DNA from: Marinobacterium lutimaris | Lineage (GTDB): Bacteria; Pseudomonadota; Gammaproteobacteria; Pseudomonadales; Balneatricaceae | Assembly (NCBI RefSeq): GCF_900108065.1 | Contig: NZ_FNVQ01000001.1 | Coordinates: forward strand, 62,001 to 126,000 | Length of the DNA stretch: 64,000 bases | Reading direction: 5' to 3' | In this document: positions 1 through 64,000 of the stretch, in pieces | Layout of the letters: the number at the start of each line of letters is the position of its first letter | Numbering within the stretch: the stretch's first letter is position 1 | Program-made: the position numbers and the translations under genes | Notes under the pieces: model-generated | What the model saw: the letters and a program-made list of their open reading frames with translations, nothing else | Databases searched by the model: none | What the model was told of the DNA's origin: nothing

Positions 1-105
1 TCCTACCCCGGAAATGTCGAGATTCTCTCCGCTCTGGTTTCGATCAACACAAAACTGGGCAATACGGAAAAAGCACGCAGATATCAGCAGCAACTGGGGC
101 GCTGA
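1..105 (+). CDS. TPR-repeat protein, C-terminal end (partial)
   Basis: Reading frame 1 is open from the window edge to a TGA at 103-105 and encodes 34 residues. The stretch NTEKARRYQQQLGR has the helix-turn-helix pattern of a final tetratricopeptide repeat (a Leu-Gly turn followed by an Ala-Arg/Tyr helix). The rest of the gene lies outside the window, so its role cannot be stated; TPR domains normally mediate protein-protein contacts. It ends 80 bases before the next gene on the same strand and could be the upstream member of the envelope cluster. Confidence 0.6.
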   Translation, partial: SYPGNVEILSALVSINTKLGNTEKARRYQQQLGR

Positions 106-184
106 TGGGGCGGGATCGATCCGTTCCTTACTACCCGAGACTGCCCTGATGAAACGGGATGGCTCAAATTCAAAGGTACTTGAT

Positions 185-1594
185 ATGAATGGACGCAATA
201 CTCTGGCTGCATTAACCCGCAAACTCCCGGCTGTTGAATCTACGGCCTTCAAAGCTGCGCTGCTGGCCAGTACCATCGGTGTCGCCGCACCGGCCTGGGC
301 GGCATCTGCCGACCCGCTGCCGTCCTGGAACAGCGGCGCGGCGAAAGACTCGATCATCGAGTTTGTCGATAACGTGACCGATCCTGAGTCGGGGCAGTAT
401 CTGCCGCCGGCTAAACGTATCGCTACTTTTGATAATGACGGCACGCTCTGGTCGGAAAAGCCGCTCTATTTTCAATTCTATTTCGCACTCGATCGTCTCA
501 AAGCTATGGCGCCGGAACATCCTGAGTGGCAAACCACCGAGCCCTTTGCCTCCTATCTTGCCGGTGATGTCGACAAGATGGTGGCCCATGGCGAAGAGGG
601 TGTACTCAAGGTGGTTGCCGCAACCCATGCCGGCCAGACCACCGAAGAGTTCAGGCAGGCTGCCGAGCAGTGGCTGAAAACAGCCCGTCATGGCAGTACC
701 GGGAAGCTGTTCACCGAGATGGCGTTCCAGCCGATGCTGGAGCTGCTGGATTATCTGCGTGAGAGCGATTTTAAAACCTTTATCGTCTCCGGCGGTGGCG
801 TCGATTTTATCCGCTCCTTTGCTGAAGAGGTTTACGGTATCCCGCCCTATCAGGTGGTTGGTTCCAGTATTAAAGCCACCTACGAAGTACGAGACGGCAA
901 GCCGGTTATGGTGAAACAGCCGGAAATCGCCTTTGTCGATGATAAAGAGGGTAAGCCGGTAGGGATCCATCAATATATCGGTGCCCGCCCGGTGCTCGCG
1001 TTCGGTAATTCGGATGGCGATTACCAGATGCTGGACTGGGTGACCTCCGGCGAAGGGCCGAGCCTTGGTCTGCTGCTGCATCATACCGACCCTCTGCGCG
1101 AGTGGTCCTATGACCGCAAATCTCTGGTAGGGACCCTGGACCGCGGGCTGGATGATGCGGGCGAGAAAGGTTGGGTGCTGGTTGATATGAAACAGGACTG
1201 GAACAGTGTCTATCCCGTAAAACCGGCAGATCCGGCCCAGGCCCAATTGTTCGATCACAGCTGGCAGATCGAATATATCGAGGGGCGCGGAGTTGTCGAT
1301 AACAGCCCGGCTGCTATCGATTTTGCGCTGGATGCCAGGGTTGCCGGTAATTCCAGCTGCAACAGTTTTAGCGGCCAGTACAGCATAGAGGGGGGCGATC
1401 TCTCCTTCGGGCAGCTGGTTTCAACTCGCCGCGCCTGTATCGACTCACTGATGGACCAGGAAAATCGTTTTCTCGATGCCCTGGGCCGGGTGCAGCAATG
1501 GCATATCAGTCCCGAAGGCTGGCTCTTCCTCATGGATGAGACCGGTTACGTAATCATGAGAGCTTCGGCCCTCTCGAAAGAGGCGAGTGAATGA
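185..1594 (+). CDS. Secreted HAD-family phosphatase fused to a C-terminal META/HslJ-like domain
   Basis: The protein is 469 aa from ATG 185, preceded by AAAGG; ATG 149 is an alternative start. A signal peptide of about 38 residues ends at AWA-AS, so the enzyme should be periplasmic. HAD motif I is DNDGT near residue 83 (nucleophile Asp first). Motif II is the Ser of FIVSGGG and motif IV is GNSDGD, so all catalytic motifs are present. From about residue 355 a second domain (VAGNSSCNSFSGQY, RRAC) resembles META/HslJ domains, which are usually stand-alone envelope proteins. The stop overlaps the next gene by ATGA, so the two are translationally coupled. The substrate is unknown; phosphatase activity is family inference, and the fusion is unusual. 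Confidence 0.8.
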   Translation: MNGRNTLAALTRKLPAVESTAFKAALLASTIGVAAPAWAASADPLPSWNSGAAKDSIIEFVDNVTDPESGQYLPPAKRIATFDNDGTLWSEKPLYFQFYFALDRLKAMAPEHPEWQTTEPFASYLAGDVDKMVAHGEEGVLKVVAATHAGQTTEEFRQAAEQWLKTARHGSTGKLFTEMAFQPMLELLDYLRESDFKTFIVSGGGVDFIRSFAEEVYGIPPYQVVGSSIKATYEVRDGKPVMVKQPEIAFVDDKEGKPVGIHQYIGARPVLAFGNSDGDYQMLDWVTSGEGPSLGLLLHHTDPLREWSYDRKSLVGTLDRGLDDAGEKGWVLVDMKQDWNSVYPVKPADPAQAQLFDHSWQIEYIEGRGVVDNSPAAIDFALDARVAGNSSCNSFSGQYSIEGGDLSFGQLVSTRRACIDSLMDQENRFLDALGRVQQWHISPEGWLFLMDETGYVIMRASALSKEASE

Positions 1595-2550
1595 TGAATA
1601 GGATAGCGCTGAAAAGAAGAGTTCTGACGACTGCTGTTGCTGCCGGTTTAATCGTCGTGCAGGGCGCTTCGAGCGTCTATGCCGAAGAGGGCGGCGCGGG
1701 CCACTACGTACCGGGGGCTTTGGCGACGATCATCGATCTTCCGCCCAACAAGCCCGGTATGGTGTTCGAGACCGCCTACCTGAACTACGAAGGTGACGTG
1801 GGCACCACCCTGGCGGGCGGTCTGCTCAGTACCGATCTTGAAGCGGAGAGCGACGCGCTGCTGCTGGGCGGCTTCTATACCTTTGAGCAAAAGGTGCTGG
1901 GGGCCTGGTACAGCGTTGGCGCCATCGTGCCTTACGTGGATATGGAGGTGACAGCTACCGTCAGTGCCGGTGGTCGCAGTGTGCGTCGCACCGACCAGGC
2001 CGATGGTCTTGGGGATATCACCTTTATGCCGCTGATGATGGCCTGGCAGAAGGATGCCTACCAATTCAACGCCGTGCTGCCGATCTATGCGCCAACCGGC
2101 GACTACGAGCAGGGTCGCCTGGCCAACCCGGGTAAGAACTACTGGACTTTCGACCCAACGGTTGGCGTCTCCTATTCAGGACCAAGCCTGCTCAACTGGG
2201 CCGTGCATACCGGCTTTGCCATCAATACCGAGAATGACGATACCGATTACAAAAGTGGCACCGTCTGGCATGTGGAGGGCAGCGTACAGAAGCTGTTCCC
2301 GGCCGGTTCCGGCCTGATCGGTGTCGGCGCCAACGCCTTCTATTATGACCAGATCACGGGCGACAGCGGCAAAGGTGCCAACCTGGGTGACTTCGAGGGC
2401 AAAACCCTGGGTGTTGGCCCAGTGCTGACCTACCTGAGGCCCACTGCCACCGACTCGTTGGTGTTCGAGCTGCGCTGGTTGCCAGAAATCGATGTAGAAC
2501 GCCGTCTTGAGGGCGACTATATCTGGGCGAAACTCGTTTATCAGTTCTGA
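1591..2550 (+). CDS. Outer-membrane beta-barrel, phenol-degradation MetA/SphA-like
   Basis: The protein is 319 aa with a clear signal peptide (positive start, hydrophobic core, cleavage near VYA-EE). The mature part is full of alternating aromatic/polar strands and ends in a C-terminal phenylalanine (KLVYQF), the usual signature for Bam-mediated insertion. The conserved stretches AVLPIYAPTGDY and FDPTVGVSY match the 'MetA pathway of phenol degradation' transporter family, whose members are presumed porins for hydrophobic or lipid-like compounds. It is coupled to the HAD-META gene by ATGA. Its place among envelope genes argues for an outer-membrane transport role; no aromatic-degradation genes adjoin it, so the family name should not be taken as function. 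Confidence 0.75.
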   Translation: MMNRIALKRRVLTTAVAAGLIVVQGASSVYAEEGGAGHYVPGALATIIDLPPNKPGMVFETAYLNYEGDVGTTLAGGLLSTDLEAESDALLLGGFYTFEQKVLGAWYSVGAIVPYVDMEVTATVSAGGRSVRRTDQADGLGDITFMPLMMAWQKDAYQFNAVLPIYAPTGDYEQGRLANPGKNYWTFDPTVGVSYSGPSLLNWAVHTGFAINTENDDTDYKSGTVWHVEGSVQKLFPAGSGLIGVGANAFYYDQITGDSGKGANLGDFEGKTLGVGPVLTYLRPTATDSLVFELRWLPEIDVERRLEGDYIWAKLVYQF

Positions 2551-2559
2551 TCTGACAGG

Positions 2560-2600
2560 ATAAGCCAGGCATCCCCACGGGCTCGGGAGCCTGGCTTATT
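2560..2600 (+). terminator. Hairpin after the barrel gene
   Basis: Arms ATAAGCCAGGC (2560-2570) and GCCTGGCTTAT (2589-2599) are perfectly complementary over 11 bp, starting 10 bases after the stop. There is no long T run, so it may be a weak intrinsic terminator or an mRNA-stabilising hairpin. Confidence 0.55.
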
Positions 2601-2740
2601 AGTCTCTAAAGTCCGTACCAGAGTACCTCGATTGCTGGCAAACTAGGGGTAAGGTGAGTACTAATTAACCTGTTTGGTGTTTCTTTCGGGCAGTATTTTG
2701 TCCGGGTACCTGTTCAGGGCTTTAGGCTCATCGATGTAGT

Positions 2741-2838
2741 TTTAGATATAAAATTTTAGGTATAAAAGTTCAGGTATATAGATTCAGGGCTATCTATCCA
2801 GAGTTATCTGTTCAGAGCGATAGCGTCAGGGTTGCACT
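2741..2838 (+). repeat. Seven degenerate 14-bp tandem repeats upstream of the BamA-like gene
   Basis: Units start exactly 14 bases apart at 2741, 2755, 2769, 2783, 2797, 2811 and 2825. Each opens with a TTYAG-like core (TTTAGA, TTTAGG, TTCAGG, TTCAGG, TCCAGA, TTCAGA, GTCAGG). The first five continue with an A/T-rich tract (TATAAAA drifting to TTATCTG). The array is more A+T-rich than its surroundings and ends about 20 bases before the next start codon. Confidence 0.75.
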
Positions 2839-2857
2839 CGGGTTCGAGCTTGGTTGT

Positions 2858-4114
2858 ATGGAAAACATGAAAAAAACCAGGGCCAGAAGGCCATCTCCGG
2901 TTGCGTCCCGCGGGACCTTTAGAACCGGGTCTGATTTCGACAATTTGTCAGGGGCCGGTGCAGCGCCCAGCAGAATGATGAGTCGTGCCCGGCAACTGGG
3001 GCTGTTGATCGCTGCTTGCGGACTCTCATCCGCACTCTCATCCACAGTCTGGGCTGCATCTCAGACGGTTGGAGATTTCACCGAAAATAACGCCGCCAGT
3101 AAGGATAGTGTGAACCTGGCAAGTGGCGGCAGCTGGGTGGTCGCGCCTATTCCCAAATCCAGCCCCACCCTGGGTGCCGGCCTGCAACCGGTGGTGCTCT
3201 ATATGCATCCGCCGAAACAGGATAACCCGAACAGGGAGTCTGCGATTACCGGTGTCGGTGGCTTGTATACCGACAACAACAGTTATGTGGTCGGGGCTTT
3301 CCATAAGGACTACCTGTTCCAGGGACGGCTCAGAACCATGATGGCGCTGGGTAAGGGCAAACTTAACCTCAACTACTTTGGGGTCGGTGACAGCGGCTTT
3401 CTGACCGATCATCCGCTGGGCTACAGCATTGAAATGGATGTGCTGTACCTTGGCGTGCAGGCTCGCATTCCGCATACCGAACACTGGTATTTCGGGCCCA
3501 ACTTTCTCTACACCCAGGGGACGGTTTCCTTCCGTCTCAGCGAACTCGCGCCGATCTTTCCCGACGTGGGACGCAGCGTAAATATTGCGGCGCTGGGGCT
3601 GGATCTCTCCTACGACACCCGTGACGACAGCCTTTACCCCAAGGACGGAACCTACTTTACCGCTTCGGTTTCCGATTACGGCGAAACCTGGGGCGGTGAT
3701 TACGACTATCGCAAATACGGTCTGTCGCTCAGCCATTACTTCAGTCTTGGACCGAAACTGGTGCTGGCTGCCAATGGTGAGATGAAGGGCAGCAGCGGTG
3801 ATGTCCCGTTTTTTGATATGCCAAACCTGGGCATCCGCGGTTATGAAAGTGGCCGCTTTATCGATGACTTCACCTTTATGACCCGGGCAGAGCTGCGCTA
3901 CCAATTCCGGCCTCGTTGGGGCTTTGTCACCTTTGCCGATGGCGGCATGGTGAATGACTCCATATCCGGACTGCTCAGCGGCGAAGCTGGCCTGGGTTAT
4001 GGTGTAGGGGTCAGGTATCGGGCGTCGGAAGGATCTACCCTTAATCTGAGTCTGGATGTGGCGAGGACCTCGGAAGACACGGGTATCTATATCCGCGTTG
4101 GCGAAATGTTTTAG
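2858..4114 (+). CDS. BamA/TamA (Omp85)-like outer-membrane protein without evident POTRA domains
   Basis: The protein is 418 aa, about half the size of BamA. The mature region looks like the C-terminal 16-strand surface-antigen barrel alone: repeated aromatic strands, LGLDLSYDTRDDSLYP (a typical Omp85 barrel motif), a conserved lid-like FDMPNLGIRGYESGR matching the family's (V/I)RG(Y/F) motif, and a terminal Phe (VGEMF). The signal peptide core lies unusually far from this start, at MMSRARQLGLLIAACG. The real start may therefore be ATG 2975 or 2978; 2867 is another option with GGAAA just before it. No POTRA repeats can be made out between signal and barrel. Likely a small Omp85-type translocon or enzyme-associated barrel; the partner is unknown. 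Confidence 0.75.
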   Translation: MENMKKTRARRPSPVASRGTFRTGSDFDNLSGAGAAPSRMMSRARQLGLLIAACGLSSALSSTVWAASQTVGDFTENNAASKDSVNLASGGSWVVAPIPKSSPTLGAGLQPVVLYMHPPKQDNPNRESAITGVGGLYTDNNSYVVGAFHKDYLFQGRLRTMMALGKGKLNLNYFGVGDSGFLTDHPLGYSIEMDVLYLGVQARIPHTEHWYFGPNFLYTQGTVSFRLSELAPIFPDVGRSVNIAALGLDLSYDTRDDSLYPKDGTYFTASVSDYGETWGGDYDYRKYGLSLSHYFSLGPKLVLAANGEMKGSSGDVPFFDMPNLGIRGYESGRFIDDFTFMTRAELRYQFRPRWGFVTFADGGMVNDSISGLLSGEAGLGYGVGVRYRASEGSTLNLSLDVARTSEDTGIYIRVGEMF

Positions 4115-4185
4115 ATGTCGTGGAGGCCTGCTATCGGGCAGGCTCAGGGCCGCGATCGGCAGGAAAACCTGTTAAGGAATGAACG

Positions 4186-5775
4186 ATGAGAATAAAGCAG
4201 CAGTTCACCGGGGTCTGGTTATCGTCCGGCAAAAGCTGGCGCGCGCTGGTTGGTAGCGTTTTTTTTCTTTTTCTACTGACGGGGTGTGCAAGCAGTGCAA
4301 CCAGCGTTCCGGTGCAGCGCGCCGAGAGCCAGGCACTGCCGGATTATCGCTCCACGGAAGCGTTCCACTTCATCGAAGAGACAGCCAACCAGCACCCCGG
4401 GAAGTCGGGCTTTACGCTGGTCAGGGAGGGGCAGACCGCCTTTACGGCGAGGCTGGCGCTGGTGGATCTGGCCAAGCACACGCTGGATCTGCAGTATTAC
4501 ATCTGGTCTTCTGATGCGACCGGTAAAATTCTCGCGGAACGTCTGGTCCGTGCCGCAGATCGCGGCGTCCGGGTGCGGGTGCTGATCGACGATAACAACG
4601 ACGCCGGTCGTGATTCCATTCTCGCGGCGCTGGACGCGCATCCAAACATCGAGATCCGTCTCTTCAATCCGTTTAAAAACCGGGGCTTTCATCTCTGGGA
4701 CTTCGCCACCGACTTTAAGCGCGCCAACCATCGCATGCACAACAAGATCCTGGTGATGGACAACACCCTGGGGATTGTTGGTGGCCGTAATGTGGGCGAT
4801 CACTATTTCAACGTGGATGAGGAGTCCAACTTCCGGGATCTGGACGTGTTTGCCGCCGGGCCGATCGTGCCCGAGGTTTCCAGCACCTTTGATGATTTCT
4901 GGAACGGCGGCTGGGCAGTGCCGATTACCGAACTGATTGAGGGCTCCTTTGGGCCAGAGGATCTGGAAAAGCAGGTGATCACGCTGCGCAGCAATATCGC
5001 ACAGATCGATTACCCCTATCCGCTGGAATCGAATATCGATGCGCTGAAGTCCCAGCTGAACGCGATTTTGGACAGTCTTTCCTGGGCGGATGGCCTGGTG
5101 GTTCATGATAATCCCGGGCGCCTGCTCGAAGCTCCCGATGAGAGCAATATCATCTCCCGGCTTAACACCAAGCTCTCAAACCTGGACTCTTCGCTGTATA
5201 TCGAATCGGCCTACTTTGTGCCGACCAAGGTGGGCGTAGCGCGCCTTAAGGAGCTTGAGGAGCGAGGCGTGGAAGTACGGGTGCTGACCAACTCTCTGTC
5301 CACCAACGATGTGCTGGCGGCCCATGCCGGCTACGCCAAGTATCGCGAAGACCTGCTGGAAGCCGGTGTGGAGCTGCATGAGCTAAAAACCGAATCAGAT
5401 GAAAGCATGAGTGATCCGGCGCTGTTCACCCTGGGTGAGTCCAAGGCGGCTCTGCACACCAAGGCGTTCGCGTTCGATTCCGGTTCCGTCTTTATCGGCA
5501 GCTTCAACCTGGACCCGCGTTCGGCGCTGATCAATACGGAGCTGGGGCTGTATATCGAGAGTGAAGAAGTGAATCGCCAGCTCAAGGAGTTTATGGGGCT
5601 GGGGCTGTCGCCGGGCAGCAGTTATCTGCTGGCGCTGGATGATGACGATGACCTGATCTGGTTGACCTATGAAGACGGTGAGCCGCACTCGTTTGACCGC
5701 GACCCTAATACCAGTTTCTGGGAGCGTTTCCTGTCCGGCTTTATTGGGCTATTCCCGGTGGAATCGCAGCTTTGA
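4186..5775 (+). CDS. Phospholipase D / cardiolipin-synthase-like lipoprotein
   Basis: The protein is 529 aa. The N-terminus is a lipoprotein signal with lipobox LLTGC, so the protein is probably anchored in the envelope facing the periplasm. Two HKD active sites are intact: HRMHNKILVMD near residue 183 and HTKAFAFD near residue 423, each followed by the Gly-Ser/Gly-Gly and Asn of the family (GGRN, GSFN). Two HKD motifs form one active site that cleaves or transfers phosphatidyl groups. The length and lipoprotein anchor fit the 'phospholipase D family protein' group related to ClsC rather than classical Cls with N-terminal membrane helices. It starts 71 bases after the Omp85-like gene, likely in the same operon, suggesting envelope lipid work. 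Confidence 0.85.
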   Translation: MRIKQQFTGVWLSSGKSWRALVGSVFFLFLLTGCASSATSVPVQRAESQALPDYRSTEAFHFIEETANQHPGKSGFTLVREGQTAFTARLALVDLAKHTLDLQYYIWSSDATGKILAERLVRAADRGVRVRVLIDDNNDAGRDSILAALDAHPNIEIRLFNPFKNRGFHLWDFATDFKRANHRMHNKILVMDNTLGIVGGRNVGDHYFNVDEESNFRDLDVFAAGPIVPEVSSTFDDFWNGGWAVPITELIEGSFGPEDLEKQVITLRSNIAQIDYPYPLESNIDALKSQLNAILDSLSWADGLVVHDNPGRLLEAPDESNIISRLNTKLSNLDSSLYIESAYFVPTKVGVARLKELEERGVEVRVLTNSLSTNDVLAAHAGYAKYREDLLEAGVELHELKTESDESMSDPALFTLGESKAALHTKAFAFDSGSVFIGSFNLDPRSALINTELGLYIESEEVNRQLKEFMGLGLSPGSSYLLALDDDDDLIWLTYEDGEPHSFDRDPNTSFWERFLSGFIGLFPVESQL

Positions 5776-5796
5776 TGCCGTAGCGCGGGATCAGCC

Positions 5797-5920
5797 AATC
5801 GGCACGGAGGCATCGCAGTGCTTTGCTTAGGAGGCACGATCTCGTGCCGATTGAAGTCAGCGTCGTGGTCGTTTTTTGACCAGCGCGGAATGATCGCGAC
5901 GGGGGCGTCGCTCCTACTGG
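5797..5920. repeat. REP/BIME-like palindromic element
   Basis: On the + strand TAGGAG (5828-5833) runs into the palindrome GGCACGA-TC-TCGTGCC (5833-5848). Fifty bases on, the minus strand shows GTAGGAGCGACG with stem GCGACG/CGTCGC (5896-5901 and 5906-5911). TAGGAG followed by a GC hairpin is the layout of proteobacterial REP units, and here two face each other as in a BIME. An outer inverted repeat AATCGGCACG/CGTGCCGATT (5797-5806, 5843-5852) overlaps the first unit. No tyrosine REP transposase is in the window. Confidence 0.6.
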
Positions 5921-5970
5921 AAGCCATACCCCATTGCAGCAAGCGCACTCGCGCGCGATCAGAAACCCGG

Positions 5971-5999
5971 GTAAAAAAAAGGCGCACCGGAGTGCGCCT
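5971..5999 (-). terminator. Intrinsic terminator of the flavodoxin gene
   Basis: Stem AGGCGCAC/GTGCGCCT (5980-5987, 5992-5999) with loop CGGA is preceded on the + strand by eight A's, which become a T run after the stem on the minus strand. It sits about 80 bases past the flavodoxin stop. Confidence 0.85.
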
Positions 6000-6080
6000 G
6001 ACAACAGGGAATGTGATGATGAATCAGGGAAGCCGCAGAGACTACCGGCTTTCCTTTGTTGCTCTGTGATCGAGGCTCGC

Positions 6081-6659
<579 letters not shown>

Positions 6660-6806
6660 TCAGCGATCCCGGCGGGGCGGGGTTTTTAACAGGTGTTGTT
6701 ACAGGTTGATTGCGAATTCCATACCAGCGGGTGCTCAAGCCGTTAAAGGTATGAATATCGGGGCGTCTGGCAGAGGAAGGTCAGGCTGGGTAGGGTGGCT
6801 TGTCGT

Positions 6807-6845
6807 AAAGCGGACAGCTCCTTGCGGGTGGCTTCTGTCCGCTTT
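6807..6845 (-). terminator. Hairpin between modC and the flavodoxin gene
   Basis: Arms AAAGCGGACAG and CTGTCCGCTTT (6807-6817, 6835-6845) are perfectly complementary over 11 bp with a 17-base loop, about 40 bases after the modC stop. On the minus strand the 3' arm ends ...GCGG-ACAG side first and the distal end is CTTT; the T run is short, so termination may be partial. Confidence 0.6.
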
Positions 6846-6884
6846 GCTACATCTGTTGAGGTCGGGGAGGCGGTTATTGTCGCG

Positions 6885-8027
6885 TTACTCGCAGGCGATC
6901 AGCGGTGTCATCTGGTGCTTGCGCGGTTTGTTTGTGGTGCTGGAGCCGAGCAGCGAGGCGCCCTTGATCTGTGCGAAGACGCTTTGCCCGGGTTTGAGCT
7001 CCATACTTTCCACCGATTTGCGGGTGACGCTGGCCAGCAACGCGCTGCCTTCGCCCATATTGCCGATACGCAGCAGCACGTTCAGGCTCGGGCCATCCGT
7101 CGGCAGGATTTTCCAGATCACGGCGGGGAGCCGATTAAGGATGGTGCTGGGCTGGTCGGTATTCAGCGCCAGGCTGACATCGGTGGAAGCGATGCGCAGA
7201 CGCTTGTAGACGCCGGTAGGGCCCAGAGTATCGGGTACTTCCAGGGTGCCACCGTCGATCTGCAGCGTACTTAGCCCGTAGCGGGCGTCGTAGTGGCGTA
7301 CCCGGCCATCGAGCACCGTTACCGCGTCCTGGGAGCGGCCGAACGGCAGATCCGGGTTGGTGAGGATTTCGCCGATCTCGCCCTGGGCAATCAACTCACC
7401 CTTGCGCAGCAGCAACAGCTGGTCCGCCAGCCGTTCCACCTCACGCCGGTCATGTGTCACGTAGATAACAGGGATCTCCAGCTGCGAGTGCAGCTGTTCG
7501 AGATAGGGCATGATTTCGTTCTTGTTGTCCTGGTCCAGCGCTGACAGCGGCTCATCCATCAGCAGCAGGCGCGGGCGCATCAGCAATGCACGTGCGATAG
7601 CGACACGCTGTTTTTCGCCGCCGGAGAGTGCGGTGACACCGCGTTCGAGCAGATGTTCTATGCCCATCAGGGCGGTCAGCTCGTTCAGGTGTTCGGAGTC
7701 ACGGCTATCGATGCCGGCGCGTTTCATACCGTAGGTCAGGTTCTTGCGCACGCTCAGGTGGGGGAAAAGTCCCGGTTCCTGAAACACATAGCCGATGGGG
7801 CGCTTGTGAGTTGGGACGAAGGTGCGTCCCTTCTGCCAGACTTCCCCGTCCAGCGTCAGTTCTGCGCCGGGCATATGGTTAAGGCCGGCGATACAGCGTA
7901 GCAGGGTGGTCTTGCCGCAGCCGGACGGGCCGAACAGGGCTGTGACGCCGCGGGAGGGGATGGTGAACTCCATATTCAGCCGGAAGCTGCCGACTTTGCC
8001 GTCAAAACGGGCGCTCAGTGTAGACAT
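6885..8027 (-). CDS. modC: Molybdate ABC transporter ATP-binding protein ModC
   Basis: The protein is 380 aa, slightly longer than typical ModC. Walker A is GPSGCGKTT near residue 33, the ABC signature is LSGGEKQRVAIARAL, Walker B is LLLMDEP and the H-loop is VIYVTHD. The C-terminal third contains a Mop/TOBE-type regulatory domain (TDVSLALN, ILNRLPAVI), as in ModC, which senses molybdate in many members. Its ATG overlaps the modB stop (TGATG), so translation is coupled. It powers import of molybdate for molybdenum enzymes. Confidence 0.93.
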   Translation of the reverse strand: MSTLSARFDGKVGSFRLNMEFTIPSRGVTALFGPSGCGKTTLLRCIAGLNHMPGAELTLDGEVWQKGRTFVPTHKRPIGYVFQEPGLFPHLSVRKNLTYGMKRAGIDSRDSEHLNELTALMGIEHLLERGVTALSGGEKQRVAIARALLMRPRLLLMDEPLSALDQDNKNEIMPYLEQLHSQLEIPVIYVTHDRREVERLADQLLLLRKGELIAQGEIGEILTNPDLPFGRSQDAVTVLDGRVRHYDARYGLSTLQIDGGTLEVPDTLGPTGVYKRLRIASTDVSLALNTDQPSTILNRLPAVIWKILPTDGPSLNVLLRIGNMGEGSALLASVTRKSVESMELKPGQSVFAQIKGASLLGSSTTNKPRKHQMTPLIACE

Positions 8028-8689
8028 CAGTTCAGCCTCCCCCAGCGTTTCTCAATCAGGATCATCAGGAATATCAGTGCAAATGAGCTCACCAGCATGC
8101 CGCCGGAGAGGATGTGTGCCTCGGTCCATTCAAGCGACTCGACATGATCGTAAATGGCGATGGAGAGCACCTTGGTTTCGCCCGGCAGGTTGCCGCCGAT
8201 CATCAGCACAACGCCAAATTCGCCTACCGTATGGGCAAAGCCGAGCACGGCGCCGCTGAGAAAGCCGGGCCTCGCCAGCGGCAGGGCCACAGTGAGAAAG
8301 CGATCCAGCGGTGAAGCGCGAAGGGTGGCGGCCACCTCCATCGGCGCCCGACCTATCGCTTCGAAGGCGTTGCGAATCGGTTGCACCACGAACGGCAGTG
8401 AGTAGATCACCGAGCCGATCACCAGCCCCTCGAAGGTGAAGGGCAGGGTGACGTCGAAGTTCTCCTTGAGAAAGGCACCGAAAGCGTTCTGCGGAGACAT
8501 GGCCAGCAGCAGGTAAAAGCCCAGCACCGTGGGCGGCAATACCAGCGGCAGTGCCACCATGGCGTTGACGATCTCCTTGTACCAGGTGCGGTTGTGGGCC
8601 AGCCACCAGGCCAGTGGGCTTCCTATCAAAAGCAGGATGAGTGTCGTCAATCCGGCCAGTTTAATCGTCAGCAGAATCGCTTCGGTCAT
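8027..8689 (-). CDS. modB: Molybdate ABC transporter permease ModB
   Basis: The protein is 220 aa with about five or six hydrophobic segments, the first being [19 protein letters not shown]. The EAA loop, which contacts ModC, is visible as [14 protein letters not shown] followed by ALPLARPG. The length and the motif [14 protein letters not shown] are typical of ModB. It lies 33 bases after modA and overlaps modC by one base. It forms the inner-membrane channel of the molybdate importer. Confidence 0.93.
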
Positions 8690-8722
8690 ACTCAGTACTC
8701 CATTGCCGTCGCGGTTTGTGGG

Positions 8723-9481
8723 TTACTGCTCCAGGCCGTAGCCGTAGCGCTCGATGATGGCGTGCGCCTTGTCGCCCTGCAGGTAATCCATCCAGGCGAC
8801 GGCTGCCTCGTTATCGGCGCTCTTGGTCAGTAGAACGGCCTGCTGGCGGATCGGGTTGTACAGATCCTGCGGGATCATCCAGTAGGAGCCGCTATCATCG
8901 AGGGCGATCTGGGCGTGGGCGACCATGGCAGCAGGAACGGCTCCGGAATAGGCCATCTGGTAGGTCTGCGCGATGCTGTCGCCGCGGGCGGTGGTCGCTT
9001 GCATGTCTTCCCAGAGACCCAGGGAGGTCAGGGTTTCAACTGCTGCCAGTCCGTAGGGTGCGGTTTTCGGGTTGGCGATCGCGATACGCTCCAGTTTGCC
9101 TTCTTTCAGTACCGCGCCATCGGCATCGACCCGATTTTCATCGGCACTCCACAGCACCAGCTGGCCCACGGCGTAAGTGAATAAGCTGTCGGCCACCGCA
9201 TCGCCTGAATCTACCAGCAGCTGAGGGCGTGCGGCATCGGCAGCGAAAAACACATCGAACGGCGCACCGTTGGTGATCTGGGCATAGATTTTTCCGGTGG
9301 AGGCAAAGCTCAGCTCAACCTCGTGACCGGTGTCTTTTTCAAACTCAACGGCGATCTCTTTGGCGGCGGCAGTGAAGTTGGCAGCAACAGCGGCCTGAAC
9401 TTCACCGGCCTCGGCCTGCAGGCTCAGCATGGAAAGCAGGCCCAGTGAACTTGCGGCCAGAGTGTGCTTGATCGATTTCAT
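8723..9481 (-). CDS. modA: Molybdate-binding periplasmic protein ModA
   Basis: The protein is 252 aa from ATG 9481. An in-frame ATG at 9490 lies directly on the AAAGG ribosome site, so the second ATG, nine bases further, is preferred. The signal peptide ends near LQA-EAGEVQ. The mature protein starts VQAAVAANFTAAAKEIA and includes the oxyanion-binding pattern FASTGKIYAQI and FDVFFAADAARP found in ModA. A tyrosine and serine in the QMAYSGAVPAAM stretch fit the substrate pocket. It captures molybdate (or tungstate) in the periplasm and delivers it to ModB. Confidence 0.93.
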   Translation of the reverse strand: MKSIKHTLAASSLGLLSMLSLQAEAGEVQAAVAANFTAAAKEIAVEFEKDTGHEVELSFASTGKIYAQITNGAPFDVFFAADAARPQLLVDSGDAVADSLFTYAVGQLVLWSADENRVDADGAVLKEGKLERIAIANPKTAPYGLAAVETLTSLGLWEDMQATTARGDSIAQTYQMAYSGAVPAAMVAHAQIALDDSGSYWMIPQDLYNPIRQQAVLLTKSADNEAAVAWMDYLQGDKAHAIIERYGYGLEQ

Positions 9482-9568
9482 TTCTCGCATCCTTTCTTTG
9501 TTTCAAGTGACTAGGGTTTCAGTGGTACAGGTATCTGTGGCAAAGGTTTAAACGGCTGGCGAGGGCGC

Positions 9569-10321
9569 TCAGGCACTGGTCGCCAGCATGATCTCTTCGG
9601 GTTCAATCAGGGCGTAGACCGGAGCTCCCTGGTAGATCCACTCGTCTTCGTGGATATCGAAGGGGCGGGCCAGGGCCAGGCTCAATCCGTCCCCGAGCGT
9701 CAGCTCCAGTTCGCGGCCGTGACTGCTGCTGGTGCAACGGCTGACGCGCGCCGGCATGCAGTTGCTGTTGCTGCCGGTTAAAGCCTTGTTGTCGGCGCTC
9801 AGTTCGATGGTGCTTGCCTTGATGATGGCGTAGACGCCGGCCCCCACAGTCAGCTGCAGGCGTTCGATGCTGCTGCTGGTGATATGGCACTGCATCTGCA
9901 GCTGGCCGATGGCGAGGCCCACCTTGGCGATAACACCGCTGGTATCGATGCTGGTGATACGCGCCGGTAACTGGTTGCGAGCGCTGAAGCGTAGTGCGGG
10001 CACCTTGTCCGCCAGGCGCTGTTGGCTGCCGTTGCGCTGAATACGTAACAGGCTGAACAACGCCTTGCCGGTTGCGGTGAGTTGGCTGCCACCGCCCTGG
10101 GTGCCGCCTGCCTGGGTGTCGAGTACCGCCGATCCGCAGCGCTGATTCATTTCGCGAATATGGTTCCAGGCAGTTTTGTAGCTGACACCCAGCAGTTTGG
10201 CGGCGGCGGTGAGAGAGCCGGTGTTATGAATGGCATCCAGCAGCCGCAGGCGTTTTTCCAGTCTCCGGCGGCGGTCCAGCTCGGCTGCAAACTGTTCAAG
10301 TAGCTGTTGTTGGTGTGTCAT
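9569..10321 (-). CDS. modE: Molybdate-responsive transcriptional regulator ModE
   Basis: The protein is 250 aa. The N-terminal winged helix contains the LysR-like recognition helix GSLTAAAKLLGVSYKTAWNHI (about residues 35-55). The C-terminal half holds two Mop/TOBE repeats (NQLPARITSIDTSGVIAKV and NCMPARVSRC) that bind molybdate. This is the full ModE architecture. It heads the modEABC operon, 78 bases or more upstream of modA. In E. coli ModE with molybdate represses modABC; the repeated half-site in front of this gene suggests autoregulation here, which is inference. Confidence 0.92.
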   Translation of the reverse strand: MTHQQQLLEQFAAELDRRRRLEKRLRLLDAIHNTGSLTAAAKLLGVSYKTAWNHIREMNQRCGSAVLDTQAGGTQGGGSQLTATGKALFSLLRIQRNGSQQRLADKVPALRFSARNQLPARITSIDTSGVIAKVGLAIGQLQMQCHITSSSIERLQLTVGAGVYAIIKASTIELSADNKALTGSNSNCMPARVSRCTSSSHGRELELTLGDGLSLALARPFDIHEDEWIYQGAPVYALIEPEEIMLATSA

Positions 10322-10331
10322 AGCGAACTAC

Positions 10332-10458
10332 CGTTATGTAAAAAATGACTGCTACTAAGTTATAGCGTTTTTTATGCCACGCACTTAAAGATATGAAATG
10401 CAAAACGAAAATATCAAAGCGTTTGGTAAATGTCGTTATGTAAAAAATGTAGGTATCG
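10332..10458 (-). promoter_or_regulatory. Putative ModE operators (direct repeat)
   Basis: The 16-mer CGTTATGTAAAAAATG occurs twice, at 10332-10347 and 10434-10449. CGTTATGTA resembles the ModE half-site CGNTATATA known from E. coli. The second copy is followed seven bases later by TAGGTATCG (10450-10458), a 6/9 inverted match, and the first lies near TATAGCG (10361-10367). The position between modE and mksF fits control of the mod operon. Confidence 0.5.
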
Positions 10459-10578
10459 ATACAATGTCGTTTCTGTGACAGGCATGAGGAGCGTGTCGGG
10501 CAATACCGATCCAATCGCTTCTCGCCCTTATCCCGCGACAGCTTTTCCGTTAGAATCGGCCTCTTATCGTTAAAGCGA

Positions 10579-12012
10579 ATGGACCCGAATTCAGTGCTGT
10601 TCAACAAGCTACCGGATGACATCTTTCTGCCGCTCTCGGGTCAGAACCGCCAAATTTATGAAGTGGTACTGCTGGAGCTGGCGGATCTGTTTTTCGATGA
10701 GGATCTGATAGATCCGTTTATTCCCAAGGACCTGGTGCGTTCCACCATAGAAACCGCGGTGGTGCGCTACGGCATTCGTCGCTGGTCAGCGGAAGGGGAC
10801 GACGAGGGTGAGAGCGATATTCCGCTCTCAAGCGCCGAGTACACCAACCGTATCTACCGTCGACTGGTGCAGACCGGCTGGCTCGAAGAGGAGCAGCGGA
10901 TCTACCGCACCTATGTGCTACTGTCGCCGGCCAACAGTTACCTGCTGCGCTCGCTGACCGCTATCGCGCGCCTCGAGAAGCGCAGCTACGGTGGTGCCGT
11001 GCTTAACGTGCTCAGCTCGCTGGAATCGGCCATAGCGGATCCTGAAGGACGAGGTATCACGCTGGCGGAAGCCGCCGAGACCGCTACCGACTTCAGCGCC
11101 CACCTTACCGATATGCTGCTGGGCCTGAGGGAGCTGAAGATCAACCTGTCGGGCAGTTCTACGCCGCAGGAGATCGTGCGCGGCTTCTTTGACCGCTTTG
11201 TCGAACATATCCTGGTATCCGACTACAAAACGCTGAAGACCAAGAACAACCCGTTCCGCTTCCGGCGCAAGATTCTGTCGATGATGCGCGATCTGCAGTT
11301 CGATCCGCTGAAGGTGGATCAGCTCAGCAAGCATTATCAGATGCAGTACGAGTTGGGTATCGACGAGGCGGAAGCGCTGGTGCAGCAGCATATTAACCGC
11401 ATCATCCGTATTTTTGAGTCGGTGGATCAGCGCCTGGCCGCGATTGACGATTTCCGCTATCAGCTGGAAAAACGGGTGGCGGATACCGTGCGTTACATGG
11501 ACAAGACCACGCCGGGTATGGCGGCGCGTCTGTCACGCCTGATTGCCGAGGTCGCCAAGAAAGGCGATAACGAGCTGCCGCGGGTTTCCACGCTGGACGA
11601 AGCGGCGTTTATTTCGCCCTCCAGTGTGCGTTCGCCGATCCGCCGTCGTATCGAGACCAAGCCGCGTATCATCAAGCAGGCAGAGATCGATCCCAAGGTG
11701 CTCGAGCTGCGTCAGCTGTTCAAGGAGTGGAAGGAGCGTCGTGAGGTCAAGGTCGACCGGATTGAGGCTTACCTCGACGAGCAGTTTGCCGGTCGCAGCG
11801 AGCTCAACGCTACTGAGTTCCGCATCGACAGCATCGAGGATTACATCTGCTTCAGCTACGTTCGCCACCTGAACTCGCTGGGCAAAAAGGCGCGCAAAAC
11901 TACCGAGCGCTACCAGATCAAATTTGAGGACCGCTACGTCAACGTCGCCGATATGGTGGAGTGTCGTGGCTTCGTGATTCACAGGAATACCGGAACCCAT
12001 AATGCTAGGTGA
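10579..12012 (+). CDS. mksF: Condensin subunit MksF (kleisin-like)
   Basis: The protein is 477 aa and mostly helical. It begins [25 protein letters not shown], with a winged-helix-like N-terminus and long alpha-helical middle ([22 protein letters not shown]), as in MksF/MukF kleisins that bridge SMC heads. Identification rests mainly on order: kleisin, MksE, then an SMC-type ATPase, as in the Pseudomonas mksFEB operon. Its 3' end overlaps mksE by 11 bases. It is transcribed divergently from modE. MksBEF organises the chromosome; related operons carrying MksG act in plasmid defence. Confidence 0.85.
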
Positions 12013-12808
12013 TCTGCAAAAAGTCGTTTCCCGCAACGATCAGCACCAGGCGGACGCGTTTATCCGTGCCGCCAACCTGCTGCTGACCAGTCAGTTTCTG
12101 TACGCGGACCGCCCGTCCCACCGGGATCACTACTTCCTGGTGGCCAGCAACGTGGAGTACTTCCGCAACCTGTTTGCCGCCATCGGCTGGAGCCTGATCT
12201 ACCAGCCCGATGAGGCGTTCCTTGGCGTGCTGCCGCAGGGCGAGGAGCGCGTTATGCGTCTGCGCCTGGATGAGTCGCTGCTGCTGCTCTGCCTGCGTCA
12301 GCAGTACGAAACGAAGCTGGAAGCCTTCGAGGTTGAAGACGGCAAGGCGTTCAGCTCCTCCGATGAGCTGCTGCGGCTTTACGACAACCTCACCGGTAAG
12401 GAGATCCCCAACGAGACCCGTCTCAAGGAGATCCTGTCGCTGTTCACCCGCCATGGTGTGATCGAGCGCGGCAAGCCGGAAGAGACCGATCCGAAGAACG
12501 TACCGATCCGCATCAACCCGGCGATCCGCCAGGTGGTGATCGAGGATTACATCGGCCAGCTTGAAGCGCTCTGCGATATCGACAACCGCGACGAGACCGA
12601 CGCCCTGATCGAAGAGGAAGCGGAAGAGCAGAACCGTCGCGCCGAAGATCAGCTGCCGGCTGCAGAGGCTGAAGCAGGCGCAGAGCCGGAAGTGGCTGAA
12701 GTGTCTGAAGCGGCTGTTGAACAGGCAGAAACAGAACCGCAGGAAGACAGCGCGAGCCTTGCGATCGACGAATCCGGCGACGAAATCAACCAGGGAGAGC
12801 AGCGATGA
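12002..12808 (+). CDS. mksE: Condensin subunit MksE
   Basis: The protein is 268 aa. It starts [34 protein letters not shown]; the sequence [18 protein letters not shown] and [16 protein letters not shown] is typical of the MksE winged-helix partner that binds MksF. The last 70 residues are very rich in Glu and Ala ([21 protein letters not shown]...), a low-complexity acidic tail that may be disordered. It overlaps mksF by 11 bases and mksB by ATGA, so the three subunits are translationally coupled. Confidence 0.87.
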
Positions 12809-15800
12809 AACAGCTTAACCGCATGGTGCTGGTCAACTGGTATGTACTGGGCGCCATGGAAATTCCGATCAAGGGCAACGTGGCCATCGTGGGCCCTAAC
12901 GGTTCCGGTAAGTCCTCGCTGCTTGATGCGATGCAGACGGTGCTGATGGGCGGCCACAAGCGCCACCTCAGCTTTAACGCCTCGGCCGGTGAAAAGAGTG
13001 AGCGTTCGCTGCGTACCTACTGCCTCGGCTTCCTCGATGATCAGGGCAAGAAAAACAGCGCACGTGAAGACTCCATCACCTATCTCGCGATGAGCTTCTT
13101 TGATACCGAAACCGCGCAGGAAACCTGCGTTGGCGTCGCGATCAGCGCCTCCACCGCGAGCCCCGATGAAGAGATTCTTGGCCGCTTTATCCTGCCGAAC
13201 TTCTCCGTGACCCTGGATGACTTTACCGTCAAGCAGGATGGCGGTCGCATGCCGCGCCCCTGGGCGGAAGTGCGTGACAGCCTGCTCAAACAGTGTCCGG
13301 ACATGGTGCTGGAGAAGCGTGCCGCACGCTTCGTGAAAGAGATGGTGGCTCACCTCAGCCACGACTCGCAGATGCCAAATGATGACGACAAGTTCGTCAA
13401 AAACTTCAAGAACGCGCTCAAGTTCGTGCCGATCGACAGCCCAACCCGCTTCGTGCGTGAGTTCGTGCTGGACGAGAACATCGTCCATGTGGGCGCTTTC
13501 CGCAAGTCGCTGGACGAATACCGGGTCATGGAGCAGAAGACCCAGGAAGTGGCCAACCGTATCAACGAGCTCGAAAAGGTTCAGGAGATGTGCCGCGGAA
13601 TCTCCCGCAACCTGCGCAATTCCGTCGAGTACGAATGGGTGGTGCACGAGTCCCGCTTTGAGCAGGCCGACCTGAAGAAGGAAGCGGCCGCCGAGCGCCT
13701 CGAAGAGTCCCAGGAAAAAGAGGAAAAGCTGCAGGTCGAGCTGGCCGAAACCAGCGAAGCGCTGAACAAGGCGATCCAGGATCTGGCCAACGCCCGTGCC
13801 GAGCTGAATACCTCAGATTCTGCGCACCAGGTTAATGCTCTGGAATCCTCCATTCGTGCCCATCAACATGAGCTGAACGTGGTCAACGAACGGATTCAGA
13901 ACGTTTACAGCCTGCTGCGCACCACCGTAGGTTTCCAGGATCACCTGGATATGCTGCCGGAGGATTTCCGTCCTGTAGTGGCCCAGTCCGTGGAGCTCTG
14001 GCGCTCCGGCGAAGATGTGCTGGCCGATGCATGGCCGCAAGCGCCGGTGGAGGTAGATACCACTGTTGAGCAGCTCAAGGGCAACATCGATTCGGTACGC
14101 AAGGCGGTTTCGCGCCGCTATGAAGAGTCGGTCATCCGCATCAACGAGCTGCGCTCGACGATCCAGAATCAGAAGAGCGCCGTTGAACAGCTGCAACAGG
14201 GCCGTGCGCCGATCCGCCACAACACCCGTGAGCTGATGGAGCTGCTGGAAAGCTACGGCATCAAGTCCACGCCGATCTGTGAACTGGTCGACATCAATGA
14301 TGACAAGTGGCGTATTGCCATTGAATCCTTCCTCGGCGCCCGTCGTGAAGCGCTGATCGTGGCGCCGGATCGCGTCAAGGAAGCGATCACCCTGTACCGT
14401 CGCAAGGGTCGACACCTCAAGGGCTGCCGTGTCATCAACACCACCAAGAGTGATGAGTGGCTGGATCGCAGTAAGCGTGGTTCCCTGGCCGAGTTTATCG
14501 ATACCGATGACGACCATGCCCGCGCCTACATGAACCGTGCGCTGGGCGGCGTGATCGCGGTGGAAACCGAACAGGAACTGCTCAAGCAGGAGCGCGCGCT
14601 GACCTATGACTGCATGCTGCAGTCCGAGGGCTCAACGACCGCTATCAATGAGCTGAGCCCGATCATGGGTATCCGCCGTCGTGGTGATCAGCTGGCGTTG
14701 CAGGGCAAACAGGTCGATGAACTGGTGGCCGAATTTGCCTCACTGGGCAAAAAACATGAATCGCTGGAAAAGCTGCGTGACTCCCTGATCAGCCTGGCTA
14801 ATGGTCTGGTCGGCTCGACCGAGCGTGTCTACGATCTCTGCAACCAGCGCGAACAGCTGGGTGGTGAGATCCGCGGCTTTGAGCAGGCGATTCATGATCT
14901 GCGTAACCACGACGATTCCGGTATACAGGCGCGTATCGTCGAGCTGGCCGAGCATCACAAGTCGATGGAAGGCAAGCAGAAGAACCTGATGGACAAGCTG
15001 CAGAAGGTTCGCACCAACATCATCAAGGACAACGCCTCCCTCGAGGTGCTGGACCGGGATCTGGTGGAGCACGCCCAGGCGCGTACACGTTGCGAGGAAA
15101 ACCGTCATTTCGATGCTCAGCAGGCGCAGGAAAAACGCGACTACCTGGATGAGACCTGCAGTGGCGAGCTTGACCGCATCATCTTCGAGGCAGCGAAAAA
15201 GGCCCAGGCCGAGCTGCAGTTGCATGAGCGCAAGAAAAACGGCGTGCGTGATGCAGTCGCCCAGTATAAGGCGACCTATCACGGCGGTGGCATGAGTCAC
15301 CAGGAGCTGGATAAGATCGGCCCCAACTCCACCCACGAAGATCTGGAAAAATTCGTCGACAGCACCGTCGAGTCACTGCGTGAGTCGGAGCTGGCCGAGT
15401 ACGCCAAGAAGGCCGAGCGTGCCCGTCTGGAGGCGGAGACTGCGTTCCGTTCCGACTTTGTTGCGCACCTGAACGACCAGATCAACAAGATCCGCGATCT
15501 GATCCGCGAGCTTAACAGCCACCTGAAGAACCGTCCTTTCCATAAGGAGATGTACAGCTTCGAGATGAGCCCCAACCCGGAGCTCAAGGATATCCTCGAA
15601 CTGGTCGAGGCCTACACCCGTATGGATCAGGCCAATGTGGGCTCGCTGTTCGATCTCAAGCATGGCAACGACAGCGGTCACCGCGATGCGCTGGCGAAGA
15701 TCCACGACGTACTCAAGGATGAGGGCGAAAGTAGCCTGTTGCAGGATTACCGCAACTTCTACAATTTCGAGCTGGTGGTGAAAGACCTGCAGGGTAACCG

Positions 15801-16260
15801 CAAGACCACGCTGACCCAGCGTATCAAGACCGGTTCAGGTGGTGAGCACCAGGTGCCGTTCTACGTGGCGATGGCAGCGGCGCTTGGCGCCACCTATCGC
15901 CTGAAAGAGGGCAGCGACGGCCGGCCGGTGGGCGGCTTCAGCCTGTCGGTCTTCGACGAGGCGTTCAACAAGCTCGACTCCGAGAACACCGTTACATCGC
16001 TGGGCTTTATGTCGGATCTGGGTCTGCAGACCATTATCGCCGCACCGGATGAGAAGTACTCACTGCTGTCATCCTGCATGGATACCATCGTTAACGTCTG
16101 TCGTGATGGTCGTGTTGTCGATGTGGATGTGGAGTTCCCTACCGAGAAGGGTAAGGAGCTGCTGGCGTCGGATCATCCGTACAAGCTGATGCCGCGGGAA
16201 GAGCTTGAAGGCTCGCTGGAAGACTCTTCTGTAGAGGACACTGACGCCGAGCTGGTCTGA
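12805..16260 (+). CDS. mksB: Condensin SMC-type ATPase MksB
   Basis: The protein is 1151 aa. Walker [10 protein letters not shown] is near residue 30; the ABC signature appears late as TGSGGEHQ (about 1010) and Walker B as LSVFDEAF (about 1048), the split head layout of SMC/MukB proteins. Between them run two long coiled coils (Glu/Lys/Arg/Leu-rich from about 240 to 350 and 640 to 900) flanking a hinge-like globular region (about 480-560). It entraps DNA together with MksF and MksE in an ATP-dependent way. No MksG/JetD nuclease gene follows, so this looks like the housekeeping condensin version. Confidence 0.92.
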
Positions 16261-16290
16261 TCAGGCCTTACTGTAGTCTGTAGTCTGTAG

Positions 16291-16941
16291 TTAGAGCTCG
16301 GCTTCGGCCAGGCGAGGGGAGGGTTGTACCGGGTCGGGAATAAAACTGACCACGGGCAGCCCTTCCTTGCGCAGGTAGAGGCGTTCGTTGCGGCGGGCTA
16401 CCTGCCAAAGCGGCAGGTTTTGCTGCAGCTCCAGCAGCAGTGCTCTTGGGCTGACGGGCTCTGCGCCTTCGTTACGCCAATCGCGCCACTGCTCGTTGGC
16501 GAGTAGCTGGCACAGGGTTTCGCAGGACCACTGCTGTGGCAGCTGCTTTAGCGGCTGCAGCAGCCCGGTGGAAGAGGGTGGCAGCAGACGTGGCTCGTTA
16601 ACGAAGCGCTTGCGCACGCTGAGATCGGTATGGCCGCGCAGCAGTTCGTTATCACGGACGTTGCTGCTGAAGTCCAGCTGGCCGAGGCCCTCTGCCAGGC
16701 GTCGCAGTGACCAGCCGCAGCCCTTGATCAGCTCCCAGGCCGGTTGCATGGCGCTGCGGGAGCCGAGCGTGTAACGTTCCGCATCGCGATGATCGCTGTT
16801 GAACAGGGTCAGCTGCAGGAAAGAGGTCTGGAAATCGACCAGGCAGGGCGGGTCCTCAACCAGGCAGTAGGGTTGCTCCCGGCGGATAAAGGCAAGCCAC
16901 GCTTCGCGGCTTTCAAGTTCTGGTAGGACCCTGATATTCAT
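16291..16941 (-). CDS. Hypothetical protein, 216 aa
   Basis: I do not recognise this protein. It has no signal peptide or membrane segment, is rich in Leu, Arg and Trp, and contains a basic/aromatic middle (LRRLAEGLGQLDFSSN, HTDLSVRKRFV). The frame shows normal codon use for the region and ends 30 bases from mksB in convergent orientation. The start region is shared with the divergent small gene at 16990, with only 48 bases between them. Conserved next to mks genes or chance neighbour: cannot be decided from one window. Confidence 0.6.
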   Translation of the reverse strand: MNIRVLPELESREAWLAFIRREQPYCLVEDPPCLVDFQTSFLQLTLFNSDHRDAERYTLGSRSAMQPAWELIKGCGWSLRRLAEGLGQLDFSSNVRDNELLRGHTDLSVRKRFVNEPRLLPPSSTGLLQPLKQLPQQWSCETLCQLLANEQWRDWRNEGAEPVSPRALLLELQQNLPLWQVARRNERLYLRKEGLPVVSFIPDPVQPSPRLAEAEL

Positions 16942-16989
16942 GACAACACACCTGAATTCATCCCCTTATTCTATATAACGAGTGCTCCC

Positions 16990-17337
16990 ATGACGATCAA
17001 GTTACTGAACCGCTCCGCTTTGGTAGTACGCCCCAGGCAGCCGCTGGCCGACTGGGCCGCGGAACAGGCGCCGGAAGAGAATCTCGACCTTGAGTCCCTG
17101 CGCCAGGAGGGCACTGTCTATCTGATCGATGAGGCGGAGCAGGAGAGTAGTTTCGCCGACGCGCTGGATGAAGGCTGGCGGGCGATTTTCGAAAACGAAC
17201 TGGCCGCCTGGGATGAGTTTGGCGATCACTGGCCGGTTCTCGAACGCAGCCTGTTCGATCAGTGGTTCGAGGTGGAGCCGCAGATCCTGGCGTTCGACCT
17301 GTCGGAACAAGCTTTGCTCAGGGCAAACCTGGAATAA
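16990..17337 (+). CDS. Small acidic hypothetical protein, 115 aa
   Basis: The function is not recognised. The protein is strongly acidic (many Glu/Asp) and rich in Trp (WAAEQAPEENLDLESL, GWRAIFENELAAWDEFGDHWP) and has no membrane segment. Its start is preceded by a weak GAGTG element. It lies 49 bases before the DUF3422 gene on the same strand and may share its transcript. The composition suggests a soluble, helical, cytoplasmic protein. Confidence 0.6.
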   Translation: MTIKLLNRSALVVRPRQPLADWAAEQAPEENLDLESLRQEGTVYLIDEAEQESSFADALDEGWRAIFENELAAWDEFGDHWPVLERSLFDQWFEVEPQILAFDLSEQALLRANLE

Positions 17338-17386
17338 ATCGCTAACCGGCTGCGAGGACCCGGCCGGCTGACGGAGAAGTAGATCT

Positions 17387-18748
17387 ATGAAGGATGTGAT
17401 CCAGCATCTCGAGACCCATCCGCTGCGCGATATGCTCTACGGTGAGCTGCATTCGCGTCCCTTTCAGGTTATTCCGAGCCCGGCGCGGGTGACTCACCTG
17501 GCGTTGCAGGTCGACGAGGCCCAGCGCGCAGAGCAGTTCCGTCACCTGCAGAAACTGCATGAGATCCTCGGATACGAGGTGCCTCAGGTGGAAACCCAGT
17601 GTTACGAGCAGACCTTCGGTAATCTGCGTATCCGCTGGGAAAAGCACCTGGAGTTCACCAGCTATACCTTTATCAATCTCGCGCCCCTGTCGCACCCGGA
17701 TCCGTTTACCGAGCAGGGGATCAGCGAACTACCGTTCGGCTGGCTAGAGGGCTTGCCGGGCACCGTAGTGGCGGCCTTTCATGTGGCCATTGAAGACGCG
17801 CGTGAAAACCCTGAGCCGGAACCGAACGAGGTAAAGCCCTGGTTTGAGCAGATGCGTCTGGTTGGCTCGAGCCCGCAAAGCGGCGATGCGCGGGTCTGGA
17901 CCGCCTTTCAGCTCCATTCAGACGGCTTCGGGCGACTGCTGGTTTACAACAAGCGGATGAGTGACTCCCAGCTTGGTCGTCTGGTGCAGCGCCTGGTGGA
18001 GATCGAAACCTACCGTCTGATGACCCTGCTGGCGCTGCCGGAGGCGCGCAGAACCTCGCCCGCACTGGGTGATATGGATGCCAAGCTGGCAAACCTGACC
18101 GGTGTGCTGGCGGATAACCATCAGGTGGATGACAGTGCGGTGCTCTCTGAGCTCACGCAGATGGCAGCGCAGATCGAGGCGTTCCGGGCGCAGACCACCT
18201 TCCGCTTTACGGCGACCCGCGCCTATGCCGACCTGATCATCAGCCGTCTGGCCGAGCTGCGCGAGGATGAGGTATCCGGGCACCTGACGATCAACGAATT
18301 CCTCAGCCGTCGTCTGCTGCCTGCGGTGCGCACCTGTAACGCGGTCAGTGAGCGGCTGGATGATCTGTCGCGTCGTGTCGACCGGGTGTCCGACATGATG
18401 CGAACCCGTGTCGAGATGGCGATACAGCAGCAGAACAGGGAGCTGCTCAGCTCCATGGATCGTCGCTCCCGTATTCAGCTGATGATGCAGCATACGGTAG
18501 AGGGGCTGTCGGTGGCCGCGATCAGCTACTACCTGGTCGGGTTGGTAAAGTATTTGCTAGAAGCTATTTACGGCGCAGGCGTACCGTTCGATAAAACCAT
18601 CGCAACCGGTATGATGGTGCCCATAGTGCTGCTCGCCGTTTGGCTGGCGACGCGTCGCATTCATCACCACTTCCATGCGCTGGCCGAAGATGAGCTGGCG
18701 GAAGGCAATACAGGAAAGAAGCGCAATGAGCGTCGAAAACGAAATTGA
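17387..18748 (+). CDS. DUF3422 family membrane protein
   Basis: The protein is 453 aa. The N-terminus carries the family signature HPLRDMLYGELHSRPFQ. The middle is soluble and partly coiled (DLSRRVDRVSDMMRTRVEMAIQQQNRELLSSM), and two hydrophobic segments near the C-terminus (AISYYLVGLVKYLLEAIY and TGMMVPIVLLAVWLATR) anchor it in the inner membrane. The architecture resembles CorA-like proteins in having a long soluble domain before two terminal helices, but the GMN motif of CorA is absent. Function unknown. Its end overlaps the bolA start by 23 bases. Confidence 0.85.
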   Translation: MKDVIQHLETHPLRDMLYGELHSRPFQVIPSPARVTHLALQVDEAQRAEQFRHLQKLHEILGYEVPQVETQCYEQTFGNLRIRWEKHLEFTSYTFINLAPLSHPDPFTEQGISELPFGWLEGLPGTVVAAFHVAIEDARENPEPEPNEVKPWFEQMRLVGSSPQSGDARVWTAFQLHSDGFGRLLVYNKRMSDSQLGRLVQRLVEIETYRLMTLLALPEARRTSPALGDMDAKLANLTGVLADNHQVDDSAVLSELTQMAAQIEAFRAQTTFRFTATRAYADLIISRLAELREDEVSGHLTINEFLSRRLLPAVRTCNAVSERLDDLSRRVDRVSDMMRTRVEMAIQQQNRELLSSMDRRSRIQLMMQHTVEGLSVAAISYYLVGLVKYLLEAIYGAGVPFDKTIATGMMVPIVLLAVWLATRRIHHHFHALAEDELAEGNTGKKRNERRKRN

Positions 18749-19043
18749 AAAACGCCTGACTGACGGGCTGGAGCTGGTCGAGTACCGCCTGGAAAACGAG
18801 AGCCACATGCACTCGGGCGATCGCACCGACACCCATTTCAAACTGGTGGCGGTGAGCTCTGCGTTTGAGGGCAAGCGCCTCGTACAGCGGCACCAGCTGA
18901 TTTACGGCCTGCTGTCGGACCTGATGCAGAACCCTATCCATGCCCTGGCCATGCATCTGCATACGCCGGCGGAGTGGGAGGCGCAGCAGGGTTTCGTACC
19001 GGCATCGCCGAACTGCATGGGCGGCTCCAAGGCTGACAAGTAA
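18726..19043 (+). CDS. bolA: BolA family protein
   Basis: The protein is 105 aa from ATG 18726, with GGAAAG about 9 bases upstream. The class II KH-like fold is recognisable from ENESHMHSGDRTDTHFKLVAVSSAFEGKRLVQRHQLIY..., and the conserved C-terminal IHALAMHLHTP with its His matches the BolA consensus vHAL-l-t-p. BolA partners with monothiol glutaredoxins in Fe-S sensing and affects cell shape and envelope genes. It overlaps the DUF3422 coding end. It could be BolA proper rather than the shorter IbaG because of its length. Confidence 0.9.
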   Translation: MSVENEIEKRLTDGLELVEYRLENESHMHSGDRTDTHFKLVAVSSAFEGKRLVQRHQLIYGLLSDLMQNPIHALAMHLHTPAEWEAQQGFVPASPNCMGGSKADK

Positions 19044-19091
19044 ACATTTTTATAAAAGTACCCGTTCCAAGGCAGTAACAGGAGAGTACTC

Positions 19092-19652
19092 ATGGCTGAA
19101 CATGAATTTCGCCGCGTAAAGGAGTCCCAGACCACGCTCAAGGAGCTGATGGTGCCTCATTACGCCAACTTCGGTGGCAAGGTGCATGGCGGCGTTATTC
19201 TTTCGCTGATGGACAAGATCGCCTACACCTGCGCGGCTTCCCATGCGCGCGGCTACTGCGTCACCGCGTCTATCGACTCAGTGGATTTTCTTAACTCGGT
19301 GGAGGTTGGCGAGCTGCTGACGCTGCACGCCTCGGTGAACTACGTGGGGCGCTCCTCCATGGAGGTGGGCATCAAGGTGGTGTCTGAAGATTTCCATAAC
19401 GGCATCGTCAAACCCACCAACACCTCCTACTTCACCATGGTGGCGGTGGACGAAGAGACCCGTAAGCCCACATCGGTGCCGGGTTTGGTGCTGGAGGATG
19501 ATGTGGAGATCAAACGCTTTCTTGAGGGAATGATGCGACGCAAGTTCAAGCAGCATCACCGCGAGGAGATGCGACAGGCTCGCGCCGAACTGGATATCGA
19601 GCGGGAGCTGCCCAAGCTGGATGGCCAGAACTGCAAACTGTCCCGTTCCTGA
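19092..19652 (+). CDS. Acyl-CoA thioesterase, hotdog fold (YciA/BACH-like)
   Basis: The protein is 186 aa with one hotdog domain (residues 12-125). The active-site helix region reads PHYANFGGKVHGGVILSLMD, corresponding to the PxxxNxxGxxxGGxLMxxMD motif with the catalytic Asp. VDFLNSVEVGELL matches the substrate-binding strand. The C-terminal 50 residues form a charged helix (RRKFKQHHREEMRQARAEL) as in the longer BACH-type members. It hydrolyses acyl-CoA esters in the cytoplasm; chain-length preference cannot be read. RBS GGAGAG lies 7 bases before the start, and a strong terminator follows. Confidence 0.9.
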   Translation: MAEHEFRRVKESQTTLKELMVPHYANFGGKVHGGVILSLMDKIAYTCAASHARGYCVTASIDSVDFLNSVEVGELLTLHASVNYVGRSSMEVGIKVVSEDFHNGIVKPTNTSYFTMVAVDEETRKPTSVPGLVLEDDVEIKRFLEGMMRRKFKQHHREEMRQARAELDIERELPKLDGQNCKLSRS

Positions 19653-19695
19653 TTTAATCGGCTCTTCAGACGGCTGACCCGATCAGTCTCTCCTC

Positions 19696-19730
19696 AAGCG
19701 GCGCTACCGAACCCCGGTAGCGCCGCTTTT
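19696..19730 (+). terminator. Intrinsic terminator after the thioesterase gene
   Basis: Arms AAGCGGCGCTACC and GGTAGCGCCGCTT (19696-19708, 19716-19728) form a perfect stem of 13 bp with a 7-base loop, followed by TTTT. Confidence 0.9.
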
Positions 19731-19834
19731 CGTTAAGGGTTCGGTGTTCATCAGGCGCGCCGCCCCCGTCGCAATCAGGCGCCGTGGTATCGAATCACCC
19801 GGCTTACCGGTCTCAATCGTCGCGAGATTTAGCT

Positions 19835-19901
19835 TTGTTGAATCATTTTCAACAATCGGTTGTTAAATTTTATAATGCAAATAAGATTAGTTATCATTAG
19901 T
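19835..19901 (+). promoter_or_regulatory. exbB promoter with Fur-like box
   Basis: A -35 TTCAAC (19848-19853) and a perfect -10 TATAAT (19871-19876) are 17 bases apart. Immediately downstream, AAGATTAGTTATCATTAGT (19883-19901) resembles the Fur consensus with its repeated NAT triplets. The -35 region is also covered by an inverted repeat TTGTTGAA/TTCAACAA (19835-19842, 19848-19855). The box sits over the expected transcription start, so iron repression of the operon is likely. Confidence 0.7.
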
Positions 19902-19946
19902 ATTAGTGTAATGAGTTTCTGCCGATTAGTGTAAAGGGGGTTTAAC

Positions 19947-20900
19947 ATGAGTACGGAAGCTGCAGCAGTGGCTGAAACTGAAGAGATGTCGGCAACGGCA
20001 GGTCAGGCGCCGGTCAATGAGTCCGTTGAAGCAACGGGCGGTGCTGAAAATACGGCAGCCGAAAACGCAGGCACCGGGAATGTAGCCGCTGCAGATGGCG
20101 CGACTACCGATGCCTCTGCTGGTGGAGAGGGAGTTGGAGCCGTTGACGCTTCCACGCTTCCTGTCGATGCGGCAGGCGCGCTGCCGGTGGATCCCTCTGC
20201 GGACCTGACTGCCGGGATGCCGGCTGAGCCGATGAGCCTGGCTGACCAGGCGGTGGATTTCCTGGTGGTGGGTGGTCCTGTTGTCTGGATTCTCTGTGCT
20301 TTTTCCGTTGTTGCTCTGACCATTGTGCTGCTCAAGCTCTGGCAGTTCGCTGCCATGCGACCGGAAAGCACCAAAGATATCGATCAGTCTCTCGAGCTCT
20401 GGGCAGTGGGTGATCGCAAGGGGGCTCTGGTGGCTCTGAAACAGCAGCGCCCCGTAGCTGGCCTGGTTGGCCTGGCGATGAAGGGTGTTGAGGCCAAGCA
20501 GGAGCTGAGCCTGCTGCGTGAAGAACTGAGCCGTGTCGCAACCCAGCGTCTCGGTCAGATGCGCTCCTTCCTGCGCCCGCTGGAAGTGATCGCCACGCTA
20601 AGCCCGCTGCTGGGTCTGCTGGGTACGGTGCTGGGTATGATCGTTGCGTTTAAACAGATGGAAGCGGCCGGCAGTCAGGTTGATCCGTCCGTACTGTCTG
20701 GTGGTATCTGGCAAGCACTGCTGACCACGGCAGTGGGTCTGGCGGTGGCTATTCCGGTCATGACCATCCACAACTGGCTGGATCGCAAGGTCGAGCGTGT
20801 TGCCGTGCTGATGAACGACTCGGTCACCCGCGTCTTTACCAGCGGTATCTCTAAAGAACAGGAAGCGGTGGAGCGTGAGGTTTTCCGCAATGCTGCTTGA
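19947..20900 (+). CDS. exbB: ExbB-type proton channel subunit with long Ala/Glu-rich N-terminus
   Basis: The protein is 317 aa. The first ~95 residues are a low-complexity Ala/Glu/Gly/Thr-rich stretch without a clear signal peptide. Then come the three membrane helices of the MotA/TolQ/ExbB family: PVVWILCAFSVVALTIVLLKL (about 110), LATLSPLLGLLGTVLGMIVAF (about 215) and GIWQALLTTAVGLAVAIPVM (about 253). The last two carry the channel motifs. It energises TonB using the proton gradient. The extension before helix 1 is longer than in E. coli ExbB. Overlap with exbD1 is 11 bases. Confidence 0.88.
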   Translation: MSTEAAAVAETEEMSATAGQAPVNESVEATGGAENTAAENAGTGNVAAADGATTDASAGGEGVGAVDASTLPVDAAGALPVDPSADLTAGMPAEPMSLADQAVDFLVVGGPVVWILCAFSVVALTIVLLKLWQFAAMRPESTKDIDQSLELWAVGDRKGALVALKQQRPVAGLVGLAMKGVEAKQELSLLREELSRVATQRLGQMRSFLRPLEVIATLSPLLGLLGTVLGMIVAFKQMEAAGSQVDPSVLSGGIWQALLTTAVGLAVAIPVMTIHNWLDRKVERVAVLMNDSVTRVFTSGISKEQEAVEREVFRNAA

Positions 20901-21288
20901 TGTAGGCACCACACGAAAACCAGCAAAGATCAGCCTGACCCCGCTGATCGACGTGGTCTTTATACTGCTGCTGTTCTTTATGCTGACCTCCAGCTTTATG
21001 CAGTGGCGGCAGATGGATCTGCCGATCCCTACCGCCAGTGAAACACCGGCGCAGGAGTCAGAGGTCGTGACGCTGCGTCTTCTTAATAATGGCGGCGATG
21101 TCAGTATTGATGACAATCGCTTCAACATTCTTGCGGCGGGCGTGCCTGCCGATCTGCTGGGTGATAACGGCTCTCTGATCGCTATCGAAGCGGAAGAGGG
21201 TGTGTCGACCCAGGCTCTGGTTAAGCTGGTGGATCAGCTGCGTCTGGCCGGCGCGGAAAAGGTTTCCCTGGCGGGAGTGCTGCAATGA
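20890..21288 (+). CDS. exbD: ExbD, first copy (with channel Asp)
   Basis: The protein is 132 aa from ATG 20890, with GAGG 9 bases upstream; a GTG at 20875 is less likely. It has a single N-terminal membrane helix, TPLIDVVFILLLFFMLTSSF, containing the conserved proton-carrying Asp, then a periplasmic domain. The start lies inside the exbB reading frame and the end overlaps exbD2 by ATGA. It is the functional proton-path subunit of the TonB motor. Confidence 0.9.
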   Translation: MLLDVGTTRKPAKISLTPLIDVVFILLLFFMLTSSFMQWRQMDLPIPTASETPAQESEVVTLRLLNNGGDVSIDDNRFNILAAGVPADLLGDNGSLIAIEAEEGVSTQALVKLVDQLRLAGAEKVSLAGVLQ

Positions 21289-21719
21289 TCACAGATCACG
21301 GCGCGAGTAAGCGCTCCAGCGGTGATGACGACAACATGATTCCGTTGATCAATGTCGTTTTCCTGATGTTGATCTTCTTTATGATCGCCGGGCAGATCTC
21401 CAAGTCCGACCCGCTTGAGACCACGCCCCCTGAGTCTGTTAATGATCAGCGGCTGACCGACAACGAGTCGATCGATCTGCTGGTTTCTACCGATGGTCAG
21501 ATCTATGTCGGCGACAAACTGGTCACCGAAGATCAGTTGACCGAGCAGTTGAGCCTACTTGTTGATGCGGCTGAGGATGTCAATTCGCTCAGCGTGAGAA
21601 TCAAGGTCGATGCGGACCTGCCGGTGTCTGAGCTCAAGCCCCTGCTGTCGAAGGTGCGTGAAGCTGGCTTGGTGAAGGCATCGCTGATTACCCGTCTGCG
21701 TTCAGAGGAGGCATCATGA
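21285..21719 (+). CDS. ExbD, second copy (Asn in place of the channel Asp)
   Basis: The protein is 144 aa of the ExbD/TolR family with membrane helix MIPLINVVFLMLIFFMIAG near residues 17-35. At the position of the invariant Asp it has Asn, so it should not carry protons itself. The periplasmic domain is longer and more acidic than that of the first copy (LLVDAAEDVNSLSVRIKVDAD). Since ExbD forms dimers inside the ExbB pentamer, a mixed dimer with the first copy is plausible. Coupled to both neighbours by ATGA overlaps. Confidence 0.85.
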   Translation: MITDHGASKRSSGDDDNMIPLINVVFLMLIFFMIAGQISKSDPLETTPPESVNDQRLTDNESIDLLVSTDGQIYVGDKLVTEDQLTEQLSLLVDAAEDVNSLSVRIKVDADLPVSELKPLLSKVREAGLVKASLITRLRSEEAS

Positions 21720-22549
21720 CACTGGGGGGAAGACATTGGATTGTCGCGCTCGCCATTGCTGTCTTTGTTCACGCGGGTGTATTCGCCGTGGTGATGGCGC
21801 GGGAAACGGAGGCTGAAGGCGCCCAGGATCTGGGTGAGAGCGGTATCGAGATAGACCTGGGCATGATGGGCGATGTCGGCGAAGCCGCTGAGGCCAAGGA
21901 AGAGGCGGCGCCTGAGCCAGCCGAAGAGGTTGTAGAACCTGAGCCTGAGCCGGTTGAACCACTGCCCGAACCGGAACCTGAGCCAGACCCGGAACCTGTC
22001 GTGGAGGAGGCGCCTCCGCCACCACCGCCCAAGCAGGAAGCGGTAGTAGAGGTGAAGAAGGAACCGAAACCGGAGCCGCCTAAACCCAAGCCAGAACCTA
22101 AGCCCGAGCCGGAACCGGTAGAGCCGCCGAAAGAGCCGGTGGAAAAACGGGCCGAGGTCAGCAGTACCGCCGCGAAGGTAGCGGATGAGAAGAGCGAAGC
22201 GCAGAGCAAGCAAAGCACCGGTAGCGCCAATGCCCAGACCCAGGGTGGTTCGCCGGCGGCCAGGCAGACCTGGTTCTCTCAGGTGGCGGCGCATCTGGCG
22301 CGACACAAGCGTTACCCGAGCTCTGCCCGTCGTCGCGGCCAGGAAGGTGTTGCCAAGCTCTCGTTCGTGGTTGATCGCAATGGGCAGGTACTGGAGTTCA
22401 AGCTGGTAGGCAGTTCAGGATTCCGTTCTCTTGATGAGGCGGTGATCCGAATGCTTAAACAGGCCGAGCCGCTGCCGAAGTTCCCCGCGGAAATGACGCA
22501 GGACTCGTTGAGTATCACTGTACCTGTGCAGTTCGCAATTCAGTCCTGA
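21716..22549 (+). CDS. tonB: TonB
   Basis: The protein is 277 aa. One N-terminal membrane helix (IVALAIAVFVHAGVFAVVM) is followed by a long Pro/Glu-Pro/Lys spacer (EPEPEPVEPLPEPEPEPDPEP..., KPEPPKPKPEPK) that spans the periplasm, and a C-terminal TonB domain with HKRYPSSARRRGQEG and SSGFRSLDEAVIRML. The YP motif and ending VPVQFAI are typical. It transfers energy to outer-membrane receptors for siderophores, haem or vitamin B12; none of these receptors is in the window. Confidence 0.93.
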   Translation: MTLGGRHWIVALAIAVFVHAGVFAVVMARETEAEGAQDLGESGIEIDLGMMGDVGEAAEAKEEAAPEPAEEVVEPEPEPVEPLPEPEPEPDPEPVVEEAPPPPPPKQEAVVEVKKEPKPEPPKPKPEPKPEPEPVEPPKEPVEKRAEVSSTAAKVADEKSEAQSKQSTGSANAQTQGGSPAARQTWFSQVAAHLARHKRYPSSARRRGQEGVAKLSFVVDRNGQVLEFKLVGSSGFRSLDEAVIRMLKQAEPLPKFPAEMTQDSLSITVPVQFAIQS

Positions 22550-22594
22550 ACCGGCCTGACGCTACCGAGAGCGTCACTGCTGTCTGTATAGATA

Positions 22595-22636
22595 GAAAAC
22601 ACCCTCTGAGTTGTTACGACTCAGGGGGTGTTTCGT
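22595..22636. terminator. Bidirectional terminator, tonB / hypothetical
   Basis: Arms AACACCCTCTGAGT and ACTCAGGGGGTGTT pair with one mismatch around TGTTACG. A-rich sequence on the left and TTTCG on the right allow termination on both strands. It overlaps the last codons of the hypothetical gene at 22614. Confidence 0.75.
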
Positions 22637-23126
22637 TTATGGAGGAAAGGTAGAAGCTGCGTTCGGTGCAGCGCTCGATATGCTGGATATCGCGCTGCAG
22701 GGCCTGCTTGGCTGCGTCAGGGATTTCGGTTTGCCGGTTGGCTGTAACGGCCTGCAGCGGGCCCTGCACCAGATAGGTGTCGCTGGGCTCAAGGGTCTGG
22801 ATATAGGTGATATCGCTGGAGCGGTGCGCCACGTACAAGCGTCCGTTCAACGCTGAGTGGTTACCATCGGACATCTGGATTCTGCCGTGCAGGCAGTCCC
22901 TGGCACCACCTGCTGCCGTGGCTTCGAACAGGTCGCTGGGGTCCGCACCGGCCATCAACTGGTTGAATTGATGCTCAAATTCGCTTTCCGGCTTTGGGTG
23001 TTCGTGGCTGGCCTGCACAGATTTTTTGTCAGCGGGAGGGGAAAGACCATCGATCAATGTCCCCAGGGTATAAACCCCGCCCGCGCTGACTCCCACCATG
23101 ATCAGCAGGTTCTTGACCAAACTCAT
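22614..23126 (-). CDS. Hypothetical membrane-anchored protein, 170 aa
   Basis: The family is not recognised. The first ~25 residues (NLLIMVGVSAGGVYTLGTLI) form a signal anchor or uncleaved signal, and the remaining 145 residues are soluble, presumably periplasmic, with two Cys (ARDCLHGRI, IERCTERS) that could form a disulfide. It is followed by the shared terminator and separated from the DnaQ gene by 117 bases. Confidence 0.6.
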   Translation of the reverse strand: MSLVKNLLIMVGVSAGGVYTLGTLIDGLSPPADKKSVQASHEHPKPESEFEHQFNQLMAGADPSDLFEATAAGGARDCLHGRIQMSDGNHSALNGRLYVAHRSSDITYIQTLEPSDTYLVQGPLQAVTANRQTEIPDAAKQALQRDIQHIERCTERSFYLSSINETPPES

Positions 23127-23243
23127 GTGCTTGTCATCCTTGACTTAGCTGTTAGGTATAGGCGACAGATTAATAGCTCCCGTCGCCAGGGTCAAAGCAC
23201 CGCATCCATGCGATTCTTTGATCCTCTTTACACCATTAAAGCC

Positions 23244-23999
23244 TTAACTCCAGAGATCGGCAACCGGCGAATTTTTTGAAAAACGGGTCGCCACCTGTGC
23301 CTGCAAGAGTTCAGCGCTGGCCAGCGCATCGGTCAACGCATCGTGTGGGCGATAGTGTGGCAGATGGTAACGGGCACGGCTGTCCGCCAACCGTATCGAA
23401 ACCTTCTCGCGGCCGAACAGCTTGTCGATAAAGCCGGGCTTTTTGCGGCGGTGCAAGCGCGCTTCCAGCTCCAGTGTATCGATCACCGGAAACTCTATGC
23501 CTTCACCTATACGTCGTTTCAGCGCGGCGTTCAGGAAGTTACGCTCGATCCCCTTGTGGTGCACCACCATGACCTGGCCGGCCATGACCTCAAGCAGCTC
23601 CTCCAGGATGCGCTTTAGATCCGGCGCGGCCTCAACCTCAGAGTGGGTGATGCCGTGAATAACCACTGATTCTTCGCGCAGGTCGGTACGCGGCTTTAGA
23701 ATCCAGTGGCGGGCGTCCCGCAGGCGGATTCGCTCCAGTGTCATGGCGACCAGGCCGATGCTGACGATATCGTCGCGGCTGGCATCGATACCGGTGGTCT
23801 CGAAGTCCATGGCGATCATCGGCACCTGGTGAATCGGGGTGTTCGCCGCCACGGCACCGGCCTCGTAGTAGGCTTTCAGCTGAGGGTGGCGGGTCTGGCT
23901 GGCCAGCTCCTCGAAGCGTCGCGCCCAGTCCAGTTGCCCGGCGTTAATCTCGCTGCCACTTTCTTCGGTTTTTACGTCCTCTTTGCCGATGTAGAACAT
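23244..23999 (-). CDS. DnaQ-like 3'-5' exonuclease
   Basis: The protein is 251 aa. DEDDh-type exonuclease motifs: DFETTGID (motif I, near residue 66), the HGITHSEVEAAP stretch with motif II-like MVVHHKGIERNFLNAAL, and motif III HYRPHDALTDALASA with His and Asp. It is smaller than the replicative epsilon subunit and carries an N-terminal extension of about 60 residues. It starts 9 bases after the DUF294 gene, a pair conserved in many proteobacteria; the joint role is thought to be linked to nucleotide signalling but is unproven. Confidence 0.85.
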   Translation of the reverse strand: MFYIGKEDVKTEESGSEINAGQLDWARRFEELASQTRHPQLKAYYEAGAVAANTPIHQVPMIAMDFETTGIDASRDDIVSIGLVAMTLERIRLRDARHWILKPRTDLREESVVIHGITHSEVEAAPDLKRILEELLEVMAGQVMVVHHKGIERNFLNAALKRRIGEGIEFPVIDTLELEARLHRRKKPGFIDKLFGREKVSIRLADSRARYHLPHYRPHDALTDALASAELLQAQVATRFSKNSPVADLWS

Positions 24000-24008
24000 G
24001 GCAGATCC

Positions 24009-25910
24009 TCAGTTGACTCGTCCCGGTTGATAACGGTATTTCAGGAATTTTTGCGCGTTGCTCAGGATCTGGAAAGCATCCTTGAGGTTTTTGCGTTCGA
24101 AATCGGAGAGGTTTTCCGGCTCTATCCGGTTATCCGGATCGTTGCCGGCTTCGAGATCCAGCGCCTGGTGGCGGATGCGAACGGTGGAGATGAACTCAAG
24201 CGCATCGCGAAGGTCCTGACCGCGGCCATGAGGCAGTATATCGGCGTTGATAATGTCCTTGAGGCGCTCAAAAGAGTTTCGCGATTTTGAGCCCACAGCC
24301 AGGGCGTGCACACGGATCAGATCCGCCAGAGGCGCCGTGCCGCGGCGCTTCATATCGATCGACTGGGTGTGCTGGCCTGAGGGTTCCATAACGAAATCCT
24401 TGAAGAAGCCCAGCGGCGGAGTCCGTAGCAGGGCGTTACGAGCCATACAGGCAAGGAACACCGAGTTGTGGCGGGTCTTGCGGGTGATCAGCCGGTTCAG
24501 GCGGTCTGCCCACTCGGTTTTCCCCCAGACCCCATCCAGGTCGAAGAAGATCGAGCTGTTGAGCAGGCTTTTCGGCGTCGGTTTATCGATCCAGTCGGTG
24601 AAGTACTGCTCCCACACCTTCAGCGGTTTACGCCAGGTGCGGTTGGTGGCCATGATATCGCCCTTGCAGTAGGTGTAGCCGCAGGCGGCAAGACCGTCGG
24701 ATACAAACTCCGCCAGCTTGAGGAAATAGGCGTCGTGTTTGTCCGGGTCGAAGCTGTTATCCAGGATCATGGCGTTATCCTGGTCGGAGACGATCAGCTG
24801 TTCCTGGCGCGCCATGGAGCCCAGCGCCAGGAAGCAGTAGGGTACCGGCGGCGGTCCCAGTTTCTCTTCGCCGAGCTCGAGCAGGCGCTGCTTGAAGCTG
24901 CGGCCGATCACGGCCATGGCGCTGCCGATCATCCGCGAGTTCGCGTCTTCGCGCACCATACGGGTGAAGCAGGCGCGCACTTCACTGACCAGTCCTTTCA
25001 GCTCGTCGAGAGTCTGGGCACGGAAGATGCTGCTGACCACAAACAGGCTGTTCTGAGACTCGTAACGGATGATGTCGGAGAGGGCGATAACGCCGATCGG
25101 CTGCTGGTGTTTGAGTACTGGCAGGTGGTGCACGTTGTATCTGAGCATCGCCAGCATCGCTTCGAACACCAGCTGGCTGTGCTCAACATGAATCAGGTCG
25201 GTGGTCATGATATCGGTGACCGGGGTATCGTAGCTCAGCCCCTTTGCGAGCAGGCGGTTGCGCAGATCGCGGTCGGTGATCAGCCCGGCCATCACCGGAT
25301 GCGAGGGTGAGTCGGCATCGTCCGGATGTCCTGGCGCATCGGTATGATGCAGGATCAGCAGCGAGGAGACACCCTCTTCGCTCATTCGCTTCGCTGCTTC
25401 GTGGGCGGTCGCTCGCGTATCCAGCATGATCGCCTCGCGGGTGACCAGTACATTGATCTCGGAGGTCATCAGCTCATTGGCGTCCTCCTTGCGGGCAACG
25501 GTCTGGCGCAGGCGGGTGCGGTCCTCCACCTCGACGAAGTCGGCGAACAGCTCGTTCTCTTCAAACAGCTGGTTGAATACCGCCTCGGGGATCAGGTAAA
25601 TCAGGCAGTCTTCGAGGGCGACGGCAGGAAAGCGGGTGCGCTTATGGCGCAGCAGGGCGAACTCGCCGAAGAAACCCCCTTCGCTGAGCCGGTTGTACAG
25701 ATCGCCATTGCGTCGGTAGATCTCCACCGCGCCGCTGCGGATGACATAAAGCGAGTCGGTGAGTTGTCCAAACTCCAGGATCTGTGTGCCAGCCTTGAAA
25801 TAACTGACCTCAACCTCGGTGGCGATACGCCCGAGAGTCTCTTCCGAGAGTGTAGCGAAGGGCTGGTGGCGACGCAGAAAATCGATAATTTCCAGATGTT
25901 CAGCCTGCAT
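24009..25910 (-). CDS. cNMP-binding/CBS/DUF294 nucleotidyltransferase protein
   Basis: The protein is 633 aa. Domains in order: cyclic-nucleotide-binding cap (about 10-130, GGFFGEFALLRHKRTRFPA), a CBS pair (about 155-290, HEAAKRMSEEGVSSLLIL and HLPVLKHQQPIGVIALSD), a DUF294 nucleotidyltransferase domain (about 300-440, LALGSMARQEQLIVSDQDNAM with the GSxxRxEQ and D-x-D residues) and its C-terminal helical domain. Cytoplasmic. In other bacteria this gene sits with dnaQ and an acetate symporter; here a BCCT transporter takes that place. Confidence 0.9.
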   Translation of the reverse strand: MQAEHLEIIDFLRRHQPFATLSEETLGRIATEVEVSYFKAGTQILEFGQLTDSLYVIRSGAVEIYRRNGDLYNRLSEGGFFGEFALLRHKRTRFPAVALEDCLIYLIPEAVFNQLFEENELFADFVEVEDRTRLRQTVARKEDANELMTSEINVLVTREAIMLDTRATAHEAAKRMSEEGVSSLLILHHTDAPGHPDDADSPSHPVMAGLITDRDLRNRLLAKGLSYDTPVTDIMTTDLIHVEHSQLVFEAMLAMLRYNVHHLPVLKHQQPIGVIALSDIIRYESQNSLFVVSSIFRAQTLDELKGLVSEVRACFTRMVREDANSRMIGSAMAVIGRSFKQRLLELGEEKLGPPPVPYCFLALGSMARQEQLIVSDQDNAMILDNSFDPDKHDAYFLKLAEFVSDGLAACGYTYCKGDIMATNRTWRKPLKVWEQYFTDWIDKPTPKSLLNSSIFFDLDGVWGKTEWADRLNRLITRKTRHNSVFLACMARNALLRTPPLGFFKDFVMEPSGQHTQSIDMKRRGTAPLADLIRVHALAVGSKSRNSFERLKDIINADILPHGRGQDLRDALEFISTVRIRHQALDLEAGNDPDNRIEPENLSDFERKNLKDAFQILSNAQKFLKYRYQPGRVN

Positions 25911-25937
25911 ATTCTTACCTGATAAGCGGCGGTGGCA

Positions 25938-25970
25938 TTAAAAAAGGCGGATAGTCGTCACTATCCGCCC
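25938..25970 (-). terminator. Intrinsic terminator of the BCCT gene
   Basis: Stem GGCGGATAG/CTATCCGCC (25946-25954, 25961-25969) with loop TCGTCA; the A run before it on the + strand is a T run after the hairpin on the minus strand. Confidence 0.85.
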
Positions 25971-25995
25971 CTTTACACTGAGGTGTATCTCTCCG

Positions 25996-27612
25996 TTAAG
26001 AGCGCGGCTCGGAAGCCAGGCCCTTGATCACCGAAACGGTTGCTACCAGCAACACGATGGTGAACGGGAAACCGGTGGATACGGCCATGGCCTGCAAGGC
26101 GACCAGTCCACCACCGAGAATCAGGGCGATAGCGACCAGACCCTCAAAGGTACACCAGAATACGCGCTGCGGAGTCGGTGAATCCACCTTACCACCGGCG
26201 GAGATCACGTCGATCACCAGTGAGCCGGAGTCAGAGGAGGTCACGAAGAACACCACAACCAGCACGATGGCGATGAATGAGGTGATCTGCGACATCGGCA
26301 GAGCGTCCAGCATGGTGAACAGCTGCAGCGACAGTTCAGCATCGGCAACGGCGGTGTAGCCGTCGTTGACGTACTGGCTGATGGCGGTGCCACCGAATAC
26401 AGTCATCCAGAGTACGCAGGCGACAGACGGGATGATCAGTACACAGACGATGAACTCACGCACGCTACGACCACGGGAAACGCGGGCGATGAACATGCCG
26501 ACGAACGGTGACCAGGAGATCCACCATGCCCAGTAGAAGGCGGTCCAGCCGGAGGCGAAGTTGGCGTCTTCGCGGCCAAACGGATTCGCCAGCGCAGGCA
26601 GGTACTCGATGTAGGCAGCCAGGTTATGGAAGAAACCGGTGGCGATAGCCAGCGTCGGTCCGACAACAATAACGAAGACCAGCAGGATTACCGCCAGAAT
26701 CATATTGATCTCGGACAGACGCTTCACACCCGCTTCCAGACCTGCCAGCACCGATGTCATCGCGATGCAGGTGATACCGATTACCAGAATGATCTGGGTG
26801 GTATCGCCCATCGGGATTCCGAACAGGTAGTTCAGACCGGACGCCGCCTGAGATGCGCCCAGACCCAGCGAAGTCGCCAGACCGAACAGGGTCGCCAGCA
26901 CCGCAAGAATATCGATGATATGACCCGGCCAGCCCCAAACGGACTCACCCAGCAGCGGGTAGAATACCGAACGCATGGTCAGCGGCAGGCCCTTGTTGAA
27001 GGAGAACAGCGCCAGGCCAAGAGCCAGGATCGCGTAGATCGCCCAAGGGTGCAGTGCCCAGTGGTAGATAGTGGCGGCCATACCCAGGTCAGCGGCCAGG
27101 GCGGCATTGCCCTCCGCTTCACCTACAGCGCCACCCAGAGGGGCCCAGTCGCTGCCGCTGAAGGAGGTGGAGAAGTGGGTCAGCGGCTCGGAAACGCCGT
27201 AGAACATGAGGCCGATACCCATACCCGCCGCGAACAGCATGGAGAACCAGCCGCCGTAGGAGTAATCCGGGATAGCCTCAGTACCGCCCAGGCGTACCTT
27301 GCCCAGGGGAGAGAATGCGATAATCAGACAGGCAATAACGAAAATATTACCGGAAATGATAAAGAACCAGTCCAGGTTGGTGGTGAGCCAGCCGCGAATG
27401 CCGCTGAACATCGGTTCCACCTGATTCTGGAATGCAAGGGTAAGAAATACGAAAGCAACGATGGCCAATCCTGAAATCGCGAATACCCGGTTATGGATAT
27501 CCAGACCAAAAGGGCCTACATTGACGACGATATTGTCCTGTCCGACCTGGTAGTCGGTATCGTAAGGATTGACCTCCCCGTCGGGAATCATCGGATCTTT
27601 CGAATCCGTCAT
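25996..27612 (-). CDS. BCCT family (betaine/carnitine/choline) transporter
   Basis: The protein is 538 aa with about 12 membrane helices. The family signature FYWAWWISWSPFVGMFIARVSRGR (only part quoted: WAWWISWSPFVGMF) contains the Trp residues of the aromatic substrate cage. The Gly-rich helix GLATSLGLGASQAASG is also characteristic. Substrates are quaternary ammonium compounds such as glycine betaine, driven by sodium or protons. The short cytoplasmic tail after helix 12 argues for a catabolic rather than osmosensing uptake system, which fits the sarcosine oxidase operon in the window. Confidence 0.88.
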   Translation of the reverse strand: MTDSKDPMIPDGEVNPYDTDYQVGQDNIVVNVGPFGLDIHNRVFAISGLAIVAFVFLTLAFQNQVEPMFSGIRGWLTTNLDWFFIISGNIFVIACLIIAFSPLGKVRLGGTEAIPDYSYGGWFSMLFAAGMGIGLMFYGVSEPLTHFSTSFSGSDWAPLGGAVGEAEGNAALAADLGMAATIYHWALHPWAIYAILALGLALFSFNKGLPLTMRSVFYPLLGESVWGWPGHIIDILAVLATLFGLATSLGLGASQAASGLNYLFGIPMGDTTQIILVIGITCIAMTSVLAGLEAGVKRLSEINMILAVILLVFVIVVGPTLAIATGFFHNLAAYIEYLPALANPFGREDANFASGWTAFYWAWWISWSPFVGMFIARVSRGRSVREFIVCVLIIPSVACVLWMTVFGGTAISQYVNDGYTAVADAELSLQLFTMLDALPMSQITSFIAIVLVVVFFVTSSDSGSLVIDVISAGGKVDSPTPQRVFWCTFEGLVAIALILGGGLVALQAMAVSTGFPFTIVLLVATVSVIKGLASEPRS

Positions 27613-27952
27613 AGCGACTCTCTCCTTAAGATTGTTTCTGGCTGTTTTTTATGTCCAAGTTCTGAACAGTCGGCCGATGCCCAATTTGGGAACTATTCGA
27701 CACTGGATTGTGCAGATTACGGTCGGTAGTATCCCGGTCGAGCGCTGATGACGCAACCCGTACCCAAAAGGGAACGCTGGGTTTAAGTCTGTGAAGTTGT
27801 GGGGTTTTTCTTTCCATGATGGTCATCGGCGGGTCGTGATCCTGGCAAGTGAACACAACTCAAGCATAGACGAGAGTTGGCTTTTGTCGCATCTTTCTGC
27901 GACAGATACTGTCCGCCGAGCGCCACATAATTAAAACGTAGAAGGTGTAACC
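27613..27952. promoter_or_regulatory. Divergent control region BCCT / LysE with palindrome
   Basis: This 340-base gap separates two outward-facing genes. Near the LysE side lies the inverted repeat TGTCGCA-N6-TGCGACA (27885-27891, 27898-27904). Related TTGTCGCA elements occur in front of glyA. I see no other clear feature apart from A/T-rich patches. Confidence 0.45.
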
Positions 27953-28567
27953 ATGAGTTTGGCCAGCGCCCTGAGTTTTCTCTTGGCTATTTTTATCTTC
28001 GGCATCACGCCGGGGCCGGGTGTATTTGCGCTTATCGCACGGGCGTTGCAGCGCGGTTCCTGGAGCTGCCTGCCATTGGCGCTGGGCATGATTTTGAGTG
28101 ATGTGGTCTATCTTGTGCTGGCGTGCCTGGGGCTTGCAGCCCTGGCCAGCCACTGGAGTGAGGTGTTTACGGTGATCCGCTTCGCGGGTGCCGCCTATCT
28201 TTGCTACCTGGGCTGGAAGATGTGGACTGCGCCGGTGGCGCCGCTATCTGACGAAAAGCCGGATCGTCGTGATTCGCTGCACGCCTTTACCCAGGGTTTC
28301 CTGATATCCGCCTCCAACCCGAAGGTGATTCTGTTCTATATCGCCTTTCTGCCTACCTTTATGGATGTCACCGCGCTCTCGGGTGAAGGCATAGTGCTCG
28401 CAGCGGTGTTGACGCTGGTGGGTCTGCTGGCTGGTCTGATGCTGATAGCGGCTACGGCTGCCCAGGCGCGACGTTACCTGCGCTCGCCCAAGGCGGCGCG
28501 AGGGCTCAACCGGGTGTCAGGTTCCGTCATGGCCCTGGCCGGTGTCTATCTCGCCGGCCGTCATTGA
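27953..28567 (+). CDS. LysE/RhtB family amino-acid exporter
   Basis: The protein is 204 aa with six hydrophobic segments. The N-terminal FGITPGPGVFALIARALQRG holds the family's conserved TPGPG motif, and FLISASNPKVILFYIAFLP matches the second signature (NPK). This inner-membrane carrier exports amino acids or small amines. It is divergently transcribed from the BCCT importer; whether it exports something related to betaine catabolism is unknown. A long hairpin follows the stop. Confidence 0.88.
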   Translation: MSLASALSFLLAIFIFGITPGPGVFALIARALQRGSWSCLPLALGMILSDVVYLVLACLGLAALASHWSEVFTVIRFAGAAYLCYLGWKMWTAPVAPLSDEKPDRRDSLHAFTQGFLISASNPKVILFYIAFLPTFMDVTALSGEGIVLAAVLTLVGLLAGLMLIAATAAQARRYLRSPKAARGLNRVSGSVMALAGVYLAGRH

Positions 28568-28588
28568 TTCACCTCGAACCAGTAATCA

Positions 28589-28620
28589 GAGCGCTTAACA
28601 ACCGGCGTTGTTGAGCGCTC
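28589..28620 (+). terminator. Hairpin after the LysE gene
   Basis: Arms GAGCGCTTAACAAC and GTTGTTGAGCGCTC pair over 14 positions with one mismatch around CGGC. No T run follows, so it may serve as a transcript-end hairpin or be shared with the convergent pirin gene. Confidence 0.5.
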
Positions 28621-28676
28621 ATTCGGCGTCGTTTCCCGCTCTGCTGGCGGTTCTGCTCGACGGCTTTGGATCTGAT

Positions 28677-29588
28677 TCAGGGGTAGCGGATCCACTCCTG
28701 ATCGTCACCAGGGATTAGCGGGAAACGTCGAGCGCTCCAGTCAGCCTTTGCCTGTTCGATACGCTCTTTTTGGCTTGATACGAAATTCCATTCGATAAAG
28801 CGTTTGCCCAGCGGCTCTCCTCCGATCAGGGCGATGCGGCTGTCTTTTTTTGCCTCGATAGTGATGTTGGCGCCGGGTTTGAGAATCGCCAGGCTATGTT
28901 CAGCGAGTGTTTCACCGGCTGCGCAGGCTTCGCCCTCGGCCAGGTAGACCGCTCGCTCCTGTGAATCTGGCAGCGTCAGGCTCTGACCAGGCTGCAGATG
29001 GGCCTCGACATAAAGGGTGTCGGCATAGGTCTCTACCGGTGATGTCAGGCCATAAGCGCTGCCCATGATGACCCGCACAGGCACGCCCTCAACGTCGACT
29101 TTCGGAATCTGCTCGCTGGCATAGTGATAGAAGGCGGGCTCCCTCTCCTCGTCGTCCTCAGGCAGGGCCAGCCAGAGTTGCAGACCATGTAGTTCATGTT
29201 CGCTGGCGGTAACTTCCGGGCGTTCGCGCTCTGAGTGCACGATGCCGCGGCCCGCCACCATCAGGTTGATATCACCGGGGCGAATCGGTTGCAGGCTGCC
29301 GAGTGAGTCACGATGCAGAATTTCTCCCGAAAACAGGTAAGTCACCGTTGCCAGGTTGATGTGCGGGTGGGGGCGGACGTTGATACCCTCGCCAGGCGCG
29401 AAGCGGGCGGGTCCCATGTGATCGAAAAAGATCCAGGGGCCAACCATTTTCCGTTTCGCGGTAGGTAGCAGGCGGCGCACGCTGAATCCCCCGAGGTCCC
29501 TGTCGCGAGGTTCGATGACCATCTCGATGCCTGAATCGCATTCCCTGGTGTTGCAGCTCGCAGAGATTTCCTTGAATGAGTTACTCAC
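28677..29588 (-). CDS. Pirin family protein
   Basis: The protein is 303 aa from GTG 29588, which has GAGG eight bases upstream; an upstream TTG at 29621 would add 11 residues. Two cupin domains. The metal-binding residues are visible in the first: HPHINLATVTYLFSG and GRGIVHSER. The N-terminal GGFSVRRLLPTAKRKMVGPW is the pirin signature. Family members are nuclear regulators in eukaryotes and quercetinases or redox sensors in bacteria; which applies here cannot be told. Confidence 0.88.
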   Translation of the reverse strand: MSNSFKEISASCNTRECDSGIEMVIEPRDRDLGGFSVRRLLPTAKRKMVGPWIFFDHMGPARFAPGEGINVRPHPHINLATVTYLFSGEILHRDSLGSLQPIRPGDINLMVAGRGIVHSERERPEVTASEHELHGLQLWLALPEDDEEREPAFYHYASEQIPKVDVEGVPVRVIMGSAYGLTSPVETYADTLYVEAHLQPGQSLTLPDSQERAVYLAEGEACAAGETLAEHSLAILKPGANITIEAKKDSRIALIGGEPLGKRFIEWNFVSSQKERIEQAKADWSARRFPLIPGDDQEWIRYP

Positions 29589-29945
29589 GATACGCCTCAG
29601 ATAACTGGATAAGGCCTTCAAGTATAGAAGAGCGGGGCAGGACGGTCAGCGGGCCTCAATGGTCTGGGGTTCTGGCTGGGAATTCTATGGCAGGGATCGC
29701 GTGGTTTGAGGCTATAACGTTGCTTGGATGCCCGGCCAGGGTGCGCAGGTTGCTAGTTAGTGGCGCGTAATTGGGAAAAGGATGTTTGTTGAGCCTTCAT
29801 CGCACGCCGACGGCGACAGTACTGACGCCGGGCATGGTTTGTGGTCGATTTTTTGCTTAGTAAAACCTGTCCGCTTGGACAGACCCTTTTTCAACTGGCA
29901 ATCTTAAGCGCTTTTACTGCCCTTATTCTCTGAGGTTTTGCACGT
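29589..29945 (+). other. Divergent intergenic region, pirin / amidohydrolase
   Basis: This 357-base region has no gene. Apart from the CTGTCC/GGACAG operator-like palindrome (listed separately), I see nothing assignable. Confidence 0.6.
29867..29882 (+). promoter_or_regulatory. Operator-like palindrome upstream of the amidohydrolase gene
   Basis: CTGTCC-GCTT-GGACAG is a perfect 6-bp inverted repeat 64 bases before the start codon. The TGTCC...GGACA layout resembles sites of GntR/FadR-type regulators. No such regulator is encoded next to it. Confidence 0.4.
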
Positions 29946-31295
29946 ATGAACAGGTTTGCGATCACCAATGTGGCGATCTTTACCGTGAACCCGGACGACC
30001 GGGTGATCGCTAATGGCACGGTGATCGTGGAGGAAGGGCGCATCGCCGCAGTGGGTCATCGGTCAGAGTTGGAGCTGCCTGCGGATCTGCCTCGTGTTGA
30101 CTGCAACGGTCGCCGCGCTCTGTTGCCCGGTCTGGTCGACAGCCACAGCCATTCCAGCCTGATGCGTGGCGTTTCGGAGAATATGCAGTTGATGGAGTGG
30201 CTGCCCTATTACCAGCGCGAATTCCGGGCGATGACCCCGGATGACGCCTACCACGCGGCGCGGCTTTCCTACCTGGAAGCGCTGAAGAACGGCACCACCT
30301 GTGTCATGGATATGTACCGTTTTATGGATCGCTGCGCTGAGGCTGGCCGCGAGATCGGGCTCAGGGTGAATCTGGCGCCCTATGTAGCGGATATGCCAGG
30401 GCTCGATTTTTTCGCCACGCTGGAGGAAAACCGCCGCCTTATCGATAGCCATCATGGCGCGAACAGCGGCCGTATCCAGGTCTGGATGGGGCTGGAACAT
30501 CTGTTTTACTGCTCGCCGGACGCCTACGCCCACGCACTTGGCTGCGCCCGGGAGTTCGGTCTGAAAATCCATACCCACGCCTGCGAGCAGAAAGAGGAGG
30601 AGGCCGCCGTTACCCGCCACTTTGGCAAACGCTCCATCGCGATGCTCGATCAGTACGGCGTTCTCGGCGAGAACACCCTGCTGGCGCACTGCGTCTGGTT
30701 GAACGATGACGAGATCAAGCTGCTGGCCGACAGGGGCACCCGGGTGGCGCACTGCCCGGTCAGTAACGCCAAGCTCGCCAGTGGCGTGGCGCGGGTGCCT
30801 GAGATGCTTGAGGCGGGAATACGTGTGGGGTTGGGCACCGATGGCAATGTCTGCAACAACAGCCTGGATCTGTTTGAGGAGATGAAGTTCGCCTCGTTGA
30901 TCCAGAAGGCCACCCGGCTTGATCCGGTCGCCATGCCGGCGGCGCAGATGTTGCGGATGGCCACCCTGGGCAGCGCCGAGGTGCTGGGCTTGGACGATCA
31001 AATCGGCTCCATCGAGGTGGGCAAACGTGCCGATATGATCCTGCTTGATATAGGTCAGCCCAATTTGACGCCCTACTGCCTGGATGAGCAGGGCGGTAAT
31101 CTGCTCTGGAACCTGGTGTTCTCTGCCCGTGGCAGCAACGTCACCGATGTCTGGGTGGATGGCGAGTGCCTGATCAGTGAGGGTGAGCCGACCCGTGTTA
31201 GCCAGAGTCTGATTGTCAGCCAGGCCCAGATTATCGCGCATTCGCTGATTGCCCGTTGCGATGCACTGCCCACCCAGCCCTCTGTTATCAATTGA
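29946..31295 (+). CDS. TRZ/ATZ-type amidohydrolase (deaminase-like)
   Basis: The protein is 449 aa. Metal ligands: DSHSHSSL (HxH near residue 66), HTHACEQKEEE (third His), LAHCVW (fourth His) and GTDGNVCNN (Asp). The MRGVSENMQLMEWL motif matches the methylthioadenosine/S-adenosylhomocysteine deaminase and guanine/8-oxoguanine deaminase branch. It hydrolytically removes an amino group (or halide) from a purine or triazine-like ring in the cytoplasm; the exact substrate is undetermined. It lies 30 bases before a 2OG-Fe oxygenase gene, likely one operon. Confidence 0.83.
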   Translation: MNRFAITNVAIFTVNPDDRVIANGTVIVEEGRIAAVGHRSELELPADLPRVDCNGRRALLPGLVDSHSHSSLMRGVSENMQLMEWLPYYQREFRAMTPDDAYHAARLSYLEALKNGTTCVMDMYRFMDRCAEAGREIGLRVNLAPYVADMPGLDFFATLEENRRLIDSHHGANSGRIQVWMGLEHLFYCSPDAYAHALGCAREFGLKIHTHACEQKEEEAAVTRHFGKRSIAMLDQYGVLGENTLLAHCVWLNDDEIKLLADRGTRVAHCPVSNAKLASGVARVPEMLEAGIRVGLGTDGNVCNNSLDLFEEMKFASLIQKATRLDPVAMPAAQMLRMATLGSAEVLGLDDQIGSIEVGKRADMILLDIGQPNLTPYCLDEQGGNLLWNLVFSARGSNVTDVWVDGECLISEGEPTRVSQSLIVSQAQIIAHSLIARCDALPTQPSVIN

Positions 31296-31325
31296 ATCTA
31301 ACGAACACTGATTAAAGGTATTGTT

Positions 31326-32276
31326 GTGGACTCACTGCCGATTATTTCGCTGGCCAAACTGAACAGCCAGGATCCTGCTGAGCGTCAGGCCGTTGCCGAT
31401 GAACTGGGCCGTGCCTGCCGTGAAGTGGGCTTTTTCTACGTTATAGATCACGGTATTCCGCAGCCGGTGATCGACCGGGTGTTCAGCGATGCCCGCCGTT
31501 TCTTCGATCTGCCGCTGGCGCAGAAAGAAGCGCTGTCGATCAAACGCTCGGCCCATAACCGCGGCTACGTGGCGATGGCGGATGAGCAGCTGAATCCCGC
31601 AGCGGGTGCCGATATGAAGGAGGCGTTCAATATCGGTGTGGAGCTGGCGCCGGATCATCCCGATCTGCTGGCAGACAAACCTTTCCGTGGCCCCAACTTC
31701 TGGCCGGAAATGCCGGACTGGCGCGAGCAGATGCTGGAATACTTCGATGCCTGTGTCGAACTGGGGCGGTTGATCCATCGCGGCCTGAGCCTGGATCTGG
31801 GCGTTGATGAGCAGTTCTTCGCCAGGCATCTGGCCAATCCTCTGGCGACGCTGAGAATGCTGCGTTACCCGGCCAGTGCCGATGCGGTCAAACGTGATGA
31901 TGGCGGTGCTGGCGCGCATACTGATTACGGCAATATCACCATTCTTGCCACCGACGGCGTGGCCGGGCTCGAGGTGTCTACCCGCGATGGCGACTGGATC
32001 CAGGCGCCGAGTGTTCCCGGTGCCTTCGTCTGCAATATCGGTGACTGCCTAATGCGCTGGAGTAATGACACCTACGTCTCCACGCCGCACCGGGTGCGAC
32101 CACCCGAGAGCGAGCGCTACTCCGTGGCCTTCTTCATGGAAGCGGATCCCGACTCTATCGTTGATCCTCGGGAGCTGCGCCCGGATGAAGAACCCAAGTA
32201 TGAACCGGTGCGCTTTGTCGATTACCTGACCGGGCGCCTGAACGCGACCTACGGTTTCCGCGCCGAGAAGGAGTGA
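31326..32276 (+). CDS. 2-oxoglutarate/Fe(II) oxygenase, isopenicillin N synthase family
   Basis: The protein is 316 aa with a GTG start (31326) preceded by AAAGG. The N-terminal DIOX_N-like region (GFFYVIDHGIPQPVI) and C-terminal oxygenase domain carry the facial triad: HTDYGNIT (His, Asp) and STPHRVRPP (His), followed by the Arg-x-Ser of SERYSVAFF that binds 2-oxoglutarate. Bacterial relatives act on amino acids, purines or ethylene formation. Paired with the upstream amidohydrolase, it may oxidise the same substrate; that pairing is inference. Confidence 0.87.
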   Translation: MDSLPIISLAKLNSQDPAERQAVADELGRACREVGFFYVIDHGIPQPVIDRVFSDARRFFDLPLAQKEALSIKRSAHNRGYVAMADEQLNPAAGADMKEAFNIGVELAPDHPDLLADKPFRGPNFWPEMPDWREQMLEYFDACVELGRLIHRGLSLDLGVDEQFFARHLANPLATLRMLRYPASADAVKRDDGGAGAHTDYGNITILATDGVAGLEVSTRDGDWIQAPSVPGAFVCNIGDCLMRWSNDTYVSTPHRVRPPESERYSVAFFMEADPDSIVDPRELRPDEEPKYEPVRFVDYLTGRLNATYGFRAEKE

Positions 32277-32337
32277 GCCTGGCGCTCTTTTTGCTTAGTG
32301 AGTCTTCTAAAAAGATTTACGAGCAAGGAGTGGCTTG

Positions 32338-33048
32338 ATGGCGATCTCATCAGTTCAAGGCTATGCCGCGGTGTCCGGGGCTTATCGCTCAATGCAGGGT
32401 ATCTCGGCAGGTGCGATGGAAGGAGAACGGGCGGCAATGGCTGGCCGTGCGGCGGCATCTGCCGACCGGGTGCAGCTGTCAGCCGAAGCGCAGCAGCTAT
32501 CGCGCTCCGCGTCGGTATATAGCATGGAGACTGCTGCCGGCAGGCGTGAAGTCGACCTCGACAGTTACTTTGCTCCTGTCACGGAAGTGACCGATCTGGA
32601 TAGCCAGTTGGGCAGCCTGTTAATGCCTAACCCGGCTAACCTGAGTGCGCTGCAGGATCATATCTCCAAGGTCTTCCCCGATTTCCTGAGCGCCAACGGC
32701 ATTCCCGAAGCGCCGCAGTCGATTCGTTACGATAACGCCGGGCAGCTTCTGCTTCCCGACGATTACCCCTATGCCGATCAATTAACGGCGGCGCTGGAAG
32801 ATAACCCTGCCATGGCGAGGGAGTTGCATACCGCAGCGGGCCTCGCCTCTCATGTCGCAGCGCTGCAATCCCTGGAGCCTTTCCACCAGGAAGCTGCTCG
32901 GGCACAATCCCAGGCCGAAATAGACGCACTGGTCGATAAATACAGCTATCTCTTCGGCGCCGATCGCAGCTATCCGTCGATTGCGCTGCACTTTAGCGGG
33001 GAGGGAGTGCTGAGTATCAAGGCTGATGGAGAGTCGATGCTGGCCTGA
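32338..33048 (+). CDS. Hypothetical protein, 236 aa
   Basis: ATG 32338 follows AAGGAG by eight bases. The function is not recognised. The N-terminus is Ala/Ser/Met-rich and contains SADRVQLSAEAQQLSR, reminiscent of the 'DxVxLSxxAq' segment seen in FlgM and some flagellar/surface proteins, but the match is short. The remainder is soluble and acidic with no membrane helix or signal peptide. It sits alone between the oxygenase and sfsA genes. Confidence 0.65.
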   Translation: MAISSVQGYAAVSGAYRSMQGISAGAMEGERAAMAGRAAASADRVQLSAEAQQLSRSASVYSMETAAGRREVDLDSYFAPVTEVTDLDSQLGSLLMPNPANLSALQDHISKVFPDFLSANGIPEAPQSIRYDNAGQLLLPDDYPYADQLTAALEDNPAMARELHTAAGLASHVAALQSLEPFHQEAARAQSQAEIDALVDKYSYLFGADRSYPSIALHFSGEGVLSIKADGESMLA

Positions 33049-33115
33049 GGTCGCAATGAGCTCTTTTAAAACCTGGGCCTGGCGTTTTCTTTAGTTCGCT
33101 GATCTGGAAAATCCG

Positions 33116-33838
33116 ATGCAGTTCAACCCACCCCTGGAGCGCGTGACCCTGTTGCGCCGTTATAAACGTTTTATGGCCGATGTGCGCCGCCAGGACGGCA
33201 GCGAAATCACTGTTCACTGTCCCAACACCGGTTCCATGAAAAACTGCGTCCTGCCCGGTGTGGAGCAAGCGGCGCTGATCTCCGATAGCGGCAATCCCAA
33301 GCGTAAATACCGGCATACGCTGGAAGCGGTGCAGGTGGCGCATGGCCACTGGGCGGGCGTGAATACCGCGCGCACCAATGCGCTGGTGGAAGAGGCGGTG
33401 CGCGCAGCACTTATACCTGAGCTTGACCCCGCCACGGGGGTGGAGCGCGAGGTGAAGTGTGGCGACAGCCGCTTTGACCTGGCGCTGGGCAAGCGCAGCG
33501 ACCCGCATACCTTTATTGAGGTGAAAAACGTCACCCTGGGCCCAGGTCCTGACGATGAGGACGACGGCGTTATCGCCTTTCCCGACTCGGTGACCGAGCG
33601 TGGCCAGAAACATCTGCAGACGCTGATGCAGGTGGTGGCCTCGGGTAACAGGGCGGTGCTGTTCTTCTGTGTGCAGCACTCAGGCGCCACTGCGGCACGT
33701 CCGGCTGATGAGATCGACCGCCGTTATGGAGAACTGCTGCGTGAAGCGAAACAGCGTGGCGTTGAGATCCTTGCCTGGCAGGTGAGTCTTAAGCCCGACG
33801 AGTTTGTGCTGGCGCGCAATCTTCCGATATTACTTTGA
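33116..33838 (+). CDS. sfsA: Sugar fermentation stimulation protein SfsA
   Basis: The protein is 240 aa, matching the family length. Signature segments: RYKRFMADV, VHCPNTGSMKNC, RKYRHTLEAV and the nuclease-like core KCGDSRFDLALG...FIEVKNVTL, with acidic and Lys residues typical of a PD-(D/E)xK-like fold. SfsA was found as affecting maltose metabolism in E. coli and binds DNA; its biochemical activity is unsettled. The start ATG 33116 is fixed by the conserved N-terminus (MQFNPPL). Confidence 0.92.
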   Translation: MQFNPPLERVTLLRRYKRFMADVRRQDGSEITVHCPNTGSMKNCVLPGVEQAALISDSGNPKRKYRHTLEAVQVAHGHWAGVNTARTNALVEEAVRAALIPELDPATGVEREVKCGDSRFDLALGKRSDPHTFIEVKNVTLGPGPDDEDDGVIAFPDSVTERGQKHLQTLMQVVASGNRAVLFFCVQHSGATAARPADEIDRRYGELLREAKQRGVEILAWQVSLKPDEFVLARNLPILL

Positions 33839-34079
33839 CAGGGTTGCAGATTTGTTTCTGCGCCCTTTCTTGTCGCATACAAACATACGCCCCGATTCTC
33901 TCTAACTCCCGCGATTCTTGAGCTGCAGCGAATTTGCCAAGATTCATCCTTTTTGTCGCAAATCGACATTGCCGGGACGTTGATAAACATCAGACTCCAA
34001 TAAGCCGCCTATAACATCGCCTTTAAGTTGCACATTCCCTTTTCGGCATTGCTGGCCATAGGTTGCAGGAGAATAAAAG
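33839..34079 (+). promoter_or_regulatory. glyA upstream region with TTGTCGCA repeats
   Basis: TTGTCGCA occurs at 33870-33877 and again at 33953-33960, where it opens the palindrome TGTCG-CAAAT-CGACA (33954-33968). AGGAGA (34067-34072) precedes glyA. I see no fold resembling a glycine riboswitch. Confidence 0.45.
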
Positions 34080-35345
34080 ATGTTTTCAAAGAGTGATGAA
34101 ATTCAGGGTTTCGATGATGCCCTTTGGGCGTCCATCCAGCGTGAAGCTGTGCGCCAGGAAGAGCATATCGAACTGATTGCCTCCGAAAACTACACCAGCC
34201 CGCGTGTTATGCAGGCCCAGGGCAGCGTGCTGACCAACAAATACGCCGAAGGCTACCCGGCCAAGCGTTACTACGGCGGCTGCGAATACGTCGATGAAGT
34301 TGAGCAGATGGCGATCGATCGTGCCTGCGAACTGTTCGGCGCTGATTACGCTAACGTTCAGCCGCACTCCGGCTCCCAGGCTAACGCCGCTGTTTACATG
34401 GCTCTGTGCGAGCCGGGCGACACCGTTCTGGGCATGAGCCTGGCGCACGGCGGTCACCTGACTCACGGTGCCCACGTTAACTTCTCCGGCAAAATCTACA
34501 ACGCCGTTCAGTACGGTCTGAACGAAGAAACCGGCGAAATCGATTACGCTCAGGTTGAAGCCCTGGCGGTCGAGCACAAGCCGAAGATGATCGTTGCTGG
34601 CTTCTCCGCATACTCCCGTATCGTGGATTGGGCCAAGTTCCGTGAGATCGCTGACAAGGTCGGCGCTTACCTGTTCGTCGACATGGCCCACGTTGCTGGC
34701 CTGGTCGCTGCAGGCCTGTACCCGAACCCGCTGCCGTTCGCAGACGTGGTGACCACCACTACTCACAAAACCCTGCGCGGTCCGCGCGGTGGTCTGATTC
34801 TGTGCAAATCCAACCCAGACCTCGAGAAGAAGCTAAACTCAGCTGTGTTCCCGGGTGGCCAGGGTGGCCCGCTGATGCACGTAATCGCCGCCAAGGCCGT
34901 TGCGTTCAAGGAAGCGCTGGATCCGGCTTTCACCGAATACCAGACTCAGGTTGTTAAAAACGCCCAGACCATGGCTGACGTGTTCATCGAGCGCGGCTTT
35001 GACGTGGTATCCGGCGGCACCGACAACCACCTGTTCCTGCTGAGCCTGATCAAACAGGGTCTGACCGGCAAGGCTGCTGATGCTGCCCTGGGTCGTGCGA
35101 ACATCACCGTGAACAAGAATGCGGTACCGAATGACCCGCAGTCACCGTTCGTGACTTCCGGTCTGCGTATCGGTTCTCCGGTTATCACTACCCGTGGTTT
35201 CAAGGAAACCCACTGCCGTAGTCTGGCTGGTTGGATCGCTGACATCCTCGACGTGCTGAACGACGAAGAGAAGCTGGAAGCGAAGATCACCGAGGTTAAA
35301 GCGCAGGTCCTGGACCTCTGTGCAGATTACCCCGTCTACCGCTGA
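34080..35345 (+). CDS. glyA: Serine hydroxymethyltransferase
   Basis: The protein is 421 aa. The PLP lysine lies in [28 protein letters not shown] and [13 protein letters not shown] are the usual SHMT signatures. It interconverts glycine plus 5,10-methylene-THF with serine. At the head of the sarcosine oxidase operon it can use both products of sarcosine oxidation (glycine and methylene-THF) to make serine. AGGAGA lies seven bases upstream. This may be the catabolic copy; another housekeeping glyA could exist elsewhere. Confidence 0.95.
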
Positions 35346-35449
35346 TCACTTTGAGGGCTGAGCGGGCCCGACCGGGTCCGCCCAGCGCTCGAAGCGCTCT
35401 GAAAGTTAGTTAAATGCCGCAAATGCGGCGCAGGTGTGGAGCTGACGTT

Positions 35450-36703
35450 ATGCAGCGTTATTCTGGATTTGGACTGCTAAAGCACAGTCTGAGCTATCAC
35501 GAAAACTGGCAGCGGGTATGGCGCAACCCGACGCCGAAGAAAAAGTATGACGTCATCATCATTGGTGCGGGTGGTCACGGCCTCGCGACCGCTTACTACC
35601 TGGCTAAAGAGCACGGTATTACCAATGTCGCAGTGTTGGAAAAAGGTCACCTGGGTGGCGGTAACATCTGCCGTAACACCACCATCGTGCGTTCCAACTA
35701 CCTGTGGGATGAGTCCGCTGCCCTGTACGAACACTCCATGAAGTTGTGGGAAGGCCTGTCTCAGGACCTGAACTACAACCAGATGTTCTCTCAGCGCGGT
35801 GTTTACCACACCTGCCACACCCTCGGCGATCTGCGTACCAACGAACGTCTGGTCTACGCCAACCGCCTTCAGGGCGTTGACAACGAAATGGTTTATGCCG
35901 ATCAGCTGCAGAAAGAGATTCCTGCGCTGGATTGCTCCAAAGATGCGCGCTACCCGATTCTCGGTGCTTCCGTACAGCGTCGCGGCGGTAACGCCCGTCA
36001 CGATGCGGTAGCCTGGGGCTACGCCCGTGCCGCTGACGCCCTCGGTGTTGATCTGATCCAGAACTGCGAAGTTGTGGACATGGAAATCAACGACGGCAAG
36101 ATCACCGGTGTTAAGACCAAACAGTACGGCGTGATCAAGGCTGACCGCGTGGGCTGTGTCACCGCTGGTAACTCCGGTGTGATGGCGAAGATGGCTGGCT
36201 TCAAACTGCCGGTGGAATCTCACCCGCTGCAGGCGCTGGTTTCCGAGCCGATCAAGCCGTTCCTGGACACCGTTGTGATGTCTAACCACGTACACGGTTA
36301 TATGAGCCAGTCCGACAAGGGTGACCTGGTCATTGGTGCCGGTATCGATGGCTGGGTTGGTTACGGCCAGCGCGGTTCCTACGGCATCATCGAACACACT
36401 ATCCAGGCGATCGTCGAGCTGTTCCCGCTGACCAGCCGCGTACGTATGAACCGCCAGTGGGGCGGTATCGTTGACGCGTGCCCGGATGCGAGCCCGATCC
36501 TGTCCGAGACTCCTGTCAAAAACCTGTTCTTCAACTGCGGTTGGGGTACCGGTGGCTTCAAGGGTACTCCGGGTTCCGGCAACGTGTTCGCGCACACTCT
36601 GGCACACGGCAAGGCGCATCCGCTGGCGGAGCCGTTCTCCCTTAACCGATTCAACACCGGCGCACTGATCGATGAACATGGCGCCGCTGGCGTTGCTCAC
36701 TGA
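35450..36703 (+). CDS. soxB: Sarcosine oxidase subunit beta
   Basis: The protein is 417 aa from ATG 35450 (GGAG eight bases upstream), matching the usual 416-417 aa. The N-terminal dinucleotide fold is DVIIIGAGGHGLATAYY; the covalent-flavin region RRGGNARHDAVAWGYA with its His is conserved. It is the catalytic flavin subunit of heterotetrameric sarcosine oxidase, which demethylates sarcosine to glycine and passes the one-carbon unit to tetrahydrofolate via SoxA. Confidence 0.95.
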   Translation: MQRYSGFGLLKHSLSYHENWQRVWRNPTPKKKYDVIIIGAGGHGLATAYYLAKEHGITNVAVLEKGHLGGGNICRNTTIVRSNYLWDESAALYEHSMKLWEGLSQDLNYNQMFSQRGVYHTCHTLGDLRTNERLVYANRLQGVDNEMVYADQLQKEIPALDCSKDARYPILGASVQRRGGNARHDAVAWGYARAADALGVDLIQNCEVVDMEINDGKITGVKTKQYGVIKADRVGCVTAGNSGVMAKMAGFKLPVESHPLQALVSEPIKPFLDTVVMSNHVHGYMSQSDKGDLVIGAGIDGWVGYGQRGSYGIIEHTIQAIVELFPLTSRVRMNRQWGGIVDACPDASPILSETPVKNLFFNCGWGTGGFKGTPGSGNVFAHTLAHGKAHPLAEPFSLNRFNTGALIDEHGAAGVAH

Positions 36704-36713
36704 GGACTGACAA

Positions 36714-37001
36714 ATGTTGCATATCTATTGTCCGCACTGCGAAGAGCTGCGCGAAGAGGAAGAGTTTCACTGCTCCGGTGAGGCGCACATCGCGCGTCCC
36801 CTGGACCCGGATAACTGCACCGATGCGGAGTGGGGTGAATACATCTTCTTCCGTAAGAACCCGCGCGGTATCCAGCACGAGATGTGGTACCACACCACCG
36901 GTTGCCGCAAGTTCTTCAATGTGACCCGTGATACTCAGACCTATGAGATCAAAGAGGTCTACAAGATTGGTGAGCAGCCCAAAGTGGTTGCTGAAGGTTA
37001 A
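36714..37001 (+). CDS. soxD: Sarcosine oxidase subunit delta
   Basis: The protein is 95 aa. Cys/His ligands for zinc are spread as IYCPHCEELREEEEFHC and TTGCRKFF, as in SoxD. AEWGEYIFFRKNPRG matches the family. It is a structural subunit of the heterotetramer, placed in the standard soxB-D-A-G order, ten bases after soxB. Confidence 0.95.
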   Translation: MLHIYCPHCEELREEEEFHCSGEAHIARPLDPDNCTDAEWGEYIFFRKNPRGIQHEMWYHTTGCRKFFNVTRDTQTYEIKEVYKIGEQPKVVAEG

Positions 37002-37013
37002 GGAGCGGAGAAA

Positions 37014-40000
37014 ATGAGCCAGAAAAATCGCCTCCAGTCAGGAGGCCGCGTCGACCGTTCCAAGGCGTTGACCTTTACCTACAACGGTCGTCAGTACAAG
37101 GGTTACCAGGGTGACAGCGTTGCATCTGCGCTGCTGGCCAACGGTGTCGATATCGTTGCGCGCAGCTTCAAGTACAGCCGTCCCCGCGGTATCGTCGCTG
37201 CCGGTGCTGAAGAGCCCAACGCAGTACTGCAGCTGGGCGCTACCGAAGCGACTCAGGTGCCTAACGTTCGTGCTACCCAGCAGGAGCTTTACAACGGTCT
37301 GGTGTGCAGCGCTACCAACGGCTGGCCGAGCGTTGAATCCGACTGGATGGGCATGATGGGTAAACTCGGCGGCAAGATGATGCCTCCCGGGTTCTACTAC
37401 AAAACCTTCATGTTCCCGCAGTCCATGTGGCCGACTTACGAGAAGTTCATCCGTAAGGCTGCTGGCCTGGGTCGTGCGCCGACCGAACGTGACGAGGACG
37501 AATACGACATCGTAAACCAGCACTGCGACCTGATGGTTGTAGGTGCAGGTCCTGCCGGCCTGATGGCGGCCCTGACTGCTGCGCGCAGCGGTGCCCGTGT
37601 CATCATCGCCGACGAGCAGAGCGAGTTCGGTGGCCACCTGCTGTCCAGCCGTGAGCGCATCGAAGGCAAGCCGGCTGCTGAATGGGTTGCGGGTATCGTT
37701 GCCGAGCTGGCCAAGCTGCCGGAAGTGACCATGCTGCCGCGTTCCGTAGTGAACGGCTACCATGACCACAACTTCCTGACTATCAACGAGAACCGCACCG
37801 ACTATATGGCCGACAAGGCTCCGGAAGGTCAGGTTCGTCAGCGTATGCACCGCGTTCGCGCGCACTGGGTTGTGCTGGCTACCGGCGCCCACGAGCGTCC
37901 GCTGGTATTCGGTAATAACGACGTGCCGGGCTGCATGGTTGCGTCTGCTGTATCGACTTACATCAACCGTTACGGCGTAGTACCGGGCAACAAGCTGGTG
38001 CTGATGACGACTAACGATGGCGCTTACCAGACCGCACTGGACTGGGCTGACGCAGGTCGTGAAGTCGTGGCCGTGGTTGATACCCGTTCCAACCCGCAGG
38101 GTGAGCGCATCGAAGCGGTACGCAAGCGCGGCATCAAGGTCATTACCGGTAGCGGTGTGATTGATGTGCAGGGCAAGAAGCGTGTCAGCGGCGTTAGCGT
38201 TGCAGGCCTCGACGCCAAGGGCGAGAAGGTCACCGGTAATGTACAGCAGCTGAGCTGCGACACCGTGGCAAGTTCTGGCGGCTGGAGCCCGGTTGTGCAC
38301 CTGTCCTGCCATGCCGGCGTGCGTCCGGTCTGGAGCGACGAAGCGATCGGTTTCGTACCGGGTCCGAGCGTGCAGAACCAGCTGATCGCCGGTGGCATCA
38401 GCGGTACCTACGCGCTGGACAAGGTCCTGGCTGAAGGCGCCAAAGCCGGTCAGGAAGCAGTGGCCAAGCTGGGTCTTGCGGCCTCTGAAGTCGCTCTGCC
38501 GAACGTTCGCAAGGTTAGCGAAGGTACGCCGATGGCGCTGTACCACATTCCGCACACCAAGCCGACTTCGCGTGCGCCGAAGCAGTTCGTCGACTACCAG
38601 AACGACGTAACCGCTGCCGGTATCGAGCTGGCGACCCGTGAAGGCTTTGAGTCTATCGAGCACGTCAAGCGTTACACCGCGATGGGCTTCGGTACCGACC
38701 AGGGCAAGCTGGGTAACATCAACGGTATGGCTATCACCGCTGCGGTGCTGGGCAAGTCGATTCCGGAAACCGGTACCACCGTGTTCCGTCCGAACTACAC
38801 CCCGATCGCCTTTGGTGCCATTGCTGGCCGTAACTGCGGCCCGCTGTTTGAGCCGAAACGTTTCACCGCGATGCACAAGTGGCACGTGGAAAACGGCGCC
38901 GAGTTCGAGGACGTAGGCCAGTGGAAGCGTCCCTGGTACTACCCGAAAAACGGCGAAACCATGCAGCAGGCGCTGGATCGTGAATGTGTGGCTACCCGTG
39001 AAAGCGTGGGTATCCTCGACGCGTCTACCCTCGGCAAGATCGATATCCAGGGTAAGGATGCGCGCGAATTCCTCGGCCGCGTCTACACTAACGCTTGGGC
39101 CAAGCTGGCTGTCGGCAAATGCCGTTACGGTCTGATGTGTGGCGAAGATGGCATGGTATTCGACGACGGTGTGACTTCATGTCTGGGTGAAAACCACTTT
39201 GTCATGACCACCACTACCGGTGGTGCAGCACACGTCATGGAATGGCTGGAACTTTACCACCAGACCGAATGGCCGGAGCTGGAAGTGTACTTCACCAGCG
39301 TCACCGACCACTGGTCGACCATGACCATCTCCGGTCCGAACAGCCGCAAACTGCTGTCCGAACTGTGCGATGACATCGATCTGGACAAGGACAGCTTCAA
39401 GTTCATGGATTGGCGTGAAGGCACCGTGGCTGGCGTTCCGGCCCGTGTGTTCCGAATCTCCTTTACCGGTGAGCTCTCCTTCGAGATCAACGTTCAGGCT
39501 AACTACGGTCTGCACGTCTGGGAGAAACTGTTCGAGCACGGCGCCAAGTACAACCTGACGCCGTACGGTACTGAAACCATGCACATCCTGCGTGCCGAGA
39601 AGGGCTTCATCATCGCCGGTCAGGACACCGACGGTTCCATGACCCCGATCGACCTGGGTATGAGCTGGTGTGTATCCAACAACAAGCCGTTCAGCTACAT
39701 CGGTAAGCGCGGTATGGCACGTGAAGACTGCGTCCGCGAAAACCGTAAGCAGATGGTTGGTCTCAAGACCAAGGATCCGAAGGTTGTGCTGCCGGAAGGT
39801 GCACAGGCGGTTGCCGATACCAAGCAGCCGATTCCGATGGATCTGCTCGGTCATGTCAGCTCCAGCTACTGGAGTGCCAACCTGAACCGTAGTGTTGCGC
39901 TGGGCTTCATCAAAGGCGGTCTCGACCGCATGGGTGAAACCGTTTACTACCCGCTGGCCGATGGCCGCGTGATCGAAGCTGAAATTTGCAGCCCGATCTT

Positions 40001-40034
40001 CCTCGATCCGAAAGGGGAGCGTCAGAATGTCTGA
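37014..40034 (+). CDS. soxA: Sarcosine oxidase subunit alpha
   Basis: The protein is 1006 aa. Order of parts: an N-terminal ferredoxin-like fold (about 15-100, without the four cluster Cys), an NAD-binding domain with VGAGPAGLMAALTAARSGA (near 177), and a C-terminal GcvT-like folate-binding half (about 600-1000, SGPNSRKLLSEL, FTGELSFEINV, MTPIDLGMSW). SoxA binds NAD+ and tetrahydrofolate and makes 5,10-methylene-THF. Its stop overlaps soxG by eight bases. Confidence 0.95.
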   Translation: MSQKNRLQSGGRVDRSKALTFTYNGRQYKGYQGDSVASALLANGVDIVARSFKYSRPRGIVAAGAEEPNAVLQLGATEATQVPNVRATQQELYNGLVCSATNGWPSVESDWMGMMGKLGGKMMPPGFYYKTFMFPQSMWPTYEKFIRKAAGLGRAPTERDEDEYDIVNQHCDLMVVGAGPAGLMAALTAARSGARVIIADEQSEFGGHLLSSRERIEGKPAAEWVAGIVAELAKLPEVTMLPRSVVNGYHDHNFLTINENRTDYMADKAPEGQVRQRMHRVRAHWVVLATGAHERPLVFGNNDVPGCMVASAVSTYINRYGVVPGNKLVLMTTNDGAYQTALDWADAGREVVAVVDTRSNPQGERIEAVRKRGIKVITGSGVIDVQGKKRVSGVSVAGLDAKGEKVTGNVQQLSCDTVASSGGWSPVVHLSCHAGVRPVWSDEAIGFVPGPSVQNQLIAGGISGTYALDKVLAEGAKAGQEAVAKLGLAASEVALPNVRKVSEGTPMALYHIPHTKPTSRAPKQFVDYQNDVTAAGIELATREGFESIEHVKRYTAMGFGTDQGKLGNINGMAITAAVLGKSIPETGTTVFRPNYTPIAFGAIAGRNCGPLFEPKRFTAMHKWHVENGAEFEDVGQWKRPWYYPKNGETMQQALDRECVATRESVGILDASTLGKIDIQGKDAREFLGRVYTNAWAKLAVGKCRYGLMCGEDGMVFDDGVTSCLGENHFVMTTTTGGAAHVMEWLELYHQTEWPELEVYFTSVTDHWSTMTISGPNSRKLLSELCDDIDLDKDSFKFMDWREGTVAGVPARVFRISFTGELSFEINVQANYGLHVWEKLFEHGAKYNLTPYGTETMHILRAEKGFIIAGQDTDGSMTPIDLGMSWCVSNNKPFSYIGKRGMAREDCVRENRKQMVGLKTKDPKVVLPEGAQAVADTKQPIPMDLLGHVSSSYWSANLNRSVALGFIKGGLDRMGETVYYPLADGRVIEAEICSPIFLDPKGERQNV

Positions 40035-40689
40035 AGCAATTGCACCTGAAAAAGAAGTCACCAACGTGGCTGTAATGAACCAGCTGCCGAGCGGCGCCAT
40101 CCGCGCTGAGTCTCCGCTGCATCACGCTGAACTGGACAAGCTGGCCGCGCGCAACCCGCGCGGCGGCGGTGTCATTCTGCGCGAACTCAAGCTGCTGGGT
40201 CACCTGACCCTGCGCGGTTCCCAGGACAACGCGAGCTTCATGGCCGGCTGCGCCGAGGTACTCGGTGTCGCACTGCCGACCAAGCCGCTGACCTCCGTCG
40301 ACAACGGCAGCGTCTCCGTTCGCTGGCTGAGCCCGGATGAGTGGCTGGCTGTTGTGCCGATGGACCAGGCGTTTGAGATCGAGCGCAGCCTGCGTGCAGC
40401 GATCGAAGGTCACTTCCAGGTCGTTAACGGCAGTGGCGGTCAGACCATCATCGAACTGTCCGGCCCGAACGCCGTGGATGTGCTGAAAAAGAGCACCATC
40501 CTGGATCTGCACCCGAGCCAGTTCCCGGTGGGCAAGGTTGCCGGTTCCGTTTTCGCCAAGGCCTCCGCACTGGTGCGTCGCAGCGGCGAAGACACCTGGG
40601 AGCTGGTAGTACGTCGCAGCTTTGCCGACTACATCTGGCTCTGGCTGCAGGATGCCAGCCGTGAATACGGTCTGGTCGTTAAAGCCTGA
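40027..40689 (+). CDS. soxG: Sarcosine oxidase subunit gamma
   Basis: The protein is 220 aa. GcvT-like fold: WLSPDEWLAVVP, GQTIIELSGPNAVDVLKKSTILDLHPSQFP and RRSFADYIWLWLQDAS are typical SoxG motifs. It completes the alpha-beta-gamma-delta sarcosine oxidase. Translationally coupled to soxA. Confidence 0.93.
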   Translation: MSEAIAPEKEVTNVAVMNQLPSGAIRAESPLHHAELDKLAARNPRGGGVILRELKLLGHLTLRGSQDNASFMAGCAEVLGVALPTKPLTSVDNGSVSVRWLSPDEWLAVVPMDQAFEIERSLRAAIEGHFQVVNGSGGQTIIELSGPNAVDVLKKSTILDLHPSQFPVGKVAGSVFAKASALVRRSGEDTWELVVRRSFADYIWLWLQDASREYGLVVKA

Positions 40690-40700
40690 TCGGTTTTTTG

Positions 40701-40745
40701 GGAGTGCCGCGCTGATTCCGCCAGACCAGCCGGCACCCTTTTTTC
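40701..40745 (+). terminator. Hairpin with T run between soxG and purU
   Basis: Arms around GTGCCG/CGGCAC with flanking GG/CC pairs and a 21-base loop are followed by TTTTTT. It may reduce read-through from the sox genes into purU. Confidence 0.65.
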
Positions 40746-40765
40746 TGTTGTGTAAGGAGTAGGCC

Positions 40766-41632
40766 ATGAGCTCTCTGCCCGATTCCTGGATCTTTACCGC
40801 CCAGTGCCCGAGCAAACTGGGTACCGTTGATGTGGTGACCCGCTTTATGGCGGAGTCCCAGCATTACGTGAACGAGATCCACTCATTCGACGATCGTGTC
40901 AGCGAACGTTTCTTCATCCGTATCGAGTTTCAGCCCGGAAGCGAAGGGTTTACCCAGGAAGCTTTCGATGAACAGTTCGCGGCCCGCGCTGCGGAGTTTG
41001 ATATGGAGTGGAGCCTGACCGCGCCCGGTCACCGAGAGCGGGTGGCGATTCTGGTGTCCAAGTACGATCACTGCCTCAACGATCTGCTGTTCCGCTACCG
41101 TACCGGACAGCTGAACATCGAGGTGCCGGTGATCATCTCCAACCACCCGGATCTCCAGCACCTGGCGGATTGGCACGGTATTCCGTACTACCATCTGCCG
41201 ATCACTGCGGACACCAAGCCGCAGCAGGAAGCACAGATCCTCGAACTGCTTGATAAGTACGAGATCGATCTGGTGGTGCTGGCGCGCTACATGCAGGTGC
41301 TGTCACCAGATATGTGTGAAACCCTGGATGGCTGGGCGATCAACATTCACCACTCTCTGCTGCCGGGCTTCAAGGGCGCACGTCCTTACCACCAGGCCTG
41401 GGAGAAGGGCGTGAAAATGGTTGGCGCCACCGCCCACTACGTGAATAACGACCTGGACGAAGGCCCGATCATCACCCAGGGCATCCAGAGCGTGGATCAC
41501 GCTCACTATCCTGAAGACCTGGTTTCCAAGGGGCAGGACGTCGAGCGAATCACCCTGTTCAATGCTGTACGTTACCACTGTGACAAGCGCGTGTTCCTCA
41601 GCGGACGCCGCACCGTGGTGTTCAGCAACTGA
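40766..41632 (+). CDS. purU: Formyltetrahydrofolate deformylase
   Basis: The protein is 288 aa. An N-terminal ACT domain (about 8-85) precedes the formyl-transferase/hydrolase domain with VPVIISNHPD, INIHHSLLPGFKGA and YVNNDLDEGPII, whose Asn-His-Asp form the active site. It hydrolyses 10-formyl-THF to THF plus formate. Next to sarcosine oxidase it regenerates free THF and releases the methyl-derived carbon. GTAAGGAG precedes the start. Confidence 0.95.
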   Translation: MSSLPDSWIFTAQCPSKLGTVDVVTRFMAESQHYVNEIHSFDDRVSERFFIRIEFQPGSEGFTQEAFDEQFAARAAEFDMEWSLTAPGHRERVAILVSKYDHCLNDLLFRYRTGQLNIEVPVIISNHPDLQHLADWHGIPYYHLPITADTKPQQEAQILELLDKYEIDLVVLARYMQVLSPDMCETLDGWAINIHHSLLPGFKGARPYHQAWEKGVKMVGATAHYVNNDLDEGPIITQGIQSVDHAHYPEDLVSKGQDVERITLFNAVRYHCDKRVFLSGRRTVVFSN

Positions 41633-41667
41633 TCTGACTGAATACATCCGTTTCGTTGTTGTTTTTG

Positions 41668-41693
41668 ACCGGGCCTCAGTGCCCGGTTTTTTA
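41668..41693 (+). terminator. Intrinsic terminator of purU
   Basis: Stem ACCGGGC/GCCCGGT with loop CTCAGT followed by TTTTTT, 36 bases after the stop. It marks the end of the glyA-sox-purU operon. Confidence 0.9.
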
Positions 41694-41858
41694 TTGCCTA
41701 TCGTCAGCGCGTTAGACGAGGAGGTGGAGAAGGCCCTAGCTGTCCAGGGTCGGTTGTGCCGTTTACCGGTTCACTGCACTGTCAGAAGTTGCCGATAGAA
41801 TGTGGTTGTAGCATTGTGGTAACAAGCTTCTCCATAACGACTCAGCAGTAGGCTCTCC

Positions 41859-42707
41859 ATGACAGCATTCTATAACTCCATCGAAGAGACAGAAGGGCAC
41901 GAAGTACTCGCGTCCGTACATTGCCCAATCGCCGCCCGCATGGCAGTGGATCTGGGTTTCAACTACGGCATGGTAGGGGGCTCGGTAGCATCCCTGAGCA
42001 TGTTGGGCACGCCAGACCTGATGCTGCTCACCTCCACCGAACTCTGTGATCTGGTAAAACGCACCAGCCAGTCATCCACCCTGAAAATCATCGTCGATGG
42101 CGATGCGGGCTACGGTAACGCGCTCAACACCATGCGAACCGTGGTAGAGCTGGAGATGGCCGGGGCCACCGCCGTTACCCTTGAGGACACCAAACTGCCG
42201 ATCTCCTACGGGCAGACGAAAACCAAGCTGATCTCACCCCTGGAGCAGCTCGATAAACTGGCAGCCGCGCTGGATGCCCGTAGCTCAGACCGCTTTGGCA
42301 TTATCGCGCGTACCCAGGTGGTGGCCGGAGAAGAGATTGAAGCCGTTGCCGACCGCGTGTTCCAGTATTCCGAAGCCGGTGTCGACGGTATCTGCCTGGC
42401 GGGCGTTACCGACCCCGAACAGCTGGAGGCGATCTCCAAGGCAAGTGCCAAGCCGAAGATGCTGATCACCTACGGCAAGGCCAATACCCTCACCGAAGAG
42501 AACTTCAAAAGCTGTAATGTGAAACTGCTGCTGAGCGGGCACTCACCGTTCGAGGCGTCCATCGTTGCGGCATACAAGGCGCTCTCAGCCCTGGCCGGCA
42601 AGGATATCCCTGGTGATGAGCTCAAGTACGGCGAGATAATCGGCAAGTACACCGAGAAGGAAAGGTTCGATCGTTCCATCAAGCGCTACCTGAAAATCTC
42701 TGAATAA
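41859..42707 (+). CDS. PEP mutase / isocitrate lyase superfamily enzyme (oxaloacetate decarboxylase-like)
   Basis: The protein is 282 aa. The (beta/alpha)8 core shows VDGDAGYGNALN (the metal-binding DxDxGYG segment), VTLEDTKLPI and IIARTQVV, in the order used by PEP-mutase superfamily lyases. The Cys of the lyase 'KKCGH' motif is missing, so it is not isocitrate or methylisocitrate lyase. It most resembles oxaloacetate decarboxylase (PA4872 type) in size and motifs. Its own promoter region follows the purU terminator. Confidence 0.75.
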   Translation: MTAFYNSIEETEGHEVLASVHCPIAARMAVDLGFNYGMVGGSVASLSMLGTPDLMLLTSTELCDLVKRTSQSSTLKIIVDGDAGYGNALNTMRTVVELEMAGATAVTLEDTKLPISYGQTKTKLISPLEQLDKLAAALDARSSDRFGIIARTQVVAGEEIEAVADRVFQYSEAGVDGICLAGVTDPEQLEAISKASAKPKMLITYGKANTLTEENFKSCNVKLLLSGHSPFEASIVAAYKALSALAGKDIPGDELKYGEIIGKYTEKERFDRSIKRYLKISE

Positions 42708-43018
42708 GCCGGCCATATCCGCTTAATGCCAGCAGGCGTATCCCTACCCCTTAAATAAGAGGGGAGGGGCCGGCTGGTGACGATCTAAAGCTTGTCAGAT
42801 CTCATGTCCGGTGGAATGACTCGGCCCATCATCAGGGGCGTTGGACATTGAATGAGACTAGGCCGGCCAAGCAAAATCTCACCTTCAGTGAAATGATTCG
42901 TACGGTTTCTCGCTTAGCCTGAAACCGATAGCGGGAGTGCTCTATTAGACACGAAGAGTCATGAAGCACAGCGACAACTGTGAACGGACGGGGAATCCAT
43001 TTCATGCGTTAGGTTGAA
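42708..43018. other. Intergenic region between lyase and TrmK-like genes
   Basis: This 311-base region has no gene. It starts with a long imperfect hairpin: AGCCGGCC (42707-42714) pairs with GGCCGGCT (42768-42775), enclosing a CCCTACCCC/GGGGAGGGG stem. The remainder (42780-43018) contains no frame or repeat that I can assign and separates normal-composition DNA from the A+T-rich gene that follows. Confidence 0.55.
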
Positions 43019-43672
43019 TCAGCCAAGGTTCACTTTGCTGTAGGCATCAATGATATGTTGGACATCATTTTTCTGTCCTTGCTGTATTCTTTGATAGTGA
43101 TTTAGCGTTTGATTTAAGTACTCTTGAGCCGATTCATAATGCCAAATTTGGTCTCCGACTCTGGTAATGCTTTTATTATTTATGTTATCGGATGAAACTA
43201 AAATAACCTCATAGAAACGCTTGTTTTCTTTTATTAATGCTTCATCTTTTAAGCCAAAATTAAGCTCTATTAGTTTTTGTCGCAAAGAGAAGTGGTGATG
43301 AACCGGACATAGTAAAAAATCGATGTTTAATTTTGGGTTTCTTGTGCAAATTGACTCAACAAATTTAGCGGTTAAATCGCCACCAACTCCTGCAATTATA
43401 ACTAAATGATTGTCATCATAACGTTGCAGCGGGAGTAGGGATGCATCTAAGCAGTGAGTTTCCCATACTGAACCAGAAAAGAATCGTTTCAATTTGGTTT
43501 CTAGTTCATCGATTAAATCCGGCACAATATCAACAAAATGAACAGTAGCTTTTGTTTGTTTGGATAATAAGGAAGCCCCTAGAAAACCATGATCGCAGCA
43601 ACAGTCCCAAATGTGTGTATAGTGGGCGCCGACCATTTTCTCGACTAGTTTTAAACGGTTGCTAAGTTTCAA
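43019..43672 (-). CDS. TrmK-like tRNA (adenine-N1)-methyltransferase
   Basis: The protein is 217 aa. The start MKLSNRLKLVEKMV and the SAM loop IWDCCCDHGFLGASLL fit the TrmK family (COG2384), which methylates A22 of tRNA; LVIIAGVGGDLTAKF is also conserved. The cysteine-rich loop is typical of the gammaproteobacterial branch. The gene is obviously A+T-rich by eye with AT-ending codons, unlike both flanks, so it was probably acquired. tRNA methylation is family inference. Confidence 0.8.
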   Translation of the reverse strand: MKLSNRLKLVEKMVGAHYTHIWDCCCDHGFLGASLLSKQTKATVHFVDIVPDLIDELETKLKRFFSGSVWETHCLDASLLPLQRYDDNHLVIIAGVGGDLTAKFVESICTRNPKLNIDFLLCPVHHHFSLRQKLIELNFGLKDEALIKENKRFYEVILVSSDNINNKSITRVGDQIWHYESAQEYLNQTLNHYQRIQQGQKNDVQHIIDAYSKVNLG

Positions 43673-43731
43673 GCCTTACCTGCTTTGTGTTTTTAAAAAC
43701 GTATTGTAAGTGTTTTTTCGTTTATCCAGGT

Positions 43732-43762
43732 AGGTAGGGCTCCCCTCAGGGAAGCCCTACCT
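43732..43762 (-). terminator. Hairpin after the CMD-like gene
   Basis: Arms AGGTAGGGC and GCCCTACCT (43732-43740, 43754-43762) pair perfectly and CC/GG pairs extend inwards. It lies 27 bases past the stop; no T run is evident on the minus strand. Confidence 0.5.
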
Positions 43763-43788
43763 GCTGTTTCAGGTAACGCTGTGACGCG

Positions 43789-44109
43789 TCACCCTATTTC
43801 CAACACGTCGTTGACCCAGCTGAGGGCGGCCATCACGGCAGGGAAGCCGATGGTGCTGACGAGTAGCAGCACGGCGTGGCGAATCTCGTCGGAGCTGGCA
43901 CCGGCATCGCGGGCGCGGCGGGCATGGCTATGCACAGCACCCTCGGATCGGATGCTGACGGCGGCGGCGAGCTGGATAAGCTGGGCGCTTTTCTCGTCCA
44001 GCGGGCCTTCGTCCCGCGCCGCCTTGCCGAGTGCGTCGACGGCACCGGCGAGGCGCTTGTAGCGGTTGCGAAACTGCACGTAGTTCTGCGGAAGCTGTTT
44101 GTCTGCCAT
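43789..44109 (-). CDS. Carboxymuconolactone decarboxylase-like (AhpD-fold) protein lacking the Cys pair
   Basis: The protein is 106 aa from the ATG at 44109, preceded by AGGAGG at seven bases. The AhpD fold core SEGAVHSHARRARDAGASSDEIRHAVLL is clear, but the redox CxxC of AhpD is replaced by VHSHA, with His residues only. CMD-like proteins without Cys include true decarboxylases and unknown members. Cytoplasmic; no pathway neighbour. Confidence 0.8.
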   Translation of the reverse strand: MADKQLPQNYVQFRNRYKRLAGAVDALGKAARDEGPLDEKSAQLIQLAAAVSIRSEGAVHSHARRARDAGASSDEIRHAVLLLVSTIGFPAVMAALSWVNDVLEIG

Positions 44110-44520
44110 GGCGGCACCTCCTGGGCTGATGCCCGTGAAAAAATGGGGATGAAAAATTGGCACTGACCCCCTTTTCCTCTGGTTGTACACCCTGTTCGTT
44201 AAAAGGCGCAAATTATGCCTGGCCTGATATGACGAACCGCCGCTGACCAAAAGGTTTCTTCGTGGGGGTTGTTTCCTGACTGTAAAGGAAGCAGGCCTGT
44301 ACTGTAGGCGTCGCGAACCGGCACAAAGTAGTCACGAAACAACCTATCAGAAGGGGACTGCTCAGTGCACAGAGCAGACGTTCTGGGGATCGGGCACCGG
44401 TGGTCACTTTCGACCCAAAGCCGCCGCTCACGAAATGAGTGTTCATAACTGATTCTATCCGAAATGGACGTTTTGAACCCTTGTATTTATATGCATGCCG
44501 GGGAGTTAAAAAATTAACTC
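44110..44520. other. Intergenic region without a convincing gene
   Basis: This 411-base stretch has no coding frame that I would accept. It contains an inverted repeat GGTTGTTTCCTGAC/GTCACGAAACAACC (44267-44280, 44331-44344; one mismatch). The segment 44345-44500 resembles degenerate spacer DNA. Confidence 0.55.
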
Positions 44521-45435
44521 TCATTCGATTGCGGCAGGGGTGGATGTTTGATGAGTGCGCTTGGTTGATCGATTGGAAACAAGTATCCAACAACCAAGGG
44601 TTAGCGGAGCGCAGCCTACCCATTGATACCAGGCGGCTGGCTCTCCAAGTAGCCAATAGGCGACCGCCAGCGTCACCAAGGGTGCCAGGGAGTTCATGGC
44701 GACTGCCTTAGAGATTGGAATGCGACGTATAGCTTCGACCCAAAAAATCTTCGAGACACCAAATATCAAAATACCGTTGATCAGTATCCAGGGTGCGGCA
44801 GCCAGCAGATCGGACGTTGAAGGTAGGGGCTCTAGCCAGAGTGCGAGTAAACAAATTACGGTCAGGCTTATACAGCTGCGCAAAAACAGAATGCTGGAGG
44901 CGCCAACGTATTTGCGAGCGCGTTGCATATGGTAATTGGCGATGGGGGGAATGATAGCGGCGAATAACAATATCAGCTCCCCGAGACCCAGAAAGCTGGC
45001 GGAATTCGGAGCCAATACGATGATGGCACCGGCGACCATGACGCCAGCACCGACGACTTGCCGGCGGGTCAGGCGCTCATGCCCAAGAACTCTTAAAAGC
45101 AGCATGGAGTAGAACACTTCCATCAGCAGTAAAACGCTGGTTGTACTGGCGGGCACCATCGACTGGCCCCAAAACACCAGCCCGTAGAACAGCACTCCGA
45201 TACCCACACCTGATATCAGTGAACTGGCCAGGGCTGTTTTGCACAACAGGTCGCGCCATTCACCCCTGAGAGTTAGTAGGACTGCGAAAAATATCGCCGT
45301 TACGAAGGCACTCAGGGCTGCACACATCAGTATCGGGATATGCTGATAGGCCTGTTTGGAAATAACGGGTAGCAGTCCCCAGAGTGCTGCAGCCGCCATC
45401 ATGTAGAGTTCGCCGACCCGTGCCTGATGCATCAT
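44521..45435 (-). CDS. EamA/DMT family permease
   Basis: The protein is 304 aa with ten hydrophobic segments arranged as two EamA halves; each half has a motif near its end (PASTTSVLLLMEVFYSML and ISKAVAMNSLAPLVTLAVAYW). The final residues are hydrophilic. This inner-membrane drug/metabolite-type carrier often exports amino acids or metabolites. It lies downstream of the tct-aroE genes on the same strand but after the aroE terminator, so it is likely a separate transcript. Confidence 0.85.
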   Translation of the reverse strand: MMHQARVGELYMMAAAALWGLLPVISKQAYQHIPILMCAALSAFVTAIFFAVLLTLRGEWRDLLCKTALASSLISGVGIGVLFYGLVFWGQSMVPASTTSVLLLMEVFYSMLLLRVLGHERLTRRQVVGAGVMVAGAIIVLAPNSASFLGLGELILLFAAIIPPIANYHMQRARKYVGASSILFLRSCISLTVICLLALWLEPLPSTSDLLAAAPWILINGILIFGVSKIFWVEAIRRIPISKAVAMNSLAPLVTLAVAYWLLGEPAAWYQWVGCAPLTLGCWILVSNRSTKRTHQTSTPAAIE

Positions 45436-45562
45436 AGTTTTTCGTTACTTTTCTGAAGGGTTAGTAAGGTAGATGTTGAGAATCAGACGCCGAACATTCT
45501 GAATAGGAAATAGTATATATAGTGATGCTATTTAGGCCATATAGAGCATGGCCGAGCCATCA

Positions 45563-45589
45563 CAAAAAAAGGGCTGTGTAATACAGCCC
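45563..45589 (-). terminator. Intrinsic terminator of the aroE-like gene
   Basis: Stem GGGCTGT/ACAGCCC (45571-45577, 45583-45589) with a five-base loop; the seven A's before it on the + strand give a T run after the hairpin on the minus strand. Confidence 0.85.
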
Positions 45590-45697
45590 ATAAACCCAAC
45601 AACTAAGCCAACAACTTAACTAATAACCAAGCGTTGGGGTTACAGACCGAGAGCCGACACGAAAATCTCAGCCTGAGGCAAATCAATACTTGATCTT

Positions 45698-46549
45698 TTA
45701 ACGCAATAGTTCACTCTGCAAACCATATTTTTTCTGAAAACTTGCCAGCGCCTTCCCAGCATCGACCTGAGCGCCCACAAAGATCTCGAAGGCATCTATT
45801 CCTTGATAGATGAACAGGTCGAACCCAGACATCAACCTTAAACCATGGCGATTGGCTTCGATCAGGAACTCGGTATCCAAAGGAGTGTAAACGGCGTCAA
45901 ATGCCCACTGTTGGCCGCCGAACAGTTCTTTGTCCAAGGGAATCCCAGGGCTTTTGTAATGGCCTACTGGAGTGCAATTGACGAGTCCATCAACGTCACG
46001 GGCTATATCCGCTATTTTTTCCTTGTCGGCGACACTGGCTTTAAAACCTTTGGCATTTATCGCCTCCGCGAGCGAGTGTGCACTGTTTACATCCAGGTCA
46101 GAAATAAACACCTCAGTGGCACCTACTTCAAATAGACCAAATGCGATTGCACGACCAACGCCACCTGCACCAATCAATAGCACTTTACCCGCGGGCTCTT
46201 CTGCGAAGCGGGCGCGATAGCCGCGTATAAAACCTGAATAATCGGTGTTTGCCGCAATGATGGATTCGCCAAATAATAATGTATTGGTCGATCCCACGAG
46301 TGCTGCCGAGGGTTTAATTTTATCCGCAAGTTTTAATGCGGCCTGCTTGTATGGATAGGTCACATTACAGCCGCGATAACCGCTTCTCACCAACTCGGCC
46401 AAGGTTGCTTGCAAGGCGGCTGGCGACTCGTTGTCTGGCTCATGGAGTTGGTAGTCGAGCTCATATCCGTAAAGGTCTCCCAGTAGCTTGTGCAGGTCTG
46501 GTGAGCTCGATTGGGATATAGCACGACCTACGAGGCCCAATTTGATCAT
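45698..46549 (-). CDS. Shikimate/quinate dehydrogenase family protein
   Basis: The protein is 283 aa. The substrate domain contains SQSSSPDLH and NVTYPYKQAAL with the catalytic Lys, followed by NTDYSGF, and the Rossmann half has LLIGAGGVGRAIAFGL and NCTPVGH. All AroE landmarks are present, but its position in a tripartite-transporter operon suggests a catabolic role (quinate or shikimate oxidation) rather than the housekeeping enzyme. Cofactor preference is not decided: the loop after the second strand (DLDVNSAH) carries acidic residues, which favours NAD over NADP. Confidence 0.85.
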   Translation of the reverse strand: MIKLGLVGRAISQSSSPDLHKLLGDLYGYELDYQLHEPDNESPAALQATLAELVRSGYRGCNVTYPYKQAALKLADKIKPSAALVGSTNTLLFGESIIAANTDYSGFIRGYRARFAEEPAGKVLLIGAGGVGRAIAFGLFEVGATEVFISDLDVNSAHSLAEAINAKGFKASVADKEKIADIARDVDGLVNCTPVGHYKSPGIPLDKELFGGQQWAFDAVYTPLDTEFLIEANRHGLRLMSGFDLFIYQGIDAFEIFVGAQVDAGKALASFQKKYGLQSELLR

Positions 46550-46565
46550 AAAAGGTACCTTTATG

Positions 46566-46596
46566 AGCTCTTTCAGGCCAGCGGCCTAAAAGAGCT
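46566..46596 (-). other. Strong hairpin between tctA and the aroE-like gene
   Basis: Arms AGCTCTTTCAGGCC (46566-46579) and GGCCTAAAAGAGCT (46583-46596) pair over 14 bp with one G-T type mismatch and a three-base loop. It lacks a T run, so it may stabilise or process the mRNA between the two genes rather than end it. Confidence 0.55.
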
Positions 46597-46647
46597 TCAG
46601 AATAAACGCGGATATTTCGGTCTATTTCGTCGATTAGACGTTATTCG

Positions 46648-48165
46648 TTATGCATCGCGGGATGCATCTGAACGACGTTTTTTGAGCATCACTTTCCAGA
46701 TTGGGAACTGCGAAATAAGAATCAAAATAACCACCGAAAAAAGCACCACGGATAGAGGGCTGGAGAATAGGTTTACGAAAAACTCGCCGATATCGCCACG
46801 CTCGGAGATGATCGCACGACGCCAGTTATCATCCACCAAGCGGCTCAGTATGACGCCGAGGATTACCGGGCCAACCTGGTAGCCGTACAGCTTCATGAAA
46901 TAGCCCAGCACACCAAAGCCCAGCATCCACCAGATATCGGCCACAGAGTTGTTGATAGCATAGGCGCCGACAATCGATAGCACGAAGATCAGGGGAATCA
47001 GGATCCCTTTCGGGCATTCGACGATGCGCGAAAACAGCTTGATGCCGGTGAGACCAAAGATCAGCACGAAGATATTAGCCAGGGTCAAATTGCCAACAGT
47101 GAACCAGAACATCTCCGGGCGCTCGGTCAGCAGCATGGGACCAGGGTTAAGACCATGGATGAACAGTGCACCGATAAACACCGCAGTAACCGCATCCCCC
47201 GGAATACCCAGGGTCAGCATCGGAATGTAGGCACCACCAACAGCTGCGTTGTTAGCAGACTCTGGCGCAATCAGTCCCTCTTTTGCACCTTCTCCAAACG
47301 GTACTTTCGGATTTTTCGTAGTCCTTCTGGCGTAATCGTAGGCCATCAAAGCGGCGATATCGCCACCCGTGCCGGGCAGGGCACCGATGATGGTGCCCAG
47401 AATCGAGGACTGGGTGCCCAACGGCAGGTATTTACGTACGTCCGCCCAGGCTGGAATGATGCGATCGAGCTTCTGTTTCAGTGCCACCTTGTCGAGGTGA
47501 TGCAGTTGCATCAGCGCTTCCGAGAGGCCAAACATGCCGATCATCACCGCCACAGGGTTGATACCGTTCCACAGCTCTACAGCACCGAAAGTGAAGCGCT
47601 CTTCAGCGGTAAGCGGGTCCAGTCCAACGGTGCCGATCAGTATGCCCAAGGCACCGGCGAAAATCCCCTTGGTCAGACTTTCACCGGAAAGTGAGCCTAC
47701 CAGCATGATCCCCATAACGCCCAGCATCATGTAGTCGCGAGGCTGGAACGTCAGAGCAAACTCACTGATAGACGGAGCGGCTACGGCCAAAATGAAAATG
47801 CCGATAAAGCCGCCGACCACCGACATTACGGTGGAGAGACCGATAGCCCGTCCGGCCTCACCCTTTTGCGCCATGGGGAAACCGTCCAGTGCGGTGGCAA
47901 TGGCCGAGGGCGCACCGGGAATGTTGAGCAGGATGGCAGTTCGGGAGCCACCATATACGCCCCCCATGTACACGCCTACCATTAGACAGAGGGCGTTGTT
48001 GATATCCCATGAGAAGGTGAATGAGATCAGGATCGACACCGCCATAGTGACGGAGAGTCCCGGGATTGCACCTACGTAAATACCCAGGAAGGTGCCCAGC
48101 GCGACTAGAGCAAGCAGCTGTGGCGATACCCAGGCCATTGAAAAGTATTGCAGTGCCTCAAGCAT
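46648..48165 (-). CDS. tctA: Tripartite tricarboxylate transporter, large permease TctA
   Basis: The protein is 505 aa with about 12 hydrophobic segments. Conserved motifs: GVYMGGVYGGSRTAILLNIPGAPS and GALPGTGGDIAALMAYDYARR, the two pseudo-symmetric Gly/Pro signatures of TctA. It is the channel subunit of a sodium-driven solute importer that works with TctB and a periplasmic receptor. Two bases separate it from tctB. Confidence 0.93.
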   Translation of the reverse strand: MLEALQYFSMAWVSPQLLALVALGTFLGIYVGAIPGLSVTMAVSILISFTFSWDINNALCLMVGVYMGGVYGGSRTAILLNIPGAPSAIATALDGFPMAQKGEAGRAIGLSTVMSVVGGFIGIFILAVAAPSISEFALTFQPRDYMMLGVMGIMLVGSLSGESLTKGIFAGALGILIGTVGLDPLTAEERFTFGAVELWNGINPVAVMIGMFGLSEALMQLHHLDKVALKQKLDRIIPAWADVRKYLPLGTQSSILGTIIGALPGTGGDIAALMAYDYARRTTKNPKVPFGEGAKEGLIAPESANNAAVGGAYIPMLTLGIPGDAVTAVFIGALFIHGLNPGPMLLTERPEMFWFTVGNLTLANIFVLIFGLTGIKLFSRIVECPKGILIPLIFVLSIVGAYAINNSVADIWWMLGFGVLGYFMKLYGYQVGPVILGVILSRLVDDNWRRAIISERGDIGEFFVNLFSSPLSVVLFSVVILILISQFPIWKVMLKKRRSDASRDA

Positions 48166-48167
48166 CG

Positions 48168-48689
48168 TTAGTTCGCTCCACTGTTAAAGAGATCGACGAT
48201 GACCGCCATGATTTCACGCTCCGGGATGATTCCCTCGGGCAGGACCACCTTGAACACCAGTCGGAAAACAACGTAAACCAAGACCAAGATCATGGCCGAG
48301 AGCAGCAGTGTGCGAATGGTGCCACTGCGGTGGAGAAACTTAATCGTCAGAAACAGGAAGGCCAGTGCGGTCAGAATGAAACCCAGGGTGTTGAGTACGA
48401 CTGCGAACAGGAAAATGACCGCGATCATCACTGCGACAACTGGCGGCAATATTTCCTTGAAGAAATGGCCCTGAACCTCAGTCGGTAAGCGCAGGTTCTG
48501 AATACAGGATACACATGAAGTGATTACCATCAGCGCGGTTGCCGCTAGCGGTAAAGCGCCGGGTGAACTGAGAGATTCGAATCCTGAGATGCTATAGGCC
48601 TTCCAAAAGAGGAAGCCACTCAGAATTACCATCAGGAATCCGAACAGTGTTTCGCCGGGCTTCGTGTAGATATGCTGGGTATGTGCCAT
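48168..48689 (-). CDS. tctB: Tripartite tricarboxylate transporter, small permease TctB
   Basis: The protein is 173 aa with four hydrophobic segments (FGFLMVILSGFLFWKAY, LPLAATALMVITSCV, VVAVMIAVIFLFAVVLNTLGFI, LSAMILVLVYVVFRLVF). Size and order (tctC-B-A) identify it, since TctB sequences are poorly conserved. Confidence 0.88.
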   Translation of the reverse strand: MAHTQHIYTKPGETLFGFLMVILSGFLFWKAYSISGFESLSSPGALPLAATALMVITSCVSCIQNLRLPTEVQGHFFKEILPPVVAVMIAVIFLFAVVLNTLGFILTALAFLFLTIKFLHRSGTIRTLLLSAMILVLVYVVFRLVFKVVLPEGIIPEREIMAVIVDLFNSGAN

Positions 48690-48741
48690 GGTGATAGATT
48701 CACTCTAGTTATAGTCGGTTGGGGTGTGCAGCCAACCAGCG

Positions 48742-48764
48742 GAGCCGGACGCAAGGCCCGGCTC
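48742..48764 (-). other. Hairpin between tctC and tctB
   Basis: GAGCCGG (48742-48748) pairs with CCGGCTC (48758-48764) in the tctC-tctB gap. Such intercistronic stems often protect the receptor mRNA so that the binding protein is made in excess over the permeases. Confidence 0.45.
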
Positions 48765-48773
48765 TCGGTTGTA

Positions 48774-49778
48774 TTACTCGGGGCGTTTGATGCCAAACTC
48801 TTCGGGGGAGTGCTTGGCGAAACCAGCGTCATATACGATCCATGAAGAGACGGAGCGGTAGTTTTCTAGGAACTGCTTCGCTTCGTCACCGGAGACGTTC
48901 ATGATGCTGAAACCTCGCTTGTCCATCAGGGCTTTGAAGTCCGGTTGCTCAGCTGCCTTGGTGTAAGCGTCGACCAGTTTTTCAACCGCCTCATCGGGTG
49001 TGCCCTGCTTGATGAAGACACCGAAGAACGGTCCCCAAGGAAGGTACTTATTGAAGCTAGGGAACTCCTCAGTAATTGGTGCTACTTCAGGCAATAGATC
49101 GTTCGCTTGGGTGTCGACTAGGCCAATGACCTTCATACGACCCGCTTTGATATGTTCAATTGCCGCGCCAAGTACAGCGGGCATGATGTCAATAGCACCA
49201 CCCTGAAGTGCAGTCAGCGCAGGGCCATCGCCGTCATAAGGAACACCGGTGAATTCTACGTTGGTTTCTGCCTTAAGCATGGCTAGCATGATGGAGGTCA
49301 GACCGCCGGGACCGGTGGAGCCGGTTTTGATTTCGTCAGGGTGATTTTTGGTGTACTCGACGAGCTCTTTCATTGTGTTGAAAGGTGCGTCGTTGCGAGC
49401 CACGAAGATTGGCGTACCGCGTGCGAGTATGTTGATAGGAATCATGTCGCTGTAATCGATATCGGCCAAGCCCAGTACTTTGTACATCTGGGGATTCTCG
49501 GCACCCATTAGCAGGGTATAGCCGTCGGCCTTCATCGCGTTGACATACTTGGTAGCTATCGCTCCGACACCGCCAGTTTTATTGGTCATGATAATGTCAC
49601 GACCCAATACGTCTTCGGCATGAGGGGTTACCGAGCGCATAACTGTGTCTGTAGAGCCACCTGGGCCCCACTGAATGATGCCTTGCAGGTCTTTCTCTGG
49701 ATATTCTGCCATGGCGTTGCCAACAACCAATCCAGCGAATGTGATACCCGCGAGTGTCTTGATCAGCGTCTTTTTCAT
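48774..49778 (-). CDS. tctC: Tripartite tricarboxylate transporter receptor (Bug/TctC family)
   Basis: The protein is 334 aa with a signal peptide (KTLAGITFAGLVVGNAMA-EYP). The mature protein starts with the Bug-family pattern YPEKDLQGIIQWGPGGSTDTVMR, followed by NKTGGVGAIA and STGPGGLTSIML, which line the carboxylate-binding cleft. It captures a carboxylate in the periplasm; the ligand cannot be read but the linked AroE homologue hints at quinate/shikimate-type acids. Confidence 0.9.
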   Translation of the reverse strand: MKKTLIKTLAGITFAGLVVGNAMAEYPEKDLQGIIQWGPGGSTDTVMRSVTPHAEDVLGRDIIMTNKTGGVGAIATKYVNAMKADGYTLLMGAENPQMYKVLGLADIDYSDMIPINILARGTPIFVARNDAPFNTMKELVEYTKNHPDEIKTGSTGPGGLTSIMLAMLKAETNVEFTGVPYDGDGPALTALQGGAIDIMPAVLGAAIEHIKAGRMKVIGLVDTQANDLLPEVAPITEEFPSFNKYLPWGPFFGVFIKQGTPDEAVEKLVDAYTKAAEQPDFKALMDKRGFSIMNVSGDEAKQFLENYRSVSSWIVYDAGFAKHSPEEFGIKRPE

Positions 49779-49954
49779 ACCGTTTATCCTTCTTCTTATT
49801 GGACGAAAGCCGTTTAGGCCTGTTGTTTCGCGGGGCGCGTAGCCTAGTTGTCATGGCTTGCGGACCATTCGGGTCTTGCAGTCTCCCCGTTAGCTATGAA
49901 TTGTGCCTCGATATAAAATTACGTCAAATACCTATAATTGCCAGTTCTATAACA

Positions 49955-49975
49955 TGATGTTAATTTTTGACATCA
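49955..49975. promoter_or_regulatory. Putative LysR operator, tctC / lysR
   Basis: TGATGT-N9-ACATCA (49955-49960, 49970-49975) is a perfect 6-bp inverted repeat in the 248-base divergent region. It fits the T-N11-A layout of LysR regulators (outer T and A of each arm). Confidence 0.4.
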
Positions 49976-50026
49976 ACGCTTTAACGTTTGCTTTGTCAAA
50001 AGATAGTGGATTTAGAGAGGCTGGCT

Positions 50027-50941
50027 ATGTCGAAACGTCAACTGACGCTGCGTCAGATCGAGATTATTCGTGCGATAAAAGTAGCGGGTTCGATTATAGG
50101 AGCTGCGCGGCTATTGAATGTTTCTCAGCCGGGTCTCAGCCGAACCATGAAACATGTTGAATCGAGTCTCGGGATCAAGCTGTTCACCAGAAGCGGAGGG
50201 AAATATACGCCGAGTGCAGAGGCCAGCACTATCTTTGCCCAACTGAATGACCTCTATAAAAAACTCAATGATTTGAATACGTCGCTTAACCAGCTTGAAG
50301 ATGGGCGCGGCTTCGAACTGACATTTGGTTCCGTACCAAGTATTGCAATGTCCATGGTCCCTAGAAGCCTTCGCCGAATTAGCGAGCGACATCCTGACCT
50401 CCATATCAATGCCGAGACACTGAAACTCGAGGAAGCGATCGATTATCTATTGTTGGGGCGTGGGGAGTTTGTTTGTATGAGTTATCGGTTAAACCACCCT
50501 GCCATCGACTTTCAGCCTCTAGAAGAGGGGAAACTGTGCTGTGTTGTCCACCGTGACCATGAGCTGGCCAAGCTGGATAAAGTGTCGGCCGAACAGATCG
50601 CGCGATTTCCATTGATTGGTATTGATCCAGCCGACCCATACGGACAGATTTTGGATAGCGTATTCGCGCAGGATGATGTCCAGTACGACCTGAGATTTCG
50701 AGTACGGTTTGGCTTTATGGTGTTGGGGTTAGTCAAACAGGGGCTGGGAGTGGCAATCCTTGATAGTTTTTCATTAGCTGATGTTGGAGATGAATCCAGT
50801 GAACTGAGAGTGATTCCTCTTGAAAAACCAGTAAGGTTCAAAACCTATGTGGCGATGCGGAATGATGGTGAGCTCTCAAGTTTCGCAGAGTCGTTTATTG
50901 ATGCGATGAAAACGGAAATGGGTCAGAAAAGCTTTACTTGA
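50027..50941 (+). CDS. LysR-type regulator of the tct operon
   Basis: The protein is 304 aa from ATG 50027, with GAGAGG about six bases upstream. The N-terminal helix-turn-helix (QIEIIRAIKVAGSIIGAARLLNVSQPGLSRTMKHVE) is followed by the periplasmic-binding-like effector domain (GFELTFGSVPSIAMSMV..., RVRFGFMVLGLVKQGLGVAIL). Divergent to tctCBA-aroE, so it most likely senses the imported carboxylate and controls that operon. Confidence 0.9.
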   Translation: MSKRQLTLRQIEIIRAIKVAGSIIGAARLLNVSQPGLSRTMKHVESSLGIKLFTRSGGKYTPSAEASTIFAQLNDLYKKLNDLNTSLNQLEDGRGFELTFGSVPSIAMSMVPRSLRRISERHPDLHINAETLKLEEAIDYLLLGRGEFVCMSYRLNHPAIDFQPLEEGKLCCVVHRDHELAKLDKVSAEQIARFPLIGIDPADPYGQILDSVFAQDDVQYDLRFRVRFGFMVLGLVKQGLGVAILDSFSLADVGDESSELRVIPLEKPVRFKTYVAMRNDGELSSFAESFIDAMKTEMGQKSFT

Positions 50942-51435
50942 AAACCTATTGATCTGCTCGTGTTTTCCCAAAACTCATGTTTGGCTTCAGGCCTAAGTCT
51001 TTCATTTAAATCCAGCGATTCTTCAGAGTGTCATCTGGATTTTTGCCTGGATTGGTTAGTTGTCGGTGCACTTTAGCCTGGAGGGTGAGGTTATCCGCAG
51101 ATCAACGTGGCCAAATCCCATTTTCCCCCCTCACACACCCGATCGATCGTCGCTGCTGGCGCTGACGTTCGGGTGTGGGGGCGTCTGCAACAGAACTCCC
51201 AGGTGGTGTGCTGTTGTCTTCTATGAAGAAAGCGTTAACGACGACTGGAACGACCGGTAGGGTGCTGACTGTGGGGCCTGCAGGGGTGTTCGTGTTGGTG
51301 CAACAGGGGGCTTCGGGCATTCCATTGGTGCGTTGTGCTGCATGAAAAGGCTATATAACCGATTGAAAACAGGAATACGCCGCTGCGGCTTGATTATTGC
51401 TTGGTCAAGCTGCATTCCTTTTGGTGGTGATCCTT
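50942..51435 (+). other. Long intergenic region before the AraC-type gene
   Basis: This 494-base stretch has no credible gene. It contains an inverted repeat CACACCCGA/TCGGGTGTG (51134-51142, 51169-51177) with a 26-base loop, which may terminate the lysR transcript. I see no other assignable element. Confidence 0.55.
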
Positions 51436-52470
51436 ATGAATTTGTCTTCCTCCATGAATCGTCAGACGCTGGCCTGTTCGGGTGTTTTGGCGTCAGTTAC
51501 CCTGGGGCTTGAAGAGTTCATCGATCGGCAGGGTGGAAACAGTCGTCAGGTTCTGTCGCGCTCGGGTTTGAAGCCGGGCCTCTATAAGGAACCGAATCGG
51601 CATATCTCTCTGAAAAGCTACTGTCAGTCGATACACGAAGCTGCGCGTTCCACCGGTAATGAGCACTTCGGGCTCTGGTTCGGTGAGCAGTTCGGTCCCG
51701 AAGGGCTTGGCCTGTTTGGCTACTTTGCACTGACCGCGCCGGATCTGCGCTCAGCCATCGACGGTATGCAGACCTACTTCCAGGTGTTTCAGCGCAACAG
51801 CCTGCTGAACTTCGAGGTGGATCAGGGCATCTGCAGACTGGAATACCGTCTGCTGGATGGTGATATTGTCGACCGCAGGCAGGATGCCGAGCTGACCGTG
51901 GGCATGTTCAATAATGTATTGAGTCGGGCCTTGGGTGAGAGTTGGGCTCCGCTGGAGATTCACTTCCAGCATCCCGCCCTGGTGGATGCGTTACCGCATT
52001 GTGAGGCGTTCGGCTGCGAGGTTAAATTCCAGCAGTCCCGTAACGAGATACTGTTCCGAGAAAGCTGTCTGGATCAACTGATGCCGGACGCCAACCCCAT
52101 GCTGAATAATGTGGTACGCGGTACCATCGCCGATCTCGTCGGTACAGCACCGCAGATACTTTCAACGGCCCAGCGGGCGCGTAGCGAAATTATCGAGCTG
52201 CTGCCGCAGGGCGAAGCCTGTATCGATCAGGTGGCCCGCCGCATGAGTCTGTCCCGCCGTACCCTGCAGCGCCAACTCTCCGCTGAACAGTACTCTTTTA
52301 AAGCCCTGGTCGATGAGCTTCGCGAGGAGCTGGCGATCTATTACCTTGAGTATGACCGCCTGAGCATATCCGAGGTGGCCTATCGGTTGGGTTATTCGGA
52401 AATCTCCGCATTTACCCGCGCATTCATGCGCTGGAAAAATCTCTCTCCCAGCGATTGGCGGGCACGCTGA
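51436..52470 (+). CDS. AraC-family regulator with Arabinose_bd-like N-terminus
   Basis: The protein is 344 aa from ATG 51436 (GGTGGTGA upstream); a second ATG lies at 51454. The N-terminal ~240 residues match the AraC-type 'arabinose-binding' domain of the OruR group (FGLWFGEQFGPEGLGLFGYFALTAPDLRSAI). The C-terminal DNA-binding pair has IDQVARRMSLSRRTLQRQL and SISEVAYRLGYSEISAFTRAFMRW. It lies 128 bases upstream of the GS-like gene and is the obvious candidate to control it, with a direct-repeat operator between them. Confidence 0.9.
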   Translation: MNLSSSMNRQTLACSGVLASVTLGLEEFIDRQGGNSRQVLSRSGLKPGLYKEPNRHISLKSYCQSIHEAARSTGNEHFGLWFGEQFGPEGLGLFGYFALTAPDLRSAIDGMQTYFQVFQRNSLLNFEVDQGICRLEYRLLDGDIVDRRQDAELTVGMFNNVLSRALGESWAPLEIHFQHPALVDALPHCEAFGCEVKFQQSRNEILFRESCLDQLMPDANPMLNNVVRGTIADLVGTAPQILSTAQRARSEIIELLPQGEACIDQVARRMSLSRRTLQRQLSAEQYSFKALVDELREELAIYYLEYDRLSISEVAYRLGYSEISAFTRAFMRWKNLSPSDWRAR

Positions 52471-52510
52471 TCTGCTGACTCGATCTGCTGGCGGGCAGAT
52501 TGGCACCGAA

Positions 52511-52540
52511 TGTCAAAAGACCGTATTCAGCGGTCAAACC
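52511..52540 (+). promoter_or_regulatory. Putative AraC-type operator (direct repeat)
   Basis: GTCAAA occurs at 52512-52517 and 52533-52538, exactly 21 bases (two helix turns) apart, the spacing favoured by AraC-family half-sites. The second copy is embedded in the inverted repeat GACCG/CGGTC (52519-52523, 52531-52535). It lies 60 to 90 bases before the GS-like start. Confidence 0.5.
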
Positions 52541-52598
52541 TGTTAAGCCTAATTACTGAGACACTGCTTCCATCCCACAAACAAAAGGAGGGAAGCAA

Positions 52599-53981
52599 AT
52601 GTCTACTCAACCTCACCCCCTGGCCTCTGTCTGGAACTGTCCGGCAGAAAACGCACTGGAAGAGGCGCATATCTTCCTGGAGCGTCACGGCGTTAAATAT
52701 ATCCTCGCGCAATTCGTCGACATGCACGGTGGCATCAAAAGTAAAGCGGTTCCGGTGCATTGCCTGAAAGATCTGGTCGAGTCCGGAGCAGGTTTCGCAG
52801 GTGCGGCTGTCCTGGGCTTCGATATGACTCCCCAGGATCCCGAATACATGATGCGGGCGGACCTTTCCACCCTCACGCTGATGCCCTGGCTGCCCGGTTA
52901 TGCCTGCATCCGTGGCCATGGCTGGGTCGGTGATGAACTGTTCCCACTGGATTCGCGCAATGTGCTGGCGGTTCAAACCGGGCGCCTGGCCGAGCGCGGC
53001 CTGCGCTTTATGACCGGGATGGAGCCTGAGTTTTACCTGCTGAAGCGGGATGAAAACGGCTCGGTTGTTCCGTTCGACAATACCGACACCCTGGACAAGC
53101 CTGCCTATGATTATCAGGGCCTGACCCGTAATGCGCCCTTCATTGAGGGGCTGCATCAGGCGCTGGCCGGCATCGGTCTGGATGTTTATCAGATCGATCA
53201 TGAAGACGCCAACGGTCAGTTCGAACTGAACTTCAAGTACGACGAGGCGATCAAGTCGGCGGATAACATGCAGTTCTTCAAGATGGCCGCTAAAGAGGTG
53301 GCCAACGGCCTGGGTGGTATCTGCAGCTTCCTGCCGAAACTCAGCGCGACCACTACCGGCAATGGTATGCATGTGCACTGCTCTCTGGAAAACGCTGAGG
53401 GCGACAACATCTTCCAGGATGACAGCGACCCCAGCGGTATGGGGCTGTCGAAAACCGCTTATCAGTTTATTGCCGGCGTTATCGAGCATGCCCCGGCTCT
53501 GGCAGCACTGCTGTGTCCGTCGGTGAACTCCTACAAGCGACTTGTCCGAGGTGCACCCGGCAACCCCAGCTGGGCGCCGGTGTTTATCACCTACGGCAAC
53601 AACAACCGCTCGGCGATGCTGCGTATCCCCTACGGTCGCATCGAGGTACGCATTGGCGATGGCAGTATGAACCCCTATCTGGCGGTGGCTGCAATCATTG
53701 CGGCGGGTCTGGATGGTGTGGATCGTGAGCTGTCGGCGCCTGAGGCCCATGCCATCAACTTCTATGAGCTTTCTCCGGCACAGGTGGATGAGCTCGGGGT
53801 AGGGCGTCTGCCGGAAACCCTTAACGATGCTCTGAATGCGCTGGAGGATGACAAGTTCCTCTGTGAAGCGCTTGGCGAGCGCCTGGTCGGCAGTTTCCTG
53901 AAGATGAAACGTAAGGAGTGGCACGAGTACCACAGCACCGTTTCCGAGTGGGAACTCAACCGTTACCTGACCTTTTATTGA
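52599..53981 (+). CDS. Glutamine synthetase type III / gamma-glutamylamide synthetase-like ligase
   Basis: The protein is 460 aa. Catalytic landmarks of the GS fold: MEPEFYLL (metal Glu), HEDANGQFELNF, the NGMHVHCSL His/Asn loop, NSYKRLVRGAPG and the RIPYGRIEVRIGDGSMNPYLAVAAI segment with the C-terminal metal site. The size and variant motifs fit the GlnT/GmaS branch, which joins glutamate to methylamine or another amine instead of ammonia. AGGAGG sits eight bases before the ATG. It is followed by a PhyH oxygenase after 14 bases and then by an amidotransferase, suggesting it activates an amine as a gamma-glutamyl amide for oxidation. Confidence 0.85.
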   Translation: MSTQPHPLASVWNCPAENALEEAHIFLERHGVKYILAQFVDMHGGIKSKAVPVHCLKDLVESGAGFAGAAVLGFDMTPQDPEYMMRADLSTLTLMPWLPGYACIRGHGWVGDELFPLDSRNVLAVQTGRLAERGLRFMTGMEPEFYLLKRDENGSVVPFDNTDTLDKPAYDYQGLTRNAPFIEGLHQALAGIGLDVYQIDHEDANGQFELNFKYDEAIKSADNMQFFKMAAKEVANGLGGICSFLPKLSATTTGNGMHVHCSLENAEGDNIFQDDSDPSGMGLSKTAYQFIAGVIEHAPALAALLCPSVNSYKRLVRGAPGNPSWAPVFITYGNNNRSAMLRIPYGRIEVRIGDGSMNPYLAVAAIIAAGLDGVDRELSAPEAHAINFYELSPAQVDELGVGRLPETLNDALNALEDDKFLCEALGERLVGSFLKMKRKEWHEYHSTVSEWELNRYLTFY

Positions 53982-53995
53982 TAAGGAGTTTTGTC

Positions 53996-54856
53996 ATGCT
54001 CGAACTTAGCGAAAAGCAGATTCAGCAGTTTCGTCAGGATGGTTTCCTGATCGTCGATAAGATTATTGAGCCGGAAGCGGCACTTGAAATTCGTGATCGC
54101 TTTGAAGGCCTCTTCAGTGGCCAGTATGAAACCGGGATCCGACCGGATGAGGTTAACCTGCCGGAGGGTGATCCTCCCTATACCAAGCAGATCTGTAACG
54201 CCTGGAAATCTGATCTGGCGGTAGCTCGTCAGGTGATGTCCGAGTCCATGGGCCGCGCCTGTGCCCAGCTTGGTGGCTGGACCGGCAGCCGCCTGATGGT
54301 CGACAACCTGCTCTGGAAGCCGGTCAACGGTCGCTCCATCGGCTTCCATCAGGACAGCATGTACTCGCTCTGGATCGATAAGCCGGAACTTGTCAGCTGC
54401 TGGCTGGCGCTGGATCACACAACGGCTCAGGGCGGCACACTGGTTTATGTGCGCGGCTCGCACAAGTGGGGTGAGGCCAAGCCGATCATGAAGTTCCACG
54501 GGCCTGAGGATGATCTCAAAGAGGTGCGTGAATGGGCGGATACCAACGGCTTTGAGCTGGAACTGGTGCCGATCGAAGTTCCGCCGGGCGGTGGTGCTTT
54601 CCATGATGGCTGGCTCTGGCACGGTTCAAGGGTCAACCAGGCAGATGTGCCGCGTCGCTCGGTGGCAATGCACTACTTCCAGGACGATATCGAGTACAAC
54701 CCGGAAAAGATGACCGTCGGCAACGGTCCGATCTACGGCCGCTATAAAAAGTTCGGTAGTAACGAGGTGGATGAGAGCTACTTCCCCATCGTCTATCGCG
54801 AAGATGGTTATCGTTCTCCGGGGCTCGATGAATACCTTGAGAAGGGAGTGGTGTGA
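53996..54856 (+). CDS. PhyH-family 2OG-Fe(II) dioxygenase
   Basis: The protein is 286 aa from ATG 53996 (AAGGAG seven bases upstream). The iron triad is FHQDSMYS (His and Asp) and the distal His in FHDGWLWHGSRVNQ, with an Arg 10-15 residues later (RRSVAMHYF). VSCWLALDHTTAQGGTLVYV matches phytanoyl-CoA dioxygenase-type enzymes. It hydroxylates an aliphatic carbon using 2-oxoglutarate; the position between a gamma-glutamyl ligase and an amidotransferase suggests a gamma-glutamyl-amine substrate. Its stop overlaps the next start (TGATG). Confidence 0.85.
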   Translation: MLELSEKQIQQFRQDGFLIVDKIIEPEAALEIRDRFEGLFSGQYETGIRPDEVNLPEGDPPYTKQICNAWKSDLAVARQVMSESMGRACAQLGGWTGSRLMVDNLLWKPVNGRSIGFHQDSMYSLWIDKPELVSCWLALDHTTAQGGTLVYVRGSHKWGEAKPIMKFHGPEDDLKEVREWADTNGFELELVPIEVPPGGGAFHDGWLWHGSRVNQADVPRRSVAMHYFQDDIEYNPEKMTVGNGPIYGRYKKFGSNEVDESYFPIVYREDGYRSPGLDEYLEKGVV

Positions 54857-55575
54857 TGAACATCCTCGCTATCATGGCGGGTTCCATGGAGGGCGACCGG
54901 GAATCGGGGCAAATCGGCGAGGCGGTCCGCGCTAGAGGTGGCGCACTGCTCTGGTTCTATCGTCTGAAAGGGGATGAGCTGCCATTATCGACCGAAGGCT
55001 ATGACGCGCTGATTGTGTTCGGCGGTGAGGTTAGCGTTCATGACCCGGAGCTCAAACCCTATTTCGATAAGCTGGCTGGACTGATTCATCGCTTTCATGA
55101 AGCAGACAAGCCCATACTGGGTTCATGCCTGGGGTGTCAGTCGATCGCCTACGCTTTCGGAGCAAAGGTTCGTCCGCAGGGGGTCCTGGAGTACGGCTTC
55201 ACGCCGCTCTCCCTGACCGACGCCGGGCGAGAGGATCCGCTGCTGAAGGATATGCCCGCGCAGCCGGTACTGTTCGAGATGCACTCGGACACCTTCGAGC
55301 TCCCGGAAGAAGCCACACTGCTGATGAGTGGCGATCAGGTGACCCATCAGGCGTTCAGGATTGGCGAGAAGATCTACGGTTTTCAGTGTCACTTCGAGGT
55401 GACGCCGGAGATTGTGGATACCTGGACCCGGCGCGAACTGATCGATAACCCGGCTAAGGATCAGCACGAGATCGCACGTCTTGTCGAAAAGGTTACCGTG
55501 GATTTCGAGCAGCATCAGCAGGCGCAGACCGAGTTCGCCCTGTCGGTGATGAACGCTTGGCTGGACCGGGTGTAG
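54856..55575 (+). CDS. Class-I glutamine amidotransferase-like hydrolase
   Basis: The protein is 239 aa from ATG 54856 (GGGAG upstream; a GTG at 54853 is less likely). The catalytic triad is visible: the nucleophile in GSCLGCQS, and FQCHFEVTPE with His and Glu. The protein is a stand-alone GATase1 domain like the GMP synthase-type amidases and is close in size to PuuD-like gamma-glutamyl hydrolases. It should cleave a gamma-glutamyl amide, the last step of the proposed cassette. Coupled to the PhyH gene by a one-base overlap. Confidence 0.85.
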   Translation: MNILAIMAGSMEGDRESGQIGEAVRARGGALLWFYRLKGDELPLSTEGYDALIVFGGEVSVHDPELKPYFDKLAGLIHRFHEADKPILGSCLGCQSIAYAFGAKVRPQGVLEYGFTPLSLTDAGREDPLLKDMPAQPVLFEMHSDTFELPEEATLLMSGDQVTHQAFRIGEKIYGFQCHFEVTPEIVDTWTRRELIDNPAKDQHEIARLVEKVTVDFEQHQQAQTEFALSVMNAWLDRV

Positions 55576-56137
55576 GAGTTTACTGCCGCTCTCTTTTAAC
55601 TAACTGCAGCCCCTAATCGGAGGCATCCCTAGAGGGGATGCCTCCCCAACAGTTAGTTACCGCCCTTGTTGTCATTCGAGCGATTACTTCCCCCGAATGT
55701 GAACGATATGTATGCCACAGAGCAATGCTTGATGGGGTTCTGCCAATGCGGAGGCCGCGCTGGTTTGGGCAAGGAGAAGCATTACTTTGCCATTCGCTGA
55801 AAATCTGAACGATAAGCTTGCCGGTTTCTGGACCAGTCATGTGCGGTCTAAGGCTCGCGAGGCTATTGGGCTAAGCAGGATTTAAATGCGACTGTTCTGG
55901 TTAGTGCGCTAATCAGAATCTTTCTGTGCGGAGGGCGGGGGCGCGCTGTGCTGAAAGGGGATTGGGACTGCGAGACTGCTCTGAACCTTCATTAAGCTCA
56001 TCAAAGAAACCAATCGGCCGCTCTTTGATTCCCATTTCATCCTAAATGAGATTCAACATTTGCGTTTCGCAACTGCGGAGGGTGAAGACCTCTAACAGTG
56101 TCTACACTCAGTGGACTGCAATTTTTCAGGAGAGAAA
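55576..56137 (+). other. Long intergenic region with hairpin
   Basis: This 562-base region contains no frame I would accept as a gene. Hairpin GGAGGCATCCC (55619-55629) / GGGATGCCTCC (55635-55645) may end the cassette transcript. The remainder holds no assignable repeat. Confidence 0.55.
55619..55645 (+). terminator. Hairpin after the amidotransferase gene
   Basis: Perfect 11-bp stem GGAGGCATCCC/GGGATGCCTCC with loop TAGAG, 43 bases past the stop. No T run follows, so rho-independent termination is uncertain. Confidence 0.5.
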
Positions 56138-57055
56138 ATGATGACAGGCAAGCGTGAAGTTGGTGAGCAAGGACTACCGAAAATTCCACAGGAAGCGTTC
56201 GACTGGTATGACGAATATGCCCATGGCGATATAGACCGTCGCACCTTTCTACAGCGCCTCGGTACTCTCGGGATTGCAGGCCTGGGCATTGCGGCAGTCA
56301 GCCGTGGCCTGATGCCGAACTACGCGCTTGCGGAGCAGGTCTCCTTCAACGATCCGGATATCAAGGCTAGCTATATTGAGTTCGATGCGCCCCAGGGGCA
56401 TGGTCGGGCCAGGGGGTACCTGGTGGTTCCCGCAGGCGTCACTGCTGAGAGCCGGGCACCAGCGGTGCTGGTGGCCCATGAGAACCGCGGGCTTAATCCC
56501 TATATCAAGGATGTGGCGCGTCGTCTGGCCAAGGCTGGCTATGTGGCACTGGCACCCGATGCGCTCTTCTCGCTTGGCGGCTACCCGGGCAATGACGATG
56601 AGGGGCGAGCCATGCAGCGGGAGCTGGACCGCGGCAAGATCGAGGGTGACTTCGCTGCCGCTGCCCGTCTGTTGAAACAGCATGAATTTTCCACGGGCAA
56701 AGTCGGGATGGTAGGGTTCTGCTTTGGCGGCTATCTGACCAACCAATTGAGCGCGCTACTTCCCGACGTGATCGATGCCGGAGCGCCATACTACGGTACG
56801 CCTCCCCAGGCGGATATCGCCAATATCAAGGCACCGTTGCAGCTGCATTTTGCCGAACTGGATAAACGGGTGAATGGCTACTGGCCCGATTATGAGGCGG
56901 CGCTGAAACAGGCGAAGGTCGATTACACTGCCTATATCTACCCAGGCGTTAATCACGGTTTCCATAATGACTCCACTGCGCGTTACGAGGAAAAGAGCGC
57001 TGAACTGGCGTGGAGCCGAACCCTGGAATTTTTCGCGCAGCAGCTGCAATCCTGA
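56138..57055 (+). CDS. Dienelactone hydrolase family protein with Tat-like signal
   Basis: The protein is 305 aa from ATG 56138 (AGGAGAG upstream). The N-terminus has DRRTFLQRLGTLGIAG, a twin-arginine-type motif in front of a hydrophobic stretch ending near NYALA-EQ. The alpha/beta-hydrolase core has the Cys nucleophile in GFCFGG, an Asp near LDKRV and the His in NHGFHND. Dienelactone hydrolases open lactone rings; an exported version is unusual. It is alone on its transcript, and the substrate is unknown. Confidence 0.82.
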   Translation: MMTGKREVGEQGLPKIPQEAFDWYDEYAHGDIDRRTFLQRLGTLGIAGLGIAAVSRGLMPNYALAEQVSFNDPDIKASYIEFDAPQGHGRARGYLVVPAGVTAESRAPAVLVAHENRGLNPYIKDVARRLAKAGYVALAPDALFSLGGYPGNDDEGRAMQRELDRGKIEGDFAAAARLLKQHEFSTGKVGMVGFCFGGYLTNQLSALLPDVIDAGAPYYGTPPQADIANIKAPLQLHFAELDKRVNGYWPDYEAALKQAKVDYTAYIYPGVNHGFHNDSTARYEEKSAELAWSRTLEFFAQQLQS

Positions 57056-57272
57056 GCAGCCTGTCCAGCTGTTTGGCTGTTTCCAAGGGCCTGACCGTCG
57101 CGGCACCTGGTCGCGCGGTTAGGCTCGTTTAGTAGATTCCGTTTTATGCAACGGGATGTTTCAGTCCCAAAGCGCCAGGACGACCCACCCGGATGTAATA
57201 ATCCAAGCCCTCTTGTTGTTTCTCCGGCGCGTAATGCACGCTGTCGACCTTACCCTGGACAGGATGGCTTAA

Positions 57273-57953
57273 ATGACGACCTCTTACTCCCTTAACAACG
57301 ATTCCCAGGCCGCCAAGGTGTTGAACGAACTCTACGCCGAGGCGGAGAAACAGCGTTCTGGTGCAGGTAACCGACTCACAGCGGAGGCTGGAGCCGTATT
57401 GACGCCGCTGGAGCGCTTCACTGCGCTGAAGCATCGTTACATGCCGATCGACCGGCCGTTCGGTAACCTGATGTACTCACTACTCCGGGCATCGCAAGCG
57501 AAGACCATCGTGGAGTTTGGTACCTCCTTTGGTATCTCGACTATTTTCCTTGCCGCCGCCGCCCGCGATAACGGATTTGGCAAGGTGATTACCACCGAGT
57601 TCATCGCCGAAAAGGCGGAGCGTGCAAGGGAAAACCTGACCCGCGCTGGCCTAGTCGACTGGGTGGAGTTTCGCGTTGGCGATGCGCTGCAAACCCTCTC
57701 CGATCCGTTGCCGGGCCCGGTCGACTTCCTGTTTCTTGATGGCGAAAAATCGCTCTATCTCGATATGGTGCGAAGGGTGGAGCCGCAGATGGCTACTGGT
57801 TGCCTGATTGCTTCGGATAACACTGACCATCAGGGTGCCGAACCGTACCTGCAATATATGCGTGATCCCCAGCAGGGATATGTGTCCACGCCGATACTGA
57901 CCCAAGGCGGTCCCAAGGCGCACAGTGGCCATGAAATATCTTTTCGGCTGTGA
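57273..57953 (+). CDS. SAM-dependent O-methyltransferase
   Basis: The protein is 226 aa. It has the class I fold, SAM loop IVEFGTSFGISTIFLA, KVITTEFIAEKAERARENL, and metal-site DFLFLDGEKSLYLDMV. These are typical of COMT/caffeoyl-CoA-type O-methyltransferases. The acceptor substrate is unknown. It lies 218 bases from the hydrolase and probably has its own promoter. Confidence 0.87.
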   Translation: MTTSYSLNNDSQAAKVLNELYAEAEKQRSGAGNRLTAEAGAVLTPLERFTALKHRYMPIDRPFGNLMYSLLRASQAKTIVEFGTSFGISTIFLAAAARDNGFGKVITTEFIAEKAERARENLTRAGLVDWVEFRVGDALQTLSDPLPGPVDFLFLDGEKSLYLDMVRRVEPQMATGCLIASDNTDHQGAEPYLQYMRDPQQGYVSTPILTQGGPKAHSGHEISFRL

Positions 57954-58321
57954 GAGACCATGATAGGTGTAGAACGCTGGCACTTGAACATCGCGGCTGC
58001 TAAGTGGGAGTAATTCGCCGATATATCGGGCAGTAAACGGCCGCATCAAGTCATTATCTGATCAAGGCTGCTAGTCATTAAGGCGAGGAAGGCTAGGGTG
58101 GATAATGGATGCTGGTACATTAGCAAGGGGCCGTTTCAGCTAGATTGGAATATGCAGTCATGCTCATCCAATAATCCGCGGGGTGCTGCCCTTCAATTTG
58201 AGCAGGGCTAACATGACATACTTCGACATCTATCCGTGGGAAACAGAAAACCAGCCAACAAGTCGTCGGCTGGGCAAGCGCACCAGCTAGTTACTGCTCT
58301 TTTGGCCGGTTAAAACAGGGT
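57954..58321. other. Convergent intergenic region
   Basis: This 368-base gap between the convergent methyltransferase and PfpI-like genes contains no acceptable gene and no clear terminator. Only a short stem near 58250 (CAGCC/GGCTG) was seen. Confidence 0.5.
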
Positions 58322-59023
58322 TCACTGCGCTTCTCGGACGGCTTCGAGCACCAGGCGAGCCACTTCCTCGGAAGAAGCTGGGTTCTGCCCAGTGACCAGT
58401 TTGCCGTCACGCACGGCGAAGGTCTGGAAATCCGGACCGCTCTCATAGTTGGCACCCAGCTCGCGGATGCGTGTTTCCAGCAGGAAGGGTACCTGTTCGG
58501 TCAGACCGGCCGCTTCTTCCTCGCTGTTGGTGAAGGCGGCTACACGACGGTCAGCGACCAGCGGTTGTCCGTTGACGTCCTTGGCGTTTACCAACCCGGC
58601 AGGACCGTGGCAGACCGCGGAAATGACCTTGCCAGCGGCCCAGGCCGTGGAAAGCAGGCTGGCCAATTCGGTGCTCTTGGGGAGATCCCACATGGTGCCG
58701 TGCCCACCGGGCAAGAACACCGCTGAGTAATCCGCAATCGAAAGGTCGCTGATTTTTATCGAGGACTCGATCTTTTGCATGGCCGAAGCGTCCTTGAGAA
58801 AACGCTCCACGCTGGGTGGGTTCTTACCTTCGCTCTCCAGCGAATGCGGGTCGATTGGAATCTTACCACCTGCGATAGAGGCGATCTCCACCTGCGCACC
58901 GGCATCGATGAAAGCATAGTAAGGCGTTGACAGTTCCTCGAACCATACGCCGGTCGGGCGCGGGTCATCACCCATAGTCGCCTGGGAAGTGAGGATCATT
59001 AGAATCTTGTTCGTAGTACTCAT
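58322..59023 (-). CDS. DJ-1/PfpI family protein (Hsp31-like)
   Basis: The protein is 233 aa with the nucleophile elbow SAVCHGPAGL and an acidic residue in IPIDPHS-type region. HGTMWDLP contains the usual Asp. It fits class I amidotransferase-like chaperones/glyoxalases of the Hsp31 type. It follows the SRPBCC gene at 89 bases on the same strand. Role: probable methylglyoxal/protein-damage defence, by family. Confidence 0.87.
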   Translation of the reverse strand: MSTTNKILMILTSQATMGDDPRPTGVWFEELSTPYYAFIDAGAQVEIASIAGGKIPIDPHSLESEGKNPPSVERFLKDASAMQKIESSIKISDLSIADYSAVFLPGGHGTMWDLPKSTELASLLSTAWAAGKVISAVCHGPAGLVNAKDVNGQPLVADRRVAAFTNSEEEAAGLTEQVPFLLETRIRELGANYESGPDFQTFAVRDGKLVTGQNPASSEEVARLVLEAVREAQ

Positions 59024-59112
59024 GTTTACGTTCTCCTGAGGCTTTTCAGGGGAGTCAAATAGAATCCCCTTACCTGATTGGATGAGCGGACAATCTCTGC
59101 GTTCAGTGCGGC

Positions 59113-59625
59113 TTATTTAGTGGCGCGGGCGGCTGCGATCAGTCCGTCCAGCCAGTCCTGGTGGCCGTTGATCATAGGGTTGGGCTTGGTATTGTGGAGT
59201 TCTTCCGCCGGCTTACCTTTCTGTGTCTCCTGAGTGAGAATGCGCACGCGATCGCCGTCCAGATCTTCAATCAGCCAGGCGTGATGTACATCCAGGCGTG
59301 CATCGGTGCCTTCCTCGCCTGCCCAACCGTGCCAGGCGACGCGGCCAGGCGTGCCAGCGGCCGGCGGCACGAATTCATTGCATTGTGCTTCCACAGGGAA
59401 TCCGAAGGTTTCAAAGTAGAAGCGCACGCCGTCTTCAAGCACCGGTCCCTTGTCGTCATAGAAGCGAGGATTTGCCGAGTTGGAGTAATAGGTTGGCCAC
59501 TGAGAGGGAGTGACCAGTAACGGCCAGATATCAGCGGCGCTCAGTCCCGCCACAATAACCTCGTTTGAAGCGAAGTTTTCGGTAAAGCCAGGTACGTAGC
59601 CTTCGGGCCAGTTAATTGCATTCAT
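59113..59625 (-). CDS. SRPBCC family protein
   Basis: The protein is 170 aa from ATG 59625 with AAAGGA upstream. The helix-grip fold shows LSAADIWPLLVTPSQWPTYYSNS at the start and ends with DWLDGLIAAARA. A hydrophobic pocket protein; members are polyketide cyclases, lipid carriers or cyclase-like hydrolases. A near-perfect LysR-type inverted repeat lies upstream, so it is probably controlled by the (frameshifted) LysR gene behind it. Confidence 0.82.
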   Translation of the reverse strand: MNAINWPEGYVPGFTENFASNEVIVAGLSAADIWPLLVTPSQWPTYYSNSANPRFYDDKGPVLEDGVRFYFETFGFPVEAQCNEFVPPAAGTPGRVAWHGWAGEEGTDARLDVHHAWLIEDLDGDRVRILTQETQKGKPAEELHNTKPNPMINGHQDWLDGLIAAARATK

Positions 59626-59777
59626 AGAATATCCTTTACGTTGATGACAGGTTAAACCTGACAGTGCTGCCACTGAAAAAGGTGAAAGTTGTTAGTGGTG
59701 TCGCTGAGTTGTCATCAATGATGGTGCCTCTTTAGAAATAACACCAATCTCAAATTATTATTCTTGATATCACGCAA

Positions 59778-59804
59778 GCTTATTTCTCGAGACAAAAAAT
59801 AAGC
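59778..59804 (-). promoter_or_regulatory. LysR-type operator upstream of the SRPBCC gene
   Basis: GCTTATTT (59778-59785) and AAATAAGC (59797-59804) are perfect inverted arms separated by exactly 11 bases, the classical T-N11-A layout. It lies about 150 bases before the SRPBCC start and right after the LysR gene. Confidence 0.65.
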
Positions 59805-59864
59805 ACGAACCATATCTACACCTGAGGTGCCTCCTGGCGTGGGGCTGACTTTTGTTCGTTCAGA

Positions 59865-60771
59865 TTACTTGCGATCGGCGCAGGCCATGAATAGTAATTC
59901 CCGAATCCAGCGATGCGCTGAGTCGTGATGCGTGCGCTCGTGCCAGGCTGCTATTTTGGTAAAACCAGGCACGGCAATTGGAGGTTCAGAAATTGCGAGA
60001 CCTTCCATGCCTGAGACCAGTCGACTGGGTAGCACTGCGACCATGTCGCTGGAGCGCAAAATTTCAGGGAGGATGAGGAAGCTTTTGACCGACAACGTGA
60101 CTTCACGTATAGCGCCCAGCTGTTCGAGCACATCATCAGTAATGCCGTAAAAGCCGCCGCCCTCGTAGGAAACCAGCGCATGATCAAGCGCACAGAACTC
60201 CTTTAGGGTCAGCTTCCGTCCATTCGCAGCCGGATGGTCTTCACGCATAACACAGACATAGTGCTCCTTGAATAGTTCTCGCGCATGCAAGTCCAGGGGG
60301 GGTGCTGTCTGGTGTCAGCAAAGCGAGGTCGATCTGACCACGCTCGAGTTGGCTGTGTACCCGTTCATTCTCGACAGGGAGCAAGGACACTTTAATTCTG
60401 GGCGCCTTTACCTTGAGCGCCGATAGAAACGGAACAGCGATTGCGCGCAGCGCATAGTCAGTCGCGGCAATGGTGAAAGTGAGACTGGCAGTTGAGGGGA
60501 CGAAGACAGGAGGCTGAAGCAGCGTATCGATCTGTCTGAGGACCTGTTTCACTGGCTTACTCAGATCCAGGGCACGTTGGGTAGGAATTATGCCTCGTTG
60601 GGTTCGCGAGAATAGGGGGTCGTCGAAGCTGTCACGCAGACGAGTGAGTATCCCACTCATAGCGGGCTGAGTTATTCCCAGACGTTCAGCGGCTCGCGTC
60701 ACATTGCGCTCATCCAGCAGGGCATCCAATGCCTTGAGCAGATTGAGATCCATACTCTGGAGATCTTTCAC
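59865..60771 (-). pseudogene. LysR-type regulator, frameshifted in a C7 run
   Basis: The first 156 residues encode the DNA-binding domain (NLLKALDALLDERNVTRAAERLGITQPAMSGIL) and the start of the effector domain up to LLTPDSTPP. The frame then breaks at a run of seven C on the minus strand (60296-60302). One C fewer would join it to HARELFKEHYVCV..., which continues the effector domain for 141 residues to a normal end (60290-59865). This is a +1 insertion in a homopolymer: a mutation, a phase-variable tract or a sequencing error. The restored product would be about 301 aa. Confidence 0.85.
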
Positions 60772-60911
60772 GGTTATATTTTCGACGGCTTAGGATTCGG
60801 GATTACTGAAATTCAGGAATGGATAATACCAAGCCCCGGCCGTTTTGCGGACCGATTCTCAAAACTTGAAATAGGGGGCTGTCGGCCCTGGGCATTCATG
60901 AATGCAGGGGG

Positions 60912-60945
60912 GCACCTGGCCTGAATTTACACTTGGGCCAGGTGC
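60912..60945 (-). terminator. Hairpin after the isochorismatase-like gene
   Basis: GCACCTGGCC and GGCCAGGTGC (60912-60921, 60936-60945) pair over 10 bp with a 14-base loop, 22 bases past the stop. No T run is seen. A perfect 14-bp palindrome GCATTCATGAATGC (60892-60905) follows. Confidence 0.5.
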
Positions 60946-60966
60946 TGGAGATCTTGGCTAAACCTG

Positions 60967-61524
60967 TCAGCTTGCCAGGAACTCCTCTGTCGTAGAAACC
61001 GTTCCATACAGGAACGCCAGGGCACTCATAAACGCAGCATGAACCTGGGCTGCAGGAACGACTACGCCATTAAACTCAAGGTCCAGGGTTGCGCAGGCAT
61101 CATGAACGACTGTGGTGTTGTAACCGTAATCGACAGCGGCACGGCTGGTGGCGTCGATACACATGTGACTCATGGAGCCGATGACCACTACATCGGTAAC
61201 GCCAAGCTTCTCCAGGCTCTCTTTCAGTACTGTCTCACGAAACGAGTTCGGATAGTTCTTGGTAATAACCTGTTCGCCTTCCAGTGGTTTGACCGCCGGG
61301 TGTATCTCAACGGCATCAGTGCCCGTGGCAAAGAAAGGAGCTTCAGGGTCTGGGAATTCATGGCGAACATGAATAACCGTCTCACCCAGATCGCGAGCAT
61401 GGGCAATCACTTTAGCTGCGTTAGCCGCGGCCTCTTGGACTCCCTGCAACGGCAGTTTGCCCGTCGGCGGGAAGTATTCATTTTGGATGTCGACGACGAT
61501 AACGGCGCGTTTAGTCATAATCAT
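60967..61524 (-). CDS. Isochorismatase-like cysteine hydrolase
   Basis: The protein is 185 aa. The Asp-Lys-Cys triad is visible: VVDIQNEYF, ITKNYPNSF and SHMCIDATSRA. This superfamily hydrolyses amides such as nicotinamide, N-carbamoyl compounds or isochorismate. The start is either ATG 61524 or 61518. It is divergent to the GlxA-type regulator, which is probably its controller. Substrate unknown. Confidence 0.85.
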   Translation of the reverse strand: MIMTKRAVIVVDIQNEYFPPTGKLPLQGVQEAAANAAKVIAHARDLGETVIHVRHEFPDPEAPFFATGTDAVEIHPAVKPLEGEQVITKNYPNSFRETVLKESLEKLGVTDVVVIGSMSHMCIDATSRAAVDYGYNTTVVHDACATLDLEFNGVVVPAAQVHAAFMSALAFLYGTVSTTEEFLAS

Positions 61525-61647
61525 TTGCCCTTATATGGATGTTTTTTTCGTCTGGCGAGGGGCCTCGCAAGTTGTTTTGACATCATCTGATTTAGAGATA
61601 ATTCTGACGACTGTCGATAAAGACATAATGAGGGGTGATTACGACAA

Positions 61648-62622
61648 ATGTCTGATATGTATGTGGCCGAAGTGGGTCTTCTGCTGTACCCCGGTGCTCA
61701 GATGTCTGCCGTCCTGGGTCTAACCGATCTTTTTGCAATAGCGAACCGCTTTGCAGAGCCAGGCTCCGAAGGTCTGTCTACCTCTATCCGCCTGAGTCAT
61801 TGGCAGCAAAAGTCTCCTGGTATGCCGATTGAGCGCTGCTTCGATTCCATGCAGGGCGAGCCGGGATCACCCGATGTAATGGTTCTTCCACCCACTCTGG
61901 GTGATCCGGCGACGGCTGAGGTTGTCGCGCCCTATATTGAATGGATGCGGCAGCACCATAAGACAGGAGGGACACTCGCCTCGATCTGCGCCGGTGCATT
62001 CGTCCTCGCAGAGACAGGCCTGTTGGAGGGGCGTAAGGTAACTACCCACTGGCTTTACGAGGAAAAATTCCAGCAACGCTTTCCGACCGTAAATCTCGAT
62101 ATCGACCGTCTTATCATTGACGATGGAGATATTCTCACAGCGGGTGGTGTGATGGCATGGACCGATCTTGGCCTTAAACTGGTGGACCGCTTTATGGGGC
62201 CGTCGGCCATGATCCAGACTGCACGTATCCTGTTGGTCGATCCGCCGGGCCGGGAACAGCGATATTACAGCGTGTTTTCACCCAAACTCATGCATGGTGA
62301 TAGCGCAGTGTTAAAACTGCAGCACTGGCTGCAAGAAACTGAAGGCAAAGAGGTAAGGCTCGATAGATTAGCTGCAGTCGCGGGACTGCAGGAACGAACG
62401 CTGCAGCGCAGATTTCAGAAGGCTACTGGGATGACGACCTCGGAGTACTGTCAGAGGTTAAGGGTAGGTCGATCACAGGAGCTGCTGAGGTTTAGTCGGC
62501 AATCAGTAGAAAGTATCTCCTGGGAAGTTGGATACCAGGACCCAGGCTTTTTTCGCAAGATATTCGTACGGATAGTTGGCTTGTCACCGAGTGAATATCG
62601 CCAGCGTTTTGGAGTTGGTTAA
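61648..62622 (+). CDS. GlxA-family regulator (DJ-1/PfpI + AraC HTH)
   Basis: The protein is 324 aa. Residues 1-190 form a PfpI-like domain (GLLLYPGAQMSAVLGLTDLF, TLASICAGAFVLAETGLLEGRKVTTHW) in which the Cys sits in ICAGAF. The AraC DNA-binding pair follows: RLDRLAAVAGLQERTLQRRF and VESISWEVGYQDPGFFRKIF. Divergent to the isochorismatase-like gene (123 bases), so it probably regulates that gene. TTGACA at 61577-61582 may be its -35, but the -10 is weak. Confidence 0.9.
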   Translation: MSDMYVAEVGLLLYPGAQMSAVLGLTDLFAIANRFAEPGSEGLSTSIRLSHWQQKSPGMPIERCFDSMQGEPGSPDVMVLPPTLGDPATAEVVAPYIEWMRQHHKTGGTLASICAGAFVLAETGLLEGRKVTTHWLYEEKFQQRFPTVNLDIDRLIIDDGDILTAGGVMAWTDLGLKLVDRFMGPSAMIQTARILLVDPPGREQRYYSVFSPKLMHGDSAVLKLQHWLQETEGKEVRLDRLAAVAGLQERTLQRRFQKATGMTTSEYCQRLRVGRSQELLRFSRQSVESISWEVGYQDPGFFRKIFVRIVGLSPSEYRQRFGVG

Positions 62623-62646
62623 GGGTCTTGGTTGCATCACTTCCAT

Positions 62647-63531
62647 TCAAAGCTGTTCTAGCGCTGCAACTGCTTCTCTTAGCTGCTCAGCCACCCATGC
62701 AGCGTGCGCTGACAGTGGCCATTCGGCACGATGTATTAGCCAGAGGATCTCTTTAATCTCAGGCGCCCCCTCAATGACTTCGATATCGCTTTGCCGTGAA
62801 AACGCCTGGCGGGCATAACGAGGCAATACGGTAAAGCCCAGTCCGCGGGCAACGGGTTCCAGAATCAGGCTGATTTGATTGATGAAGCCTCGCCGGGGGA
62901 TGGCGTGAATACCCGGCTTTTCAGGGTATCGGCGGCTAAGCAGTCGATCAGCCATTACCTGGCCATCGGGATGGTCGATAAAGCCTAATTGTTCAAGGTC
63001 TTCCCAACCAGAGACGCTGTGGTTCGCCGGCACGATCAGCTCCAGGGGCTCTTCGGAGAAGCGACTGGCAGTCAGGCGGGAATCGTCTGGTTTGAGCGTC
63101 ACGATACCCAGTTCATAGTGGTTTTGTTTTACTGCCTCCAGTACCTCACTATCGGGCGCGAAGCGGTGACGGATTGTCAGCCCTCGGTTGCGCTGTTGTA
63201 AATCCAGGAGAATAGGGTAAAGGGTCAGTCCCACGCTGCCGGGAGAGATCAGGCTGACCTCACCTGTACGGTTGTTCTCGCCTTTCAGACGATGCTGTAA
63301 TCGCTTATCGGCCTGGGCGATCTCGTTAATGTATTCAAGTAGCGCCAAGCCCGCCGGCGTCAACTCGATCTGCCTTGGATGGCGGATAACTAGTTGGCCG
63401 AGATCTTGTTCAAGACGCCGAATATGCTGACTTACTGCTGCCTGAGTTATATCCAGCTGTTCTGCGGTGCGGGTGAAAGTTCCCGCTTCAGCCAGGACCG
63501 CGAAAGAGGCAAGCCATTGTGGGTTATGCAT
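62647..63531 (-). CDS. LysR-type transcriptional regulator
   Basis: The protein is 294 aa. HTH FTRTAEQLDITQAAVSQHIRRLEQDLGQLVIRHPRQ is followed by the effector domain (NNRTGEVSLISPGSVGLTLY..., GFTVLPRYARQAF). It is divergent to a VOC-family gene with an inverted repeat between them. It probably controls that gene, as is usual for divergent LysR pairs. Confidence 0.9.
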   Translation of the reverse strand: MHNPQWLASFAVLAEAGTFTRTAEQLDITQAAVSQHIRRLEQDLGQLVIRHPRQIELTPAGLALLEYINEIAQADKRLQHRLKGENNRTGEVSLISPGSVGLTLYPILLDLQQRNRGLTIRHRFAPDSEVLEAVKQNHYELGIVTLKPDDSRLTASRFSEEPLELIVPANHSVSGWEDLEQLGFIDHPDGQVMADRLLSRRYPEKPGIHAIPRRGFINQISLILEPVARGLGFTVLPRYARQAFSRQSDIEVIEGAPEIKEILWLIHRAEWPLSAHAAWVAEQLREAVAALEQL

Positions 63532-63541
63532 AATGAATTCT

Positions 63542-63574
63542 AATAGGAACCATAATTGTATGTCGGTTCTTATT
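63542..63574. promoter_or_regulatory. Putative LysR operator, lysR / VOC
   Basis: AATAGGAACC (63542-63551) and GGTTCTTATT (63565-63574) pair in 9 of 10 positions with a 13-base spacer, in the divergent region. Confidence 0.5.
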
Positions 63575-63626
63575 ATAGCTTTTTGTTTTTAGAATGGGTG
63601 CACATTCAACAGGAGATCTGTTCTAT

Positions 63627-64000
63627 ATGAAAACTTACCCACGCAGTTTTTCCCACATTGGTTTGTCCGTTACCGATCTGGATGCAGCCGTAAAATTCTA
63701 CACCGAGGTGATGGGCTGGTATCTCATTATGCCGCCAACCACAATTAGCGAAGATGACAGCGCCATCGGTGTCATGTGTACCGATGTATTCGGTGCAGGC
63801 TGGGACTCTTTCCGTATTGCCCATTTATCGACTGGCGATCGGGTTGGTGTAGAAATTTTCGAGTTCAAAAACGCTGAGAAACCCGAAAATAATTTTGAGT
63901 ACTGGAAAACCAGCGTCTTTCACTTCTGTGTACAGGACCCGGATGTTGAAGGCTTGGCGGCCAAGATCGTCGCGGCCGGTGGCAAGCAGCGTATGCCTGT
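63627..64000 (+). CDS. VOC (glyoxalase/bleomycin) family protein, partial
   Basis: The coding frame starts at ATG 63627, preceded by AGGAG (63611-63615), and stays open to the window end (124 residues). It begins MKTYPRSFSHIGLSVTDLDA, then AVKFYTEVMGWYLIMPP, the typical VOC beta-alpha-beta start with the metal His (SHIGLSV). FHFCVQDPDVEGLAAKI starts the second module. Such enzymes are metal-dependent lyases, dioxygenases or resistance proteins; the substrate cannot be told. Controlled probably by the divergent LysR. Confidence 0.85.
   Translation, partial: MKTYPRSFSHIGLSVTDLDAAVKFYTEVMGWYLIMPPTTISEDDSAIGVMCTDVFGAGWDSFRIAHLSTGDRVGVEIFEFKNAEKPENNFEYWKTSVFHFCVQDPDVEGLAAKIVAAGGKQRMP

Follow-up and report, generated by a model that had tools for sequence, protein, structure and literature searches.

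An operon-linked pair of ExbD proteins with aspartate and asparagine at the membrane proton site in Marinobacterium lutimaris and related Proteobacteria

The window, i.e., the whole stretch of 64,000 nucleotides of Marinobacterium lutimaris DNA that was analyzed, contains an exbB-exbD1-exbD2-tonB operon, whose four genes overlap throughout positions 19947-22549 on the forward strand (Table 1). The overlap between exbB and exbD1 is 11 nt, and those of exbD1 with exbD2 (ATGA) and of exbD2 with tonB are 4 nt each. Such 4-nt overlaps beside a single exbB suggest that the synthesis of the encoded proteins is coupled. According to Pfam, the gene content of a Ton system is complete, with PF01618, PF02472, and PF03544 found in overlapping genes. 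Upstream of exbB, consensus matching revealed two promoter-like sites in the scanned stretch, compared with 0.8 expected.

Table 1. Genes and features of the ExbB-ExbD-TonB locus (positions in the window)
Feature	Position	Strand	Description
AT-rich promoter-like stretch	19849-19897	+	upstream of exbB; consensus matches
exbB	19947-20900	+	317 aa; PF01618 103.5 bits; pore motif GGIWQALLTTAVGL
MotA/TolQ/ExbB domain of exbB	residues 178-289		long N-terminal stretch ahead of the domain
exbD1, Asp-type ExbD	20890-21288	+	132 aa; PF02472 82.6 bits
exbD2, Asn-type ExbD	21285-21719	+	144 aa; PF02472 82.9 bits
tonB	21716-22549	+	277 aa; TonB C-terminal domain; PF03544 64.3 bits; TIGR01352 68.3 bits (cut-off 27.1)

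Both ExbD proteins exceed the curated PF02472 cut-off of 25.4 bits and both miss the equivalog cut-offs of TIGR02803 (152.95 bits; ExbD1 38.0, ExbD2 39.2), NF008429 (216 bits; 34.3 and 43.1), and TIGR02804 (123.45 bits; 22.6 and 24.1). The N-terminal membrane anchor of TonB is putative, read by eye from the protein sequence. The ExbB N-terminus (19947-20250) forms a stretch of about 100 residues with a high content of Glu, Ala, and Thr; for Serratia, an ExbB with a long periplasmic extension is reported (PMC9008036). A reading frame of 170 aa with no Pfam match adjoins tonB on the reverse strand (22614-23126).

The two ExbD proteins differ at the residue considered to carry protons. In ExbD1, Asp21 is encoded by GAC at 20950-20952 within the motif SLTPLIDVVFILLLFFML, and in ExbD2, Asn23 is encoded by AAT at 21351-21353 within NMIPLINVVFLMLIFFMI. 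When aligned to solved ExbD chains, both residues coincide with Asp25 of E. coli ExbD, which lies in the membrane (numbering of PMC6778125). ExbD2 is thus a member of PF02472 by descent that does not have the catalytic membrane aspartate, and ExbD1 has it. The claim of the earlier note, an Asp motif in the first ExbD and an Asn motif in the second, is borne out by these codons and by the assignment of both proteins to the Pfam ExbD family. The nearest named relative among the matches listed is Marinobacterium mangrovicola (ExbD2 91% identical), in which the residues at the Asp and Asn sites are identical to those of the window. Since GAC and AAT differ by two bases and the relative has the same residues, a sequencing error is very unlikely. 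The host genome (5.57 Mb, 99.4% complete) gave four ExbD-family matches, among which exbD1-exbD2 is the sole pair. The other two proteins, a TolR and one ExbD encoded elsewhere, both have the aspartate; the neighbors of the former are those we take to be the tol-pal cluster, and the latter adjoins a gene that is presumably lpxK.

The distribution of such pairs in relatives was surveyed by several searches, of which the family and class-wide ones began from Asn-type queries and the phylum-wide one from the Asp partner. Among 116 genomes of the family, 28 matches exceeded 80 bits; 27 loci were retrieved, all encoding Asp/Asn pairs, and the match outside this set is a second copy in one genome (G029) with an internal stop. 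Weaker matches in the family included two Asp/Asn pairs with 31% identity to the window protein (L035, L036) and a single Asp-type ExbD (L034). In 20 further regions, hand-picked from the weaker matches of the same search, all nine pairs were Asp/Asn and all eleven single ExbDs carried Asp. The pair is present in at least 38 of the 116 family genomes, a lower bound based on the part of the matches that was read. The class-wide profile search of 369 genomes yielded 30 loci, comprising 17 Asp/Asn pairs (window included) and 13 Asp singles. From the phylum-wide search of 398 genomes, another 30 loci were obtained, with 18 singles, all of the Asp type, and 12 pairs (window included), of which 11 were Asp/Asn and one was Asp/Asp.

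Named genomes were scanned separately, and the best 80 loci from 443 relatives gave 79 Asp/Asn pairs and one locus (L074) with an ambiguous base at the codon, a result biased towards Asn by the use of two peptide patterns, one of which contains this residue. The 79 loci include 65 from Gammaproteobacteria and 14 from Alphaproteobacteria, belonging to 14 named families, with eight loci lacking a family name. The restriction of the earlier note to "this organism" thus proved too narrow. A nucleotide pattern that demands nothing but the Asn motif had matches in 24 genomes of the 369 and in 17 of the 398 (the samples overlap), and the same pattern read backwards as a control matched 1 and 4, respectively. 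It led to 39 loci, six of which were dropped as they contained no ExbD with the motif (L178, L179, L201, L210, L211, L215); in all of the remaining 33, ExbB and an Asp-type ExbD lie upstream. When the residue was read with no restriction by motif (L001-L146), 127 Asp/Asn pairs, one Asp/ambiguous pair, and no Asp/Asp pair were found, together with 18 singles, all with Asp.

Altogether, a readable Asn-type ExbD was found at 167 fetched loci encoding 118 distinct proteins; the latter is the fairer number, as some genomes are repeated, the window locus occurs several times, and the same species enters through two collections. L074 and a locus with a broken frame (L189) are excluded from this count. 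At every one of the 167 loci an Asp-type ExbD is encoded 300-700 nt upstream, so that no Asn-type ExbD lacked an Asp-type partner. The Asn codons in this partly redundant set are AAC in 98 cases and AAT in 69. Because the partner is invariably present and both Asn codons are used, the Asp/Asn pattern goes beyond chance. In this survey for a fixed asparagine, of the kind called for by the earlier note, Asn occupies the second copy in every readable pair except one.

ExbD2 retains its Asn while overall identity falls to about 31%, and the alignments reveal that its membrane helix is conserved about as strictly as that of ExbD1. In these alignments (A1-A4), the rows were chosen by the motif with Asn (ExbD2) or Asp (ExbD1) fixed, making the column itself invariant by construction; A3 and A4 comprise 66 of the best 80 named loci plus the window, with near-copies and short rows omitted. 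Several loci depart from the usual arrangement. The only Asp/Asp tandem pair read lies at L156 (G535, 1479-2365), where the motif of the second ExbD is IPLIDVSMFLLIFF. Very divergent pairs occur at L190, L191, and L189 (G335, G218, and G435), in which the ExbD1 helix contains two cysteines (PMIDVLCCLLIFFM). L189, one of the 33 loci obtained with the Asn-motif pattern, has a disrupted exbD2 frame. Marinobacterium nitratireducens has two operon copies in one genome (L050, L051), with exbD2 broken in L051.

The origin of the two chains was addressed with two trees. The careful tree contained 78 of the 167 sequences that remained after thinning (a number equal to the locus count by coincidence) and was built from 129 columns with the Asp/Asn column removed; L074, L180, and L189 were left out. 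In this tree the 40 Asn-type rows share one side of a branch with a bootstrap of 100 and an SH-aLRT of 78, as do the 30 Asp partners with respect to a second branch (97/83). Such separate branches imply that the two chains have long been distinct. In a quick tree of 97 rows, which includes L074, L180, and L189 mislabelled as single, the Asn types require one change (support 79) and the Asp partners four. These trees indicate that asparagine is retained in one old lineage. The second ExbD of L156 falls outside the Asn group with a weakly resolved placement, and its Asp/Asp pair may represent the arrangement that preceded the Asn. A single-ExbD operon at L139 (G306) consists of a receptor-like gene, an ExbB with a GGIW motif, an Asp-type ExbD, and a TonB-like gene; in the quick tree, its ExbD is placed beside the Asn types with low support (74).

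The predicted structure of ExbD2 has a periplasmic domain with a pLDDT of about 85-95, which matches solved ExbD structures in a comparison made for ExbD2 only, and a membrane part with a pLDDT of about 60. Judged from this model, ExbD2 is not a remnant, given its confident periplasmic fold, though the membrane part is of low confidence. A compensating change in ExbB was also considered. At the position which we take to be that of E. coli Glu176, the window ExbB has Gln. Among 120 distinct ExbBs of Asp/Asn systems, the residue at this site is Q in 78, E in 19, V in 13, A in 4, L in 3, H in 2, and G in 1; beside single ExbDs it is Q in 15, E in 13, T in 3, D in 2, and K and V in one each, with 10 unread. 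The residue does not track the Asn, as Gln is common beside single ExbDs too, and an ExbB change paired with Asn was therefore rejected.

The closest known counterpart of the operon is the E. coli ExbB-ExbD-TonB system, which comprises the same Pfam families, including an operon-linked TonB and an Asp-type ExbD, and whose ExbB pore stretch aligns with that of the window; in contrast, the operon described here encodes two distinct ExbDs, one with Asn. The membrane aspartate is described as absolutely required (PMC12905483). Asp-to-Asn mutants of MotB and ExbD carry the identical substitution, but these are laboratory-made, whereas here the change is natural, conserved, and located beside an Asp copy. 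An example of such a mutant is MotAB D22N, called protonation-mimicking in PMC9389320. Systems that combine a single ExbB-like protein with two ExbD-like ones are already known. The Myxococcus gliding motor AglR-AglQ-AglS likewise has one MotA/ExbB-like and two MotB/ExbD-like proteins, and the same paper states that it is unknown whether AglQ and AglS form a heterodimer or homodimers; unlike ExbD1 and ExbD2, both are predicted to have a conserved aspartate (PMC9389320). The Myxococcus tonB1-exbB-exbD1-exbD2 cluster contains two exbD genes and is likened by gene content alone (PMC11658791). Riemerella has an exbB-exbD-exbD-tonB cluster, compared by gene order alone, and for Xanthomonas and Stenotrophomonas "two exbD genes" are mentioned per Ton cluster, a likeness by description alone. 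The Xanthomonas pair presumably keeps Asp in both copies. Among the PDB chains matched by sequence, listed as ExbD and TolR, there was no entry with two different ExbDs. In the open-access literature searched, no description of an Asp/Asn ExbD pair was found; a study of Teredinibacter turnerae TonB concerns other clusters (PMC10734418). What appears to be new is the conserved Asp/Asn ExbD pair within the Ton/5:2 motor family.

Taken together, the data lead us to propose, with a probability of roughly 0.6, that ExbD1 and ExbD2 form an obligate axle within one ExbB pentamer (5:1:1 plus TonB) that has a single proton-binding Asp and energizes TonB-dependent receptors. In this assembly, whose composition and stoichiometry we infer, the axle would consist of one ExbD1 and one ExbD2. 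The former would supply the sole proton-binding Asp, and the Asn of the latter would imitate a protonated Asp while never carrying a charge, with ExbD2 contributing the second helix and the second periplasmic domain of the axle. With one titratable and one neutral site, states 36 degrees apart would be non-equivalent, and hence the natural period would be 72 degrees. The single site would then drive a cycle with a repeat angle of 72 degrees (5 protons per turn) rather than 36 degrees (10 per turn); alternatively, still within a heterodimer, the second half step might be passive. If the axle is ExbD1-ExbD2, such a one-site mechanism is probably what the sequences predict. In E. coli, TonB-ExbB-ExbD has a 1:5:2 composition with an asymmetric ExbD pair (PMC12215075), and by analogy two specialized chains would fit this asymmetry.

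Several observations speak against this proposal or restrict it. The Asp/Asp pair of L156 argues against Asn being required in every tandem ExbD system. The Asn branch reaches an SH-aLRT of 78 on 129 columns, and the Asp partners are not one group in the quick tree. In E. coli, ExbD(D25N) is described as inactive and gives no cross-link to TonB (PMC11658791), so a chain with Asn might fail to couple. That case presumably lacked an Asp partner, an assumption that goes beyond the cited text. The heterodimer with one proton path suggested by the earlier note, in which both chains would share one ExbB pore, is partly supported, namely by the fixed Asn, by the partner present at all 167 loci, and by the overlaps beside a single exbB.

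The same pattern can be read in other ways. The working motor might be an ExbD1 homodimer in ExbB, with ExbD2 as a separate accessory or regulator, e.g., a chain that binds peptidoglycan or TonB and goes into the pore solely to hold it shut. Such an arrangement would give much the same genomic pattern, the periplasmic ExbD domain is kept, a permanently neutral axle chain could serve as a brake, and a single kind of ExbD suffices for the E. coli 5:2 motor (PMC12215075). We nevertheless consider it unlikely, as the conservation of the ExbD2 membrane helix, about equal to that of ExbD1, suggests a location in the pore, and the one-to-one linkage in an operon with a single exbB exceeds the need of a loose regulator. 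A heterodimer with two proton sites, in which another acidic residue of ExbD2 substitutes for the missing one, would find its candidate in the conserved Asp just before the helix (Asp15, at least 90% conserved). This residue is predicted to lie outside the membrane helix, and an Asp is likewise present in the corresponding stretch of the E. coli-type ExbD, hence it is no new compensating residue; nor does ExbB gain an acid at the presumed Glu176 site. The chance of such a substitution is accordingly small.

Even less probable are ExbD2 homodimers in ExbB complexes of their own, which would not conduct protons but function as scaffolding or for storage. As part of mixed populations they are compatible with all the data, yet the lack of any unpartnered Asn type is at odds with them, and dead complexes would presumably compete for ExbB. 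Neutral drift or a decaying duplicate is hardly credible. The broken exbD2 frame in one of the two M. nitratireducens operon copies would suit it, but the Asn is kept across two classes while identity elsewhere in the protein drops to about 31%, AAC and AAT are both in use, and this conservation already contradicts drift as a general account. The genomic pattern as read from these sequences appears to fit the one-site heterodimer best.

The cellular role of the operon was considered from its neighborhood in relatives. Among the best 80 of the 443 named relatives, a gene of one receptor cluster directly follows tonB in at least 24 loci. Two members of this TonB-dependent-receptor cluster were confirmed by Pfam, and in the window none occurs within 9001-34000. 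Pfam also confirmed a hydroxylase of the PKHD type and an FMN-dependent dehydrogenase, the clusters of which are found in 17 and 19 loci, respectively. Members of all three clusters recur downstream of tonB in L116 (9267-13712) and similar loci. The recurring set after tonB might form a siderophore-iron module that can be transferred. In 48 of 77 regions upstream of exbB, no more than 2 of 50 shuffles equaled the best match to a Fur box, as defined by a consensus we take to be that of Fur; the other 29 do not show this, including the window, whose best match (12/19, 0.2) is weak and non-significant. With no site of three or fewer mismatches to the consensus in the window, iron regulation from the window's own sequence was dropped. 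Judging from relatives, the Ton motor probably energizes TonB-dependent receptors with iron-siderophores as the substrate.

The pair may bear on how 5:2 motors work in general. In the review PMC9389320, the turnstile model assigns one proton to every 36 degrees, the universality of 10-fold symmetry among 5:2 motors is called "almost certain", and the rotary scheme treats both axle chains as equivalent, with the sites alternating. In one model of the Tol system, the two aspartates swap their protonation at each 36-degree step, as described in PMC12905483. We give even odds to the broader claim that there is a natural and ancient class of Ton systems with a heterodimeric axle, exactly one proton site, and a 5-fold, 72-degree cycle with 5 protons per turn, in which alternating protonation of two aspartates would not be needed for force. 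If true, the one-site axle would break the 10-fold, two-Asp scheme of 5:2 motors and would provide a natural test of rotary models. Nature appears to have lost one of the two sites and to have kept this loss over two bacterial classes. Because ExbD1 and ExbD2 can be separately labelled and mutated, both the need for two aspartates in the cycle and the rotation itself would become testable without engineered chains.
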